Source: Arthrobacter sp. OVS8 | GTDB taxonomy: Bacteria > Actinomycetota > Actinomycetes > Actinomycetales > Micrococcaceae | Assembly (NCBI GenBank): GCA_028370155.1 | Contig: CP116670.1 | Location: 3,658,001-3,722,000, forward strand | Direction of reading: 5' to 3' | DNA length: 64,000 nucleotides | In this document: positions 1 through 64,000 of the stretch, piece after piece | How positions within the stretch are numbered: position 1 is the first letter of the stretch | How the letters are laid out: each line of letters opens with the position of its first letter | Program-made: the position numbers and the translations under genes | Notes under the pieces: model-generated | Told to the model about the DNA's origin: nothing | Seen by the model: the letters and a program-made list of their open reading frames with translations, nothing else | Database searches by the model: none

Positions 1-1236
1 CCCGTGCTGGTGGTCGGCGGCGGCCCGGTCGCAGCACGCCGCGCCAAGGGACTGCTCGACGCCGGCGCCCGCGTCACCGTCGTCGCGCCCCTGGCGAGCC
101 CGGCACTGCATGAGCTTGCCGACGCCGGCCTCCTTGCCTGGGAGCCGCGCCACTACCGCAGCTCCGACGTCGACTGCGCCTGGTTCGTCCAGACCGCGAC
201 GGGCGACTCCGCCGTGGATGCGCAGGTTGCCGCCGACGCCGAGGCGCAGCGCATCTGGTGCGTCAACGCCTCCGACCACGAAGCCTCCGCCGCCTGGACG
301 CCCGCCGTCGCCGTCGTGGACGACGTCAAGATCGCCGTGAACGCCGGGGAGACCCGCGCCGCGCCATGGCCCTGCGCGACGCCGTGGCTACCGCCCTGGA
401 AACGGGGACCTGCCGCTGCGCCGGCAACGCCCAACTTCAATTCCTGGCACCGTGGCGCTGGTCGGCGGCGGACCCGGGGATTCCGGGCTCATCACCGTCC
501 GCGGACGGCGCCTTCTGGGCCAGGCCGACGTCGTGGTCGCGGACCGCCTCGGCCCGCGCGAACTCCTGGCCGAACTGGCCCCCGACGTCCGCGTCATCGA
601 GGTCGGCAAGACCCTGGCCACCACCCCGTCCCGCAGTCCGAGATCAACCGCATCCTCGTCGACGAAGCCCTGCAGGGCCACCGTGTGGTCCGGCTCAAAG
701 GCGGCGACCCCTACGTCCTGGGCCGTGGCGGCGAGGAAGCCGAATTCTGCCGGCAAAACGGCGTCGACGTTGAAGTGGTTTCCGGCGTCACCTCCGCCAT
801 CTCGGTGCCGGCCGCCGCCGGCATCCCGGTCACGCACCGCGGCCTGGCCAAGGGCTTCAGCGTGGTGACCGGGCACGAGGAGCTCTCCGAGGTCCCGGCC
901 CGGTCCGACCACACCGTGATCCTGCTCATGGGCGTGGGCCAGTTGCGCGATTCCGCGGCCTCGCTGGGACGCGCCGGTTTGCCTCCGGAGACACCTGTTG
1001 GCATCGTAGAGAATGGTTATCTGCCGGACCAGCGGGTGACCATCGGAACGCTCGGGACCATCGCGGACCAGGCGGAGGCCGCAGGCGTGGCGAACCCCGC
1101 CGTGATCGTGATCGGTGACGTGGTCCGCGTCAGCCCGTTCGCGCCGTCGCACTTCAAAACCGCGGACTACAGCACCACCACCCCGAACGCTCCCCGCTCC
1201 ACCCGCTCCATCAAGACCCGCGTACTGACCCCCTAA
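1..1236 (+). CDS. cysG: Siroheme synthase (CysG-type; precorrin-2 dehydrogenase/uroporphyrinogen-III methyltransferase), 5' truncated by window
   Basis: Bifunctional enzyme of siroheme synthesis, needed for sulfite and nitrite reductases. The reading frame is already open at base 1 (PVLVVGGGPVAARRAKGLL), so the start lies upstream. The N-terminal part is the NAD-binding precorrin-2 dehydrogenase/ferrochelatase domain (VVGGGPVAA loop). The C-terminal part is the SAM-dependent uroporphyrinogen-III C-methyltransferase (VALVGGGPGDSGLIT, then RLKGGDPYVLGRGGEE, VVSGVTSAISVPAAAGIPVTHR and MGV). The middle stretch (about 350-640) changes frame at least twice. At 346-349 a GGGG run needs one more G to give NAGGDPRRAMALRDAV. 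Both domains are otherwise well conserved, so I read this as sequencing error rather than gene decay. The family call is firm; the exact protein sequence in the middle is not. Confidence 0.9.
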   Translation, partial: PVLVVGGGPVAARRAKGLLDAGARVTVVAPLASPALHELADAGLLAWEPRHYRSSDVDCAWFVQTATGDSAVDAQVAADAEAQRIWCVNASDHEASAAWTPAVAVVDDVKIAVNAGETRAAPWPCATPWLPPWKRGPAAAPATPNFNSWHRGAGRRRTRGFRAHHRPRTAPSGPGRRRGRGPPRPARTPGRTGPRRPRHRGRQDPGHHPVPQSEINRILVDEALQGHRVVRLKGGDPYVLGRGGEEAEFCRQNGVDVEVVSGVTSAISVPAAAGIPVTHRGLAKGFSVVTGHEELSEVPARSDHTVILLMGVGQLRDSAASLGRAGLPPETPVGIVENGYLPDQRVTIGTLGTIADQAEAAGVANPAVIVIGDVVRVSPFAPSHFKTADYSTTTPNAPRSTRSIKTRVLTP

Positions 1237-1325
1237 GACCCGTCGATTGCTCCGTAACTGCCGTTATCAGGCCTCAAAAGGGCGGCTACGGAGCAACGGA
1301 TGCAGAAGAACAAAGGAACACAGCC

Positions 1326-2797
1326 GTGTCAACGAACACCCCTGTAGGAACTGCTGCCCGCCCGCTGCGCATCGCCGTCGTCGGCTCCGGACCCGCCGGT
1401 GTGTACGCCGCGGACATCCTGACCAAGAGCGAGGCTGTCAAGAGCGGCGAACTCACCGTCAGCATCGACCTCTTCGACCGCTACCCGGCGCCGTACGGCT
1501 TGATCCGCTACGGCGTGGCCCCCGACCACCCGCGCATCAAGGGCATCGTCAACGCCCTGCACAAGGTCCTGGACCGGGGGACATCCGCTTCTTCGGCAAC
1601 GTCGACTACGGCACTGACCTCTCGCTTGAGGACCTCCGCACCCACTACGACGCCGTCATCTTCGCGACCGGGGCCATCAAGGACGCGGACCTGAACATCC
1701 CGGGCATCGAACTTGACGGCTCCTACGGCGGCGCCGACTTCGTCTCCTGGTACGACGGCCACCCGGACGTTTCCCGCGACTGGCCGCTGGATGCCAAGGA
1801 AATCGCGGTGATCGGCAACGGCAACGTGGCCCTGGACGTCGCCCGGATGCTCTCCAAGCACGCCGATGACCTCCTGGTCTCCGAAATCCCGGACAACGTC
1901 TACCGCGCCCTGAAGGAATCCCCGGTCACGGACGTGCACGTCTTCGGCCGCCGCGGGCCCGCCCAGGTGAAGTTCACCCCGCTGGAGCTGCGCGAGCTGT
2001 CCCACTCCAAGGACGTGGACATCATCCTCTACGCCGAGGACTTCGAGTTCGACGCCGAATCGGACCGCCAGATCCAGAGCAACAACCAGACCAAGACCAT
2101 GGTGGGCACACTCACCAACTGGATCGCCGAGCAGCCCGAGGACCTCTCCGAGCTCACGGCCTCTCGCCGCCTGCACCTGCACTTTCTGCACAGCCCGGTC
2201 GAGATCTACGGGGACAATACCGGCGAAGCCGGTGATCCCGGCCGCGTCGCCGGGATCAAGTTCGAGCGCACGGAGCTGGATGGCACGGGGAACGCCCGCG
2301 GCACCGGCGAGTTCGTCGACTACCCGGTCCAGGCCGTCTACCGCGCCATCGGCTACTTCGGCTCCTCGCTGCCCGAGGTCGAGTTCGACCACAGCAAGGG
2401 AGTTGTTCCGAACGACGGCGGCCGCGTCCTGGACGCTTCCGGCACCCACGTGCCGGGCATCTACGCCACCGGCTGGATCAAGCGCGGCCCGGTGGGCCTG
2501 ATCGGCCACACCAAGGGCGACGCCCTGGAAACCGTGACCTACCTGCTCGAGGACCGCGACAACCTGCCGCTGGCCGCAGCGCCCGCCCCGGAGACGATCG
2601 TCGAACTCCTGGAAAACCGCGGCGTGCAGTACACCAGCTGGGAAGGCTGGCTGGCCCTGGACGCGCACGAGCGGTCCCTCGGCGAGAAGGCCAGCGCCGA
2701 CGCCGGCGCCGAAGGCATTCAGCGCGAGCGCATCAAGGTGGTCCCGCGCGAGGACATGGTGGAAATTTCCCGCGGCGGCGTGGCCGCGGAGGTCTGA
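1326..2797 (+). CDS. fprA: NADPH:ferredoxin reductase, FprA/adrenodoxin-reductase type (copy 1)
   Basis: FAD-containing NAD(P)H reductase that passes electrons to ferredoxins, for example for cytochromes P450 or iron metabolism. The GTG start at 1326 begins MSTNTPVGTAARPLRIAVVG. The FAD motif VVGSGPAGVYAADIL is near residues 18-32, the NADPH-binding motif VIGNGNVALDVARML is near residue 160, and GLIGHTKGDALETV lies near the C-terminus. Length (about 490 aa) fits the family. One frameshift lies at the G run 1576-1580: adding one G restores VLDRGDIRFFGNVDYG, and the second FprA copy (32723-34158) shows the intact sequence at this point. It follows the siroheme synthase by 89 bases. Siroheme-dependent reductases use ferredoxin, so co-function with its neighbour is plausible but inferred. 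Confidence 0.92.
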
Positions 2798-2815
2798 TCT
2801 CCCGTCACCACACAG

Positions 2816-2878
2816 CAACGCGGGGTCACTCCGCGCCCGTCCCGGAGGGGATTATGGGCTGGAAGTGACCCCGCGTTG
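2816..2878. repeat. Perfect 15-bp inverted repeat between fprA and topoisomerase
   Basis: Arms CAACGCGGGGTCACT (2816-2830) and AGTGACCCCGCGTTG (2864-2878) are exact reverse complements around a 33-base centre. It lies 18 bases after the fprA stop and before the topoisomerase promoter. It could be a rho-independent-like stem, a regulator site or a copy of a dispersed intergenic palindrome. There is no T run, so a classical terminator is not obvious. I saw no second copy in this window. Confidence 0.75.
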
Positions 2879-2911
2879 TTCCGTGGTGGAGGAAAATCGG
2901 GATTTGGTCAG

Positions 2912-2927
2912 TAGGCTTACCGTCATG
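2912..2927 (+). promoter_or_regulatory. Putative leaderless promoter of topoisomerase IB
   Basis: TAGGCT at 2912-2917 resembles an actinobacterial -10 element and ATG begins 7 bases later at 2925, the spacing expected for a leaderless transcript. No Shine-Dalgarno sequence is visible. Inferred from sequence only. Confidence 0.4.
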
Positions 2928-2928
2928 G

Positions 2929-4013
2929 ATGAGCAGCGCACACGAACCTCCTTCCCGGAAACCCGCGCGCCGGGAACCACCGCGCCGGGAACCCCGGATC
3001 CGGAACCGGCCGATGAGGCTCCGCCACAGCAACGCGTCCGGCCGCGGCTACCGCCGGGTCGCTGCCGGGACCGGCTTCAGCTACAAGGACCTGGACGGCT
3101 CCACCCTGCCGCCCGGGCCGGTGCGCGAGCGGCTGGAGGGCATCGGCATCCCGCCGGCGTGGACGGACGTCTGGATTGCACCGTACGACAACGGGCACAT
3201 CCAGGCCACCGGGCTCGACGCCGTCGGCCGGCGCCAGTACATCTACCACCCCAGCTGGCGGGAGAAGAAGGACCGCCTGAAGTTCGACCGGTCCCTCCAG
3301 CTCGCGGAAACCCTGCCAGCCGCGCGCCGGCTCGTCACCATGGACCTGCGCTCCGAGGGCCTCGGCCGGGACCGGGTGCTGGCCGCCGCGTTCAGGATGC
3401 TGGACAGCGGATCGCTGCGGGTCGGCTCCGAGCGCTATACGAACGAGAACGGCAGCCACGGCCTCGCCACCCTGCTGTGCGCCCACGTGAGCGTGCGCAA
3501 GAACGAGCTCCGGCTCAGTTTCCCGGCCAAGAGCGGCAAGAACTGGGAGTCGCGGATCGACGACGCCGACCTCGCCGCCGTCGTGCGCCAGCTCAAGCGC
3601 CGCGGCGGCAACGCCCGCCTGCTGGCGTACAAGGACGGCCGGAGCTGGCATCCGGTGACCAGCGCGGACATCAACGAGTACGTGAAAGAGCGCACCGGCC
3701 AGGACTTCACGGCCAAGGACTTCCGCACCCTGCGCGGGACGGTGGCCGCCGCGGCCAGCCTGGCGACGAGCGGCCCGCAGCCCAAGGTGTCCGCACGGAA
3801 GCGGGCGGTGAGCCGCGCCATGATGGACGCGTCCGAGGTCCTCGGCAACACGCCGTCGATCGCCCGGAAGAGCTATGTGGACCCGCGGGTCCTGGACCAC
3901 TTCGCCGCGGGGAGACCATCGACCCGAAGCGGCTGTACTCCGCCGAATCCGAGGTCCGGGCCCTGCTGTACCAGGAAGGCGACGTCGTCCCGCTGCAGAA
4001 GGCCGCGGGATAG
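2929..4013 (+). CDS. Type IB DNA topoisomerase (poxvirus/bacterial TopIB family)
   Basis: Relaxes supercoils by nicking one strand through a 3'-phosphotyrosine. Conserved stretches include RLRHSNASGRGYRRV, GFSYKDLDGS, IPPAWTDVWIAPYDNGHIQA, GRRQYIYHPSWREKKD, KDFRTLRGTV and the C-terminal NTPSIARKSYVDPRV, whose Tyr is the expected catalytic residue. About 360 aa is normal. A one-base loss at GGGG 3909-3912 shifts the last 35 codons; adding a G gives HFAAGETIDPKRLYSAESEV and a stop at 4013. The start is uncertain. A TAGGCT hexamer (2912-2917) is 7 bases before ATG 2925, suggesting a leaderless start in another frame that would need a further indel near 3010. ATG 2929 and ATG 3013 are the in-frame options. 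Confidence 0.9.
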
Positions 4014-4059
4014 CCCCGGCGCTGCACACCGCTACACCCGCACGCGCTACACCCGCCCG

Positions 4060-4902
4060 CTACATCCGCCCGAAGCGGGCCCGAACAAGGGCGAACGCCC
4101 CGTAGGCGATGAAGCCTGCGCCGATGGCCAGGAGCAGCGCGGGGCCGAAGGTGTGGTCCTGCAATGCCTTGAGGCTGCCGTCCAGGCCGGTGGACGAGCC
4201 GGGATCGTTGGTGGCCGCGGCGATCACGAACAGCAGTCCCGTGAGGATCAACGCCACACCCTTGGCGATGTGGCCGGCCACGCCCAGGCCGCTGATGAGA
4301 TGGCCCCGGTGCGTCCCCTCGAAGTGGCCCAGCTCCGCCTTGAACTTCTTTCCCGCGCCCTTGACGACAAAGTACACGCCGATCCCGATGATGGTCAGAC
4401 CCAGGGCGATCAGTGCTGGCACTCCGAACGGACTGCGCACCAGTACGGTGCTGAAGTCCCGCGTGGAGTCGCCGGAATCGCCCCGGTTGCCCAGCGCGAA
4501 CCCCGCGAAGCTCAGCCCCACACTCCCGTAGGCGATGCTGAGGAAGCCGGAGGAAACGAGCTTTCCGAGCCGCTCCCGGCGCGGGAGGTGCCTCGCGCGG
4601 AGGGTCGCCTCGCTCAACTGCCACAGCGAGAGCCCGGCGCAGGCGATGAATCCCGCCCACATGACCGCCGGGCCCCACGGGTTGGCCGCGAGCTGTTCTA
4701 TGGCTCCTGTGGGCTCGGCCTGGCCCGGGGCGCCGAGGACCAGTGCCACGGCGATCGCGCCGATGACGATGTGCAGCAGCGCCATCACGGCAAAGCCGGC
4801 GCGGGCGGCGACGTCTAGCGCCGCGCTGTCCGACGCGGCCTCTGCGGCGTCGGCGGCGTCGCTGGCGGCTGACTGGCCGTCCGGCGTCCGCGATGATTCC
4901 AT
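4060..4902 (-). CDS. DUF1206 integral membrane protein
   Basis: About 280-aa membrane protein with six predicted hydrophobic segments arranged as three similar pairs, the layout of DUF1206. Recognisable pieces are AARAGFAVMALLHIVIGAIA, AGFIACAGLSLWQLSEATLRA, GFLSIAYGSVGLSFAGFALG and GHIAKGVALILTGLLFVIAA. The function of the family is unknown. I chose ATG 4902 (MESSRTPDG), which leaves an Ala/Asp-rich cytosolic N-terminus before the first helix; an upstream in-frame start at 4920 is possible. The gene is convergent with the topoisomerase and intact, with no frameshift. Confidence 0.85.
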   Translation of the reverse strand: MESSRTPDGQSAASDAADAAEAASDSAALDVAARAGFAVMALLHIVIGAIAVALVLGAPGQAEPTGAIEQLAANPWGPAVMWAGFIACAGLSLWQLSEATLRARHLPRRERLGKLVSSGFLSIAYGSVGLSFAGFALGNRGDSGDSTRDFSTVLVRSPFGVPALIALGLTIIGIGVYFVVKGAGKKFKAELGHFEGTHRGHLISGLGVAGHIAKGVALILTGLLFVIAAATNDPGSSTGLDGSLKALQDHTFGPALLLAIGAGFIAYGAFALVRARFGRM

Positions 4903-5038
4903 GCCCCCGAGTCTACGCACGGGGACTCCGTCCCTCGAAGTATCAAGAATTTCATAAGTGTGCTTACCATAGCCGGGTCGCGGCCTTTCTCAGGCGGCGA
5001 CATTTCCGGATTCGAAGACAGACGATAGGAAGCTCAAC

Positions 5039-5575
5039 ATGGCAGGTAATCTCGTTGCCCGATCCATCCACGACCTGACGGCGGGCGCCTGGTTCGGCGG
5101 CTCGCTCATGGGTGCCATTGGTCTGAACGGTGCGGCGGCGGAAGCCAAGGACCCGGCCGAACGCACCCGGCTGTCGAGCCTGGGCTGGAAGAAGTGGGCC
5201 CCGTTCCAGACGGCGGCCTTTGGCGCGCACTTCCTCTCCGGCCTCGCGATCATGTGGGAGAACAAGGGTCGGATGGCCAAGCAGGACGGCGTCGCCCGCC
5301 TCACCGTCTACAAGTCCGTGGTCACCCTTGCAGGTGCCGCCGTAAGCCTGTACGCCGGGCTTCAGGGTGCCAAGGTGGACAAGCTCGCCAGCGAAGGGGC
5401 CGAAGGCGCCACCGAGCCCAAGCCGGGCGCATCCGAGGAACTCCGCTCAGCACAGCAGCAACTGAAAGTCCTGCAGTGGGCCATCCCGGTCCTGTCCGGC
5501 CTGGTGATCGTCCTCGGAGCCAAGCACGGTGAAATGCAGCGGCCGAAGAACGTCTTCAAGGGACTCGCGCGCTAG
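5039..5575 (+). CDS. Conserved hypothetical small membrane protein
   Basis: 178-aa protein starting MAGNLVARSIHDLTAGAWFG, preceded by AGGAAG (5027-5032). It has hydrophobic segments near residues 10-32, 55-75, 92-108 and 145-162 and a charged central loop (EGAEGATEPKPGASEELRSA), so it probably spans the membrane three or four times. I do not recognise a named family. It stands alone, and a strong stem-loop (5601-5642) follows. Intact, with codon use like its neighbours. Confidence 0.7.
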   Translation: MAGNLVARSIHDLTAGAWFGGSLMGAIGLNGAAAEAKDPAERTRLSSLGWKKWAPFQTAAFGAHFLSGLAIMWENKGRMAKQDGVARLTVYKSVVTLAGAAVSLYAGLQGAKVDKLASEGAEGATEPKPGASEELRSAQQQLKVLQWAIPVLSGLVIVLGAKHGEMQRPKNVFKGLAR

Positions 5576-5600
5576 CCGCGTCGGTACTCCCACGATTGAA

Positions 5601-5642
5601 GGGCTTCCGGGCCGGAGCGTTGACATCCAGGCCCGGAAGCCC
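5601..5642 (+). terminator. Stem-loop terminator after the 5039-5575 gene
   Basis: Perfect 13-bp stem: GGGCTTCCGGGCC (5601-5613) pairs with GGCCCGGAAGCCC (5630-5642), 16-base loop. It starts 25 bases after the stop codon. No clear T run follows. Confidence 0.6.
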
Positions 5643-5877
5643 CGCCGTGCCGGTCCCGGTGCTGGGGAGGAACCGGCCGCTGGAACGGGTGGTCAGAATT
5701 CGGCGCTGACGAACCCGAAGACGATGGCCGGCCCCCAGCTCACCTGGGAGACGGTCAGGCAACAAAACCGCGAAACCATCGCAGGGTGCCCGGACGGTGC
5801 CGCTGAATCTGAGCATCAACCCGCAACCTTGGGAAAAACCTGTGACCCGGCCGGCGCGGCCGGAGCCGGTGGGCGCC
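5643..5877. other. Intergenic stretch without recognisable gene
   Basis: Between the stem-loop and the end of the GntR gene. Reading frames here have atypical composition and no recognisable domain. Part of the roughly 300-base gap from 5576 to 5877; apart from the stem-loop I see nothing in it. Confidence 0.5.
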
Positions 5878-6558
5878 CTACTGCTGGATCCACTCCGCGC
5901 AGGAGTTCAGGTTCCGGTGCACGCTCTCGACGGCGGCCGTTTCGTCATGTGCGGCGATGGCGTCCACAAGTTCGTCGTGACCTTCGTGCGGGAGCCCGTT
6001 GAAGCCGCTGCGGCCCTGCTGCCGGAGAAGGTCGGCATGGAAGACGACGCCGAAGCTGACGTACAGCTCGTGGAGCAGCGGATTGCCGGACGCCTGAGCC
6101 ACAAGGACATGGAAGTCCCAGTCAGCCCGGGCCCAGGCGGCGTAGTCCTCGGCCAGCCAGGCGACACGGCGCGCCTCCAGCAGCTCGCGCAGGGCATCGA
6201 CGTCGTCCGCTGTGGCGTGGCGGGCGGCGAGCCGGGCAGCCTGCGTGTCGAGCCCGACCCGGACCTCCAGGATGTGCACCTGCGAGTGGTCCCGGTACAT
6301 CCGCTGGGCGGCGCCGGAGATTTCGCTGGTGGCGCGGACGTAGGTGCCGTCTCCACGCCGGACTTCCAGCATGCCGCTGTGGGCGAGGGCCTTGACCGCC
6401 TCGCGCAGGGTGCCCCGCGAAACGCCGAGAGCGGCCATAAGTTCGGGTTCGGCCGGAATCCGCTGCTGCAACGGCCATTCGCCTGAATGGATCAGCTCCC
6501 GCAGTTTGGCAGTGACCTCCTCCACGAGGGGCGGCCGGTGGGACGTGCTGAGTGTCAT
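5878..6558 (-). CDS. GntR-family transcriptional regulator, FadR subgroup
   Basis: 226-aa regulator. An N-terminal winged helix-turn-helix (VTAKLRELIHSGEWPLQQRI, PAEPELMAALGVSRGTLREA, LEVRRGDGTYV) is followed by an all-helical FCD effector domain with metal/ligand-type residues in DFHVLVAQASGNPLL and HEGHDELVDAIAAHD. FadR-type members sense organic acids or similar small molecules. Its ATG overlaps the stop of the upstream MFS gene (ATGA at 6555-6558), so the two are translationally coupled and it probably controls that transporter, and perhaps the whole minus-strand cluster. Intact frame. Confidence 0.9.
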   Translation of the reverse strand: MTLSTSHRPPLVEEVTAKLRELIHSGEWPLQQRIPAEPELMAALGVSRGTLREAVKALAHSGMLEVRRGDGTYVRATSEISGAAQRMYRDHSQVHILEVRVGLDTQAARLAARHATADDVDALRELLEARRVAWLAEDYAAWARADWDFHVLVAQASGNPLLHELYVSFGVVFHADLLRQQGRSGFNGLPHEGHDELVDAIAAHDETAAVESVHRNLNSCAEWIQQ

Positions 6559-7857
6559 GACTGCGCCTCCGCGGTAGATGCCAGCGCGGACGGGCCGGCG
6601 GTCTGCGGCTCCCGGGGATGCGGTTCCGGGCGCCGGGGAACCTTGGGCAGGGACGTGAGGAGATGCCCGACGGCGATCTGGCCCAGCGCCACGGCCAGCA
6701 GCAGGACCAGCGGCAGCGTCCAGGAGCCGGTGGCGCTGTGCAGCAGCCCCATGCCGAAGGGGCCGAGAGTAGCCAGCAGGTAACCGGCGGACTGCGCGAC
6801 CGTGGACAGCGCGGTGGTTTCGGCGGTGGTACGGCCGCTGCGGCTGATCATCACCATCACGAGCGGGAAGATGCCGAGCCCGAACCCCAGCAGCACCGCT
6901 GTCAGCGGCGCCCAGGAGACTGGCAGGACAAGCATGGACAGGACCCCGGCGGCCATCGTGACGGTGGCCAGGTAAAAGGCCGTCCTTTGCATCCGGGGGC
7001 GTGAGCCGATTGCGACCAGAGCCATGCCGGCCGGGACGGAGACCAGCTGCATCAGGCCGAACATCAGTCCGCCCTCGGAGGCTGTGAGGCCCAGTGTGAC
7101 CAGCATGTAGGGGAACCAGCTCAGCACGGCATAGGCCAGCAGCGCCTGGACGGTGAAGCCGAGCGTGATCAGCAGGCCCGTGCGGGTCCGGAGCAGGGGC
7201 CAGGGGGACACGCGGCCGGCCTTGACCGCGGGCGCGTTGCGGTGGGCGTGCAGTGCGATCGGAAGGAAGCCGAGGCAGGCACCCAGCGCCAGGAAACCGA
7301 TCGCGCCGACCCCGGCGGAGGGCGAGCCGAGCTGCTGCGCCACGGGGACGATCAGCACGGCGACCACGGTGGCGCCCGTCGTCATGGTCACCGTGTACAG
7401 CGCCGTCATCAGGGACGTCCGGTGGGCGAAATGGACCCGGATGAAGGACGGCATCGCCACGTTGCAGATCGCCAGCCCGGACATCCCGACGACGGTGCCC
7501 GCCAGCAGCATGCCGGTGGACGGAATGCCGCGGACCAGCAGCCCGGCCGCGAGCAGCACGAGGGAGAGCAGGATGGCCTTCTCCAGCCCCAGGACCGGGT
7601 GAGCCACGATGTGGCGGCGCCGCCACGGCGAAGCACAGCGTGGGGATGGAGGGAATAATTGCGGCGATCAGCGGCCCGTAGCCCAGGACCTGCTGCAGGT
7701 CGTGCAGGAGCGCGGCGGCGCCGGTGATGCCGGCGCGCAGGTTGAGGCCGATCAGCACGATCGCGACGACGCCGGCGATGATCACGCCGCGCGGTGTGCG
7801 CACGACGGCGGGAGGTGCTGTCTCGGAAAGGGCGGACGCCGCCATGCTGCTAGCCAT
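6555..7857 (-). CDS. MFS transporter, CynX/NimT-like family
   Basis: Twelve-helix major facilitator protein of about 430 aa. It starts at ATG 7857 (MASSMAASALSETAPPAVVR) with helix 1 GVVAIVLIGLNLRAGITG; a TTG at 7863 is an alternative. Later parts include VVGMSGLAICNVAMPSFI and GFGLGIFPLVMVMISRSGRT, typical of the CynX/NimT branch that moves anions or drugs. One break near 7605-7615 is repaired by adding a G and a C in short G/C runs. The stop overlaps the GntR start by four bases. Its place between the PPTase and the regulator suggests export of the peptide product or uptake of an effector, but the substrate cannot be read from sequence. Confidence 0.85.
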
Positions 7858-7861
7858 ACCC

Positions 7862-7897
7862 AAAGGTTAGACGTTTGACGTTTGCGGCTTAACCTTT
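7862..7897. promoter_or_regulatory. Candidate operator upstream of the MFS-GntR pair
   Basis: AAAGGTTAG (7862-7870) and TTAACCTTT (7889-7897) form an imperfect inverted repeat (8 of 9 positions) flanking a direct repeat of GACGTTT (7870-7876 and 7877-7883). It fills the 31-base gap between the PPTase stop and the MFS start, a logical site for autoregulation by the GntR protein. The half-sites also resemble iron-box halves, but the spacing is wrong for an IdeR/DmdR site. Confidence 0.4.
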
Positions 7898-8715
7898 AGT
7901 GGCGAATATCTCGCCAAGTGACACGGCGCGGGCGGTCAGGCCGGCGGGGGCGGCGACGGCGGCTGCGTAGCCCTCCGGCGCCGGGACCGGAGCGATGCTA
8001 AGGCCGTGGACGCCTGGATACCCGGCGCATTCCGCCCGCAGGATGCCCGCGGAACCAGCAGTGTCCCCGACGCCCGCGGGGACCAGCCGCACGCTGGACG
8101 GGTCCAGGGCCAGGCCCAGGCCCGAGGCCTTCAGCGCGGCCTCCTTCGCCACCCACAACCGGATCCGCCCGGCGTCGGTCAACCCGGCGGCGATCCGCCC
8201 GGCGTCGGCCAGTTCAGAGCCGGCCAGTTCGGGGCCGTCCGGCCGGGTCCGTTCCTCCGGGGCGAGCACAAAATCGTCGAAGCCCGCGAACACCTCGGCC
8301 GGGACCCGTTCGATGTCCGCGCCGAGGCTGGCTCCTTCCGGAGCCGATGCCGCCATGACGGTTCCGTGGCTGCGGGACAGGCTCAGTGCGGCGCCCTCGA
8401 TCGAGGGCTTGCCGTGGCCGGTGCTGCCGCAGCCGGCGCACCTCCGCCGGACGTCCAGCCCGGCAGCGTCGGCGGGAGTTAGCCCCAGCCGACGCGCTGC
8501 CAGCAGCCGGAACAAGGCATGGGACGCCGCGTAGTCCAGCCGGTCCGCCGCGCCCCTGAACCGGAGCGAGGCATCGCGCTCCTGCGCCGACAGGAACGCC
8601 CCCAGACCCCGAACATCCCGCCGTACCCGCCCAGGCTGGAACGGGCCGCTGCGTCCTGCAGCGCGGCGGATGGCACCACCGCGTACTCGATCCAGGCGCC
8701 ATGAGGGCCGGGCAT
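7889..8715 (-). CDS. 4'-phosphopantetheinyl transferase (Sfp/EntD superfamily)
   Basis: Transfers the phosphopantetheine arm from CoA to the carrier domains of the peptide synthetase next door. Family motifs are present in order: GHGKPSIEG, LSLSRSHG (the NLSHS-type motif), GADIERV with the magnesium-binding Asp and Glu, and WVAKEAALKASGLGL (the WxxKEAxxK motif). It starts at ATG 8715 (MPGPHGAWIEYAVVPSAA), two bases after the ABC permease stop, so it belongs to the same operon. One frameshift near 8600 separates GGMFGVWG from AFLSAQERDASLRFRG; both halves are conserved. About 275 aa, somewhat longer than Sfp. Confidence 0.9.
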
Positions 8716-8717
8716 CG

Positions 8718-9516
8718 TCACCGCTTGCTGATCCGGCGGTACTGCGCAATCGCCAGCGGGGCAAAGACGGCGATGATGCCGACGCTGCACAGCACCGAAT
8801 ACAGGATGGCGTTGTCCGCGGGCCAGCCGCCCGGGGTGCCGAAGCCGGCCGGGGCCGCGTTGCCAAAGAGCTGGCGGGCGGCGGTGGCGACGGCGGTCAC
8901 CGGATTCCATTCCGCAATCACGCGGAGCGGGCCGGGGAGGAGCTGACGGACACGAAGGCGCCCGAGACGAACGTGACCGGGAATAGCCACACAAGGCCCA
9001 GGCTCTGGGCGACTTCAACGCTCCTGGCCGTCAGGGCGATCACCGCTCCGATCCACGAGACAGCAAAGGCAAACAGGAGCAGCAGGGCCAGCGCCGCGAG
9101 GGCGGACGCCGGGCCGGTGGTGATCCGCCAGCCGATGGCGAGGCCGCAGAGCAGCGTCACGGCGACGGACAGCACACTCGTGGACAGGTCAGAGGAGGTG
9201 CGGCCCAGGATGACGGCCACGCGGGACATCGGCAGTGAACGGAACCGGTCGATCAGCCCGAGCTGGAGATCCTTGGCCAGATAAACGGCCGTGAACGAGG
9301 CGTTGAAGGTCAGGGTCTGCGCCAGGATGCCGCCGATCAGGTAGCTGCGGTACTGGTCGCCACCGAGGGTGCCGCCGAAGACGAAGCCCAGCAGCAGCAC
9401 GAACATGACGGGCTGCACGATTCCGGTGACCAGCGCCCCGGGGTGCGCAGGACGTTGATGAGGTTGCGCCGTGCAATGACGGAGCTGTCCCTGGCGGCGG
9501 CGGTGATGGCGCTCAT
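8718..9516 (-). CDS. ABC-2 type exporter permease (DrrB-like)
   Basis: Membrane half of a drug/siderophore-type ABC exporter, about 265 aa with six helices. It reads [20 protein letters not shown] at the start, then VMFVLLLGFVFGGTLGG, YLIGGILAQTLTFNASFTAV, LPMSRVAVILGRTSSDL and FPVTFVSGAFVS, and ends ILYSVLCSVGIIAVFAPLAI. The RNLI, FGG and SRxAVxxGR stretches are typical of DrrB. Frameshifts near 9435 and 8935 are single-base losses. The ATG at 9516 overlaps the stop of the ATPase gene (ATGA), so ATPase and permease are co-translated. Confidence 0.88.
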
Positions 9517-10509
9517 GCGGACACCCCTACTTTCTCCGGGGCGGACCTTGTCGGGGCCTGCGTTTCCGGGGCTGCCGCCGCGGCGTGGCCGGTGAGCCGG
9601 AGGAACACGTCGTCCAGGGTGGGGCGGCGCAGGGAGGCCTCGTCCACCGGCAGGGCGCGGGCGTCCAGTTCGGACAGGACCCGGACCAGCAGCCGGTGGC
9701 CTTCGGGGGCGGCGATGGAGACGCGCAGGTTCTGCGGGTCCTGTTCGGCCCGGGAACCCGGACCGGAGGCCCGCTCCAGCACGCCCGCGGCCGCGGTGAG
9801 GTCTGCGGCGTCGCGCATTACGACGTCGATCCGTTCCGTTCCGGCGCTTTGCTTCAGTTCCGCGGCGGTCCCCTCGGCGATGACGCGGCCGTGGTTGATG
9901 ACCGCGATGTGGTCCGCCAGCCGGTCGGCTTCCTCGAGGTACTGAGTTGTCAGGAGGACGGTGGTGCCGTCCGCTACGAGGCTGGACACCACGTCCCAGG
10001 TATCCAGCCGGCCGCGGGGTCGAGGCCGGTGGTGGGCTCGTCCAGGACGACAACCTTGGGCCGGGCCACGATGGCCCCGGCAAGGTCCAGCCGCCGGCGC
10101 ATGCCTCCGGAAAAGGTGCCGGAGCGTTTGCCGCCACGTCGGTGAGCCGGAAGCTTTCGAGCAGCTCGTTTGCCCGTGCCGCGGCGCTCCGGCGGTTCAT
10201 GCCGTACAGCCGGCCCACCATGTGCAGGTTTTCGAAGGCGGTGAGTTTCTCGTCCACGGCGGCGTACTGCCCGGACAGGCCCAGGTTCCGCCGCACCAGG
10301 TCAGGATCGGCCAGGACGGAGTGGCCGGCGATCCGGGCGTCACCGCTGTCCGGGGACAACAGGGTGGTGAGCACCTTCACGGTGGTGGTTTTGCCGGAAC
10401 CGTTTGGTCCCAGCAGGCCCAGGACGGTTCCTTCGCCCGCGTGCAGGGAGAGCCCGTCCAGGGCCTTGAAGCTGCCGAAACTCTTGCTGACGTCCTCGAC
10501 CCGGATCAC
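9513..10509 (-). CDS. ABC exporter ATP-binding protein (DrrA-like)
   Basis: Daunorubicin-resistance type ATPase, about 330 aa. Walker A is [14 protein letters not shown] near residue 35. The Q-loop is in [15 protein letters not shown], the signature is [12 protein letters not shown] (in a shifted frame), Walker B is [12 protein letters not shown] and the switch region is [16 protein letters not shown]. The C-terminal DrrA extension ([15 protein letters not shown]) is present. At least two one-base breaks lie between 10140 and 10000. It starts at ATG 10509, overlapping the mbtH stop, and feeds directly into the permease gene. It is the likely energy source for exporting the cluster's peptide product. 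Confidence 0.9.
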
Positions 10510-10718
10510 TGCGAGGCGGCGAGTTCGGCGACCTTGCGCGGAGCCATATCCGTCCAGGTCCGGGACACGTAGTCGAGGCAGGCTTCGCGGGTGTCCGGGC
10601 CGAACATGGTCACCCAGCCCTGCGGCACGGCCGCGAAGGCGGGCCAGAGGGAGTGCTGCTGGTACTCATTCACGAGTACGGAGAACGTTGCGGACTTGTC
10701 ATCGAATGGATTCGTCAC
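10506..10718 (-). CDS. mbtH: MbtH-like protein
   Basis: 70-aa accessory protein that binds adenylation domains and supports their folding and activity. The GTG start at 10718 (reading MTNPFDDKSATFSVLVNEY) sits 6 bases after AGGAAAGG; a longer reading from further upstream is unlikely. The family signature is clear: NEYQQHSLWP, VPQGW and the closing TWTDMAPRKVAEL with three conserved tryptophans. It lies 63 bases after the synthetase gene and overlaps the ABC ATPase by four bases. Intact. Confidence 0.97.
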   Translation of the reverse strand: MTNPFDDKSATFSVLVNEYQQHSLWPAFAAVPQGWVTMFGPDTREACLDYVSRTWTDMAPRKVAELAASQ

Positions 10719-10781
10719 GTTGACCTTTCCTGTCGGTTCTGGCGTTCGGAAAGCCCTCTTGTGCATCAGGGGCATCACTGG

Positions 10782-13700
10782 TTATTCGTCTCCGCCGCCC
10801 AGTTGGATGGCCAGCGCGGGCATAATTGCGCTGAGAGCCCGGTCACTGAGCAGCTGGGAGTGCCGCTCCGCCACGGGAACGTCGGTGATGGTTCCGGTGA
10901 TGAACGGCTGCCACGCATCGCTGCCCGGGGTACCGGCAGGCACCTCCCGGGTGGCCCGGAAGAACAGCAGCCCGCCGTCGAACACCTGCGGCCGCTCGTC
11001 GCGGATCAGCCGGGCCAGCGTGGGAAGTTCCCCACCATGGCGTTGACGGAGTCCAGCGGAACGGTGCCCAGCGGGTTGTGGTGTTCCCGCAGGATTTCCT
11101 GCGCGCGCTTCCCGTCCAGTCCGGCCATGTCCTCGTCCGGCAGTTCGTAGCCCTGGGCGTCGAGGTAGCTGGCCCACAGCCCGGGGCCGGTCCCGACGTC
11201 GGCGTTGTCCTCCTGGTTGCCGGGGAAGGCATCGAGGATGGCCAGGAACGCCACGTCCTCGCCCAGTTCCTGCAACCGGGTGGCCAGCCGGTGGACCAGG
11301 TGGCCGCCGAAGGACCAGCCCATGAGGTGGTACGGGCCCTCGGGCTGCACGGAGCGGAGCTGGGCGATGTAGTCGTCCGCCAGTTCGGTCAGCGTCGGGG
11401 CTTCGACCGGGTGGGTCCGGCCCGGTTCCATTCCGGGCATCTGCAACCCGATGAGTGGCCGTTCCGGATCCAACTTGCCCAGCATGGAGGCGTAGCCCCA
11501 GCTGATGCCGGAGGCCGGGTGCACGGCGAAGAGCGGGAGCTTGGTCCCCGTGGTCCGCAGCGGCAGGAGCTGGCGCAGGCTGTCCGCGGCGCTTTCGGCG
11601 GCGCCCTTGGCGGCCTCGCGGAGCAGACCCTCGACGGTGGGCGCCCGGAACAGCGACTGGACCGTCAGATCCGTGCCCAGCGCCGCGTTGACCTGGGCGA
11701 TCAGCGGCCGGGCCAGGAACGAGTGGCCGCCGAGTTCGAAGAACGATTCGTCGACGCCGGCACGGTCCAGGGACAGCACCCCGGCGAAAATCCCCGCGAC
11801 GGTCTTTTCCCGCGGGGTCCGCGGACCCGCCCGGCGCGGCGGTCCGTGCTGCCGGGATCCGGCAGCGCCCCCGCGTCCACCTTGCCGTGCGGGGTCAGTG
11901 GCACCTCCGGGATCACGACGACGGCGGCCGGCACCATGTAGTCCGGCAGCAGCCCGCGGACGTGGTTCCGGACAGCGTCGGACAGGATGCTGTGGTCGAT
12001 GTCGATGTCGATGTCGATGTCGATGTCGATGTCGCGGTCGGGGCCGGATCCGGGTTCGGACCGGTCCTGCGTGCCCTGGCTGCTGCCGCCGGCACGATGT
12101 AGCCAATCAGACGTATCCCGCCGTCGTTCCCGCCGGTGTCCCCAATAGAGCGGACGACGGCGGCGCTGACGCCGGGGGCGCTGCGGAGGGCCTGCTCCAC
12201 CTCGCCGGGTTCCACCCGGAAGCCGCGGATCTTCAGCTGGTCATCGTTGCGCCCCGCAAAGACGAGCCGCCGTCAGCGTGCCGGTGTACCACATCGCCGG
12301 TGCGGTACATCCGTTCGCCGCCGCCCTCGAACGGATCCGCGATGAAGCGTTCGGCCGTCAGTTCGGGCCGGCCGCGGTAGCCGCGGGCCAGCTGGCGGCC
12401 GGCGATGTAGAGTTCGCCGGCCGCGCCGGGCAGGGTGTGCTGCAGCCTGTCGTCCAGGACATAGAGGCGCGTGCCGGCGGTGGACCTGCCCAGCACCGGT
12501 TCGCCGGTGTCGACGCGGGCCAGGACGGTGTCCACGGTGGCCTCGGTGGGCCCGTAGAGGTTCCAGGCCTGGACGCCGGCGTGCGCCGCGACCGTGTCCC
12601 AGAGCCCGGCGTCGAACGCTTCCCGCCGAGGGCCAGGCTGAAGCGTCCGGCCCGGCCGCCGGTGGCGTGCGTATCGAGCAGCCGGGTGAACTCCGGCTCG
12701 GTCAGGAGCTGCCGCAGGTAGCCGGGGTGGTTTCCCAGGCGCTGATGCGGTGCTTCGAGAAGTAGGCGGCGAGTTGCTGGGAGTCGCGGCGGGTCTCATC
12801 GCCGATCAGGTGCAGCTCGTGGCCGTCCACCATCCAGAGGATCGGGTCCCAGGAGGCGTCGAAGCCGATGCCCGTCGTGTGGGCGACCCGCCGGAGTCCG
12901 GCGCCGGCCAGCAGCGTGTCGCGGTGCGAGCCGAGGAGCGCCGCCAGGGCGCCATGGCTGACATCGACGCCCTTCGGCCGGCCGGTGGAGCCGGAGGTGA
13001 ACATAACGTAGGCCAGCTCGTGCGGGTCCGGCGCGGTGAAGGCTGCCAGGCCGGCCGCCGCGTCCCCTTCCGCTTCCGTGGCTGCGCCGGGGCCTCCTCC
13101 GGGCCTGCGTTCTGGACCGCGTTCTGGACTGCGTCCTTCGCTGCCGCGAGGTCTTCCAGCACCAGCACGCGGGGCCGTTCAGCCAGCCCCGCGAGGAGCT
13201 GTTCCACGCGGGCTGACACGATACGGCTGGTAAGGATCACCGGCGGGCCGGCGTCCGCAATGATGGCTGACGCCCGCTCGTCCGGGTATTCGGTGTCGAT
13301 CGGGTTGTAGACCGCGCCCGCGGCGAGCACGCCGAACATGCTCTCAACTGTTCCCCGTGAACGGGGCAGCAGCACGGAAACCACATCGCCGCGGCTGACT
13401 CCCGCCGCCGCCAAGGCGGCGGCAATCCTCGACGCCGAGGCGGCAAGACCCGCAAAGCTCAGGGTCCCGTCCTCTGCGACCAGTGCGGCGGCATCCGGCG
13501 TCGCCCTGACCGTAGCGGCGAGAGCCGCCAGGATGCCGGGTTCCGCGTCGGAGGCTGCTGTGCCGGCTGCGGGGTCCGAGCGGGTTCCGGCGGTGGCCGC
13601 CATCAGCGTGATGGCCTCCTGGTTCCCGAGCATCGGGAGCAGGGAAACCGGGGTGTCCGGGGACGCGGCGGCCAGTTCGAGGAACCGGCTGAAGCTGTCC

Positions 13701-16700
13701 GCCAGGCGCCTTGCGGTTGCCGCCTCAAACATCGCCGAGTTGTAGTCGACCGTGCCGGTGAGTCCGCTTTCGCTGCCGCTGTTGCTGTCACTGTCGGGCC
13801 GGAAGGTGAAGGAGAGGTCGAACTTGGCTTCGCCCGACGCCGTCTCCGGCTCTGGTCCCACCCGAACGCCGGGCAGTTGCGGGACCGCCGGAGCCTCATT
13901 GTCCACGGTGAGCATGGTCTGGAACAGCGGGTGGCGGCCCAGCTCACGGTCCGGATTCACGGCCTCGACGAGCCGTTCGAAGGGCACGTCGTCGTGGTCG
14001 AAGGCCGCCAGGATGCTCTCCCGTGACCGGCCGAGCATGGTCCGCAGACTGGGGTCGCCCGCGGCGTCGACCCGTAGAGGCAGGGTATTGACGAAGAAGC
14101 CGACCAGGTCGCGCAGCGCAGGATCCGTCCGTCCGGCCGTGGGGGAACCGATCACCAGGTCCTCGCCGGCGCCGCTGCGGTGCAGGAAAGCGGCCAGCGC
14201 GGCGTGGAGCGCCATGAAGAGGCTCGCGTTCGACGCCGACGCCAGCCCGTTGAGCGCCGTGACGCTGGCGGCGTCCAGCCGGAAAGTCAGCTGCCCGCCG
14301 GGCTGGTGTGATTCGCGGGGCGGCGGTGGTCCGCCGGCAGCATGATTTCGGCCGGGATGCCGGAGAGGGCGCTGCGCCAGTGGTCCAGCTTGGCGGTGAG
14401 CGCCGTCCCGTCGAGCTGCTGCCGCTGCCAGTTGGCGTAGTCTGCGTACTGCAGGGGCAGCGGTGCCGGGCCGGCGGCCGGGCCTTGGCCAAGGGCGGCC
14501 TCGTAGGCGGCAGACAGGTCCCGGGCGAGCGGGGCCAGGGACGCGCCGTCGCTCGCGATGTGGTGCATCACGAGGTGCAGGACCCACTCCGGTTCGTCCG
14601 CCGAGTCGACCGGGATGAGCCTCGCCCGCAGCGGAAGCTCGGCGCGGACATCGAAGCCGCGTTCGGCGTCGTCCCGCAGCAGGCCGGGCACCTCGGCCCG
14701 GGTCGCGGCGGCACTGATGGTGAGGCGCATGCCGGCACCGTGGGCGGCGTCGGACGGGTCCAGGACCACTTGCTCCGGGACCCCGCCGGTCTCCGGGTAG
14801 ATAGTCCGGAGGACTTCGTGGCGCCGGAACAGGGCGCCGACGGCGGCAGCCAGCGCCTGCTCGTCGAGCGCCCCGGTGAGGCTCACCGCCAGGGAGATGT
14901 TGTAGTCGGCCGAGCCCGGGTCCAGCTGGTTGAGGAACCACATCCGGGACTGGGCATAGGAGAGAGCCGGACGGTCCGGCCGGAGAGAATCCGCGCCGGC
15001 CAGCCAGTCCGTGAGCGCGACCGGTTCCGCGGCAGGATCCGGCTGCCCGGTCTCCTGCCCGCTGTCCAACTCGGTGTCCGTCCCGGACCCGGGGGCCGCG
15101 ACAGGCCCGGCGGAACCCTCGTGGCGGGTCTGCCGGTGGACTGCGGCCAGCAGCCCGGCCGGCGTGGGCGCATCAAAGAGCATGCGCAGCGGCAGTTCGG
15201 TGCCGAAGGCTTCGCGGATGCCGCCCATCATGGCGACCGCGAGCAGGGAATGCCCGCCCAGGACAAAGAAGTCATCGCCCATTGAGACCTCGGTGACACC
15301 GAGGACGTCGGCGAAAATCCCGCACATGGTGTGTTCGTCCCCGGTCGCCGGGGCCGCACCGGTGCCTGCGCCGGCACCGGCGGACGGCGCCGGAAGGGCC
15401 TTTCGGTCCAGTTTGCCGTGCGGGGTCAGGGGGATGGCGGGCAGGTGCATAAAGACGGCCGGGACCATGTAGTCGGGCAGTTTGCCGGCGGCCAGGGCGC
15501 GCAGGTCCTCGGACCCGGCGGTGCCGGTGTAGTAGGCCACCACGCGATGGGCCGGTTCGCCGTCGGCTACGGCCACGGCGCGGTCAACCTGCGGGTGGGA
15601 GGACAGCGCGGCCTCGATCTCGCCGAGTTCGATCCGGAAACCGCGGACCTTGACCTGCTCGTCCGTGCGGGAGAGGAACTCGAGTGAGCCGTCCGGCGTC
15701 CGGCGGACCAGGTCGCCGGTGCGGTACATCCGGCTGCCGTCGGCGGCGAAGGGGTTGGCCACGAAACGGGAGGCGGTCTCGGCGGGGCGCCGGTCGTAGC
15801 CGCGCGCCATTCCTGGACCGGCCAGGTACAGCTCGCCCGGGACGCCGGCCGGCACCAGGGCCAGGTACTGGTCCAGGACGAAGGTGTCCGTATTGGCGAT
15901 GCCGCGGCCGATGGCCGGCGCGCCGCCGCTGATCTCCGCGGTCACCGAGTCCACGGTGAACTCGGTGGGGCCGTAGAAGTTGTGGGCCGAGACCTCCGGT
16001 GCCGAGGCCAGCTGTGTCCACAGCCCGGGGTCACTGCCTCGCCGCCGAGGGCCAGCAGCAGGGCTGTTCCCGTGGGGGCTCGAGCAGGCCGCTCTGCAGC
16101 AGCTGGCCGGCGTAGGACGGCGTCGTTTCCAGCACGTCGATGCCGTGGCTGCGGCAGTAGCCGGCGAGCGACTCGGCGTCGCCGCGGACGTCGTCGGCCA
16201 CGATATGGAGCTCCGCGCCGGCGGTCAGCCACAGCATCGGGTCCCAGGCGGCGTCGAAGCCGAGGCCGGCGATGTGCGCCACGGAGACGGTGCCGTCCGC
16301 ACCGGCGGCCTCGAAGCGCGGCGCGTACAGGGTGCGGTGGTGGTGGCGGTACAGGTTGGCGAGGGCGCCGTGCGGGACGGCCACCCCTTGGGGCGGCCGG
16401 TGGAACCGGAGGTGTAGAGCACGTAGGCCAGGTCACCGGCGGCCGGGCGGCGCTGTGCCAGGGCGGCGTCGGAAATGCCGGCACCTGCTGCCAGCAGTGT
16501 GTCGACGTCCAGCGTCCGCGGACCCTCGGGGCCGTGGTCGCTGCATGCCGGTGCGCCGGAGATGAGGACGGCGGGAGCGCCGTCCTCGAGGATGATCCGG
16601 ATCCGCTCCTCCGGGTAGGAAAGGTCCACCGGGATGTAAACCGCGCGCGCGGCCAGCACGGCCAGTGCGGCAGCGACGACGTCGGCCGTGCGCGGCAGGG

Positions 16701-19700
16701 CCACGGCCACCCGGTCGCCGGGCTCCACTCCGGCGGCCAGCAGTCCCTTGGCGAGGGCCTGGACCCGGCCGTGGAGCTGGCCGAAGCTGGCGCCGGCTTC
16801 CTCCCGGCGGCGTCGACGAGCGCCAACGTGTCCGGGGTGCGTGCCACCGTGGCCCGGAAGGCGTCGACGACGGTTTCGGGCGCCTCCGCGCCCGGTGCGG
16901 AGTCTCCGGTCCGAAGGCTCTGCTCCAACGCGAGCCGGTGCTGCTCCGGGGACTGGATCCGGAGCCGGTCCAGAGTGATTCCGGGATCCGCGGCGAACTG
17001 CTCCGCCACGGCCAGGAAGCCGCCACGAGCTGCTCGGCGGTGGCCCGGGTGAACAGGGCAGGGTTGTAGGCAAGCGATCCGCGGATACCCTCGCCGGCGT
17101 CATCTTCAGCAAGGTCCAGCAGCAGGTCGAACTTGGCCCCGCCCGGTTCCTGGCTGAGGTCCGCAGTGGCTTCGAGACCGTCCATGGCGAGCCCGGCAAC
17201 TGCCGTGTTCTGCAGTGTGAGCATGACCTGGAAGAGCGGATGGCGGTGCTGGGACCGGGCCGGATTGAGCTCCTCAACCACGCGCTCGAAAGGCGCGTCC
17301 TGGTTGGCGTAGGCATGCAGGTTGGTGTACCTGACGCTCTCCACGAGCTCCGCCGCGGTGGGGTTTCCGGACGTGTTGGTCCGCAGCACCAGGGTGTTGA
17401 CGAAGAAGCCCACCAATTCGTTGAGCTGGGTGTCCGTGCGGCCGGCCACCGGCGTGCCCAGCGGGATGTCCTCGCCCGCGCCGGACTTGGTGAGCAGGGC
17501 CGCGAGTGCGGCCTGCAGCACCATAAAGAGGCTGGCGTTGTGTTCCCGTGCCAGCGCGTTGAGCCTGGCGCTGGTTTCCGGACGGATGGTGAGGTGAAGG
17601 GACGACGCCGGTTCGGCGGCGCCCTGCGCGCCCCGGCTGAAGTCGAACGGCAGCCGCAGTTCCTCGGGGGCGCCGCGCAGTTCGCGGTTCCAGAACTCGA
17701 GCTGGCGGGAGATGGCGCTCGCGGGATCGTCCTCGCTGCCCAGTTCGTCGCGCTGCCACAGCGTGTAGTCGGCGTACTGCACGGGAAGCGGCACCAGCGG
17801 GGTGTCCGCGCCGGCCGCCAGGGCGTTGTAGGCGAGTGAGAGATCCTGCGCGAGCGGGGCCAGCGACCAGCCGTCAGCGGCAATATGGTGCAGTGTTATG
17901 GCCAGCACGTGGTGGTCGGGGGCCAGCTGGAACAGGACGGCGCGCAACGGCAGTTCCCGCGTGACATCGAAGCCTCGCCGGGTTTCAGCCGCGAGGGCGC
18001 CGGCCAGCCCGTCGGCGGTGCACTGGACAGCCAGCAGCTCCACCGGGCGCTCGGCCAAGATCTGCTGGACGGGTTCGCCGTCGAGCAGCGGGAAGAGGGT
18101 CCGCAGGGATTCGTGGCGGCCCGCCACCTGGGTGATCGCGCCCCGAACCGCCGCGACGTCCAGACTGCCCTTGAGCGCCAGCACCACGGGGATATTGTAG
18201 GCGCCGGATCCGGGGTCGAAGCGGTTCAGGAACCAGAGCCTGCGCTGGGCGAAGGAGAGCGGAATGACGTCCGGGCGTTCCACCGGTTGGAGCGGGTTCG
18301 CGTTGCCGGCTCCAAGTTCAAGCGTCTCCGCGAGGGCGGCCACGGTGGCCTGTTCAAACACGGTCCGCAGGGCGGGCGCGGCGCCGGTGCGGTCCCGCAG
18401 TATGGCGACCAGCCGGGTGGCCAGCAGGGAGTGCCCGCCGAGTTCGAAGAAGTCGTCGTCAAGTCCCACGGCGTCGAGCCCCAGGACTTCCTGGAAGGCC
18501 TCGGCCACGATCCGTTCCCGTTCGTTGCGGGGCGCGGTGACGGCGGTTTCCGTCTCCGGCGCGGGGAGCGCGCGTGTCCAGCTTGCCGTTGGCGGTCAGG
18601 GGGATGGCCGGGATTTGCTGCACGGCGGCGGGCACCATGTAGTCCGGGAGCTGCCGGCGGGCCAGCTGGCGCAGTTCGGCGGTGTCCAGTTTCGCAGTGT
18701 CCTGTTCGGCGGTGTCCAGCCCGGCGCCGTCGGGCACGGCGGCGGTGACGTAGCCGAGCAGCTGGTCGTAGCCGCCCGGTTCTTCGTCACGGCGACAGCG
18801 GCGTGTTCCACGCCGTCGAGGCCGCGGAGGACCTCTTCGATCTCGGCGAGTTCGATCCGGAAGCCCCGGATCTTGACCTGGGCGTCCATGCGCCCGCGGA
18901 ACTCGAGGGTCCCGTCCGGAAGGCGCCTGACGACGTCGCCCGTGCGGTACATGCGGGAGCCGTCGGGGACGAACGGGTCGGCGACGAACCGTTCGGCGCT
19001 GAGCCCGGGCTGGTCAAGGTAGCCGCGGGCCAAGTTGATGCCGGCGACGTAGAGCTCGCCGATGGCGTTGACGGGGACGGGGTTCAGGCCGGAGTCCAGG
19101 ATGTAGTGCCTGCTGTTGGTCACGGAGTCGCCCAGGGTGGGTTCGGTGCCGGGCTGCATCACGGCGGTGAGGGAATCGACCGTTGTCTCGGTGGGGCCGT
19201 AGAAGTTGTAGGCCACCAGACCGTCCTTCTCCGCGAGGGCGCTCCACAGCGGAGGATCCACGGCCTCGCCGCCCAGGGCCACCACCGACGGGTGGCTGTC
19301 CTGGTCGAACAGGCCGCCGGCGAGGAGCACCTTGGCGAAGGACGGGGTGGTTTCGATCGAGTCGATGCCCGTGCGGGCCAGGTAGCTGCTGAGCGCTTCC
19401 GGGTCGCGGCGGGTCTGGTTGTCCACGAGGTGGAGTTCATGGCCGGCGATGAGCCAGAGGATCGGGTCCCAGGAGGCGTCGAAGGAGAGGCCGGCGGTGT
19501 GCGCGACCCGGAGCTTCCGGCCGAGCCGCTCCTCCGCGGGCAGGAAGATGCTGTCCCGGTGCGAGGTGTAGAGGTTCAGCAGGGCGAGGTGCTCGACGCC
19601 GACGCCTTTGGGCCGGCCGGTGGAGCCGGACGTGAAGATGACGTACGCCAGATCCTGCTGCCCGGCCGGGCACTCCAGCGCGGACCCGTCCTTGCCTTCG

Positions 19701-21546
19701 AGGCAGGACACCATCAGGGCGGCATCCAGCACGGTGACGGGGACGTCCGTGGCGAGTTCGGCATGCCCGGAATCCCCGCCGGTGAACGCGGCGGACGTCA
19801 GCAGGCGGACCGGGGCAGCGTCTTCGAGCATGCCCTCGACCCTGCCCGCGGGGTAGTCCGGGTCCAGCGGCAGGTACGCGGCACCGGATTTCAGGATCGC
19901 CAGGATCGCGACGGGCAGCAGGACGCTGCGGTCCAGCCGCACGGCAACGGTCAGCCCGGGGCCCGCCCCGTGGCCGCTGAGGAACCTGGCCAGCTGATTC
20001 GAGCGGGTTTCCAGCTCGCCGAAGGTGAGTTCGCCGTCGGGCGCGACGACGGCGGTCCGGGAACCGGACTCCCGGGCGCTGAGCCGGAATTCCTCCACGA
20101 GGGTGTGCCGGGGAGGGTCGTGTCGCCGGCGTCTCCGGCCGCCAGCAGGGAGCGTTCCTCGCCGGCGGTGGTCACTGACAGTGCGGCGATGCGGGACTGG
20201 GGCCGGGTGGCCACATCGGCGAGGAGCCGGACGAACCGGTCCAGGTGCTCCTCCAGCTGCGTGGTGCTGTAGAGGGCGGCGTTGGCTTCGAACTGGATTC
20301 TGGGTCCAGGTTCTGGGAGCGCCTGTCCTGTGCCGTCGGCGTCGCCGGTTGCGGCGGATCCGGCGTCGAGGCCGTGGACGATGATCGAGAGGTCGTCGAT
20401 GGGGCCGGTGGACAGGATGTTCATGGTGCCGCGGGCGGGGCCGAAGCTGATGTCGTCCAGGACGGGCAGGATGTTGACCGAGGGTCCCCGGTAGCCGCTG
20501 TGGGCATTGAGGTCCTCGAAACGGCCGCGCTGGTGGATCACGGCTCCGCGGAGGGTGTCACCCACGGCCGTGACGGTGTCGCGGACTGTTGTGCCGGGTT
20601 CGACGGCGACCCGGATCGGCACGATGTTGGAGAGCATCGACGGCGTGGATTTCGCCAGTTTGCCGCGGCGCGCGGTCACGGGCAGAGCCACGGAGACGTC
20701 GCGCTCGCCGGTGATCCGGTGCAGGTACAGGGCTGCCGTGGTGAGGATCAGCGCCGGCGCGGAGCCGGCGGCAGACCGGAGCGCGGCGGCGGCCGCGGCC
20801 GGCAGCTCTCTGGCGGCGCGGACCAGCGAACTGGCGGCGCCCGCTGGCCGGCCGGCAAGTCCCGCGGCGGCCGGGGCATCCCGCAACTGGGATTCCCAAT
20901 AGGCCCGGTCGGCGTCGGCGGCGCCCGACCCTGCATGGGCGTTCTCAGCGGCCAGGAGTTCGGCGAGGGAGCCGAAGTCCTGAGCGTTTCCGGGTGCAGT
21001 GCCCCCGGTGGCAGCTCCTCGGGGTTCCGCGCCGTCCAGCAGCTGCTGATACTGCTCCGCCACGCGCCGCAGCACCAGCACGGCGGAGTAGCCGTCCAGC
21101 ATCAGGTGGTGCACCCGCTGATAGAAGAAATGCCTGTCGTCGGCGAGCTTGATGAGTTCGGTGTGGAGGAGCTCGTCCGTGACGGCGTCGCGGGCGAGGC
21201 CCAGGTCCGAGTCCATCAGGACGCGGGCTTCGGCCTCCGGGTCCCGGGCGCCGCTCAGGTCCGTCACTTCCATGGTGGCCGGATTGGGCTTCGGGAGCTG
21301 GAAGGGGCCCGCATGGTCCTCCCCGAAGACCATGTTGAGCGCATCGGTCCCGGCCACGGCCCGCGCCACTGCGTCGGCCAGCACCGGCACGTCGAGCGGC
21401 CCCTGGATCTCGACGAACTGTCCGATCTGGTACATAGGATTCTCCGGCGCCAGCTGCTGCGCGTACCAGATGCCTCGCTGGGCGGGGCTCAGATCGAGCC
21501 GGCCGCCGGAGTTGTCGGGCTGGGCGTTCAGGGGATTCGGGGACAT
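10782..21546 (-). CDS. Trimodular nonribosomal peptide synthetase, C-A-PCP-C-A-PCP-C-A-PCP-TE
   Basis: About 3,590-aa synthetase starting at ATG 21546 ([15 protein letters not shown]) after GAGAAGGAAC. Module 1: EntF-like condensation domain (HHLMLDG near residue 146), adenylation ([34 protein letters not shown]), carrier ([11 protein letters not shown] near 18430). Module 2: condensation (HHIAADG near 17880), adenylation, carrier ([10 protein letters not shown] near 15260). Module 3: condensation (HHIASDG near 14560), adenylation, carrier ([11 protein letters not shown] near 11740). The thioesterase has GWSFGG near 11310. No epimerase, methyltransferase or cyclisation domain is seen. Read against GrsA, the three pockets are DADEVLFVDK, DADELLFVDK and DADELLLVDK, so the same residue is probably activated three times; the acidic positions 239 and 278 hint at a basic amino acid (weak inference). 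At least twelve one-base frameshifts, mostly G/C run losses (for example 16384-16387), interrupt the frame. Confidence 0.93.
11995..12034. repeat. Hexanucleotide tandem repeat inside the third adenylation domain
   Basis: Six exact copies of GTCGAT (11995-12030) plus a partial copy. On the coding (minus) strand in the frame that continues into the conserved [12 protein letters not shown] stretch, it encodes alternating Asp-Ile. It forms part of a hydrophilic insertion of about 30 residues between the A8 motif ([13 protein letters not shown]) and the A10 region. Such an array is prone to copy-number change. Confidence 0.85.
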
Positions 21547-21689
21547 GTTCCTTCTCGGGTATCTCGAGGGGCCGGTGGGCGTATTCGGGGCACTCCGCAG
21601 GGACCTGCGCCGAGGGCTCAGGCAAAGATCCCCCGGCAAGTCAGCCGGTGCGGCCGCTGTGCCGGGGGGATCAGGGAGTGCTGGGATGG

Positions 21690-21953
21690 TTACTGGAACT
21701 GCCCGAACTGGAAGGGCCCGGTCCCGCCGGTGGTGACGAGGGGGCCGTCCACCAGGGGGCCGTCGATGAGTCCGCCGTCGATCAGTGGTCCGAAGGTGAC
21801 CTGGTTGTTGGACGCCGGGTCGCTGGTCACCGCGGTGGTGTCTGGTGTGGTGGCGGCCTGCGCCGGCATCGAGGTCACGGCGAGGGCAGAGAATGCCAGT
21901 GCTGATCCAGCAGCGATCCGGGCGGCGTTCTTGAGGGTCTTAGTCACGTTCAT
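21690..21953 (-). CDS. Small secreted repeat protein of unknown function
   Basis: 87-aa precursor with a clear Sec signal peptide: charged start MNVTKTLKNAARIAAG, hydrophobic core SALAFSALAVTS and a probable cleavage after MPAQA. The mature part is about 54 residues. It is acidic, has no Cys, and contains a repeat built on LIDG/LVDG (PLIDGGLIDGPLVDGPLV) followed by a Gly/Phe/Gln tail ending FGQFQ. I recognise no family. It lies 143 bases upstream of the synthetase on the same strand and 89 bases after the P-type ATPase. Either ATG 21953 (leaderless, see promoter) or GTG 21947, which has GGAG six bases before it, could be the start. Confidence 0.75.
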   Translation of the reverse strand: MNVTKTLKNAARIAAGSALAFSALAVTSMPAQAATTPDTTAVTSDPASNNQVTFGPLIDGGLIDGPLVDGPLVTTGGTGPFQFGQFQ

Positions 21954-21960
21954 CTCCAGT

Positions 21961-21989
21961 TAGGTAGCCGTACAGTTTCCACACACCAA
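21961..21989 (-). promoter_or_regulatory. Putative promoter of the secreted repeat protein
   Basis: On the minus strand TTGGTG (21989-21984) and TACCTA (21966-21961) are 17 bases apart, matching sigma-70 -35/-10 geometry. Seven bases separate the -10 from ATG 21953, so the transcript may be leaderless. It may also drive the downstream synthetase. Inferred. Confidence 0.4.
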
Positions 21990-22042
21990 AAAGGTGTCAT
22001 GAACTATTCGGACCTGCGTGGAGACCGGATGGGTGGGTGCGG

Positions 22043-24802
22043 TCAGGCGGGGACCGGGGATGCGGGGACCGCGGCCGTGGCCTTCGGGCGCCGTGCCCGA
22101 AGGATCAGCTTGAACAGCTCGCCGAGGATCAGCAGCACAACAGCCGGAACCAGGCAGACCAGCCACTGCTCGCCGGTGAGCGGGACGGTGCCGAAAAGGT
22201 CCTGCAGCACCCGGATCTGGGTGATGAGCATCGAGCCGACGATGGCCCAGGCGAACGCCCAGAGCAGCTTCGGGTTGGACACCGTGGACGGCCCGAAGGC
22301 GCTTTCCTCGGGGAATCGCAGGTTGAGGGCGACCGTGATGTTCATCAGTCCCAGCCCCACAATGGCCATGCTCTGGCCGACGTCGAGCGAGTCGTAGCTC
22401 GTCTTGCCGATCTGCACGAGGACCAGCGTGGCGGCCGCCATGAACAGCCCCACGATGAACAGGCGCACCATCATGGACCGGACAATGATCGGCTGATTGA
22501 ACGGCCGGGGCTTGCGGTCCATGATGCCCGGCGTCGCGAGGTCCAGGCCCATCACCGCGCCGATGGGGGCGACGATTGCCATGTGGATCCACAGCACCTG
22601 GGCCGGGCTGAGCAGCGCCGTGCCGGCGATCGCGAACGCGGACGATCCGATGAACGCCAGGATGAACATAAACAGGTTGGCCACCTGGATCCGGATGAAC
22701 TTCTGCAGGTTGTCGTACACCAGCCGGCCCTGCTCCACCGCGGCCACGATTGTGGCGAAGTTGTCATCGGCGAGGATCATCTTGGCCGCTCCCTTGGCGA
22801 CATCCGTGCCGGTGATGCCCATCGCGATCCCGATGTCGGCCGCCGCGATGGCCGGTGCGTCGTTCACGCCGTCGCCCGTCATTGCGACGACGTTGCCTTT
22901 GCGCTTGAGCACCTCGACGAGCCTGACCTTGTGCTCGGGCGCCACCCGGGCGATCACGCCGATCCCGTCGATCTGGCTGTCGGCCTCGGCGTCGGTCATC
23001 GCCGCGAACTCGGCACCGGTGACCGCGCGGCCCCTGATGCCCAGCTCGTCGGCGATCGCGGCCGCCGTGATGGCGTGGTCGCCGGTGATCATCCGGACCC
23101 GGATGCCGGCGTGTTTCGCCTTGGCGATCGCGGTCACCGCTTCGGCGCGCGGCGGGTCCACCTCACCAATCAGCGCCGAAATCTCCAGGTCCTGCATCAG
23201 CGCCATCAGGTCGCCCGAGGGCTGGAACGTCGCGGGGTCGAACTCGCGCTGCGCCAGGGCGAGGACCCGCCGCCCTGGCTGGCGATGCGCTCGTTCGCGG
23301 CCAGCACTTTCGCCCGCATCTCCTCGGTAAGGGTCTCGGCGCGGCCGCCCGGCATTCGCGCGGACGTGGACCTGTTGAGGACGACGTCGGGGCCCCTTCA
23401 CGTAGGCCCGGATCACCGGCCGCCGTCGGCGCCCGGCATCCGGTGGAACGTGGCCATGAACTTGTAGTCGGAGTCAAAGGGTACGGACGCCACGCGCGGG
23501 TTGTTCCGGCGGAACTCCGTGACGTCCACGCCGCCCTTCTGCGCGAGGACGTACAGCGCCGCCTCGGTGGGGTCGCCGATGACTTCGCCGTCCTGGATGT
23601 CGGAGTCGTTGCACAGGGCGCACGGGAACATCACGTAGTCGAGGTCGCGTTCGGCGTCGCCGGTGGTCCGCTGGACCTGGCCGTTGAAGCTGTACCCCTC
23701 GCCGCTGACCGTGTAGTGGTGCTGTACCGTCACGATCTCCCGCACCGTCATCTGGTTCAGGGTCAGGGTGCCCGTTTTGTCCGAGTTGATGGCGGACGTG
23801 GAGCCCAGCGTCTCCACCGCCGGCAGGACCTTCATGATGGCGTTCTTTTTGGCCATGTTGACCGAACCGACGGACAGGATGGTCGTGACGACGGCCGGCA
23901 GCGCATCCGGGATGGAGCCCACCGCCAGCGCGACGCCGATCCCGAAGAGCACCGCGAAGGAGTCGCCCTGGGCCAGGCCCATCACCACAATCGCGACGAA
24001 CGCGAAGAGGGCCGCGATGATGATGAAGATGGTGAGCCGGTCCACCTGCTTCGTGAGGGGGTCTTTTCCTCTTTTTGTCCGGACAACATGTGGGCGATGT
24101 GGCCCACTTCCGACCCCATGCCCGTGGTGGTCACGAGGATCTCGCCGTGTCCCCGCGTCACGTTTGTATTCATGAACGCCATGTTCACGCGGTCCCCGAT
24201 GCCGACGTCGTGCCCGCCGATGGGCGCGGTGTCCTTTTCGACCGCGACGCTCTCCCCGGTCAGGGCCCCTCCTCGACCTGGAGCGTCGCGGCAAGGATGA
24301 TCCTGCCGTCGGCGGGGATGCGGTCACCGGCGTCGACCATCACGATATCGCCGGGGACGATCTGCTCGGCGGGGAGCTCCGCCATCACGCCGTCGCGGCG
24401 CACCTTGGCCATCGCCTTCATCATCTGCCCCAAGGAGGCGGCCGCTTCTTCGGCCTTGCCTTCCTGGTGATAGCCCAGCCATGCGTTGAACAGCGTCAGC
24501 AGGGCAAGCCCGATCGCCGTCCCGTATTCCGCGATCAACAGGCTGACCAGGGCGGCGACCACGAGCACGATCTGCATGTAGTCCCGGTAGTGCTTGAAGA
24601 ACCGTTTCCAGACCGGTTCCTGCTTCGCGGCCGCCAATGCGTTCGGGCCATATTCCTGCAGCCGCTGCTGCGCTTCGGCCGAGCTGAGGCCGACAGCCGG
24701 GTCCACCCTGAGTTCGGCCGCCACCTCCGCCGGCGCCAGTGCGTACCACGTCGCGTCCGCCTGGGTCGCGGCCACTCCTGCTGCTCCGGGACTGTCGTTC
24801 AT
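22043..24802 (-). CDS. P-type cation-transporting ATPase, PII-like with altered ion-site residues
   Basis: About 920-aa P-type pump: N-terminal cation-ATPase domain (GLSSAEAQQRLQEYGPNALA), actuator loop (VPGDIVMVDAGDRIPADG, LTGES), phosphorylation motif SDKTGTLT, nucleotide-binding domain and hinge GDGVNDAPAI. It resembles the SERCA/PacL group, but the usual calcium ligands are changed. M4 reads SIPDALPAVVTT where SERCA has PEGLP. M6 reads VLWIHMAIVAPIGAVMG, where Asn, Thr and Asp would be expected. The substrate is therefore open. Breaks occur near 24268, 24070 and 23280-23415. It starts at ATG 24802, 25 bases after PPK2, so the two form an operon. Confidence 0.9.
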
Positions 24803-24827
24803 GACTTCCTCCTCATCGCGGCGCTGC

Positions 24828-25666
24828 TCAGAACGGGGTCGGGACGCGCCGCACCGCGAGGCTCGGCTCGCGGTAGTTGCCGGCCTTCTGGCGCTTCGGC
24901 AGTTCGACGTCGAGCCCCGGGTACGGCTCGTACGGCACCTGGCTCAACAGGTGGCTGATGATGTTGAGCCGGCCGCGTTTCTTCACGTCGTTGTTCGCGA
25001 CGAACCACGGCGCCCAAGCGGTGTCGGTCGCCGCAAACATGGCGTCCCTGGCCCGGGAGTAGTCGTACCAGCGCTTGTAGGACTTCAGATCCATCGGCGA
25101 AAGCTTCCACGTCTTGCGCGGATCGTCCATCCGGCTCTTGAGCCGCCGCGTCTGCTCGTCCGCGCTGACCTCAAGCCAGTACTTCAGCAGGATGATGCCG
25201 GAGTCGACCATGGCCTTCTCCACCAGCGGAGCCATGTTGAGGAACCTCTGGGTCTGCTCCGGGGTGCAGAAACCCATCACGCGCTCCACGCCCGCCCGGT
25301 TGTACCAGCTGCGGTCGAAGATGACCACTTCGCCGGCCGCCGGGAAGTGCGCCATATAGCGCTGGAGGTACATCTGGGACTTCTCCCGGTCGGTCGGTGT
25401 GGGGAGGGCCACCACCCTGAAGACCCGGGGCTGACGCGCTCGACGATGCGTTTGATCGTGCCGCCCTTGCCGGCCGTGTCGCGCCCCTCGAAAACGATGC
25501 AGATCTTGGCTCCGGTGGACTTCACCCACTCCTGCATGGCGACCAGCTCGCCTTGCAGGACAGCCATCTCCGCCTCATATTCCTTGCGCGGCATCTTGGT
25601 CCGGGGCTGCCCGTCCGGCTCCGTCGACTCGTTGGCGCTCTTCTTGCTGCTCTTCTTCTTGCCCAC
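24828..25666 (-). CDS. ppk2: Polyphosphate kinase 2 (PPK2 family)
   Basis: Interconverts polyphosphate and nucleoside di/triphosphates. About 280 aa. The Walker A-like motif FEGRDTAGKGGTIKRI and the lid/Walker B region VVIFDRSWYNRAGVERVMGF are diagnostic, as are SPMDLKSYKRWYDYSRARD and PWFVANNDVKKRGRLNII. The GTG start at 25666 (MGKKKSSKKSANESTE) has AGGAGG eight bases upstream and a Lys/Ser-rich tail before the catalytic domain. One break at GGGG 25427-25430: adding one base restores RVSPRVFRVVAL. It is directly upstream of the P-type ATPase; supply of ATP from polyphosphate near an ATP-driven pump is an inference. Confidence 0.93.
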
Positions 25667-25897
25667 GTTCGGCCTCCTAGTCGGGTACTTCCTAGGGCGA
25701 ATCAGGCAGCCGAACTGCGGCACCGACGGGACTGGCACTTCCCGCCCGTCGAAGGGGATGGAAGGGCGCAGGCACCGTTTCCGGGCGCTCTTGTGCAGCG
25801 TACTGCCTCTCCCAGTCTTGCCACCGGCCGCAGTGTGGTCTACGGCACTAAGACCCTATTGAGGTGCCGTTTCCCGGGTTGGTGTGGGCAAAGAGGG

Positions 25898-27340
25898 TCA
25901 GCGCGGGTGCCGGGCGCTCAGCCGCTGAACGGCCAGCGCGAGCCACAGCTGCACCCGGTCCGAGGTCTGGGCGGGGTCGTAACCGGTGAGCTCAGTGATC
26001 TGGGCGAGCCGGTAGCGGACCGTGTTCCGGTGCAGCGTCAGCTCCTCGGCGACGGCCGCCACCGAGCCGTTGTTGTTCAGGTAGCTCTCCAGCGTGGTCA
26101 TCAGCTCGGCGCCATGGGTCGTATCGAAGCTCCGGAGCGGATTGAGTGACTCGTTCGCCATGTCAGCCAGCGGCACATCCTCGCTGGCCAGCAGCAGCGA
26201 CGTCAGGCTCAGCCGCTCCGGTTCGTTCACCGGCAGGCCGTGGCTGGCCGCATCGCGGGCCTCAAAGTAGCTCCAGCGCAGCCCGTTGGGCTTGGTGTAC
26301 GCTCCGCCGATCCCGATCGTGGCGTGGATCCCGGCCTCGGCCAGATGGTCGCTGAGGCTCCTGGCCAGGGCGCTCGCGCCGCTGCCGTCGTCGGGGACCA
26401 CCGCGACCAGGTCCTTGCCGACGACGGCGCTCACGGACTTTTCCAGCGGGTGCGGCAGGGAAGACGTCCCCAGCTGCTTGAAGTGCGCAGCTGACTCGGC
26501 CAGCAGGACCACGTTCCTGCGGGTGCTGTTGACGCCGATGCCGGCGAGCCTTCGGGTGGCCTCGCTGGGCTCGAGGGTCCCGTGGATCACGTCCTCGAGG
26601 ACCTGCCCGGCCAGGGCTCGCTGGGACTGGCGCTGCTTGACCATGTTGTTGAGCTCGACGCTGATCAGGTTCTGGGCGTAGCCCACAATCCCGGAATCCT
26701 CGAACGGCTGCTTCACCCACAGGGTGCACGCGTCGCGGCGGCCGGTGGGAATCGGGAAGGACGCCCAGCCCTCGGCAGTCGGCGCCGGATTGCCCGGCAC
26801 GGTGCTGTAGAGCTGGGCCGTGAACTGGGTCAGCACGATCTCCGTCCGCAGCATGGACCCCAGGTGCTTGAGGAGTTCGGTCAGTCCGCCGCCGGTGAGC
26901 AGGGCGCGGGCCAGGATCTGATGCCCGGCGATGAGCCGCTCCAGCTTGGTGAAATGGTCCGCCGACTGGGCGTCCGCGACGAGCTTGCCGATCGCGATGA
27001 ACGGCGTTTCATACGGCACCTCGACCACGGGCAGCCCCCAGCGGTTGGCCTCGGCAATCAGGGCAGGAGGCACGGCGTCGTGCGTCAGGCCGATCCCGAA
27101 GCCAATCCCCACCGCGCCGGCGCGCTGGACCTGGCGGACGAAGCGGCGCTGTTCCGGGGCGCTCTTGAGCCGCATGCCCGTGGTGAGGACCAGTTCGCCG
27201 CCGTTGAGGAAGCGTTGCGGGTCCTCCTGCTCCGTAACGGCCACCCACACAATGTCCTGGTGCCAGGTGGTCTCCGCGAGGCCTGCCTTGGCGAGTTTGA
27301 GGGACGGAACCCCCAGCAGGGCAGCAAGTGAAATGGCCAT
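25898..27340 (-). CDS. PucR-family transcriptional regulator
   Basis: 480-aa regulator with an N-terminal PucR domain (LAALLGVPSLKLAKAGLAET, LVLTTGMRL), a central GGDEF-like region and a C-terminal helix-turn-helix of the HTH_30 type (SVAAVAEELTLHRNTVRYRL). Such proteins control purine, GABA or polyamine catabolism. It is divergently placed, 145 bases from the aminoaldehyde dehydrogenase gene, and very probably regulates that gene and gabT. Start ATG 27340 (MAISLAALLGV). Intact. Confidence 0.92.
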   Translation of the reverse strand: MAISLAALLGVPSLKLAKAGLAETTWHQDIVWVAVTEQEDPQRFLNGGELVLTTGMRLKSAPEQRRFVRQVQRAGAVGIGFGIGLTHDAVPPALIAEANRWGLPVVEVPYETPFIAIGKLVADAQSADHFTKLERLIAGHQILARALLTGGGLTELLKHLGSMLRTEIVLTQFTAQLYSTVPGNPAPTAEGWASFPIPTGRRDACTLWVKQPFEDSGIVGYAQNLISVELNNMVKQRQSQRALAGQVLEDVIHGTLEPSEATRRLAGIGVNSTRRNVVLLAESAAHFKQLGTSSLPHPLEKSVSAVVGKDLVAVVPDDGSGASALARSLSDHLAEAGIHATIGIGGAYTKPNGLRWSYFEARDAASHGLPVNEPERLSLTSLLLASEDVPLADMANESLNPLRSFDTTHGAELMTTLESYLNNNGSVAAVAEELTLHRNTVRYRLAQITELTGYDPAQTSDRVQLWLALAVQRLSARHPR

Positions 27341-27485
27341 GAATTCAGGATAGCCGGGGGCTGGTCAAGCGCACTAAAATATGGCGTCAACGGTGTGCAG
27401 GTGACTATTCCCCGGGGTTGACCGGCTGGCATAGGCTCGGAGCAGTCTCATTGGGTCCTTTTCAGCGTGAAAGAGGTTGTACACC

Positions 27486-28914
27486 GTGGTTCAAACCTTG
27501 CAGAACTTCATCAACGGCGAGTTTGTCACCCCCGCCGGAACCGGGGTGCTGGACATCGTCAATCCCACCAACGGCGACGTCGTGGCCACCTCGCCGATCT
27601 CGGTCGCGGCCGACGTCGACGCCGCCATGAGGGCCGCGCAGGACGCCTTCAAAACCTGGAAGCACACGACGCCGGGGCAGCGCCAGCTGATGCTGCTCAA
27701 GCTCGCCGACGCCGTCGAGGCAAACAGTGACGAACTGGTCGAGGCCCAGCACCGCAACACCGGCCAGGTCCGGTCCCTGATCGCCTCCGAGGAAGTCGCC
27801 GCCGGCGCCGACCAGCTGCGCTTCTTCGCCGGCGCCGCCCGGATCATGGAGGGCAAGTCCGCCGGAGAATACTTCGAGGGCCACACCTCCTACGTGCGGC
27901 GCGAACCGATTGGCGTCGTCGCCCAGGTGGCACCCTGGAACTACCCGTTCCTGATGGCCATCTGGAAGATCGGTCCCGCCCTGGCAGCGGGCAACACCGT
28001 GGTGCTCAAGCCCTCGGACACCACCCCGGAATCCACCCTCGTCCTGGCCCGCCTCGCCGGCGAGATCTTCCCGGCCGGTGTGCTCAACGTTGTTCTGGGC
28101 ACCGGCGAGACCGGCGCCCTGATGGTGGAGCACAAGGTCCCCGGCCTCGTCTCCATCACCGGCTCCGTCCGGGCCGGCATCGCGGTTGCCTCCGGGGCCG
28201 CGAAGGGCCTCAAGCGAGCCCACCTGGAGCTCGGCGGCAAGGCCCTGCCATCGTGTTCAAGGACGCGGACATCAAGAAGAGCGCCGCGGCGATCGCCGAG
28301 TTCGCGTTCTTCAACGCCGCCAGGACTGCACGGCGATCACCCGCGTCCTGGTGCAGGACGAAGTCCACGATGACGTCGTCGCAGCCATGGTGGAACACAC
28401 CAGGACCCTGCACACCGGTTCGCAGAACGACGAGGACAACTACTTCGGTCCGCTCAACAACGTGAACCACTTCAATGCCGTGACGTCGGTTGTGGAGCAC
28501 CTCCCGGCGAACTGCAGGATTGAAACCGGCGGCCACCGCGCCGGGGAGAAGGGCTTCTTCTTCGAGCCCACCATCATCACCGGTGCCAAGCAGAGCGACG
28601 ACATCGTGCAGAAGGAAACCTTCGGACCCGTCATCACGGTGCAGAAGTTCAGCACCGAAGACGAGGCCGTGGAAATGGCCAACGACGTCGACTACGCCCT
28701 CGCCTCCAGCGTCTGGACCACGGACCACGGCACGGCCATGCGCGTCAGCCGCGACCTGGACTTCGGTGCTGTGTGGATCAACACCCACATCCTCCTCACT
28801 GCCGAGATGCCGCACGGCGGCTTCAAGCAGTCCGGCTACGGCAAGGACCTCTCGATGTACGGCGTCGAGGACTACACCCGCATCAAGCACGTCATGAGCG
28901 CGCTGGACGCCTGA
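27486..28914 (+). CDS. Aldehyde dehydrogenase, probable gamma-aminobutyraldehyde dehydrogenase
   Basis: NAD(P)-dependent enzyme of about 475 aa that probably oxidises 4-aminobutanal from putrescine to GABA. The GTG start at 27486 (MVQTLQNFINGEFVTP) follows AGAGG by 9 bases. Visible motifs are APWNYPFLMAIWKIGPALAAG, the Glu motif LELGGK, the active-site Cys in GQDCTA (after repair), ETFGPV and the C-terminal GGFKQSGYGKDLSMY. Two single-base losses, near 28247 (GCCCCT read as GCCCT) and near 28320, break the frame around the catalytic region. It is followed 81 bases later by gabT, and together they convert aminobutanal to succinate semialdehyde. The exact substrate is inferred from context. Confidence 0.88.
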
Positions 28915-28995
28915 TCCCCACCGGCGCCCCCACCTCGCTCCGCATCGGCCAGGAACCCTGCCGGCGTGGCCCCATTCAGCAAGAAAGGCTTTCCC

Positions 28996-30360
28996 ATGAC
29001 CACCACCGCCCATGACATCACGTACCGTCTTGAGCAGAAGCGCCGCGTCCAGGCCGATTTCCCGGGCCCCAAGTCCGTGGCCCTGACCGAACGCCGCAAG
29101 GCCGTCGTCGCCGCAGGCGTCGCGTCCAGCGTCCCGGTCTTCGTCGCCGACGCCGACGGCGGCATCATCCACGACGTCGACGGCAACTCCTTCATCGACC
29201 TCGGCTCCGGCATTGCCGTGACCAGCGTCGGCGCCTCCGACCCGGCCGTCGTCGGCGCCGTCAAGGAAGCCGTGGAGCACTTCACCCACACGTGCTTTAT
29301 GGTCACGCCCTACGAGGGCTACGTCGCCGTCGCCGAGCAGCTGAACCGGCTCACCCCGGGCGACCACGAGAAGCGCACGGTGCTGTTCAACTCCGGCGCC
29401 GAAGCGGTCGAGAACGCCGTCAAGGTGGCCCGCCTCGCCACCGGCCGGGACGCCGTCGTTGCCTTCGACCACGCGTACCACGGCCGCACCAACCTGACCA
29501 TGGCGCTGACCGCCAAGGCCATGCCGTACAAGACCAATTTCGGCCCGTTCGCGCCCGAGGTCTACCGCATGCCGATGAGCTACCCCTACCGCGAGGAAAA
29601 CCCGGAGATCACCGGTGCGGAGGCCGCCAAGCGTGCCATCACCATGATCGAGAAGCAGATCGGCGGCGAGCAGGTTGCCGCGATCATCATCGAACCCATC
29701 CAGGGCGAGGGCGGCTTTATTGTCCCCGCCGAGGGTTTCCTGCCGGCGCTGGCGGCGTGGGCCAAGGACAAGGGCATCGTCTTCATCGCCGACGAGGTCC
29801 AGTCCGGCTTCTGCCGCACCGGTGAATGGTTCGCCGTGAACCACGAAGGCGTCGTCCCCGACATCATCACCATGGCCAAGGGCATCGCCGGCGGCATGCC
29901 GCTCTCCGCCATCACCGGCCGCGCGGACCTGCTCGACGCCGTCCACCCGGGCGGCCTCGGCGGCACCTACGGCGGCAACCCCGTGGCGTGCGCCGCGGCC
30001 CTGGCGTCCATCGGCTCAATGGAGCAGTACGGCCTCAACGCCCGCGCCAAGCACATCGAGGAAGTCGCCCTCGGCAAGCTGCGGGACCTGGCCACAGAGC
30101 TTGCCGACCGTTCCGTGATCGGCGACATCCGCGGCCGTGGCGCCATGCTGGCGATCGAACTGGTCCAGGCCGGATCGAAGGAACCGAACCCGGACCTGAC
30201 CAAGGCCGTTGCTGCGGCCTGCCTCAAGGAAGGCGTCATCATCCTCACCTGCGGCACGTACGGCAACGTCATCAGGCTCCTGCCGCCGCTGGTCATCAGC
30301 GACGAACTGCTCCTGGACGGCCTCCAGGTTTTGGCCTCGGCGATCAAGGCGAACGCCTGA
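28996..30360 (+). CDS. gabT: 4-aminobutyrate aminotransferase
   Basis: PLP-dependent class III aminotransferase of 454 aa moving the amino group of GABA to 2-oxoglutarate. Motifs: FNSGAEAVENAVKVAR, AFDHAYHGRTNLTMALT, IIIEPIQGEGGFIVP, FIADEVQSGFCRTG (the Asp pairing with PLP) and ITMAKGIAGGMPLSA with the Schiff-base Lys. The GGTYGGNPVACAAALA stretch is typical of GabT. The start ATG 28996 (MTTTAHDITYRLEQKRR) follows AGAAAGG. Intact. It forms a unit with the upstream dehydrogenase and ends in a strong terminator. Confidence 0.95.
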   Translation: MTTTAHDITYRLEQKRRVQADFPGPKSVALTERRKAVVAAGVASSVPVFVADADGGIIHDVDGNSFIDLGSGIAVTSVGASDPAVVGAVKEAVEHFTHTCFMVTPYEGYVAVAEQLNRLTPGDHEKRTVLFNSGAEAVENAVKVARLATGRDAVVAFDHAYHGRTNLTMALTAKAMPYKTNFGPFAPEVYRMPMSYPYREENPEITGAEAAKRAITMIEKQIGGEQVAAIIIEPIQGEGGFIVPAEGFLPALAAWAKDKGIVFIADEVQSGFCRTGEWFAVNHEGVVPDIITMAKGIAGGMPLSAITGRADLLDAVHPGGLGGTYGGNPVACAAALASIGSMEQYGLNARAKHIEEVALGKLRDLATELADRSVIGDIRGRGAMLAIELVQAGSKEPNPDLTKAVAAACLKEGVIILTCGTYGNVIRLLPPLVISDELLLDGLQVLASAIKANA

Positions 30361-30396
30361 CCCGTCCGGCCACCCGGATTACGGACACCGGCCACA

Positions 30397-30434
30397 GCAG
30401 CAGAGCCGCGGACGCCCGTCCGCGGCTCTGCTGC
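30397..30434 (+). terminator. Terminator after gabT
   Basis: Perfect 17-bp stem, GCAGCAGAGCCGCGGAC (30397-30413) pairing with GTCCGCGGCTCTGCTGC (30418-30434), four-base loop. Only a short T tract follows. Confidence 0.75.
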
Positions 30435-30608
30435 GTTAAGCCGCCCGACTGTATTGGATCGCGCCGTTTCCGCCCGCCGGTTCCCGCCACATCCGGGCTC
30501 CGCTGGGCTAGAGTCGTTCCTACCACTGCAGGAACGCAGACCGGCCGACGTCGCCCGGAACCCCGGAGCAAAGCTGGCTTCTGCCACAGACCCATAAGGG
30601 GTTCATAC

Positions 30609-31480
30609 ATGCGATACGTAGTTGGCTATACCCCCAGCGACCGCGGCGCCGACGCCGTCGCGCTGGCCTCCGCCCTGGCCCGGGCCCAGGGCGCGCACCT
30701 TGACCTCGTCTACGTTGTGGACCGGCGCACGCCCTATGTCGCGATGAACCCGGAGGGTAGCCGGGTCAGCGCCGCGGAGCAGAAGGTACTCAGCGCGGAA
30801 CGGGAGGGCCTGGCCCTCGTCCCGAAGGACCTCGAGGCCCGGTTCCATGTCCGCCAGGCCGACTCACACGCCGCCGGCCTCATCGAAGCCGCAGTGGAAT
30901 ACAAGGCCGGCCTGATCGTCGTGGGCGCCGCCAGCGCCGGGCTGTTCAAGCGCTACACCATCGGCAGCGCGGCCAACGCCCTCCTGCATGCCTCGCCCGT
31001 TCCGGTGGCGCTGGCACCCCGTGGGTACCGCCACACGGAGCCGATCACGCGGCTGACCCTCGCGGTAGGCCAGCGCACCGGCGCGGAGGCGGCGATCGAC
31101 GTCGCGGTTGAAGCCGCCGAACGCCACGGTGTCCCGCTGCGGCTGGTCTCGCTGGTGGAACTTGACGCCGAAGGGGACAGCGGCGAAAACATCAACGCGG
31201 CACACGTCCACGCCAACACCGTGCTTACTGCGGCTGCCCACCGGCTGCCGGCCGCCACCAGGTCACGGTGGAAGTCGCCCACGGGCGCACCATCGAGGAA
31301 GCGATCGACGACCTCGAATGGGACGACGGCGAGATCATGATCGTGGGTTCGTCCCGCCTGGCGGAGAAAAACAAGCTGTTCATCGGCAGAACGGCCAACA
31401 AGGTGCTCCTTGCCCTGCCGGTGCCCATGATCGTGGTCCCGCGCGACTACGAACGGTTCGATACCAGCCCCGAGGACTGA
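30609..31480 (+). CDS. Tandem universal stress protein (UspA family)
   Basis: About 290 aa with two Usp domains. Domain 1 starts MRYVVGYTPSDRGADAVALA and ends in the nucleotide-binding-type loop VVGAASAGLFKRYTIGSAAN; domain 2 starts TRLTLAVGQRTGAEAAIDVA and ends IMIVGSSRLAEKNKLFIGRT followed by PVPMIVVPRDYER. One frameshift near 31260 (between AAATR and VEVAHGRTIEEAIDDLEW). It faces rarD and they share a bidirectional stem-loop. Role: general stress survival, with no specific partner visible. Confidence 0.9.
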
Positions 31481-31490
31481 CGGCGTCGGG

Positions 31491-31528
31491 CCGTTCCGCT
31501 GCCTGGACAGGTTCAGGCAGCGGAACGG
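31491..31528. terminator. Bidirectional terminator between Usp and rarD
   Basis: CCGTTCCGCTGCCTG (31491-31505) pairs exactly with CAGGCAGCGGAACGG (31514-31528). It lies 10 bases after the Usp stop, and its right arm includes the rarD stop codon. Confidence 0.7.
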
Positions 31529-32538
31529 GCCAGCCTGCGGGTCACGGAATTCTTCCGGGTCGCGAGCAGCATGTCCACGGTCAGGACCAGCAGCGCGAGC
31601 CACACGACGCCGAAGCCGATCCAGCGGTCCGTCGTCATGGGCTCATTGAACACGGCCAGCGCCACGATGAACTGCAGCACGGGGGCGAAGTACTGCAGCA
31701 GGCCGATCGTCGTCATCGGCAGTCGCCGGGCCGAGGCACCGAAGAACAGCAACGGCACCGCGGTGATGATCCCCGACGCCGCGAGGAGCCAGAAGTGCGC
31801 GGCGCCGTAGGCGGCCAGGGTCGCGGATCCGCTGAGCGCGAGGATGGTCATCGCGGCGGCCGCCACCGGCGCCAGCACGATCGTCTCGACCGTGAGGCTG
31901 GTGATCGCATCAGCCCGCGGGCCGACACGCTTCTTGACGAAGCCGTAAAGGCCAAAGCTCAGTGCCAGGGTCAAGGCAATCCACGGCAGTTTGCCGTAGG
32001 AAACGGTCAGGACGCCCACGGCAATGAACCCGATGCCGACGGCGGCCCACTGCAGCGGACGCAGTTTCTCCTTCAGCACCACCACACCCAGCAGGACCGA
32101 GACGAGCGGGTTGATGAAGTAGCCCAGTGAGGCTTCCACTGCCTGCCCGGTGGTCACACCGTAGACGTAGGTCAGCCAGTTCACTGCGATCAGGACCGCG
32201 GCAATGACCAGCGGGAAGATGACAGTGCGGTTGCGGAAGGCTGCACCCAGGACCCGCCAGGAGCGGGTGATGGTGATCAGCAGGACGCAGAACAGCAACG
32301 ACCAAAGCACCCGGTTGGCCACAATTTCGACGGCTCCTGCGGGTTGCAATAGGAAGAAGTAGAGGGGCATCAGCCCCCACAGGCCGTAAGCGCCGATCCC
32401 GAAGATGATTCCAGCCGTCGTGTCCGTGTCCACGGCCTTGAGGGCGGCCGGCGGACGCTTCGACGCGTTCGCGCCGGGGCCAGCAGCGCCGGGCGAGGTC
32501 AGCGCGGCTGGGGAGAGGGATCCGTCGGGGGTAGGCAC
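31513..32538 (-). CDS. rarD: RarD-type EamA transporter
   Basis: 341-aa drug/metabolite superfamily permease with ten hydrophobic segments in two EamA repeats. The RarD signature is clear: GIIFGIGAYGLWGLMPLYFF, EIVANRVLWSLLF, NWLTYVYGVTTGQAVEASLG, YFINPLVSVLLGVVVLKEKL and PLLFFGASARRLPMTTIGLL. The N-terminal 35 residues are hydrophilic and variable, so the start may lie further in than ATG 32538. The substrate is unknown; the name comes from chloramphenicol sensitivity in E. coli. Intact. Confidence 0.93.
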   Translation of the reverse strand: MPTPDGSLSPAALTSPGAAGPGANASKRPPAALKAVDTDTTAGIIFGIGAYGLWGLMPLYFFLLQPAGAVEIVANRVLWSLLFCVLLITITRSWRVLGAAFRNRTVIFPLVIAAVLIAVNWLTYVYGVTTGQAVEASLGYFINPLVSVLLGVVVLKEKLRPLQWAAVGIGFIAVGVLTVSYGKLPWIALTLALSFGLYGFVKKRVGPRADAITSLTVETIVLAPVAAAAMTILALSGSATLAAYGAAHFWLLAASGIITAVPLLFFGASARRLPMTTIGLLQYFAPVLQFIVALAVFNEPMTTDRWIGFGVVWLALLVLTVDMLLATRKNSVTRRLARSAA

Positions 32539-32722
32539 AAGATCAATAACACCACCCGCGGGGCTCGTATTCCTGCCTTTGGACCCGATGTGCCGGGCGT
32601 CGGGGCGCGGATCCCTGCGACGTCAGTCACCCCGCAGCCCGTACCGGGGTGCGGACATTTAGAATAAGGGGATTGTGCGCTGCGTGATCCGGCGCAGCCG
32701 CTAAGACTCAGAAGGGCTCCCG

Positions 32723-34158
32723 GTGTCCAACTCGGCCGAAAACTCGTCCAAACGTCCGCTCCGCGTTGCGATTGTCGGCGCCGGACCGGCCGGCGTCTAC
32801 GCCGCGGACATCCTGACCAAGTCCAATGAAGTCAAGGACGGCGACTTCGAGGTCAGCATCGACCTTTTCGAGGCGTACCCGGCACCGTACGGCCTCATCC
32901 GCTACGGCGTCGCCCCGGACCACCCGCGGATCAAGGGGATCGTCAACGCGCTGCACAAAGTCCTGGACCGCGGCGACATCCGGTTCCTGGGCAACGTCAC
33001 CTACGGGCGCGACCTGACCCTGCACGATTTCCGGTCCTTCTACGACGCTGTGATCTTCTCCACGGGCGCCATCAACGACGCGGAACTTGACATCCCCGGC
33101 GTCGGACTCCAAGGGTCCTTTGGCGGGGCCGACTTCGTCTCCTGGTACGACGGGCACCCCGACGTGCCGCGTGACTGGCCGCTGGAGGCGAAGGAGATCG
33201 CGGTGATCGGCAACGGCAACGTGGCCCTCGACGTCGCCCGGATGCTGGTCAAGCACGCCGACGAGCTGCTGGTGACGGAAATCCCGGACAACGTCTATCA
33301 GGCGCTCAAGAACTCCCCGGTCACGGACGTGCACGTGTTCGGCCGCCGCGGACCGGCGCAGGTGAAGTTCACCCCGCTGGAACTGCGCGAACTCTCCCAC
33401 GCCCGCGACGTCGACATCGTCCTCTATCCGGAGGACTTCGAATTCGACGAGGCCTCCGACGAGGCCATCCGCAGCAACAACCAGATCCGCACCATGGTCA
33501 ACACCCTGACGAACTGGCTCGTCGAGGAGCACGCCGAGGCCGAGGAACCGTCCTCCCGCCGGCTGCACCTGCACTTCCTGCACAGCCCCGTTGAAATACA
33601 CGACGACGCCGACCACCCCGGAAAGGTCACCGGCATCAAGTTCGAGCGCATGCAGCTGGACGGCACCGGCAACGTCAAGGGCACGGGGAGTTCCTCGACT
33701 ACCCGGTCCAGGCCGTCTACCGGGCGATCGGCTACCACGGCTCGCCGCTGGACGAACTCGAATACGACGCCCGCCGCGGCGTGATCCCCAACGAGGGCGG
33801 GCGTGTACTGGACGCCGACGGCAATCCCGTCCCGGGTATCTATACAACGGGCTGGATCAAGCGCGGCCCCGTTGGCCTGATCGGCCACACCAAGGGCGAC
33901 GCGCTGGAGACCATCGGCTTCCTGCTCGAGGACCGGCTCAGCCTCCCGCCGGCGCAGAACCCGGATCCGCAGGCGATCCTCGATCTCCTGGACGAGCGCG
34001 GGATCGAATACACCACGTGGGAAGGGTGGAACAAACTCGACGCCCGGGAGCTTGCCCTCGGCGCGGAGTGGTCCGCGTCCCCGGACGCCAACGGCATTGT
34101 GCGCGAACGCGTCAAGGTGGTTCCCCGCGAGGACATGGTGCAGATCTCCCGCGGCTAG
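32723..34158 (+). CDS. fprA: NADPH:ferredoxin reductase, FprA type (copy 2)
   Basis: Close paralogue of the 1326-2797 gene, also about 479 aa. FAD motif VGAGPAGVYAADILTKSNEV, NADPH motif VIGNGNVALDVARML, and C-terminal GLIGHTKGDALETIGFLLED. The GTG start at 32723 follows AGAAGGG. One frameshift at GGGG 33685-33688; adding one G gives GTGEFLDYPVQAVYRAIGYH. Stop at 34158 after VVPREDMVQISRG. It stands alone after rarD, with no ferredoxin nearby. Two copies within 31 kb suggest separate ferredoxin partners or conditions. Confidence 0.93.
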
Positions 34159-34363
34159 TTCCGCCGGGCGCGGCGCACGTTCTCTCATGACGCACGAAAA
34201 CGCTGACGCGGCCGTATTCCGGCGTCGACGGCGCTTTGGCGCAGCGTGGAACCGATGGCGCGTCGCGGGGCGGTGCCCCCGCTCTGGCGGGTGACCGGAA
34301 CGCCCACTAGACTGGCCGGACTGGCTGCCACCGGCATGCCGTCGCGCGTGACGTGGGAGTTCA

Positions 34364-35745
34364 ATGACGAATTTGGTCCGTCCGGCTGGCCCGCTCCATC
34401 CGGAAACCGGGGTCACCGCTGAGCAGCGCCAGCACTACGCCAATGCCGGGCATGAGCAGCTGGAATCGCGGGGCCGCGGACTCCCGGAGGATCTGAGGCT
34501 GCCGGGTCTCAGCAGCCTCATCCAGGAGTCCTGGCGGCGGTCGGCACAGTTGCAGGCCAACCCTGACAACCCCGAGGCCCCGCTGGCAATGGACCGCGAA
34601 GAACTCGAAGAATACCGGCGGCAGCACCCGTTGGCGGCCATCATGCCGGTCATCCATAAGCTGCTGGTCCTGCCCAGCCACGACAGCGGGATGCTCGTTG
34701 CCGTGGGGGACGAGGTGGGCCGGCTCCTCTGGGTTGAAGGCGACGCCGCCATGCAGCGCCGGGCCGAAGGCATGATGTTCGTTCCCGGGGCCGACTGGTC
34801 CGAAGCCACCGTGGGCACCAGCGCCCCCGGCACAGCACTGGCCCTGGGCCGGGGCATCCAGATCTCCGGCGCGGAACACTACAAGCGCTCCGTGCACCCG
34901 TGGAGCTGCACAGCCGTTCCTTTCCACGATCCGGATTCCGGCGCCCTCCTGGGGGTAGTGGACATCACCGGCACCGAGTCCGCCGTGGCCCCGCACACCC
35001 TGTCACTGGTCGAAGCCACCGTTGCCGCCGCCCAGGCCCACCTCCGCGTGGAACGGCTGCAGCTGGCCGCCGCGCGCCAGACTTCGCCGGCCCGACGCCG
35101 GAACTCGGCTGCGCCGAAGACGGCGCAGTCGCCCGCCGCCAACAGCCTGTACCGCAATAGCCTCCAGCTCCTCGGCCGGGACCAGGCGCTGCTCAGCATC
35201 GACGGGCGCACCGTGGCGCTTTCCGCCCGGCACAGCGAGATCCTGACCCTGCTCAGCACGCACCCGGAAGGCCTCAACGCCGAGGAACTCTGCAACCTGT
35301 TGTACCCGGGGATGCTTCCACCATGACGCTGCGGGCCGAGATGGTGCGCCTGCGCAAGGTGCTCCACCAGCTCAATCCGGGTGCGGTTCCCGAGTCCCGC
35401 CCCTACCGGCTGCCACTGGACCTGGTGCCGGACTCCGGACAGGTCCTGAACTGCCTGCAGCGCGGAGCCCATCGGATCGCACTGGAGATCTATCGCGGCG
35501 CCGTCCTGCCCCGCTCCGAAGCCCCCGGCATCGCCGAACTGCGGAACCGGGTCTCCTCCCTGCTCCGCGAAGCGGTGCTCACGGACGGCAGCGCCGAGTC
35601 GCTCTTGAGGTACGCCGAGCTTCCCGAGGCAAGGGACGACGTCGAGATCCGGATCGCGGCACTGAAGCTGCTGCCGCCGCGCTCGCCGAAGCGCGCCGCC
35701 GTCGTCGCTGATTTGGAACGGCTCGAGGCCGAACTCAGCGCGTGA
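34364..35745 (+). CDS. GAF-domain transcriptional regulator of the alcohol/aldehyde genes
   Basis: About 460-aa regulator. The N-terminal half (LIQESWRRS, then a GAF-type domain with VGDEVGRLLWVEGDAAMQRR and GADWSEATVGTSAPGTAL) matches the sensor part of AcoR-type activators. There is no AAA ATPase domain. The C-terminal part (LSIDGRTVALSARHSEILTL, AEELCNLLYP, TLRAEMVRLRKVLHQL) looks like a winged-helix DNA-binding region and replaces it. The frame breaks at GGGG 35308-35311; adding one G joins YPGDASTMTLRAEMVRL. It lies just upstream of the aldehyde dehydrogenase, which it very probably controls through palindromes at 35767-35803. Confidence 0.85.
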
Positions 35746-35766
35746 CCCGACGCCGTTCACGGCCAG

Positions 35767-35780
35767 GTGACCCGGGTCAC
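35767..35780. promoter_or_regulatory. 14-bp perfect palindrome upstream of aldehyde dehydrogenase
   Basis: GTGACCCGGGTCAC is self-complementary and lies 22 bases after the regulator stop. With the adjacent GTTGCA repeat it is a candidate operator. Confidence 0.5.
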
Positions 35781-35784
35781 TTCC

Positions 35785-35803
35785 GTTGCAACCTGACTGC
35801 AAC
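35785..35803. promoter_or_regulatory. Candidate activator site, GTTGCA-N7-TGCAAC
   Basis: An exact 6-bp inverted repeat, 11 bases before TAGGCT (35815-35820), which could be a -10. It occupies the -35 region, where an activator or repressor would act. It is the best candidate for binding by the GAF regulator. Confidence 0.5.
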
Positions 35804-35880
35804 CCCCTTGCTCCTAGGCTGAACGCAACGGCGGCGCCGACACCTGGCCGCCACCAATCGTGAACAGCAAAGGAGCTGCA

Positions 35881-37404
35881 ATGACTGTCTACGCACAGCC
35901 GGGTACCGAGGGTTCGAAGGTCACTTTCAAGGACCGCTACGAGAACTGGATCGGCGGCGAGTGGGTTGCCCCGGTCAAGGGCCAGTACTTCGAGAACATC
36001 ACCCCCGTCACCGGCAAGGTCTTCTGCGAGGTGGCCCGCGGCACCGCCGAGGACATCGAGCTGGCCCTCGACGCCGCCCACAAGGTTGCACCCTCCTGGG
36101 GCAAGACCTCCGTCGCCGAGCGCGCCGCCATCCTGAACAAGATTGCCGACCGGATCGATGAGAACCTTGAGATGCTCGCCGTCGCCGAATCGTGGGACAA
36201 CGGCAAGCCGATCCGCGAGACCCTCAACGCGGACATCCCGCTGGCCTCCGACCACTTCCGCTACTTCGCCTCCGCCGTCCGCGCCCAGGAGGGCCGGCTG
36301 TCCCAGCTCGACGACGACACCACCGCCTACCACTACCACGAGCCGCTCGGCGTCGTCGGCCAGATCATCCCCTGGAACTTCCCGATCCTGATGGCCGTCT
36401 GGAAGCTCGCCCCGGCCCTCGCCGCCGGCAACGCCGTCGTCCTGAAGCCGGCCGAGCAGACCCCGTCCTCGATCATGGTCCTCATGGAGCTCATCGGTGA
36501 TCTGCTGCCTGCCGGTGTCCTCAACGTGGTCAACGGCTTCGGCGTCGAAGCCGGCAAGCCGCTGGCCTCCAGCCCCCGGATCCGCAAGATCGCGTTCACC
36601 GGCGAAACCTCCACCGGCCGGCTGATCAGCCAGTACGCCAGCCAGAACCTGATCCCGGTCACCCTGGAACTGGGCGGCAAGAGCCCCAACATCTTCTTCA
36701 ACGACGTTGCCGACACCAACGACGCGTTCTACGACAAGGCCCAGGAAGGCTTCACCCTCTTCGCGTTCAACCAGGGCGAAGTCTGCACCTGCCCGTCCCG
36801 CGCTCTGGTCCAGGAGGACATCTACGATTCCTTCATGGCCGACGCCGTGGCCCGGGTGGAGAAAATCATCCAGGGCAACCCGCTGGACACCGAAACCCAG
36901 CTCGGCGCCCAGGCCTCCAACGACCAGCTGGAAAAGATCCTGTCCTACATCGACATCGGAAAGCAGGAGGGCGCCAAGGTGCTCACCGGCGGCGGCCGGG
37001 CCGAACTGCCCGGAGACCTGGCCGGCGGCTACTACGTCCAGCCGACCATCTTCGAAGGCCACAACAAGATGCGGATCTTCCAGGAGGAAATCTTCGGCCC
37101 GGTGGTGTCCGTAACCCGCTTCAGCGACTACAACGACGCCATGGGCATCGCCAACGACACCCTCTACGGCCTCGGCGCCGGTGTCTGGTCCCGCAACGGC
37201 AACGTCGCCTACCGCGCCGGGCGGGAGATCCAGGCCGGCCGCGTGTGGGTCAACAACTACCACGCCTACCCGGCGGGCGCTGCGTTCGGCGGCTACAAGT
37301 CCTCCGGCATCGGCCGCGAGAACCACTCGATGATGCTGGACCACTACCAGCAGACCAAGAACCTCCTGGTCAGCTACAACGAGAACAAGCTCGGCTTCTT
37401 CTAA
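35881..37404 (+). CDS. NAD-dependent aldehyde dehydrogenase (AldB/ExaC type)
   Basis: 507-aa dehydrogenase, probably for acetaldehyde and similar short aldehydes. It starts at ATG 35881 ([16 protein letters not shown]) after AAAGGAG. Motifs: [20 protein letters not shown], the Glu in [15 protein letters not shown], the active-site Cys in [16 protein letters not shown] (the extra CxC pattern is typical of ExaC/AldB), [10 protein letters not shown] and [20 protein letters not shown]. Intact. It is followed by a strong terminator, then by alcohol dehydrogenase and DUF779, a set commonly found together in actinobacteria. Confidence 0.94.
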
Positions 37405-37417
37405 GCCGCAACACACC

Positions 37418-37453
37418 CGGGCGGGGCGGATCACGATCGATCCGCCCCGCCCG
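37418..37453 (+). terminator. Terminator after aldehyde dehydrogenase
   Basis: Perfect 15-bp stem CGGGCGGGGCGGATC (37418-37432) with GATCCGCCCCGCCCG (37439-37453), six-base loop, 14 bases after the stop. It would reduce read-through into adhP. Confidence 0.7.
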
Positions 37454-37539
37454 CACCACTTGTGCACCGACGCGGAAGGACACCGGCCCACTGCACACGC
37501 CTTAGCTGCACTCACGCTTGATAACGCAAGGATTTCGCT

Positions 37540-38577
37540 ATGACGACGACAACGACGACGACGACAATGCAAGCCGCAGTAGTAACCGAATTCGGCAAGG
37601 ACCTGCAGATCCAGACCCTCCCCGTTCCAGTGCCGGGCCGCGGCGAGGCGCTCGTCAAGGTACTGACCACCGGCGTCTGCCACACCGACCTCCACGCCGC
37701 GGAAGGCGATTGGCCGGTAAAGCCGACCCCGCCGTTTATCCCCGGACACGAAGGCGTTGGCGAAGTGGTTGCCCTGGGTGAGGGCGTCACGGACCTGGCC
37801 GTCGGGGACCTCGTCGGCAACGCCTGGCTCTGGTCCGCCTGCGGCGATTGCCAGTACTGCCGCACCGGTTGGGAAACCCTGTGCGAGGCGCAGCAAAACG
37901 CCGGCTACAGCGTTGATGGCTCCTTCGGGGAGTACATGCTGGTGGACACGCGCTTCGCGGCCAGAATCCCGGCCGGCTCGGACCCCGTGGAGGTAGCCCC
38001 GGTGCTCTGCGCCGGAGTGACCGTCTACAAGGGCCTCAAGATGACCGAGGCCCGGCCCGGACAGTGGGTCACCATCTCGGGCATCGGCGGCCTCGGCCAC
38101 ATCGCCGTCCAGTACGCCGTGGCCATGGGCCTCCGTGTTGCCGCGGTGGACATCGCCGATGACAAGCTCGCCCTGGCCAAGAAGCACGGTGCGGAACTGA
38201 CCGTCAATGCCCTGCACGAGGATCCCGCCGAAGTCATCCAGCGCGAAACCGGAGGTTGCCATGGAGTCCTGGTCACTGCTGTGCACCCGTCAGCATTCGG
38301 CCAGGCGATCGGGATGGCACGCCGCGGCGGAACGATTGTGTTCAACGGCCTGCCGCCGGGTGACTTCCCGGCGCCGATCTTTGAGATTGTGCTCAAGGGC
38401 CTAACTGTCCGGGGCTCCATTGTCGGAACCCGGCAGGACCTGGAAGAAGCCCTGGCATTCTACGCGCAGGGCAAGATCCACCCGACAGTCTCCACCCGGG
38501 AACTCTCCGACGTGAATGCCGTCCTCGACGAAATGAAACATGCCAAGATCGACGGCCGCGTGGTCATCAAATACTGA
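37540..38577 (+). CDS. adhP: Zinc-dependent alcohol dehydrogenase (AdhP type)
   Basis: MDR-family enzyme of about 337-345 aa oxidising ethanol and other primary alcohols. Catalytic zinc ligands are in GVCHTDLHAAEGDW and GHEGVGEVVALG; structural zinc cysteines are in SACGDCQYCRTGWETLC. The Rossmann motif is ISGIGGLGHIAVQYA. The open frame starts with MTTTTTTTTM, encoded by an ACG/ACA repeat (37543-37566). The second Met (37567, MQAAVVTEFGKDLQ) is where homologues normally begin, so the poly-Thr leader may be untranslated or a repeat-driven extension. Intact. It works with the upstream aldehyde dehydrogenase to take alcohols to acids. Confidence 0.94.
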   Translation: MTTTTTTTTMQAAVVTEFGKDLQIQTLPVPVPGRGEALVKVLTTGVCHTDLHAAEGDWPVKPTPPFIPGHEGVGEVVALGEGVTDLAVGDLVGNAWLWSACGDCQYCRTGWETLCEAQQNAGYSVDGSFGEYMLVDTRFAARIPAGSDPVEVAPVLCAGVTVYKGLKMTEARPGQWVTISGIGGLGHIAVQYAVAMGLRVAAVDIADDKLALAKKHGAELTVNALHEDPAEVIQRETGGCHGVLVTAVHPSAFGQAIGMARRGGTIVFNGLPPGDFPAPIFEIVLKGLTVRGSIVGTRQDLEEALAFYAQGKIHPTVSTRELSDVNAVLDEMKHAKIDGRVVIKY

Positions 38578-38593
38578 TCAAGGAAGGACTCTG

Positions 38594-38999
38594 ATGCCTG
38601 ACGCAAAGCTCCATGCAGCAGTCACCCGCCCCGGCGAAGACTTCTCCCGGGTGGCGCTCACCCCCGAAGCGGTGGAACTGCTGCGCAAGCTCTGGCTCCA
38701 GCACGGACCGCTGATGTTCCACCAGTCCGGCGGCTGCTGCGACGGTTCCTCGCCCATGTGTTATCCGGCGGGGAGTTCATCACCGGGGACTCGGACGTGC
38801 AGCTGGGCCTGTTCGACATTTCCGACGGCCTGCAGCCGCAGACGATCGACTTCTGGATGTCGAAGGAACAATTCAACTACTGGAGCCACACCCACCTGAC
38901 CGTGGACGTGGTCCCGGGCCGGGGAGCGGGTTCTCGGTGGAAGCGCCTGAGGGCAAACGGTTCCTGATCCGGTCCACGCTGATGGATTGGCCGGTCTGA
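38594..38999 (+). CDS. DUF779 protein
   Basis: About 135-aa protein with the family signature LMFHQSGGCCDGSSPMCYP near residues 38-56 and FWMSKEQFNYWSHTHLTVDV. DUF779 genes are regularly found beside ethanol/acetaldehyde dehydrogenases; their function is not established, and the paired Cys suggest metal binding or redox. Start ATG 38594 after AAGGAAGG, 16 bases behind adhP, so same operon. Two frame breaks: GGGG 38770-38773 (one G restores AGEFITGDSDVQLG) and the GGG run near 38932 (restores GFSVEAPEGKRFLI). Confidence 0.88.
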
Positions 39000-39020
39000 G
39001 CGGTCTGAACCTAGGCTGAA

Positions 39021-39070
39021 CGGCGCTGGAACGGCGCTGGATCGGCGCTGGAGCGGCGCTGGAGCGGCGC
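39021..39070. repeat. 11-bp tandem repeat, about 4.5 copies
   Basis: Unit CGGCGCTGGA plus one variable base (A, T, G, G), starting at 39021, 39032, 39043 and 39054, then a partial copy. It lies right behind the DUF779 stop codon and leads into a terminator. Confidence 0.8.
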
Positions 39071-39110
39071 GGACGGGCCCGGCGGGGAAACCTGCCCGGC
39101 CCGTCTTTTC
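39071..39110 (+). terminator. Terminator after the adhP-DUF779 operon
   Basis: GACGGGCC and GGCCCGTC form the outer stem, with further G/C pairing inside, followed by TTTT. The best-formed intrinsic terminator of this region. Confidence 0.65.
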
Positions 39111-39193
39111 GTCTCACGATGTGGGACAAATCTGGCCGTCCAGTGGATGGACACTACGATAGATAGGTCTGTTTCCAACAAGTTACCGAGATT

Positions 39194-40798
39194 GTGGACT
39201 TTCCTATGAACTTATTCCGGACCAAATCGATCGAGCAGTCCATGTCGGACGCCGATGAACCCGGACGTAAGCTGAAGCGCTCGCTCAGCTCCTGGGACCT
39301 GATGATCATGGGTGTCGCTGTCGCCGTCGGCGCCGGGATCTTTTCGGTCGGCGCCAAGGCTGCAGCGAACTTCGCCGGCCCGGCCGTGACCCTCTCCTTC
39401 GCCATTGCAGCCGTCACGTGTGCGCTGGCGATCATGTGCTACGCCGAGTTCGCCACCGCCATCCCGGTAGCCGGCTCCGCCTACGTCTTCACGTACGCGA
39501 CCATGGGTGAGCTGCTGGCCTGGATCATCGGCTGGAACCTCATCCTCGAGCTGTTCACCGCCGGAGCCGTGATCGCCAAGTACTGGGGCATCTACCTCAG
39601 CAAGGTGTTCGCACTCATGGGCGTGGACATCCCGGCGTCGATCTCACTCGCCGGTGTCGAACTGTACTGGGGCGCCTTCCTGATCGTCGCGGTGTTCACC
39701 GTGCTGCTGGTGCTGGGGACAAAGCTGTCCGCCCGCGTCGGCAACATCTTCACGCTGATCAAGATCGGCGTCGTCCTCTTTGTCATCGTGGTGGGCTTCA
39801 CCTACGTCAAGTTTGAAAACTACACTCCGTTCGTTCCGGCCTCCGAGCCCACCGGCGGGACCGGTGCCGCCGACGTCATGAAGCAGTCCTTCTTCGCCTT
39901 CCTCACCGGGGCTGCCCCGGCGCAGTACGGCACGCTGGGCATCTTCGCGGGAGCCGCCCTGGTCTTCTTCGCCTTCATCGGATTCGACGTCGTCGCCACG
40001 TCGGCCGAGGAGGTCAAGGACCCGCAGAAGACGCTGCCCCGCGGCATCTTCGGCGGCCTCGCCATCGTCACCGTGCTGTACATCCTGGTGTCCCTCGCCC
40101 TGACCGGCATGGTGTCCTACACCCAGCTTGCCGAAGCGGAGAACCCGACCCTCACTACGGCGTTTGAGGCCGTCGGCAACACCGACGCCGCCAAGATCAT
40201 CGCCTTCGGGTCCCTCGTGGGCCTGACCACCGTGATCATGGTGCTGCTGATGGGCCTCTCCCGCGTGGTGCTGGCCATGAGCCGCGACGGCCTGCTGCCG
40301 CGCTCGCTGTCCAAGACCAGCACCATCCGCGCGACGCCGGTCCGCCTGCAGATCATCTGCGGTGCTGCCGTGGCGCTTGTCGCCGGACTGACCAACGTGG
40401 ACCTGCTGGAGGAAATGATCAACATCGGCACGCTGTCCGCATTCGTGACGGTGAGCATCGGCGTCCTGGTGCTGCGGAAGAAGCGCCCCGACCTGAAGCC
40501 GGCGTTCCGGGTGCCGTTCGGCAAGGTTCTCCCCATCGTCTCGGCCGTCCTGTGCCTCTACCTCATGACCAACCTGGCCGTGGAGACCTGGATCTTCTTC
40601 GCCATCTGGCTCGTGATCGGCGTTGCCATCTACTTCTCCTACGGCCAGCGGCACTCCCGGCTGAACGAGAAGTTCGCCGAAGCCAAAGCCTCTGTCAACG
40701 GCCCCGGAGACAAGGGTGCAGCCAAGGGAGAAGCTCCGGCCCACGCCGGCGCCGACGCCGATGCCGCGGGGAACCAGGTCCCGGTCAGCCGCCCCTGA
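39194..40798 (+). CDS. APC-family amino acid permease (cationic amino acid transporter type)
   Basis: About 530-aa permease with twelve or more hydrophobic segments. Helix 1 has the substrate-binding motif GVAVAVGAGIFSVGAKAA, followed by GPAVTLSFAIAAVTCALAIM and CYAEFATAIPVAGSAYVFTY, the classic start of bacterial CAT/YfnA permeases. FAFIGFDVVATSAEEVKDPQ is helix 6 with the amphipathic loop. The tail is hydrophilic and Ala/Gly-rich. The start is GTG 39194 or ATG 39206 (MNLFRTKSIEQSMSD); neither has a strong ribosome-binding site. Intact. It ends 22 bases before the insertion sequence. Confidence 0.93.
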   Translation: MDFPMNLFRTKSIEQSMSDADEPGRKLKRSLSSWDLMIMGVAVAVGAGIFSVGAKAAANFAGPAVTLSFAIAAVTCALAIMCYAEFATAIPVAGSAYVFTYATMGELLAWIIGWNLILELFTAGAVIAKYWGIYLSKVFALMGVDIPASISLAGVELYWGAFLIVAVFTVLLVLGTKLSARVGNIFTLIKIGVVLFVIVVGFTYVKFENYTPFVPASEPTGGTGAADVMKQSFFAFLTGAAPAQYGTLGIFAGAALVFFAFIGFDVVATSAEEVKDPQKTLPRGIFGGLAIVTVLYILVSLALTGMVSYTQLAEAENPTLTTAFEAVGNTDAAKIIAFGSLVGLTTVIMVLLMGLSRVVLAMSRDGLLPRSLSKTSTIRATPVRLQIICGAAVALVAGLTNVDLLEEMINIGTLSAFVTVSIGVLVLRKKRPDLKPAFRVPFGKVLPIVSAVLCLYLMTNLAVETWIFFAIWLVIGVAIYFSYGQRHSRLNEKFAEAKASVNGPGDKGAAKGEAPAHAGADADAAGNQVPVSRP

Positions 40799-40935
40799 CG
40801 GCCGGCCGCCGGTACTGATACACCGAGGTCGCCGGAGACGTGTGAATTCGCTGGAAGTTCCCTGTGTGTCAGGCTCTTGTGTGACAGGTTTGTTGTCACC
40901 TTGGCCGGGCGTGCGGGGCGGGGAAAGGTCCCGTG

Positions 40936-41388
40936 ATGGATTTTGTTGTTCCTTCCCGTGTCTCGAACCGGATCCACTTCACTCTTGCGCAGAAGCACGC
41001 GATTCTGGAGGAGTACGACAAGTGCCTTGAGCGAGGTTCCAGGACTGCGTTCAGCAGAGCGGTGAGCATCAGCGAGGGCACCATTCGGCTCTGGGCCCGG
41101 CAACGCGATGCCGGTGAGCTGAGATCCAGATCCACAGCAGGAAGCGAGGACCAGCGATTGAACGCAGGAGATAAGCAACAGCTCAAACGGGTCTTGAAGG
41201 AAAACGAGATTCTCAAGGCCAAACTGGCCCGGTCCGAGGCCGCGGTCGACATCCTGGGAAAAGCTTCCGCGCTCTTGGACGCCATGGCCAAGAGCGCTGC
41301 GGAGACGGAACCGAAGCTTCCGGAGCCGGAGCCGGAGCCGGGTCGGCCGGAATGGTTGATGCCAAAGTCTGGAAAGACATCGCCCTGA
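40936..41388 (+). CDS. IS3-type transposase OrfA
   Basis: 150-aa N-terminal transposase protein. A helix-turn-helix (FTLAQKHAILEEYDKCLERG, then ISEGTIRLWARQRDAGEL) is followed by a leucine-rich coiled coil (LKRVLKENEILKAKLARSEA), the usual IS3 OrfA layout. It ends in a Pro-Glu run (PKLPEPEPEPGRPEW). OrfB overlaps by 37 bases in the -1 frame, as expected for programmed frameshifting, though no classical A-rich slippery heptamer is obvious. A GTG three bases upstream of ATG 40936 is an alternative start. Confidence 0.88.
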   Translation: MDFVVPSRVSNRIHFTLAQKHAILEEYDKCLERGSRTAFSRAVSISEGTIRLWARQRDAGELRSRSTAGSEDQRLNAGDKQQLKRVLKENEILKAKLARSEAAVDILGKASALLDAMAKSAAETEPKLPEPEPEPGRPEWLMPKSGKTSP

Positions 41389-42395
41389 CCTTTGCCGGGA
41401 ACCTCATCACGGCGGGCTGGTCCGCGGTGAAGACCTGCGCGCTGCTGGGCCTGCACCGCACCACCTGGTACCGGCACCTGAACCCGCCCGCGGCGGCCGG
41501 GATCACCGTGCCGCACACCGACCGGGCCTACCCGAACCGGATCACCGGCGCCGAAACCGACGAGTTCATGGAACTGCTGAACTCGCAGGATTACGGGAAA
41601 TTATCGGTCACGCAGGCGTACTACCGGATGCTGGACGCGGGGCACTGCTCGTTCTCGATCGCCGCAGCGCACCGGATCGTGGCAGCGCACGGGCAGAACG
41701 GGGACCGCCGCGCCCAGCGCCCGGGCACCGGCCCCAAGCGGGCCAAACCGGTCGTGGTCGCGACAGCCCCGAACCAGCTCTGGAGCTGGGACATCACCAT
41801 GCTCCACGGCCCCGGCAAACACACCTACCGGCTCTACACCGTCATGGATGTGTTCTCCCGCAAGGTCGTCGGACACCGGATCGAATACACCGAAACCGCC
41901 GCCCACGCCGCCGCTCTCATCACGGACGCGGTCACCGGAAACTGCCAGCGCCCCGCCGTGCTCCACGCCGACAACGGGGCCCCGATGCGGGCAGGCACCA
42001 CCCTGGACCTCGCCCGGTCCCTGGGCATCGAACTGTCCTATTCCCGCCCGCGGGTATCGGATGACAACCCCTACTCGGAATCACTGTTCAAGACCGTGAA
42101 ATACGATCTCGACTTCCCCCGAAAGTTCCAAGACCTGCATCATGCCCGGGCCCACATGGCGGCGTTCTTCACGGACTACAACACCAACCACCGCCACAGC
42201 GGCCTGAACTACTACACCCCCGACACCGTCCACCACGGCCTCGTCGAGCAGGCCCGCCAGCGGCGGCAGGCAACCCTCGACGCCTGCCACGCACGCAACC
42301 CCCACCGCTACCGCCGCAGGCCCACAGCACCCGGCGCCCCCGTCCACGCCGGCATCAACCACAAAGAAACCACCCAGCTGTCACAAACAGCTTGA
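41352..42395 (+). CDS. IS3-type transposase OrfB (integrase core)
   Basis: 347-aa catalytic half. An HTH_21-like region (YGKLSVTQAYYRMLDAGHCS) precedes an rve domain with the DDE triad: Asp in LWSWDITMLHGPGK, Asp in AVLHADNGAPMRAG, and Glu in RVSDDNPYSESLFKTVKYDL. It ends with NHRHSGLNYYTPDTVHHGLV, characteristic of the IS3 group. ATG 41352 could serve as an independent start, but an OrfAB fusion made by -1 frameshifting is the usual active form. Intact, so the element may still move. Confidence 0.93.
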   Translation: MVDAKVWKDIALTFAGNLITAGWSAVKTCALLGLHRTTWYRHLNPPAAAGITVPHTDRAYPNRITGAETDEFMELLNSQDYGKLSVTQAYYRMLDAGHCSFSIAAAHRIVAAHGQNGDRRAQRPGTGPKRAKPVVVATAPNQLWSWDITMLHGPGKHTYRLYTVMDVFSRKVVGHRIEYTETAAHAAALITDAVTGNCQRPAVLHADNGAPMRAGTTLDLARSLGIELSYSRPRVSDDNPYSESLFKTVKYDLDFPRKFQDLHHARAHMAAFFTDYNTNHRHSGLNYYTPDTVHHGLVEQARQRRQATLDACHARNPHRYRRRPTAPGAPVHAGINHKETTQLSQTA

Positions 42396-42490
42396 TATAT
42401 ACCGAGTTTCCAGCGAGTTGGCACGGCTCCGGCGACCTCGGCGTTTGACCGCCGGATCGGTTGCGGCAAGCGCGGTCCGCCCACGCTCCC

Positions 42491-42505
42491 TATGATGGAT
42501 TTATG
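42491..42505 (+). promoter_or_regulatory. Leaderless promoter of the TetR gene
   Basis: TATGAT (42491-42496), a near-perfect -10, is six bases before ATG 42503. No Shine-Dalgarno sequence is present. It lies 48 bases outside the right IS end. Confidence 0.5.
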
Positions 42506-43108
42506 GCCCGCCCTGCACGACCTGAACGCAAGGCAGAGCTGTTGGCCGCCATTCTGGACTACCTCATGGACAAGACCCTCGCGGAGCTCACGTTCCGCGG
42601 CCTGGCCGAGGGGCTGGGGGTCAGCAGCTATGTGCTCGTGTACCACTTCGGCCACCGCGAGGAGCTGGTCAACGAAATCATCCGCACCATCGAATCCCGG
42701 CTCGACAGCATCCGGGCCACGGACGTGCGGGACATTGACCGGGAAGCGTGGCGGGCGTTCCTGCTGGAGTCCTGGCGCTGGACCATGGCGCAGCGCAACC
42801 GCCACCTGGCCAGGCTCGAGTTCGAGGCGACGGCGCAGGACATTGTGGCGGAATCACCCCGGGGAACAGCGCAGGAACATTTCAGGATGCTCCATCACAA
42901 GGCCCGGGACTGGCTGATGCTCCAGGGCATCCGGGAGGAATTCGCGGACACGGACGCCCGACTGTTCACGGCAGCCTTCTACGGGCTCCAGTTCGATTTC
43001 GTCGTGAACAACCAACCGGAGGAAGCCAGCAAAGCCTTTGATCTGATGATGCTGGTCTTCTTCAACAACCTCGACCGGCGTCTGGCCGCCGACGGCGAAC
43101 ACATCTGA
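42503..43108 (+). CDS. TetR-family transcriptional regulator
   Basis: 201-aa regulator. The N-terminal helix-turn-helix is clear (KAELLAAILDYLMDKTLAEL, FRGLAEGLGVSSYVLVYHFG, HREELVNEIIR), and the C-terminal ligand domain is helical and rich in aromatics. Starting at ATG 42503 (MARPARPERKAELLA) makes it leaderless. Flanked by the IS on one side and a convergent DUF2461 gene on the other, it has no obvious adjacent target; a target may have been separated by the IS. Intact. Confidence 0.9.
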   Translation: MARPARPERKAELLAAILDYLMDKTLAELTFRGLAEGLGVSSYVLVYHFGHREELVNEIIRTIESRLDSIRATDVRDIDREAWRAFLLESWRWTMAQRNRHLARLEFEATAQDIVAESPRGTAQEHFRMLHHKARDWLMLQGIREEFADTDARLFTAAFYGLQFDFVVNNQPEEASKAFDLMMLVFFNNLDRRLAADGEHI

Positions 43109-43165
43109 CCCGGCACCATCTGAGCCGGCCCGGCGGCCCGTCCGGCCCCACCCTCCTGCCCCGCC

Positions 43166-43801
43166 TCAGGGTGCGGCGTAGCGGCCGATCCACTCGACCA
43201 GGGGCCGGAGCTGCTCCCAGCGCCTGGCCACCTCCCCAGCGGCGTCCGGTGTGGAGAGCCAGCCCGGACGTCCCACGTGCGTTCCGGCGGCGAGTGACTT
43301 GTGCTTCAGCAGCTCCGCGCGGGGATGGTCCTTGTCGAACCCCCGCGGGACCGTCTTCAGAGTCTCACCCTCCACCGTGAAGCCGTCGGCCCGGACCTCC
43401 GCGACGATCTGCTGCAGGGCTTCCCCGCTGGAGGGAGCATGCACGGCACTGCGGAAGCGTGCCAGCTGGGCCGGTGTGTGGGTATGGTATCCGCCGCCGA
43501 TGAGCAGGCCGTCAGCGTCGAGCTGGACGTAGAAGCCCATGCCTTCGGCAACGGTGGCGACCGCGCCCTGGGCAGTCTTGTAGGGAGACTTGTCCAGAGA
43601 GAACCGGATATCCCGGTTGGGCCGGAAAAGTTTGGCCCCGCCGAACTCGGGTTCCAGCTCCGCCAGGAGCCCCGTCAGCGGTTCCTTGACCGCGGAGTCA
43701 TACGTGGCCTTATGCGCAAGCCACCAGTCGCGGTTGTTGTTGTGTTCCAGCTCCGTATAGAACTCGAAGGCGGCGTCAGGGATGCTTGCAAATGGGGTCA
43801 T
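43166..43801 (-). CDS. DUF2461 family protein
   Basis: 211-aa protein matching DUF2461: FEFYTELEHNNNRDWWLAHK, LFRPNRDIRFSLDKSPYKTA and GFYVQLDADGLLIGGGYHT near the middle. The family has no proven activity. It starts at ATG 43801 (MTPFASIPDAAFEFY). Intact and apparently monocistronic; convergent with the TetR gene. Confidence 0.88.
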   Translation of the reverse strand: MTPFASIPDAAFEFYTELEHNNNRDWWLAHKATYDSAVKEPLTGLLAELEPEFGGAKLFRPNRDIRFSLDKSPYKTAQGAVATVAEGMGFYVQLDADGLLIGGGYHTHTPAQLARFRSAVHAPSSGEALQQIVAEVRADGFTVEGETLKTVPRGFDKDHPRAELLKHKSLAAGTHVGRPGWLSTPDAAGEVARRWEQLRPLVEWIGRYAAP

Positions 43802-43913
43802 GTATGCATCCTAGGGACATGGCTCGCCCCACGGCGAGCGGCACATCCCCTATGTGGAAAAACGAAAACACCCTGCCACGCGGCGGGCGTGGTGGGGTGC
43901 TAAAGGGCGGCCT

Positions 43914-43986
43914 GGCCCGGCCCCGGCCCGGCCCCAGGCCCCCGGGTCGGACCCGGGGGCCCGGGGGCCGGGGCCGGGGCCCGGCC
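43914..43986. repeat. Extreme G/C palindrome, possible terminator
   Basis: The core stem GGCCCCCGGGT-type arms (43937-43947 and 43951-43961, 11 perfect pairs, loop CGG) continues outward as an imperfect stem of more than 30 pairs made only of G and C. It lies in the gap between the DUF2461 start and the stop codon of the membrane protein gene. It could stop transcription from the right, and it is also the kind of sequence that is hard to sequence and copy. Confidence 0.65.
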
Positions 43987-43996
43987 ACACAAACGG

Positions 43997-46024
43997 CTAG
44001 CCGCAGGCCGTGATCCGGTACAGGGTGCGGCCGTTGGCCGACGCGACTTTCTCAAAACCCTGGTCGGTCGGCACGTTGTAGAACCCCGGCCATTGCTTCA
44101 GGCTGATGCTGCCGTGGGATGCACCTGGAGCATCCTCATAGAAGTGTGTGGCTCCGACCTTGAGGACGGCCGCGCAGATCGACTTGTCCGTCGCAATCCG
44201 ATTGAACCCGGTGCGGAGCAGTTCCTTGGCAGGACTCCCGGCCGTCGGGGCACCCAGCTGGGTGTACACCACGCGCCTTCCGGTGAGGGCGTAGAAGTAC
44301 GTTTCGCCGTTGAAGGGGTCGCCGATCACCACTGCGTCGCCCGGCAGCATCGCGCCGGCCCGCTCGATGAATTGCTGTTCGCCCCTGGAGAGGACTCCTG
44401 TTCCCGGGTTGTCGGATACCACGTAGTTCTGTGCGGCCACAGCCACCCGCTCCACCGAGCGGAAGCCTCCCGATCCCCAGTAGGTTCCGTAGGCCAGCAC
44501 GGCCACGGACAGGGCGACCACGATCTGGGGAAGGGGCCACCTGCCGCCGGTGCGGGCCGAGGGCAGCCGCGCCGACACCGCACGATGTGCGGCCCTCGCC
44601 AGCACCGCGATGGCCAGGGCCGCCAGCAGGCTGCCCGTCATCGCGATGAACGGGGCGATGCGCTGCGTGTCTTTGTACCAGAAGCCCGTCAGCCACCTCA
44701 GCGCGTTTTCGGGTCCGGCGGCAAGCACGTAGAGGGCGATAAAGGCCAGCCAGGCGATGGCGAGCGGCCGCGCCTCCCTGATGAAGAGGGCCGTGGCAGC
44801 GCCGACGATCACCAGCAGCCCCACCGCGAGGTTGAAATCGTCCGGGGCAGGCGGGGACAGGGCCGGAAACCTCGGAAGGTCAAAGAACGCCAGATGCAGT
44901 GAATCCGGGACTTCGGCCCGCACCGCCCGCTTGTAGGCCATCACCCCGGTGAGGAGCCGGGAGTTGGCCAGCGCGGCGGAGACCGCCACCGCAGCGGCCA
45001 CCACAGCTCCAACCACCGCGACCGCAGGCCAGGGGCGGCGGCGTGCGCCCTGCACCACGAGCGGCAGCAGGCTGGCTGCCACGAACGGGAGGAGGGCAAC
45101 GGCGGTGGCGAAAACGGCACTCGGGTGAGCGGCCACACAGCCGCCGAGGACTGCGGCCAGAACAGCTGCCAGGAGGACGCGCTCCCGGGCCGGCGTCCCG
45201 GCCCGCTCTGCGGAAGTCACGTGCCGCAGAAGCAGGACTCCGACGGCGAGCGCGGCCGGGACCAGGGCGGTGGCGAGGCCGTTGGGCCACTGGCCGCTGC
45301 GGAGCAGCTGGGAGAAAGGAAAGCTGACGAACGAAGCCGCGAACACCGGCGTCAGCGCCCAGGCCGCTGGATGCCGCGGCAGGACCGCGGAAGCCAGAAA
45401 CATCAGGCCGACTGGCCAGATCATGCCGCCGATGACGATCGAGGACAGGTTGGCCGCTTCTGTCACGCCGCCCGGGACAAGCGACACCGCGCTGTGCCAG
45501 CCCGCGGGGTAGTACGTGGACCGGCTGTCGCCGAAAATCGGAGCCACGCCCCACGGCGTGGCGCTGCCGGACTCCTGGATCCACGTCAGCACGTTCAAAT
45601 GGAAGATCGGATCCCAGCCCTGCGACGCTTTGGCAGGGTCGCCGATTCCGCGGAGCAGCGCCAGGCAGGTCACCAAGGATCCGATTGCCACGCCCGCCCC
45701 GACCGCCAGTTTCGCAGGCAGGCCGAGGCCGCCGGGCCACAGGGGCGTCCGGAAGCTGAACCTCCTCCCTGCCAGCCAGGCGGCAAGGACTAGCGGCACG
45801 GCCGTCAGGGCGGCCGTAGCGGGGTTCCACGGAACGCCGACGCTGTCCGCCACGACGCTTCCGGCCAGAAAGATCAGCAGGGTGACGGCCGGACTGAGGG
45901 CGATGGCTGCCGGCAGCCCCGGCCGCAGCGGCAGGAGCACCAGCAGCCCCGGGAGGAAAAATGCGGCTACAAGGAAAACAACGGTCGGTGCGTGTGGAAG
46001 CAGCTCAAGAAGCCCATTCAGCAT
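43997..46024 (-). CDS. Large polytopic membrane protein (DUF6541-like)
   Basis: 675-aa protein with about a dozen or more hydrophobic segments across the first 500 residues and a C-terminal soluble domain of about 150 residues (SDNPGTGVLSRGEQQFIERA, GDPFNGETYFYALTGRRVVY). The first external loop contains GWDPIFHLNVLTWIQESG and YYPAGWHSAVSLVPGG. The layout, with Asp in an early loop, resembles actinobacterial membrane glycosyltransferase-like proteins of the GT-C fold such as DUF6541; the role in cell-envelope glycan building is inferred. It follows the pyruvyl transferase-like gene by 7 bases, forming an operon. Intact. Confidence 0.8.
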   Translation of the reverse strand: MLNGLLELLPHAPTVVFLVAAFFLPGLLVLLPLRPGLPAAIALSPAVTLLIFLAGSVVADSVGVPWNPATAALTAVPLVLAAWLAGRRFSFRTPLWPGGLGLPAKLAVGAGVAIGSLVTCLALLRGIGDPAKASQGWDPIFHLNVLTWIQESGSATPWGVAPIFGDSRSTYYPAGWHSAVSLVPGGVTEAANLSSIVIGGMIWPVGLMFLASAVLPRHPAAWALTPVFAASFVSFPFSQLLRSGQWPNGLATALVPAALAVGVLLLRHVTSAERAGTPARERVLLAAVLAAVLGGCVAAHPSAVFATAVALLPFVAASLLPLVVQGARRRPWPAVAVVGAVVAAAVAVSAALANSRLLTGVMAYKRAVRAEVPDSLHLAFFDLPRFPALSPPAPDDFNLAVGLLVIVGAATALFIREARPLAIAWLAFIALYVLAAGPENALRWLTGFWYKDTQRIAPFIAMTGSLLAALAIAVLARAAHRAVSARLPSARTGGRWPLPQIVVALSVAVLAYGTYWGSGGFRSVERVAVAAQNYVVSDNPGTGVLSRGEQQFIERAGAMLPGDAVVIGDPFNGETYFYALTGRRVVYTQLGAPTAGSPAKELLRTGFNRIATDKSICAAVLKVGATHFYEDAPGASHGSISLKQWPGFYNVPTDQGFEKVASANGRTLYRITACG

Positions 46025-46031
46025 GGTCTTC

Positions 46032-47237
46032 TCAGCGCGCTCCGGCCCGGATCTTGTTTTTCAGCGGAGCGGCCACGGCTTTGTTGAAAAGTTTGGCGGC
46101 CCCGGCGGTCAGGGATCCAGTCTGGCCGTGCAGCGGCGGATAGATAGTGCCGGCCTCTGCACGTTTCCGTGCCGTGAGTGCGGGCAGGTCATCCCGCAGG
46201 GATCCGGGCTGCTGCGGCATTGCGGGAGCGTCGCTGTCCAGGGCCAGCGACCAGCCGCTCCCCAGAGCCGCCACGGACTCGTGCTTGACGTCGTAGTAGC
46301 CCTTTTTCACACCGACGGCAAGGCCGCGGGCACCCGCGGCTGCCGCCAGCAGATGGATGTGGAAGCGGCTCGTGACCCAGGTCTGCTGGGCGGACAGGGG
46401 AAGGCCGTGGGTCCAGACCTGGGAGAACGGTATGAACCGGGTCTCGGGGATGAGGTCTGCCATCCGCTCGTAGGCGGCATGGTCGACGCCGGGAATCGCC
46501 TCGACGTAGTAAGCCTTGGTCCCTCGGCGGCGGGCGGCCTCGACCTCCGTCCGTGCCAGTTCGACGGCGGCCTGGAACCGTCCGGGATCCGCCATGTCGC
46601 TCTGGATGCAGACATAAAGCCCGGCGGGGGCATCGTTGCGCCCGATTTCCCCGGTGATGCCCAGGAACGCGTCGTCGAGGCCCAGTTCCAGCCCGTGTGC
46701 GTCGGCGCTGGCTTGGTCCCGTACATTGGCGTGATCGAAACCTCGGAACAGGGGAGTTTCCGCGGGGGCCGGAGCGAGCGCCGGCATCAGGCCCTGTCCG
46801 GTGGCGTAAAGCTTGGCGCCGGTCAGTTCACTGACGGCACGCATTCCGACGACGAGGCCGGCGTGGTGCGGCCAGGTGTCATTGACGTAGCCGCCGCCGA
46901 TGAGATGCAGGGACCCGGCTTCCCGAAGCTTGAGGATGCCCAGATCGTAGGCCGGGGTGCCGAAGCCGGCAACGCGTTCGCGGATGTTCTTCGCCGCCAC
47001 TTCGGCGGGGAACTCGGCGTTGTCGTGCACCAGGCGCCAGAGCGTGTTGGTGACCCGAAGCCGCGGGTGCATGCCCTCGAACAGTACCTGTGCCATGCCG
47101 GGTTGGGGGCTGTCCAGCCAGACGTCAGCGTCGGGGCGGGCTACGGCCAGGTATTTCAGCCACGCAGCGGCAATGAACTCATCGCCGAAGTTGGGGTGGC
47201 CGGAGCTGCCGACCAGGTAAATGATTCGCGAATTCAT
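46032..47237 (-). CDS. Polysaccharide pyruvyl transferase family protein
   Basis: 401-aa protein. The start IIYLVGSSGHPNFGDEFIAA is the family's N-terminal loop (normally GYYGxxNxGDE), followed by HLIGGGYVNDTWPHHAGLVV and the C-terminal TWVTSRFHIHLLAAAAGARG with the His conserved in CsaB-like enzymes. Members add ketal pyruvate to cell-wall or exopolysaccharide sugars. It starts at ATG 47237 and precedes the membrane protein by seven bases, so together they look like a small envelope-glycan operon. Intact. Confidence 0.88.
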   Translation of the reverse strand: MNSRIIYLVGSSGHPNFGDEFIAAAWLKYLAVARPDADVWLDSPQPGMAQVLFEGMHPRLRVTNTLWRLVHDNAEFPAEVAAKNIRERVAGFGTPAYDLGILKLREAGSLHLIGGGYVNDTWPHHAGLVVGMRAVSELTGAKLYATGQGLMPALAPAPAETPLFRGFDHANVRDQASADAHGLELGLDDAFLGITGEIGRNDAPAGLYVCIQSDMADPGRFQAAVELARTEVEAARRRGTKAYYVEAIPGVDHAAYERMADLIPETRFIPFSQVWTHGLPLSAQQTWVTSRFHIHLLAAAAGARGLAVGVKKGYYDVKHESVAALGSGWSLALDSDAPAMPQQPGSLRDDLPALTARKRAEAGTIYPPLHGQTGSLTAGAAKLFNKAVAAPLKNKIRAGAR

Positions 47238-47275
47238 TTACACGACTATAGCGGCGTGGCCACGGTGTGATACAC

Positions 47276-47316
47276 AAGGGCACCCCGCCGCGCATATTCG
47301 CGGCAGGGTGCCTTTT
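47276..47316. terminator. Stem-loop downstream of catalase
   Basis: AAGGGCACCCCGCCGCG (47276-47292) pairs with CGCGGCAGGGTGCCTTTT (47299-47316) with one mismatch, six-base loop. It lies about 50 bases beyond the catalase stop, on the minus strand. Confidence 0.65.
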
Positions 47317-47364
47317 CCCAAACGGGGTGCTTCAGGCGCGGGTTACCCCGGGCGTGCCTAAGGA

Positions 47365-48863
47365 TCAGACCTTGTTGGCGGCCTCGGCGTCGGACTCGAC
47401 CTGGCCTGCGCCCAGGTTGGCGCGCAGCTTGGCGCCGAACTCGGCGTCGACGTTCGTCCAGTACTGGATGGCGCGTTCCTTGATCTCAGGGGTCTTGACG
47501 CCGCTGACGGCACCGGTGACGGTGTCCAGCAGGCGCGCCTTCTCGCCGTCGTCGAACACTTCGCGGTACAGCGTGCCGGCCTGGCCGAAGTCGCCGTCCT
47601 CAGTGTGCAGGGAGTGCGCGGAGAGCGTCAGCTCGCCGTCGTTCTCCCAGCCGCCGCCGGCAACCGCGGGCTCCACGGCAGCCGGGCCGCCGACGGAGTT
47701 CGGGGCGTAGACCGGAACCGAGGGCGCGTTGAAGTGGTAGCGGCCGGCGCCGTCCTGGCTGTAGTTGTTGACCTGGTTCTTGGGCAGGTTGACCGGCAGC
47801 TGGGCGTGGTTGGTGCCCACGCGGTAGCGGTGCGCGTCCGCGTAGGAGAAGATGCGGGCCTGCAGCATCTTGTCCGGGGATGCGGCGATGCCCGGCACGA
47901 AGTTCGACGGCGCGAAGGCGGCCTGCTCGATCTGCGCGAAGTAGTTCTCCGGGTTCCGGTTCAGTTCCATGGTGCCGACCTTGATCAGCGGGTAGTCCCC
48001 GTGCGGCCAGACCTTGGTGAGGTCGAACGGGTTGAAGCGGTACGTCTTGGCATCCTCGTACGGCATGACCTGGACGTGGAGGTCCCAGGACGGGAAGTTG
48101 CCGGCAGCAATGTTTTCCTGGAGATCGCGGATGTAGAAGTCGCCGTCGGCGCCGGCCAGTGCCTCGGCCTCGTCGCCGGTCATGGACTTGACGCCCTGGT
48201 TGGACTTGAAGTGGTACTTGACCCAGAAGCGCTCGCCCTCGGCGTTGATCCACTGGTAGGTGTGCGAGCCGTAGCCCTGCATTTCACGCCAGGAGGCCGG
48301 GAGCCCGCGGTCGCCCATGAGCCAGGTGACCTGGTGCGCGGACTCGGGGACAGGGTCCAGAAGTCCCACTGCATGTCGGCGTCGCGCAGGTGGGTGCCCG
48401 GGAGGCGCTTCTGCGAGTGGATGAAGTCCGGGAACTTGATGCCGTCGCGGATGAAGAACACCGGGGTGTTGTTGCCGACGAGGTCGTAGTTGCCCTCGGT
48501 GGTGTAGAACTTCACGGCGAAACCGCGGGGGTCGCGCCACGTGTCGGGGGACCCTGCCTCGCCGGCGACGGAGGAGAAGCGGATAAGCATCTCGGTCTCG
48601 GTGCCCGGCTGGAACAACGCTGCCTTGGTGTACTTCGAAACGTCCTCGGAGGTCTTGAAGGTGCCGAAGGCGCCGCCGCCCTTGGCGTGCACTACCCGCT
48701 CCGGCACACGTTCCCGGTTGAACTGCGCCAGCTTTTCGATCAGGTAGTGGTCGGTGAGGATGATCGCGCCGTCAGCGCCGACGGATTTCGAGTGGGCATC
48801 GGAAGTGACCGGGGCGCCGGACTGTGTCGTGGACACGGCGGGCGCAGAGATGTGCTGAGTCAT
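47365..48863 (-). CDS. katA: Monofunctional heme catalase (KatA, small-subunit clade)
   Basis: About 500-aa hydrogen peroxide-degrading catalase. The distal heme His is in [18 protein letters not shown], the Asn in [18 protein letters not shown], and the proximal Tyr ligand in [17 protein letters not shown]. The start is ATG 48863 ([16 protein letters not shown]). One break at GGGG 48346-48349; one added base restores [20 protein letters not shown]. The Fur-family gene begins its stop only 24 bases upstream, so both are likely in one transcript and the Fur protein controls peroxide defence. Confidence 0.96.
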
Positions 48864-48887
48864 CGTTCTCCTATTTCTTGTTTCTTC

Positions 48888-49354
48888 TTATTTACGTTCG
48901 GCGGGAAGTTGTTGGGTGCGCTGGCAGTCCTGGCAGATGCCCTGGTACAGCACGTCGGCGATCTGGATGGTCATCGGCTTGGAGCCCTCATCCCAGTGCG
49001 GCGTCAGGCAGGGCGCGTGGCCGACAGCGCATTCGACGTCCTCCACCCGGCCACAGCTGATGCAGACGGCGTGGTGGTGGTTGTCGCCCACCCGCGTCTC
49101 ATACAGGGCCGGGGAATGCGGGGGCTCAAAGCGGCGCAGCATCTGCAGGTCGGTCAGATCTCCCAGCACCACATAGACGGACTGCGCGGTCAGCTCGGGG
49201 AGTTCCAGGCGGGCGGCGGCGAGGATGTTCTCGGCGGGGAATGCGGGTGATGTTCGACGGCGGCCAGCACTGCGAGCCGCTGTTTCGTCACCCGGCGGCC
49301 GTGGGCGCGCAGGGCGGCAGCCCATGCCTCGTGGGTGCCCGTCGGTTCCGTCAT
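48888..49354 (-). CDS. Fur-family regulator (FurA/PerR-like)
   Basis: About 155-aa metal-dependent repressor. Its N-terminal winged helix reads HGRRVTKQRLAVLAAVEHHP, then ENILAAARLELPELTAQSVY. Dimer and metal residues follow in GDNHHHAVCISCGRVEDVEC, and CQDCQRTQQLPAERK at the end supplies the second CxxC. The direct catalase linkage favours a peroxide-sensing role. ATG 49354 is the start (MTEPTGTHEAWAAALRAHG). One frameshift near 49245 in a CCCC run (TCCCCG) separates HPHSP from AENILAA. A palindrome at 49371-49393 lies 17 bases upstream. Confidence 0.92.
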
Positions 49355-49370
49355 GCTCCCATTCAAGCAC

Positions 49371-49393
49371 TTATTATGAGTCGATCATAATAA
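49371..49393. promoter_or_regulatory. Palindromic Fur-type operator
   Basis: TTATTATGA (49371-49379) and TCATAATAA (49385-49393) are exact inverted repeats around GTCGA. The A/T-rich palindrome stands out in this GC-rich DNA and sits between the Fur gene and the divergent MFS gene. Autoregulation by the Fur protein is expected; control of the exporter is possible. Confidence 0.75.
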
Positions 49394-49492
49394 GGCGCGG
49401 CTTATTACTGCGCCGGGCCGGCTTCCGTCGCCTCGCGCGTGGTACGCGCCGGGATCACCGGGCCGCCCGTCCGGCGCCACTAGAGTGTCCGG

Positions 49493-50761
49493 GTGGGGAA
49501 TCTTCTGGCGGACATCACGCCCTTGCGCGAGAGTCCGGCGTTCCGCCGCCTGTGGCTGGGATCCGCCGTCGCGGCCCTGGGCAGCCAGTTGACCCTGGTG
49601 GCCGTGAGCCTGGAGGTCTACCGGCTCACCCAGGACAGCCTGTACGTCGGGCTGCTGAGCATCTTCGCCCTCGTTCCGCTGGTTGTCGGCGGACTGCTGG
49701 GCGGCTCGATCGCGGACGCCCACGACCGCCGCAAGGTGGCGCTCATGGCCTCGTCGGTGCTGTGGCTGACCACCGCCTGCCTCGCCCTGCAGGCCTGGCT
49801 GCAGCTGGGGAATGTCTGGGTCCTGTACGCCCTTGTCGCGGTGCAGAGCGGCGCGCAGGCCATCAACCAGCCGCCCGCAGCGCCATTATCCCGCTGCTGG
49901 TCCGCAAGGAGCTCCTGCCAGCCGCCAACGCGCTGAGCATGATGAGCTTCGGCCTCACCTTCACGGCCGGGCCGCTTTTGGCCGGGCTGCTGGTGGCAAC
50001 GGTGGGCTTCGCCTGGACCTATACGATCGACGTCGCCACTTTTGCCTTCGCCTTGTGGGCCTTGCTCAGGCTGCCTGCGATGCCGCCGGGGACCAAGCGC
50101 GGCCCGCGGGGCTGCGGTCCGTCGTCGAGGGCTTCCGCTTCCTGGGCACCCGGCCCAACCTGCGGATGACCTTTATCGTTGACATCATCGCGATGATCTT
50201 AGCCCAGCCCCGGGCCCTGCTGCCCGCGATTGGCGCCGTCATGATCGGCGGCGGCGAAACGACTGTGGGGATCCTGCTGGCGTCCACCGCCGTCGGCGCG
50301 TTCCTGGCCGGCCTCTTCTCCGGGCCGCTGGGTGCGGTGCGGCGGCAGGGGGCAGCCGTTGTCTGGTCCGTAATGGGCTGGGGCGCCTCGATTGCCGGCT
50401 TCGGCCTCGTCGTCGTGCTCGCCGGGAATTCCGGCGCCGACGGCGTGACGTGGTGGCTGCTACCCGCCGCCCTGTGCTGCGGGCTGGCCGGAATCGCAGA
50501 CTCTGTCAGCGCGGTCTTCCGCACGACGATCCTGCAGGCATCCACACCGGACCACCTGCGCGGCAGGCTGCAGGGCGTGTTCATCGTGGTGGTTGCGGGC
50601 GGGCCCCGGGTAGGGGACATGCTTGCGGGCGGGGGACTAAAATTCTGAGTGAAGGCTGGGTTCTGCTTCTGGGCGGTTTGTTGTGCATCGCGGTGGCCTG
50701 GGCCGTGGCGCACTGGCAGTCGGGCTTCCTGAAGTATGACGCGCGGAACCCCGTGCCGTAG
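49493..50761 (+). CDS. MFS exporter, EntS-like (MFS_3)
   Basis: About 420-aa major facilitator protein. The start LRESPAFRRLWLGSAVAALG SQL, the motif A loop GGSIADAHDRRKVALMASS and RSAIIPLLVRKELLPAANAL match the EntS/MFS_3 group that includes enterobactin exporters. GTG 49493 follows TAGAGT (49481-49486) by six bases, so it is probably leaderless. Breaks near 49872, 50103 and 50630 are one-base changes. It shares the Fur-type operator region with the Fur gene. Whether it exports a siderophore, perhaps the product of the peptide cluster, is inference. Confidence 0.85.
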
Positions 50762-50811
50762 CGGGACGTTTTCCGGGTGTGGATCCCCGTGGAACGACTG
50801 CAGGAGGAACA

Positions 50812-51684
50812 GTGCATCAGCATCACAACGGGCTGAAGACCGCAGCCCTTTTCGGCGTCCTGTGGGCGGTGCTGCTGGGTCTCGGCGCGCTGATGGCCTC
50901 CAGCATGGGCAGCTCCGCGCCGATCTGGATCATGGCCCTGGTTGGCGTCGCCACCACGGCCTACGGCTACTGGAACAGTGACAAGATCGCCATCCGGTCC
51001 ATGCAGGCATATCCCGTGACGGAGGCCGAGGCGCCCCAGCTCCACCAGATTGTCCGGGAACTTTCCGCCACGGCGCAGCAACCAATGCCGCGGATCTACA
51101 TTTCACCCACGATGGCCCCGAATGCTTTCGCCACCGGCCGGAACCCGCAGAACGCCGCGGTGTGCTGCACCGAAGGAATCCTCCGGCTCCTCGACGCCCG
51201 GGAACTCCGCGGCGTGCTGGGCCACGAGCTGATGCACGTCTACAACCGGGACATCCTGACCTCCTCGGTGGCCGCCGCCGTCGCCGGTGTGATCACCTCT
51301 GTGGCGCAGATGTTCCTGATCTTCGGCGGCGGCGGGGACCGGCGCAACGCCAACCCGATCGCCGCGATCGCCATGGCGCTGCTGGCGCCGTTTGCCGCGT
51401 CGCTGATCCAGATGGCCATCTCCCGCACCCGGGAGTTCGACGCCGACGAGGACGGTTCCAAACTCACGGGAGACCCGCTGGCGCTCGCCTCAGCCCTGCG
51501 CAAGATCGAGCAGGGCGTGCAGGTGGCACCGCTGCCGCAGGACCAGCGGCTGGTCAACGCCTCGCACCTGATGATCGCGAATCCTTTCCGCGCCGGCGGT
51601 GTGGCGAAAATGTTCTCGACCCACCCGCCGATGAGCGAGCGCATTGGCCGGCTGGAGCGGATGGCCGGCCAGCCGCTGGGCTGA
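50812..51684 (+). CDS. htpX: HtpX-type membrane zinc metalloprotease
   Basis: 290-aa membrane protease for quality control of membrane proteins. Two N-terminal helices (ALFGVLWAVLLGLGALMA, WIMALVGVATTAYGYW) precede the zinc motif GHELMHV near residue 140, the third ligand in SRTREFDADEDGSKL and two more hydrophobic segments. PRIYISPTMAPNAFATGRNP is family-specific. The GTG start at 50812 (MHQHHNGLKTAALFG) follows CAGGAGGA. Intact. Ends at a stem-loop shared with yajQ. Confidence 0.95.
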   Translation: MHQHHNGLKTAALFGVLWAVLLGLGALMASSMGSSAPIWIMALVGVATTAYGYWNSDKIAIRSMQAYPVTEAEAPQLHQIVRELSATAQQPMPRIYISPTMAPNAFATGRNPQNAAVCCTEGILRLLDARELRGVLGHELMHVYNRDILTSSVAAAVAGVITSVAQMFLIFGGGGDRRNANPIAAIAMALLAPFAASLIQMAISRTREFDADEDGSKLTGDPLALASALRKIEQGVQVAPLPQDQRLVNASHLMIANPFRAGGVAKMFSTHPPMSERIGRLERMAGQPLG

Positions 51685-51750
51685 CGTGCCGGCCGGCTGC
51701 GGTCCCGCGATACCGGTGTGGAGCCGCGACGCTAAAAATGTCCCGCGACG

Positions 51751-51800
51751 CGCGAAAGGGCTGCCGACGCGGGAATACCCGGTGCGACAGCCCTTTAGCG
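51751..51800. terminator. Bidirectional stem-loop between htpX and yajQ
   Basis: AAAGGGCTG (51755-51763) pairs with CAGCCCTTT (51788-51796), with further partial pairing inside. It lies in the convergent gap and is flanked by short A and T tracts. Confidence 0.5.
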
Positions 51801-51833
51801 CAGCATCAGGAAAACTGCGCCGCGCAGGCGTGG

Positions 51834-52325
51834 CTAGCTGCGGAAGTTCACGAACTGCAGGTCGGCCTCGTCGAAGCCCTTCAGCAGGTTCATGGTCTCC
51901 TGGAGATCGTCGCGGGACTTGGAGGTCACGCGGAGCTCGTCGCCCTGGATCTGTGACTTCACGGACTTGGGGGCCTCGTCGCGGATGAGCTTGTTGATCT
52001 TCTTCGCGAGGTCCTGCGCGATGCCCTCCTTGATGGTGGCCTCGAGCCGGAATTCCTTGCCGGACGCGTAGGGCTCGCCTGTGTCGAGGGACTTCAGGGA
52101 GATGCCGCGGCGGATGAGCTTGGACTGCAGCACATCCAGGACGGCGAGCACGCGCTCCTCGGAGTTGGCCTTCATGAGGATCTTCTCGCCGCTGAAGTCC
52201 ACCTCGGCGCCGACGCCCTTGAAGTCGTAGCGCTGGGCCAGTTCCTTCTGGGCCTGGTTCAGCGCGTTGGCGACCTCCTGCTTGTCGACTTTGCTGACGA
52301 CGTCGAATGTGGATTCGCCTGCCAT
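51834..52325 (-). CDS. yajQ: YajQ-family nucleotide-binding protein
   Basis: 163-aa protein of the UPF0234/YajQ family, some members of which bind cyclic di-GMP or RNA. Typical sequence: STFDVVSKVDKQEVANALNQ, RYDFKG near residue 32, KANSEERVLAVLDVLQSKLI and KKINKLIRDEAPKSVKSQIQ. It starts at ATG 52325 after CAGGAGGACAG. Intact and apparently monocistronic. A separate EAL-domain protein lies at 57.4 kb, but no direct link is seen. Confidence 0.95.
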   Translation of the reverse strand: MAGESTFDVVSKVDKQEVANALNQAQKELAQRYDFKGVGAEVDFSGEKILMKANSEERVLAVLDVLQSKLIRRGISLKSLDTGEPYASGKEFRLEATIKEGIAQDLAKKINKLIRDEAPKSVKSQIQGDELRVTSKSRDDLQETMNLLKGFDEADLQFVNFRS

Positions 52326-52525
52326 GACTGTCCTCCTGTTGGTTGGGGGTGCCCGGTGAGGGGCCGTTGTGTCTGGAATCCAGCCTAGTACGGATGCCCC
52401 TGTTGTGAAGGTCGGCGGCGTCTGGTCCTGTTTCACAGTCCGCTCAAAGCTGAGTCAGGGCGGGAACGAAGTTTCGCGCGGCAGAGTTGCAGGAGTTGGA
52501 AGAATCGCTTGAAAGGTGCCAGCTC

Positions 52526-52780
52526 ATGCAGAACAAGGCCGTCCACTATGTCATTCGTTCCACCGCGGCGGCCGCGGGCGGTTTCGCGACGGCCGCGACG
52601 TCGGTGGCGGCTGCAACGCTGGCTGCCTCGATCATCTTGAGCCCGGCCGCGGATGCCTCGTCGAGACTGGACGGCGTCCACGCTGACCTGGCGCGCGCCG
52701 TACAGCTGAATCAGATCACGGAGGAGCAGGCCGCCCGGTTTGAGTCCAAACTCGCCGGCCGCATCCTCGGAGAAGCCTGA
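52526..52780 (+). CDS. Small hypothetical protein with hydrophobic centre
   Basis: 84-aa protein, start ATG 52526 (MQNKAVHYVIRSTAAAAGG) with GAAAGG nine bases upstream. Residues 10-40 are Ala-rich and hydrophobic (one possible membrane segment or signal anchor). The tail (VQLNQITEEQAARFESKLAG) resembles a short SHOCT-like helix pair. Codon bias is actinobacterial. No family recognised; existence is moderately sure. Confidence 0.5.
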   Translation: MQNKAVHYVIRSTAAAAGGFATAATSVAAATLAASIILSPAADASSRLDGVHADLARAVQLNQITEEQAARFESKLAGRILGEA

Positions 52781-52941
52781 TTTTCCGGGCTTTTTGGCGC
52801 TTTTTTGAACCGCTGGGACGCCGATTCGATTCTTCGGCGGAAGTTCTGTAAAGTTGTCTTGCCCGCGGTTGCTGGAAGCGGAACGAACTGGAAACAGTGG
52901 TTCTGAACACGGAAGCCGCGAGTGATCTTCTTTTGAAGTTC

Positions 52942-53023
52942 GGCAGATTACCCGAGCGGCCAAAGGGGGCTGACTGTAAATCAGCTGGCAACGCCTACGG
53001 GGGTTCGAATCCCTCATCTGCCA
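52942..53023 (+). tRNA. tRNA-Tyr (GTA)
   Basis: 82-base class II tRNA. Acceptor GGCAGAT (52942-52948) pairs with ATCTGCC (53016-53022), discriminator A. The anticodon stem GCTGA/TCAGC encloses loop CTGTAAA with anticodon GTA at 52976-52978. There is a long variable arm, and the T-loop reads GGTTCGAATCC. CCA is not encoded beyond the first C's. Followed by a terminator. Confidence 0.97.
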
Positions 53024-53033
53024 CCCTTGGAGA

Positions 53034-53066
53034 AGCCTCCGGAACCAACAGGTTCCGGGGCTTTTT
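53034..53066 (+). terminator. Terminator of tRNA-Tyr
   Basis: AGCCTCCGGAACC (53034-53046) pairs with GGTTCCGGGGCT (53051-53062) with one bulge, loop AACA, then TTTTT. A canonical intrinsic terminator. Confidence 0.85.
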
Positions 53067-53296
53067 CTTTGCCCTCCGGAGGGTTGCGCGTGCGTTGAGC
53101 TCACCCGAAATGGATGATGCGGGGCCTCCTCGGAAGCGCTGTAGTGGTCTCAAGAATCCCCTGGGCATCGAAGCGTAGTTGCCGGCAGCCCGCCGTCGGA
53201 ATCATCCGACGCGGGTGGTGACCGACAGGCAGGCGGCGCCCCACACTAAGACGAGCGTGCCGGACAGTGCGCTCGAAACAGAACGGAGGAATGCCA

Positions 53297-53749
53297 GTGA
53301 CAACCACACCGGAGACCGAGGCCCACGGGCCGGTCGACTTTGTGCTCCTCGAGTTCCCCATGGCTGGACTGACGGGGCGGGCCAGTGAAGAACTGATACG
53401 GCTCGTTGAGCAGGGTGTGATCCGGCTCTTCGATCTCCTTGTCGTGATGAAGAACGAGGACGGCGCCGTCGAGGTCCTCGAGCTCACTGATCCAGGCGGT
53501 CCCGCGGAGTCGTTCTCCTACTTTGACGGCGCGCAGAGCGGGCTTCTGGGCGAAGAGGAGATTGCCGAGGCAGCTGACGCGATTCTTCCCGGAAGCGTCG
53601 CCGCGCTGATTGTCTACGAGAACATCTGGGCGGCACCGTTCGTGGCGGCCGTACGCGACGGCGGGGGCGAGCTCGTCGCGAGCACGCGGATCCCTGCACC
53701 GGACGTGATGGCAGCCCTCGAGGCCCTCGACACCCCGCCCGTAGCCTGA
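53297..53749 (+). CDS. DUF6325 family protein
   Basis: About 150-aa soluble acidic protein. DFVLLEFPMAGLTGRASEEL, IRLFDLLVVMKNEDGAVEVL and GSVAALIVYENIWAAPFVAA are typical of the DUF6325/DUF1269-like group, often stress-linked in actinobacteria. GGAGGA (53285-53290) is six bases from GTG 53297 but abuts ATG 53291, so I prefer GTG 53297. It is followed 34 bases later by a SHOCT protein, a common pairing. Intact. Function unknown. Confidence 0.82.
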   Translation: MTTTPETEAHGPVDFVLLEFPMAGLTGRASEELIRLVEQGVIRLFDLLVVMKNEDGAVEVLELTDPGGPAESFSYFDGAQSGLLGEEEIAEAADAILPGSVAALIVYENIWAAPFVAAVRDGGGELVASTRIPAPDVMAALEALDTPPVA

Positions 53750-53783
53750 CACATATAAAACGCGATGCGAGAGGAGACGAATT

Positions 53784-54118
53784 ATGGGATTGCTCAGGGG
53801 TATGGCACGGACAGCGGTGGTAGCCGGGACGGCATCTGCCGTGAGCGGCCGCGTCCAGCGACGGCAGGCTAACAAGTTCGCCGAGAAGGACGCCGCGACC
53901 GCGGCCAAGGAGCAGCAGGCCTACGACGCGCAGATGGCACAGCAGCAGCCCGCGGACCAAGAACCCGTGTACCAGCAGCCGCCGCCGCCACCAGCTGCCG
54001 CCGGGGAATCTCGAACGAAGCAATCGAGCAGCTCAAAGAGCTCGCCGCGCTGAAAGAGCAGGGGATTCTCACGGAACAAGAGTTCGGGGTGCAGAAGGCG
54101 AAGATCCTGGGCGGGTAG
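53784..54118 (+). CDS. SHOCT-domain protein
   Basis: About 112-aa protein starting MGLLRGMARTAVVAGTASAV. The hydrophobic/Ala start leads into a Gln- and Pro-rich linker (AQMAQQQPADQEPVYQQPPP) and a C-terminal SHOCT motif (EQLKELAALKEQGILTEQEF, ending KAKILGG). The frame breaks at GGGG 54003-54006; one added G joins AAAGG to ISNEAIEQLKEL. It is co-directional with the DUF6325 gene, probably one operon, and ends before a strong stem-loop. SHOCT domains are short oligomerisation or binding modules. Confidence 0.85.
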
Positions 54119-54141
54119 TGCCGCCGGGCCTTTGGCGCGAA

Positions 54142-54185
54142 AAACACCCCCGTAGGTGCCGGCGAAGGCACCTGCGGGGGTGTTT
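54142..54185. terminator. Strong bidirectional terminator
   Basis: AAACACCCCCGTAGGTGCC (54142-54160) pairs with GGCACCTGCGGGGGTGTTT (54167-54185), one T-G pair, six-base loop. Tracts of A and T at both ends fit termination from both sides (SHOCT and AHSA1 genes). Confidence 0.85.
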
Positions 54186-54221
54186 CTTGCGGATCTGGTG
54201 GTCGCGACGGAGCGTTTGCGG

Positions 54222-54719
54222 TCAGCGGACCTCGGAGCCGGACAGGATGGCGTCGATCTGATCGAGGGCCTGCTTCATGCCCTCTTCCATGCCCATGGCA
54301 AGAACCTTCTCCAGCGAATCTGCGGAGTCGAAGGTGGACACAATGGTCATCCGCGTGCGGTTGCCGACTGCTTCGAGCCTCATCACGGCATGACTGGTTC
54401 CCATTGCGGGGATCGGATCGCCGTTGTCGTCGGCGAAACCGTCGTCGAACTCCAGGCGGTGGGGAGCCTCGATGGCGGTGAACCGCCACCAGCCCCGGCT
54501 CTTCTCGCCCTCAGGCCCGGTCATGTAGTAGCTGGCCTTCCCGCCGGACACGAACTCGTGGCCATCGAAGGTCGCGGGCCAGGTGGGCGGCCCCCACCAG
54601 CGCTCAAGCTGGCGCGGGTCCTCCCAGACCTGCCAGACGCGTTCGACGCCGGCGTCGAACTCGGCGACGACGGTGAAGCTCAGGGTCTCGGCGTTTTTCT
54701 GCGAACTCATAACAGTCAT
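54222..54719 (-). CDS. SRPBCC/AHSA1-domain protein
   Basis: 165-aa protein of the START/Bet v1-like superfamily: FTVVAEFDAGVERVWQVWED, PRQLERWWGPPTWPATF, RGWWRFTAIEAPHRLEFDDG and the final helix LEKVLAMGMEEGMKQALDQI. Such proteins bind hydrophobic ligands or act as toxin/stress responders. It starts at ATG 54719 and lies 13 bases behind the ArsR gene; this ArsR plus AHSA1 pairing is common and suggests joint control. Intact. Confidence 0.9.
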   Translation of the reverse strand: MTVMSSQKNAETLSFTVVAEFDAGVERVWQVWEDPRQLERWWGPPTWPATFDGHEFVSGGKASYYMTGPEGEKSRGWWRFTAIEAPHRLEFDDGFADDNGDPIPAMGTSHAVMRLEAVGNRTRMTIVSTFDSADSLEKVLAMGMEEGMKQALDQIDAILSGSEVR

Positions 54720-54732
54720 GACTGATCTCTCC

Positions 54733-55065
54733 CTATCCCTCTGCGAGAATGTCTGCGATCCGGTCAGCCCGCTGCCGCCAGATCGTTTCGTACTCATCGA
54801 GCAGCCGTCGAGCTCGCCGTAGGCCATCGTGGTGCGCCCGCACGATCTGCTCCCGTCCGCGCTTCTCCTTCGTCACGAGGGAGGCGCGCTCCAACACCGC
54901 CACGTGTTTCTGTACGGCGGCGAAACTCATGGCGTAGTGCTCCGCCAGCCTTGACACGGAGTATTCGCCAGCCGTCACCCGGGCGACAATGTCCCGGCGG
55001 GTGGCATCGGCGAACGCCTGGAACAGGCGGTCAAGATCGGCATCACTCATCTCATCTACAACCAT
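54733..55065 (-). CDS. ArsR-family transcriptional regulator
   Basis: 110-aa winged-helix repressor: RLFQAFADATRRDIVARVTA, RLAEHYAMSFAAVQKHVAVL and KRGREQIVRAHHDGL. No Cys metal-binding motif is present, so a non-metal ligand or protein-type control is likely. ATG 55065 (MVVDEMSDADLDRLFQ) lies 8 bases from TATTCT on the minus strand, fitting leaderless initiation; ATG 55050 is the alternative. Its start codon overlaps the palindromic operator. Intact. Confidence 0.92.
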   Translation of the reverse strand: MVVDEMSDADLDRLFQAFADATRRDIVARVTAGEYSVSRLAEHYAMSFAAVQKHVAVLERASLVTKEKRGREQIVRAHHDGLRRARRLLDEYETIWRQRADRIADILAEG

Positions 55066-55075
55066 TTGGTTGTAG
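55056..55075. promoter_or_regulatory. Operator palindrome at the ArsR start
   Basis: CTACAACCA and TGGTTGTAG are exact inverted repeats two bases apart, overlapping ATG 55065. Likely autoregulatory site of the ArsR repressor controlling itself and the AHSA1 gene. Confidence 0.75.
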
Positions 55076-55116
55076 AATAAGCCGCCAGTCACGGGGTGTC
55101 AAGGCTCGCTGGGCGA

Positions 55117-55382
55117 CTATTTGGCCATGCCGGGGTGCACCGCGACGAACTCGATCTTGGTGGAAGGCTGGACCGTTTTTTCGGTGCCCGGGAGTATCCC
55201 TTGGCGTCCAGGTGATTCTCCGCCCGGTAAACGGCCAATGCTTCGTCATAGATTGCGTTCAGCTGCTCGCCGGAGAACTCCTCCGAGGACCCGTCATTGA
55301 AGGTGACGGAAATGACCGTGCTGCCGGGGAAGTGCCTCTTCATGCGGATGAAGCCTTCGGCGTCCTGCTGGAGACTAACCAT
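55117..55382 (-). CDS. Small hypothetical protein
   Basis: About 89-aa protein starting at ATG 55382 (MVSLQQDAEGFIRMKRHFPG) after AAGGCAGGA. It reads as a small alpha/beta protein (TVISVTFNDGSSEEFSGEQL, NAIYDEALAVYRAENHLDAK). The frame breaks near 55190 in a CCC run; one added C restores KGYSPGTEKTVQPSTKIEFV and a stop at 55117. I do not recognise a family. Its continuity on both sides of the break supports it being real. Confidence 0.6.
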
Positions 55383-55504
55383 TGTGGTCCTGCCTTTGCG
55401 ATCGGGGACTTCCAGTCTCCCGTACGTCGGGCGGTACACCCGCAGGACAGGCGCCTGCTCGCGCGGAAAGCCCCTCCTGGAGGGGCCTTCCGTTGACGTC
55501 CGGG

Positions 55505-55698
55505 CTAGACCTTCTCGCGGGTCCGGTCAGCCTGCGCCGGCTCCTCGACCGTAAACTCCCTGCTGCGGCGGGGAAGGCCCAGAACTTGAAGTCAGGCGCT
55601 TTCGCCCGGGGCTCCGGACGCGCAGTTGTTTCTTTTGGTTCCTTTGCTTCATCCTTTTTGATGTCGTGCCGGAATTCCCTGTTGTACTGATAGCACAT
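55505..55698 (-). CDS. Small basic hypothetical protein
   Basis: About 65-aa protein starting at ATG 55698 (MCYQYNREFRHDIKKDEAKE) with AGGAGG six bases upstream. It is Lys/Arg/Glu-rich and probably disordered, with an aromatic patch FKFWAF before the C-terminus. One C missing from a CCCC run near 55570 changes the tail; repaired it ends EEPAQADRTREKV. Function unknown. The strong ribosome-binding site supports translation. Confidence 0.55.
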
Positions 55699-55831
55699 CA
55701 CTGACCTCCTTATCGTGACTGCCCCTTAATCCTCCTCCGCATCCCGCCGCGCGTCGATACCTTGCCTCCTCTTCCGCTTTGGCCGGGGAACCGGTTTACT
55801 GAACCCTGACAGACACAATGGAGGGGGAACC

Positions 55832-56143
55832 ATGAAGTCCAAAGGAAGATGGCAGATCGCGGTGGGGAGCGTAGCCCTGGCCGCTACGCTTTTTGTCCTG
55901 CCAACGCCGCTGTTTCAGGTGGCATCCGGCAGTGCCGATGCCGGCGCGACCGGTCTTTTCATTCTCGGACTGGTCCTGCTGGCAGGCGGGCTGGGATTCC
56001 TCGGCTACGGGCTGTTCCGTCGTTCCCGCGAGCTGAACACGGCGCGGAGCTACACCACCAGGGAGCCGTCCTCCCTGGACGAGGACCGGCCCGTCAACCC
56101 GTATGAGCTTCCCAAATCGTATGGCGCCCTCCCTCCGGTTTAG
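55832..56143 (+). CDS. Small two-helix membrane protein
   Basis: 103-aa protein, ATG 55832 after GAGGGGG. Hydrophobic segments at residues 8-30 (AVGSVALAATLFVLPTPLF) and 42-62 (GLFILGLVLLAGGLGFLGYG) are followed by a basic stop (FRRSRE) and a 40-residue soluble tail. No recognised family. Intact; stands alone before the DinB gene. Confidence 0.65.
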   Translation: MKSKGRWQIAVGSVALAATLFVLPTPLFQVASGSADAGATGLFILGLVLLAGGLGFLGYGLFRRSRELNTARSYTTREPSSLDEDRPVNPYELPKSYGALPPV

Positions 56144-56182
56144 GGGGCGGGTCCCGCTGGGTCCTCCGATAGAGTGCGCACC

Positions 56183-56772
56183 ATGGATGACAAAGCGATT
56201 CTGCACAGCTACCTGCGCACCCGCCGCGCCGACCTGCTCGGCAAGCTCGACGGTCTCAGCGAATACGACGCCCGCCGGCCGATGACGCCGACGGGCACCA
56301 ACCTTTGGGGCTGATCAAGCACGTGGCCAGCGTTGAACTCGGCTACCTCGGCGACGTCTTCGGCAGGCCCAGCGGTGTGGAGCTGCCCTGGTTCGCCGAT
56401 GACGCAGCCCCGGACGCCGACCTGTGGCTGACCGCGGACGAAACCCGGGAACAGATCATCGAACTGCACCGGCTCTCGGCAGCGCACGCCGATGCGACGA
56501 TCGAAGCGCTCCCGCTCGACGCCCCCGGCGAGGTCCCGTGGTGGGCGGGGAGCGGCGTCACGTGACCCTGCAGCAGATCCTGGTGCACCTGTGCGTCGAG
56601 ACGGCCCAGCACCTCGGCCACGCCGATATCCTGCGCGAACTCATCGACGGGACCGCCGGCCAGCGACCCGGCGACCCTAATCTCTCCCGGCGGACGCCGG
56701 CCGAATGGGCCGGGCACTGCGCCGCCATCGAAGCGGCGGCCCGGCAGGCTTCGACGGCGGGGGCGGCCCTAG
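56183..56772 (+). CDS. DinB-family protein (DUF664-like)
   Basis: About 195-aa four-helix protein. The start MDDKAILHSYLRTRRADLLG and LIKHVASVELGYLGDVFGRP, then VTLQQILVHLCVETAQHLGH and ADILRELIDG, carry the three His of the DinB metal site. Two frame breaks: near 56309 (one base missing before TTGGGGCTG) and GGGG 56547-56550 (one G restores WWAGERRHVTL). The end is uncertain; a TAG at 56770 would fit with one more indel. Members include thiol transferases. Convergent with the VOC gene. Confidence 0.8.
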
Positions 56773-56780
56773 CCTGGCGT

Positions 56781-57140
56781 TTACCCTCCGGCGGTGTCCA
56801 CGACGCAGAACCGGTTGCCCTCGGGATCGGCCAGGATGACGTAGTCCGCGTCCGCGGGACGCTTGCTCCATTCCACGCGGCTCGCACCCAGCCGCAGCAT
56901 CCGTTCCACGTCCTGCGTCTGCTGCTCGGAATAGAGGTCGAGGTGGATGCGGGGCGGGACCTGGACCTTCGCCGGGACACGGTCCAGGGAGATGTTCGGG
57001 CCCGCCCCATCCCTCGGCCCGAGGACAACGAAGTCTTCTTCGGGAGGCCGCCGCGGCACATAATCCAAAGCGGCCGTCCAGAAGTCCAGTTGGCGCTGGA
57101 GGTCATCGACACGGATGACGATGGAGCCAATCCTGATCAT
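56781..57140 (-). CDS. VOC-family protein (glyoxalase/bleomycin-resistance fold)
   Basis: 119-aa single-domain protein: IGSIVIRVDDLQRQLDFWTA, PRIHLDLYSEQQTQDVERML and ADPEGNRFCVVDTAGG at the end, where Glu/Asp residues usually bind metal. Start ATG 57140 (MIRIGSIVIRVDD). No substrate can be assigned. Intact. Confidence 0.88.
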   Translation of the reverse strand: MIRIGSIVIRVDDLQRQLDFWTAALDYVPRRPPEEDFVVLGPRDGAGPNISLDRVPAKVQVPPRIHLDLYSEQQTQDVERMLRLGASRVEWSKRPADADYVILADPEGNRFCVVDTAGG

Positions 57141-57261
57141 GCAGCCAAACTACACCGCGCACGCTGCCCGAAACACCTGGTGGCCGGTGGCTAACATCGC
57201 CGGATTCCAGCAGGTGGGGCAGTAGGGTGGTGCAGTTCGCCGTCGAATATAAGGAGCCTTA

Positions 57262-57438
57262 GTGAAATCGTTTGCATGTGGTGATGTAGTGCCCGGTTGT
57301 GAAGCCAAATGGGTGTGCAGCACGGAAGATGAAATCCTGGTCAACGTCGCCGCCCACGCCGCGTCCGCGCACGGCCTGGTGGATCTGCCGGCCGAAGTGG
57401 TCCAGTCGGTCCACAAAGCAATCGTTCCGGTTAGTTGA
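57262..57438 (+). CDS. DUF1059 small protein
   Basis: 58-aa protein starting at GTG 57262 (MKSFACGDVVPGCEAKWVCS) with AAGGAG five bases upstream. FACGDVVPGC is the DUF1059 signature with two Cys, and EDEILVNVAAHAASAHG carries the conserved His pair. The family may bind metal; function unknown. Its TGA overlaps the TTG that begins the EAL gene (57435-57438), implying translational coupling. Confidence 0.88.
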   Translation: MKSFACGDVVPGCEAKWVCSTEDEILVNVAAHAASAHGLVDLPAEVVQSVHKAIVPVS

Positions 57439-58588
57439 GCAGTCCCGCGGCAGGCGGGTCAGCCCCCGGCGCCGGTACGCCTGTGGGCCCGGACTGGGAT
57501 GAGCTCCTGGCGGCCGCCTGCCGCGGTGAAGGCCTCGCCGCGGCCTACCAACCGATCGTCGACACCTCGCGTGGCACGGTGGTGGGCTATGAAGCGCTGG
57601 CACGCTTCCCCGGCTACTCCGAGAAGAACCCCGAAGTGTGGTTTTCCGCGGCCCGGAACCACGGGAAATCCGCTGAGTTGGAATCGGCCGCCCTGCGGAC
57701 TGCGCTGGCAGCCCGCTCCACCCTGCCCCCCAACTGCTTCCTGACCCTCAACGTCTCGCCCGAACTGCTGTCCACCGAGGAAATCCGGAGCGTCTGGCGG
57801 AACGAGGGGAACCTGGGCGGGATCGTCGTCGAACTCACCGAACAGACCCCCATCGATTCCTACGTCGGGCTGGAACCGGACCTGAACCAGTTGCGTGCCG
57901 CCGGGGCGCTGATCGCCGTCGACGACGCCGGGGCCGGCTATGCGGGATTGCGGCACTTGCTGGCGCTGCGACCCTCCCTGATCAAGATTGACCGTGAACT
58001 GATCCAGGATGTGGACCGGGATGAAGCCAAACGCGCCCTGATCGAGATGCTCGGTACTTTTGCCGGCCGGGTCGATGCGTGGATCCTGGCCGAGGGTGTG
58101 GAGCGCGTGGAGGAACTCGACGCGCTGGTTTCCCTTGGCGTGCCGCTGGTGCAGGGCTACTACCTGGCCCGGCCGGCGCCGCCGTGGGCCGGCATTGACC
58201 TGGACCTGGCACACCGTCTCGCGTCGAAACCGGCGGTGACCCATAAGGCCGTCATCCGTGACGTCCTCGAATCCGCGACGACGTCCACCACCGCCGCGCT
58301 CGCCGCGGAAGCCTTCGCCTCAAGCCCGTCGCTTCAGTCGGTGGTGCTGATCGGAGACCACCTCCGCCCGGTCTGCGTGCTGGACCCGGTGGCCGCCGGC
58401 TTGGGCATGGTGAGCCCCGGGATGCGCGTGAACCTCGACACTCCGCTGAGTGAAGCGCTGGCCCGGTCCATGACGCGGGCATCCTCCAGCCGGTTTGAAC
58501 CCCTTTGGTGACTGACAACGCAGGCCGCTACGCCGGGGTGGCCCGCATGGAGCGGATGATCACCGCGCTGGCGGTGCCGGGCGCGTAA
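57435..58588 (+). CDS. EAL-domain cyclic-di-GMP phosphodiesterase with C-terminal CBS-like region
   Basis: About 384-aa soluble protein. The EAL domain covers residues 30-255: AYQPIVD, YEALARF (the EAL motif), FLTLNVSPELL, VVELTEQT, VDDAGAGYAGLRHLL (usually DDFGTG), IKIDREL, AEGVERVEEL and LVQGYYLARP. All catalytic acids and the Lys and Gln are kept, so hydrolysis of c-di-GMP is likely. The last 110 residues (VIRDVLESATTSTTAALAAE, LIGDHLRPVCVLD) look like a CBS pair. A break near 58503 truncates it; one added base gives VTDNAGRYAGVARMERMITA and a stop at 58588. TTG 57435 is the probable start. Confidence 0.88.
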
Positions 58589-58593
58589 GCCGG

Positions 58594-59031
58594 TCAGTCC
58601 TGCCCGGCGAGAAGCCGGTCGGTGGCCGCGTCCGGCAGCCCCTCAAAGTATTTCTCCAGGACCGTGCGGAAGACGGCCTGCTGCGGGTCTGCCCGGAGGA
58701 AGAGCGTCATCGAAGAGTGCAACTTCCGTTCGTCGATGCCACCGAAGATCTGCCCCGCGGTGCGGCCCTCGAGCCCGGCCACAGCTTCGGCGCATTCGAC
58801 CAGCCGCGGACCCAGCACCGGGTGCCGGAGGTAAGCACGCGCTTCATCAATGGAGGTGACGGCATATTTCCGGGCCGTGGGGCTTTGCCCCAGCCCGGCG
58901 AGCTGCGGGAACACGAACCACATCCAATGGCTGCGCTTGGCACCGCCGCGGAGTTCCTCGAGGGCGTGCCGGTACGTTCCGCCCGCGTCCTGGGCCAGGA
59001 CGTACCGTTCCAGGTCGTAGGGATCTTCCAT
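58594..59031 (-). CDS. DUF1810 family protein
   Basis: 145-aa cytosolic protein with the family's YDLERYVLAQ, KRSHWMWFVFPQLAGLGQSP, EARAYLRHPVLGPRLVECAE and FGGIDERKLHSSMTLF. DUF1810 members fold like calpastatin-type domains but have no proven activity. Start ATG 59031 (MEDPYDLERY). Convergent with the EAL gene, the stops only five bases apart. Intact. Confidence 0.92.
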   Translation of the reverse strand: MEDPYDLERYVLAQDAGGTYRHALEELRGGAKRSHWMWFVFPQLAGLGQSPTARKYAVTSIDEARAYLRHPVLGPRLVECAEAVAGLEGRTAGQIFGGIDERKLHSSMTLFLRADPQQAVFRTVLEKYFEGLPDAATDRLLAGQD

Positions 59032-59100
59032 TGTGCCCTTCCTCTTTCTGTTTGCCGCCGCTTGCGTTCTTCCGCCCAGGCGCTGGCCGGCCGCGGCGGT

Positions 59101-59730
59101 TTACTCCTCGAAGCGTGCGGTGAAGTCGGTATCGCCGGCAATGGAGGCCACGACTCCTGCCGCGACGTCGCGGATCTTCAGGTTCCGGTTGTTGGAGGTG
59201 TTCCGGAGGATCTTGAAGGCGGCGTCCCTGCCGCACCGGTTCTGGGCCATGATCGCCCCGATTGCCATGTCAATGATGGTCCGCGACTGCATTGCGGCGG
59301 ACAGGTCCTGACGCGATTCCCGGAGCTGTGAGATCCGGAGCGCCAGGAGCAGTGCCCGCGAGGCGTCGGCGGCGAACCGGTGCGCTTCCGCGAGGTCCTC
59401 GCCGGAGAAAGCCCCGGCCCGCGGCGAATAGAGGTTAACGACGGCGGAGTCCTCACCGTCGAGCTCAAGCGGAATCCGGACCTTGCTGACGGAGCCCTCT
59501 CCGTTGCTGCCCACATCTGAGGAGGGCTGCTTCCGACGTGTGATGGTGATCCCGCAGGAAACTTCGCGTTCTGGGCGGGACAGCCCTCCCGCCGTCAGGC
59601 TGGCTAGGTCGGCGAGGAAATCGCCGACGTCGGATCCCGTCTCGGTGCTGTCCACCACGAGATCCAGAAGGGTGCTGACGGCGTCTCGGATGTTTTGTGA
59701 CGTCGACGAAATGGCATTGTTCTTATGCAT
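59101..59730 (-). CDS. GAF-ANTAR RNA-binding antiterminator regulator
   Basis: 209-aa protein starting at ATG 59730 (MHKNNAISSTSQNIRDAV). A GAF-like sensor domain (residues 10-140, with KVRIPLELDGEDSAVVNLYS) is followed by an ANTAR domain (MQSRTIIDMAIGAIMAQNRC, DAAFKILRNTSNNRNLKIRD). ANTAR proteins bind paired RNA hairpins and prevent termination. No two-hairpin target is obvious next to the gene. Intact. 69 bases separate it from the DUF1810 start. Confidence 0.9.
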   Translation of the reverse strand: MHKNNAISSTSQNIRDAVSTLLDLVVDSTETGSDVGDFLADLASLTAGGLSRPEREVSCGITITRRKQPSSDVGSNGEGSVSKVRIPLELDGEDSAVVNLYSPRAGAFSGEDLAEAHRFAADASRALLLALRISQLRESRQDLSAAMQSRTIIDMAIGAIMAQNRCGRDAAFKILRNTSNNRNLKIRDVAAGVVASIAGDTDFTARFEE

Positions 59731-59955
59731 GGCGGCCCCCAAGTCCTCGCCGCACCGCTTTGCAAGGTCGGCGGCGTTCTCCGATCCTATGGCGGGGGCT
59801 CCTCCGAAGGAAGAGAAACGTGCCGCAGGGTATCGGCGGCGACGGGCGGAAAATTGTCCGAGGCCGACCGGCGGCAGCCTTGCTAAAGTCAGCAATAGGG
59901 GCAGTGATCTCCGGCCGGGCACCCAAAAACGGACCGGCCAAGGAAGGCGGGCGGC

Positions 59956-60683
59956 ATGTTCTTCTTCACTGACACCAGTCTGGTGGAAGCCGGCCTGCTG
60001 CTCGCAACGTTCGTGCTGTGTTCCCTGATCGGCATCGAGCGGCAGGTCCGGCAGAAGAGCGCGGGATACCGGACCCACGTGCTGGTGGGACTCGGCTCGT
60101 GCGGCTTCACCCTGGTGTCCGCCTACGGTTTCGCGTCCGTGATGGAGCCCGGTGCCGTCCTGGACCCGTCCCGCATCGCGGCCCAGATCGTCAGCGGGAT
60201 CGGCTTCCTGGGCGCTGGTGTCATCTTCAAGGGCCGGGACGTTGTCCGGGGCTCACGACCGCCGCCACCATCTGGGTCTCCGCCGCGGTGGGCATGGCCT
60301 GCGGGGCGGGCATGGTTTCCCTTGGCGCGGTGCTGACCATCTTCCACCTCATTACGCTGTTCGTGATTGCCCCGGCCGTCCGCAAAATCCCCTCCGTGGA
60401 CAGGAACCGGGTCATGCACATCGACTACGCCGACGGCCAAGGGGTATTGCGGCAGATCCTCGAAATCGCCACCACCATGGGGTTCAGTTCCTCGATTCTG
60501 CGCACCCGGAGGACGGGGGACGAGCAGAAACCGATGGTCTCGATGGAGGTGAGGTTCTTCGGACGTCACCCGCTGCGCAACCTCGTGATGCCCCTGATGG
60601 ACCTGCATGGCGTCGCAAGCGTCACCGTCCGGGGTACCGATTCGAGCGAGGACGACGACGATGACGACGACGATGAGTCCTGA
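59956..60683 (+). CDS. MgtC/SapB family membrane protein
   Basis: About 243 aa. Helices include VEAGLLLATFVLCSLIGIER, QKSAGYRTHVLVGLGSCGFT and QIVSGIGFLGAGVIFKG, the MgtC signature, then a C-terminal ACT-like domain (VMHIDYADGQGVLRQILEIA). The tail is a run of Asp (SSEDDDDDDDDES) from a GAC/GAT repeat at 60649-60675. MgtC proteins help with magnesium limitation and acid stress. One break at GGGG 60248-60251; adding G restores VRGLTTAATIWVSAAVGMA. Start ATG 59956 after AAGGAAGGCGGGCGGC. Confidence 0.92.
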
Positions 60684-60756
60684 GGCCGGGACCGGAGCCG
60701 GGGCCTCCGTGACTGTGCACCCGGGCAGGGGTTGACTACGGTGCAAGGATGAGGGC

Positions 60757-61379
60757 ATGTCCTTCTTTGACGATCTTCCAGCGCCGCCGGAGCGGCCGCG
60801 GCAGCCCAAATTTGTGGTTCCCCGTGGGCGGCTCCGCCGTCGGACGAACTTCCTGCAGTGGTGCCCCTGGGGCTGTTCCTGCAGCGCAGTCAGCGGATGG
60901 TGATGGCTGTGAAGGGCGCCGAGGTGTATTCCACCGGCTCCGTGCTGGAACTCGTCTGGACGATTCGTCGGGGGACCGAGTCCGACGCCGAATGGGGCTC
61001 GCTGACCGAACGGTGCTTCAACCGGCCGTCTTTCCGTTACGGCACGCAGGGTGGCGGCGGAGGATTCCGGCTCGGTGTTGCGTACCCGGACGGGGGCAAG
61101 ACCACGGCGGACGAGTGGCCCCACTGGGGGATGGAAGGTGCCGACCCGGGGCCGGGGCCGGTGCTGACGACGGCCGGTGGTGGCGGCGGCTCGGGCAGCG
61201 ACGATGAGGTGACATCGTCGGTGAAGTTCTGGTTGTGGCCCTTGCCAACAGTTGGTGAACTGCGGATCGTGGCGCAATGGGCCGACGTCGGCATGGATCA
61301 GGAGTCGGTCGTGGTCAGCGGGGACGCGCTGGCTTTGGCCGCGGAGCGGGTCCAGCCGTACTGGCTCACGCCGGGTTGA
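60757..61379 (+). CDS. Conserved hypothetical protein
   Basis: About 208-aa soluble protein. Starts MSFFDDLPAPPERPRQPKFV, passes through VPLGLFLQRSQRMVMAVKGA and ends ALALAAERVQPYWLTPG. It looks mainly beta (AEVYSTGSVLELVWTIRR; VKFWLWPLPTVGELRIVAQW), with a Gly/Pro-rich loop near residue 135. The frame breaks at CCCC 60820-60823; one added C gives VVPPWAAPPSDELPAVV. I recognise no characterised family. Confidence 0.7.
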
Positions 61380-61398
61380 GCTGGCGCGGGGCTCCCTG

Positions 61399-61940
61399 AT
61401 GACAGGCAAGAGCACGCCCCTGGCCGGCGGCGTCCGGATCCGGGTCCTCAGAGCCTCCGATCCGGAACTGATGTGTGCCGCCTACTTGCGAAACCGGGAA
61501 CACCTGGCGCCCTGGGAGCCGCTGCGGGCCGAGGAGTTCTTCACCGTTGACGGTCAGATGGTGAGCGTTCAGTCCAAGCTCGCCCTGTTCATCGCCGGCT
61601 CCGATGTTCCGTGGGTCCTGACGGATGGCGAGTCGATTGTGGGGCTGATGACCCTCAGCGGAATCGTCCGGGGCCGTTCCTCAGCGCCCACCTCGGATAC
61701 TGGGTGGACAAGGACTACACCGGGCGCGGGATCGGCTCGGCAGCGGTCGCATTCGCCATTGACGAGGCCCGGGACGAGCTGGGCCTGCACCGGCTGCAGG
61801 CCGCGACCCTCCAGCACAACACCGCCTCACAGAAGATCCTCAGGCGCTCCGGTTTCACGGAGATCGGCACAGCCCCGGCCTACCTCAACATCGCCGGAGG
61901 CTGGCAGGACCACGTCCTCTATCAACGGATTTTGTACTGA
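61399..61940 (+). CDS. GNAT acetyltransferase (RimJ/RimL-like)
   Basis: About 180-aa acetyl-CoA dependent acetyltransferase. IRVLRASDPELMCAAYLRNR and HLAPWEPLRAEEFF start the fold. The acetyl-CoA motif is GYWVDKDYTGRGIGSAAVAF, followed by LGLHRLQAATLQHNTASQKI and LRRSGFTEIGTAPAYLNIAG, as in ribosomal-protein alanine acetyltransferases. ATG 61399 is the start. One break at GGGG 61670-61673; one G restores VRGPFLSAHLGYW. Substrate unknown. Confidence 0.9.
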
Positions 61941-61990
61941 GGCGCGGCGGCCGGCCAAAACCTGTGTCCCCGGCGTGCGAGACTCTCTTG

Positions 61991-62395
61991 ATGACTGATG
62001 AGACCCTCGGTGCGTTGCACCACGTCGAGCTTTGGGTACCGGATCTCGGCCGTGCCAAGGAAGAATGGGGCTGGCTGCTGGCCCGCCTGGGCTATCAGGA
62101 CTACCAGGACTGGCCGGACGGCTGCAGCTGGCGGCGGGGGACCACGTACATCGTTGTAGAGGAATCCCCGGCCCTGAGCAGCCGGACGCATGACCGCACC
62201 GCGCCCGGGCTCAACCATCTGGCGTTCAACGCCGGGACCAGGCAGCAGGTGGACGCCCTGGCGGCCGCCGCCGTCGGGCGCGGCTGGCGCGAACTTTTCT
62301 CGGAAAAGTACCCGCACGCCGGTGGCCCGGACCACTTCGCCGCCTACCTGGTGAATTCGGACGGCTTTGAAGCCGAACTGATCGCCGCGGACTGA
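61991..62395 (+). CDS. VOC-family protein
   Basis: 134-aa glyoxalase-fold protein. HHVELWVPDLGRAKEEWGWL holds the first metal-type His and Glu, APGLNHLAFNAGTRQQVDAL the second His, and SDGFEAELIAAD the last Glu. Start ATG 61991 (MTDETLGALHHVEL). Intact. It lies 50 bases after the GNAT gene and may be co-transcribed. Confidence 0.9.
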   Translation: MTDETLGALHHVELWVPDLGRAKEEWGWLLARLGYQDYQDWPDGCSWRRGTTYIVVEESPALSSRTHDRTAPGLNHLAFNAGTRQQVDALAAAAVGRGWRELFSEKYPHAGGPDHFAAYLVNSDGFEAELIAAD

Positions 62396-62421
62396 GGCTG
62401 CGCCGGCGACGCCCTGCGGAC

Positions 62422-62908
62422 TCAGCGCACCATCCGCAGGATCGGTACCGCCGTCCCGACCAGGTCATGCGCCGAGGTGGCGCCGTCGGGGACAAAGCCG
62501 TTGCGCCGGTAGAAGGCGAAGGCACGCGGGTTCTCTTCCGCGATCCAGAGGTAGGCGCCGCCGTGGCCCACAGCTGCGTCCAGCAGCAATTGCCCTGCCC
62601 CGAGCCGTACTCGCTGGCGAGCACATAGATCCCGTTCAGCTCCCTGGGTCGGGGCGCGTCATCGGCACGCCCGGCGCTGGCGCTCGCCCAGCCGACGATG
62701 TCCGTCCCGCGGCAGGCCACCCAGACGTCCGAGGCGGCGGCGGCAATGATCTTGCGCCACCTTTCCTCCCGCGGACCCTGCTCCAGCCCGGCAAGGAGGC
62801 CGCCGGCAACAGGTGGGCATAGCTCTCACGCCAGGCCTGGATGTGCACGCGCGCAATGCCGGCGGCGTCGTCCAATCGGGCGGGCCTGACGGTCAGGTCT
62901 GTTGTCAT
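62422..62908 (-). CDS. GNAT acetyltransferase
   Basis: About 162-aa acetyltransferase. The start VRPARLDDAAGIARVHIQAW RESYAHLLP is typical of small GNATs, and WIAEENPRAFAFYRRNGFVP is the last part of the fold. The middle (VWVACRGTDIVGWASASAGR; ELNGIYVLASEYGSGQG, the acetyl-CoA loop) is in other frames: breaks lie near 62600 and 62790. ATG 62908 (MTTDLTVRPARLDD) is the start. Convergent with the VOC gene. Confidence 0.85.
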
Positions 62909-63033
62909 CCGGACAGCGTAATACTCAACCGCACCCACGAGGCGGCGTCGCGGAGCCGGCAACTGCTGGCTGGTCCACAAAACCGCAGTCTCCATCCTTG
63001 GCAGCGTTGTTACTCGCGGGTAACATAGTGCCC

Positions 63034-63579
63034 ATGCATCTGCTTCTCCGCACGCTTCTCCTGCTGTTCACGTCCTCGCGCCGTTCGGCGCTGAGTATCT
63101 GGGACACGTCGTCACTTCCGCTGAAGGTCCTGCCGACCGACATTGACATTGCGATGCATGTCAACAACGGCATGTATTTCTCCCTGATGGACCTGGGCCG
63201 GTTCGACCTGATGGCCCGCAGCGGAACCTGGAAGGCCATGCGCCGCCGGGGATGGAGTCCGGTGGCGGCCGGGGAAACCATCGCCTTCCGCCGTTCACTG
63301 CAGTTGTGGCAGCGGTACACGATCGAAACGAAGATCATCGGCCTCGACGAGAAAGCCATCTACTTCGAGCAGCGCATGGTGGTGGACGGGGAAATCTACG
63401 CCCGCGCATTCATCGCTACGCGCCTGGTCAGCAAGGGCAAGCCGGTCAGCCAGGAGGAGATCATCCGTGAGTTCGGGGCGCCTCCGGCTGACCTCGAACT
63501 GCCCGAATGGATCCACGAATGGCGGGAAACCAACGCCCTGCCCGGGGCGCGGCGCCCGGCGCCGCACGTCTGGGCCTGA
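63034..63579 (+). CDS. Acyl-CoA thioesterase family protein (4HBT-like, THEM6 type)
   Basis: 181-aa hotdog-fold protein. LPLKVLPTDIDIAMHVNNGM YFSLMDLGRFDL is the thioesterase start with the Asp/His/Asn region, followed by RRSLQLWQRYTIETKIIGLD and RAFIATRLVSKGKPVSQEEI. ATG 63034 (MHLLLRTLLLLFTSSRRSAL) gives a hydrophobic N-terminus. TAACAT lies seven bases upstream, suggesting a leaderless transcript. Substrate unknown. Intact. Confidence 0.88.
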   Translation: MHLLLRTLLLLFTSSRRSALSIWDTSSLPLKVLPTDIDIAMHVNNGMYFSLMDLGRFDLMARSGTWKAMRRRGWSPVAAGETIAFRRSLQLWQRYTIETKIIGLDEKAIYFEQRMVVDGEIYARAFIATRLVSKGKPVSQEEIIREFGAPPADLELPEWIHEWRETNALPGARRPAPHVWA

Positions 63580-63623
63580 GTCGGCCCGCGCCTGAGCCCG
63601 GCTGCGCCTGAGACGGCCAGCGC

Positions 63624-64000
63624 CTACGTCCCGACGTCGCGCCGGCGCAGGGCCACCGCGCTGAGTGCCACGAGGGCGGCCGAAATGCCCCACAGCCAGC
63701 CGGCGGCCGCCCAGTCTGCCCCGTTGGCCACGGGGTTATTGCCGTAGGCCCAACTGTAGGGCGAGAGGTTCAGGAGCCAGTCGACCTCCTGGCTTTGCCT
63801 GCCGACGGCGTTGAACACGTAACCCAGGACGCCGACGCCGGCGCCGGCGGCCACACCGTACGTCTTCCGTCCCGTCACCGCGCCGACGAAGAGCGCCATG
63901 GTGCCCGAAAGCAGGGTCAGCCCGGCAGACAGCACGGAGGCGCCGAGGAGATTTTCCGGCCTGATGTTCAGCTGCGCGGAATCGGTCAGCAGGAGGATCA
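63624..64000 (-). CDS. ABC-2 type transporter permease, C-terminal part (cut by window end)
   Basis: The last 125 residues of a membrane permease: SVLSAGLTLLSGTMALFVGA, KTYGVAAGAGVGVLGYVFNA, a loop DWLLNLSPYSWAYGNNPVAN and a final helix WGISAALVALSAVALRRRD. The LSPYSWA loop and final basic motif are typical of ABC-2 membrane subunits with a C-terminal helix. The start is beyond 64000. No substrate can be assigned. Confidence 0.8.
   Translation of the reverse strand, partial: ILLLTDSAQLNIRPENLLGASVLSAGLTLLSGTMALFVGAVTGRKTYGVAAGAGVGVLGYVFNAVGRQSQEVDWLLNLSPYSWAYGNNPVANGADWAAAGWLWGISAALVALSAVALRRRDVGT

Follow-up and report, generated by a model that had tools for sequence, protein, structure and literature searches.

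A small peptide gene at the head of a three-module nonribosomal peptide synthetase operon in Micrococcaceae and related families, with a predicted SigK-type promoter

In the 64,000-nucleotide stretch of the Arthrobacter sp. OVS8 genome analysed here (the window), a very short reading frame stands in front of a gene for a nonribosomal peptide synthetase (NRPS). The locus raises the question of what so small a gene is doing there, for which the first-pass annotation had offered three answers: an unrelated cell-surface peptide, a leader gene with the promoter for the whole cluster, or a partner of the exported product. Biosynthetic clusters in Arthrobacter are few and mostly strain-unique, according to an excerpt of a published study (PMC3848822) in which this cluster is not mentioned.

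The mini-gene and its operon

The reading frame called at 21690–21953 on the minus strand, 87 codons long, is real and conserved, but its start is likelier to be a GTG than the ATG that was called. To judge from homologues, translation probably begins at GTG 21947, two codons inside the ATG of the longer ORF, because that ATG is not kept (it reads ATA in L009, and in L015, L042, and L043 it is either missing or not in frame), whereas the start codon two codons later and its Shine-Dalgarno sequence are. Read by eye, the window protein has a positively charged n-region, a hydrophobic stretch, and an AxA cleavage site, which together form a Sec-type signal peptide with an AQA end, and a mature part of 54 residues with the repeats LIDG-GLIDGP-LVDGP-LV and no Cys. 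The synthetase ATG lies at 21546 on the same strand. Signal peptide, mature length, LIDG/LVDG repeats, lack of Cys, and co-directionality had all been described before and were seen again in the sequence. The parts of the mini-gene are as follows.

21690–21947, minus strand: mini-gene, 85 aa, GTG start; the ORF as first called reaches 21953
21855–21947, minus strand: part coding for the signal peptide, residues 1–31, ends AQA (by eye)
21693–21791, minus strand: conserved core, residues 53–85, GPLIDGGLIDGPLVDGPLVTTGGTGPFQFGQFQ (from a 40-sequence alignment and dN/dS)

The earlier remark that the protein matches nothing familiar was borne out. No Pfam or NCBIfam model reached its cut-off, the best being DUF2613 at 13.8 bits (cut-off 22.1) and Rpf at 14.1 bits (cut-off 180), both on the front part of the mini-protein, and the best PDB match (E 0.33) fell on the signal region. 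Among the literature matches listed (titles and abstract starts, most subscription journals lying outside the scope), none described the mini-protein. A stable fold was rejected, as AlphaFold2 gave no confident model of either the window protein (pLDDT 53.8, pTM 0.11) or a 33-aa form of the family (pLDDT 69.7, pTM 0.27).

The conserved operon order is mini-gene, three-module NRPS, MbtH, and DrrA/ABC-2 exporter, which in the window occupy the following positions.

10782–21546, minus strand: three-module NRPS, (C-A-T)x3-TE, identified from motifs; frame broken in the window
10506–10721 (end approximate), minus strand: MbtH-like protein; the G046 orthologue scores 93.5 bits with PF03621
8718–10509 (limits approximate), minus strand: DrrA-type ABC ATPase and ABC-2 permease; frames broken in the window

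The G031 orthologues of the exporter score 343.8 bits with TIGR01188 (cut-off 312.45) and 108.7 bits with PF01061, module 1 of the G046 NRPS is recognised by Pfam and NCBIfam, and in most of the relatives retrieved at full length the NRPS is one open frame of ~3,430–3,650 aa. Behind the permease lies what is presumably a PPTase gene, judged from motifs by eye; Pfam gave nothing for its G031 copy. In the window, the NRPS, transporter, and P-type ATPase genes (10506–21546 and 22043–24802) each read in several frames, whereas relatives have them intact. Given that intactness and a genome completeness of 79.7%, the splits are probably assembly indel errors, and no conclusion about function is drawn from them. 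A polyphosphate kinase 2 gene lies at 24828–25738 of the window and at L036:12984–13817 (TIGR03707, 354 bits in G046); together with the P-type ATPase it is also found upstream in G046 and in L046, the record matching G465, and not in G031 or more distant relatives.

A script read the A-domain pockets, in what we take to be PheA numbering, as DADE[ALVI]G[FLM]VD in every readable module, with one residue unread in L103; it returned fewer than three codes in 16 of the 33 proteins, where frames were broken, the ORF was the wrong one (L115), or the motifs varied. The near-identical pocket sequences suggest that all three modules take one and the same amino acid, probably a basic one. A DHB catecholate siderophore cluster of the enterobactin or myxochelin type was rejected: no DHB-AMP ligase exceeded the TIGR02275 cut-off (723.55) in any of 16 genomes (0/16), and only G380 (567.4) and G1023 (675.9) had matches above 500 bits.

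Distribution of the family and anatomy of the peptide

A first search of 99 genomes yielded ten with a convincing homologue of the mini-protein (E 4e-10 or better, the genome of the window counted), among them G014, whose copy is truncated by the end of its contig. A profile of ten sequences, A1, with 13 candidates scored per genome, found matches in 24 of 395 Micrococcaceae genomes. When the first 430 residues of the G046 NRPS were used as the query on a draw of the same kind, 32 of 395 genomes matched, and all 24 genomes with a profile match fell within these 32. The remaining eight carry a diverged mini-ORF upstream of the NRPS in every case (8/8), missed by the profile. The profile search alone underestimates the family, and reading the sequence upstream of the NRPS is the better method. 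At the level of the order, 22 of 396 genomes matched the NRPS query, 16 of them outside the family, and a mini-ORF was present in 15 of these 16 loci; the exception, G547, is a 184.7-bit match to a different NRPS, with an open frame of 7,716 codons and no mini-ORF.

Together with G052, G054, G059, and G023, which come from the 99-genome search and lie outside the 32, the 32 and the 15 make up a set of 51 genomes from the Micrococcaceae and four other families of the order; outside the set stand G014 (mini-gene cut, no NRPS visible), G547, G830, and G1023. A mini-ORF ending in GQFQ or GQFQQ is common to all 51 genomes with the NRPS. In 50 of the 51, mini-ORF and NRPS share a contig; in G114 the mini-gene and the NRPS N-terminus are on different contigs. 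An automatic distance between the two was absent for eight genomes, and in seven of these the linkage was read from the loci around the NRPS match. The 51 genomes share descent, so they do not represent 51 independent cases.

The first-pass annotation had asked whether homologues always flank peptide clusters, and had held that a lack of conservation among relatives would speak against the gene. Homologues are present in all 51 NRPS genomes, and in each the GQFQ(Q) mini-ORF heads the NRPS operon, while the genes farther upstream, read by eye, vary by lineage (a P-type ATPase, a PucR-type regulator, a sugar transport operon, a metal transporter, and others). The proposal of an unrelated cell-surface peptide, there by chance, has nothing in its favour beyond the single locus, and the 51/51 association over five families, with differing genes farther upstream, makes it barely credible, and we reject it. 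A plasmid-borne family was likewise rejected, no match to the window protein appearing in PLSDB at E 0.01.

That the GQFQ tail is a general C-terminal tag was rejected. G000 has two GQFQ-stop sites, the second of them in a 10-codon frame, as is its copy in G046. Further sites, in a frame without a stop in G058 and in frames of 34 and 118 codons in G083, show little likeness to secreted genes of this kind, though the 34-codon frame, ending KFGQFQ, may be one. G362 and G477 lack a GQFQ-stop match because both end in GQFQQ. In G830 and G1023, class-level relatives from other families, the order of the operon is unchanged, but the tiny ORF before the NRPS is a different one: a 66-aa signal-peptide protein ending GNYQINH in G830 (L196) and a 20-aa ORF, MNFIQSIVTLFLTIGDINIF, ending GDINIF in G1023 (L197), neither with a GQFQ tail. 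The GQFQ family alone may understate how common small peptides in front of NRPS operons are. Besides the genome of the window, 29 outgroup loci were read (L167–L195). The 27 NRPS loci other than those of G830 and G1023 contained no GQFQ mini-ORF; the pattern match in L175 lies inside a frame of more than 400 codons.

Homologues range from ~33 to 107 aa, carry no fasciclin domain, and share only their last ~27–33 residues ([LI][IV]xGPL[IV]...GQFQ). Across 40 aligned sequences, G68, G82, Q83, F84, and Q85 alone are invariant and P69 and L70 reach at least 90%, so that the conserved residues sit in the final ~30 codons, next to the stop. The end reads GQFQ or in some cases GQFQQ, the spacing between GPL and tail is variable, and the core units are multiplied in places (extra GPL units in G465; PFQFGQ doubled in G058 and G459). 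Most forms combine a signal peptide with a Ser/Thr/Pro/Ala-rich linker. By our own reading of the fronts, 38 of the 51 homologues are signal-peptide-like, 7 have an uncleaved membrane segment, and 6 have neither, giving an exportable front in 45 of 51; the start of G473 was set to MLSL by comparison with G083, the automatic start lying too far upstream. The six forms without an export signal (33 aa in G617, G571, G680, and G558; 49 aa in G380 and G215) count against an exported partner. Among 20 Micrococcaceae sequences, dN/dS was 0.41 for the signal, 0.52 for the linker, and 0.23 for the core, figures that serve as a comparison between segments and not as precise values, because synonymous differences are high. 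Given this stronger selection on the core than on signal and linker, and the homologues in many genomes, the mini-ORF is more than a chance frame.

Promoter, SigK, and RNA features

A credible promoter had been reported upstream of the mini-gene. An element is indeed present, but it is not sigma-70-like: a scan of 21400–22200 returned neither sigma-70 sites nor T-tailed terminators (0 and 0), and a sigma-70 promoter before the mini-gene was rejected on that scan. The element is instead of the SigK type, a name based on what we take to be the M. tuberculosis SigK consensus letters. It and the two stem-loops that flank the mini-gene lie as follows.

22007–22032, minus strand: SigK-type (ECF) promoter; -35 CCATCC at 22027–22032, N14, -10 TCCGAA(T) at 22007–22012
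21983–21997, minus strand: small stem-loop ACACC-TTTTT-GGTGT near the predicted transcript 5' end, read in the sequence
21627–21672, minus strand: strong stem-loop in the gap from the mini-gene stop to the NRPS start; no T run

The homologues read first share CCATCC-N14-TCCGAA, with the -10 element ~60 nt before the start. The strict form derived from the window is found in 30 of the 51 clusters, and a relaxed form, a regular expression admitting variants learned from the data, in 50 of 51 (absent from G415), with a spacing of 14, or of 15 in five; none of 295 equally long control windows taken from these loci (0/295) contained the relaxed form. It was found in 2 of the 29 outgroup loci, L168 and L174 (loose). 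In G1023 (L168), a loose site (CCGTCC, N15, CCGAAC) lies between the 20-aa ORF and the NRPS, and no SigK-type site was seen before the NRPS of G830. The P-type ATPase gene ends ~11 bp upstream, and read-through from there may contribute to transcription.

In the genome of the window, the exact promoter pattern occurs at three sites: before the mini-gene, inside another gene, and upstream of an ECF sigma factor. By itself the motif lacks specificity: with at most one mismatch allowed there are 30 sites, compared with 10 for the reversed pattern. Of 15 sites that were fetched, 8 lie inside called genes, and two more, besides the three sites discussed, precede a gene within 350 bp. The same 26-base motif match recurs at G000:C1:5145–5170 and 4143273–4143298, near both contig ends, perhaps because of an end overlap or an assembly duplication.

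The genome of the window encodes a sigma factor, P0002, that scores 269.9 bits with NF007228 (SigK; cut-off 226), and this sigK is preceded by the exact promoter element. The rskA copy is split over two frames; its orthologue in G046 has both RskA_C and RskA_N. A one-mismatch SigK-type site precedes an MPT70-like fasciclin gene (L057, G000:C1, ~160.7 kb), whose product scores 100.2 bits with PF02469 and matches MPT70 in the PDB (1nyo) with E 2.1e-63. Across 23 genomes, scanned up to 1.5 kb upstream of the best sigK match, 13 have the motif within 300 bp, 6 have it at a distance of about 1 kb, and 4 have none in that range; seven weaker second sigK matches lack it. Within the genus, 120 of 121 genomes have SigK, and the cluster thus draws on a regulator that is already resident. 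The text of PMC7509140, as excerpted, has SigK controlling mpt70/mpt83 and describes SigK sites as highly conserved in Actinobacteria. The literature searched, with most subscription journals outside its scope, held no match that brought SigK, MPT70, and a nonribosomal peptide together.

The small stem-loop directly after the -10 element keeps its pairing with changed bases in some relatives (GCGCC/GGCGC in G058; longer in G059), is weak when compared with mononucleotide shuffles (mean z -1.09, 30 of 50 below -1), and may be a protector of the mRNA 5' end or an operator. Behind the mini-gene stop, the best 60-nt stretch in the window reaches -33.7 kcal/mol (z -2.8). A stem-loop with z < -2 against 30 dinucleotide shuffles each is present at this place in 27 of 50 clusters, G114 being omitted, and 23 of 50 miss that value, including members of the families f11 (5/5) and f6 (4/6) and of the genera g33 (2/2) and g41 (4/5). 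These hairpins have unrelated sequences and mostly lack a T run; we infer that they may act as partial terminators or 3' end protectors that leave more mini-gene than NRPS message. A known RNA element was rejected, the Rfam threshold being reached in the window only by a tRNA at 52942–53023.

A predicted SigK-driven operon and its relation to known systems

Promoter and gene order, read from sequence, place the mini-gene as the predicted first gene of a SigK-controlled NRPS operon, with a probability of roughly 0.85 for this part. The biochemical role that we infer for its product, that of an extracytoplasmic, dedicated partner of the NRPS product, has about an even chance of being right. In this proposal, the anti-sigma factor RskA would release SigK, and transcription would begin at the mini-gene; where the post-stop stem-loop is present, mini-gene message would accumulate above NRPS message. 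The mini-peptide would be produced in quantity and, in most lineages, placed outside the membrane, while the NRPS would make a small peptide to be exported by the DrrAB-type pump. Outside, the xGPL[IV] units and the GQFQ tail could act with the NRPS peptide, for example as a carrier or as a co-aggregating or target-binding partner. A partner is favoured because of the export signals and Ser/Thr/Pro/Ala-rich linkers of most forms, the duplication of core units, and the exporter in the operon. A broader claim, that the NRPS always comes with its own ribosomal peptide (a ~27-residue core with GQFQ), mostly extracellular and co-induced by SigK, and that the active agent is the pair of this peptide and the nonribosomal one, is tentative and falls somewhat short of even odds.

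The main rival is a leader peptide that acts on the ribosome in the manner of SecM or TnaC: the ~27 C-terminal residues, about one exit tunnel in length, would slow the ribosome near the stop and control read-through into, or translation of, the NRPS, with the front part secondary. This reading is kept alive by the six unexported forms, by a conserved stretch that is C-terminal and lies beside the stop codon, and by the 20-aa ORF before the more distant G1023 operon, and the hairpin that follows the mini-gene in 27 of 50 clusters also fits it. We nevertheless consider it rather unlikely, as the tail stands at no constant distance from GPL and can take one more residue (GQFQQ), G058 and G465 have duplicated core units, most forms spend a signal peptide and a linker on their front, and in f11, f6, g33, and g41 most or all clusters lack a hairpin below z -2. 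Under either reading, the earlier suggestion of a promoter-bearing leader gene has the position right, with a SigK-type promoter in 50 of 51 clusters, and would require transcription to run on into the NRPS; a strong hairpin stands between the genes in 27 of 50.

Two further readings take up the tail and the pairing. The mini-peptide could itself be a ribosomally made precursor that the NRPS, or some other enzyme encoded in the operon, uses as a substrate or building block, as its constant pairing with the NRPS would allow and as the 33-aa cytoplasmic forms, which could meet the NRPS, might suggest; most forms, however, are routed outward before an NRPS could act, and neither inspection by eye of the operon genes looked at nor Pfam on seven proteins revealed a RiPP-type enzyme, so that we regard this as improbable. 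More improbable still is that the exported GQFQ C-terminus feeds back on SigK through a PDZ-type protease of the RskA/Rip1 cascade that would recognise it, by analogy with the DegS/PDZ logic. The invariant carboxy-terminal tail, its export in most lineages, and SigK's own control would suit such a signal, but some tails end in GQFQQ, unexported forms exist, and SigK does not need the mini-gene, being present in 120 of 121 genomes of the genus when the mini-gene is found in few.

The family exemplifies small proteins that similarity searches easily miss, with 8 of 32 members escaping a ten-sequence profile and position plus tail revealing the diverged ones, and the mini-gene can serve as a marker for this NRPS family. 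An uncharacterised NRPS family is tied to a named sigma factor, which predicts how to switch the NRPS on; as SigK is near universal in the genus, inducing it is a direct way to seek both the peptide and the nonribosomal product. If the favoured reading of a dedicated partner is true, the pair of peptide and NRPS product would be a new kind of assembly-line system, and SigK would gain a concrete biosynthetic output.

Among known systems, the locus resembles the SigK regulon of M. tuberculosis and other Actinobacteria (mpt70/mpt83 and sigK-rskA) in its promoter element, its resident SigK/RskA, and the MPT70-like gene in the same genome, and in having a small, usually exported product (PMC7509140, as excerpted). 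It differs in that the mini-protein has no fasciclin domain, measures ~33–107 aa, and leads an NRPS operon.

SecM, MifM, VemP, and TnaC are secretion-monitor or sensory leader peptides. The mini-gene shares with them a short ORF, often with a signal or membrane segment, a conserved C-terminus before the stop, the first place in an operon, and a downstream hairpin, here in about half of the clusters. Unlike theirs, its repeats vary in number and spacing, and we know of no arrest motif that occurs in the mini-protein.

MbtH-like proteins, too, are small, constant partners encoded with an NRPS, but the operon has a separate MbtH gene and the mini-protein has no MbtH match. On the side of the synthetase, module 1 of the G046 NRPS scores 541.1 and 484.6 with the models of MxcG (myxochelin) and EntF (enterobactin), respectively, far below their cut-offs of 2300 and 2400, and the partner NRPS consists of three modules with near-identical pockets; for comparison, the dudomycin synthetase is described in an excerpt of PMC7696016 as a one-module lysine NRPS.
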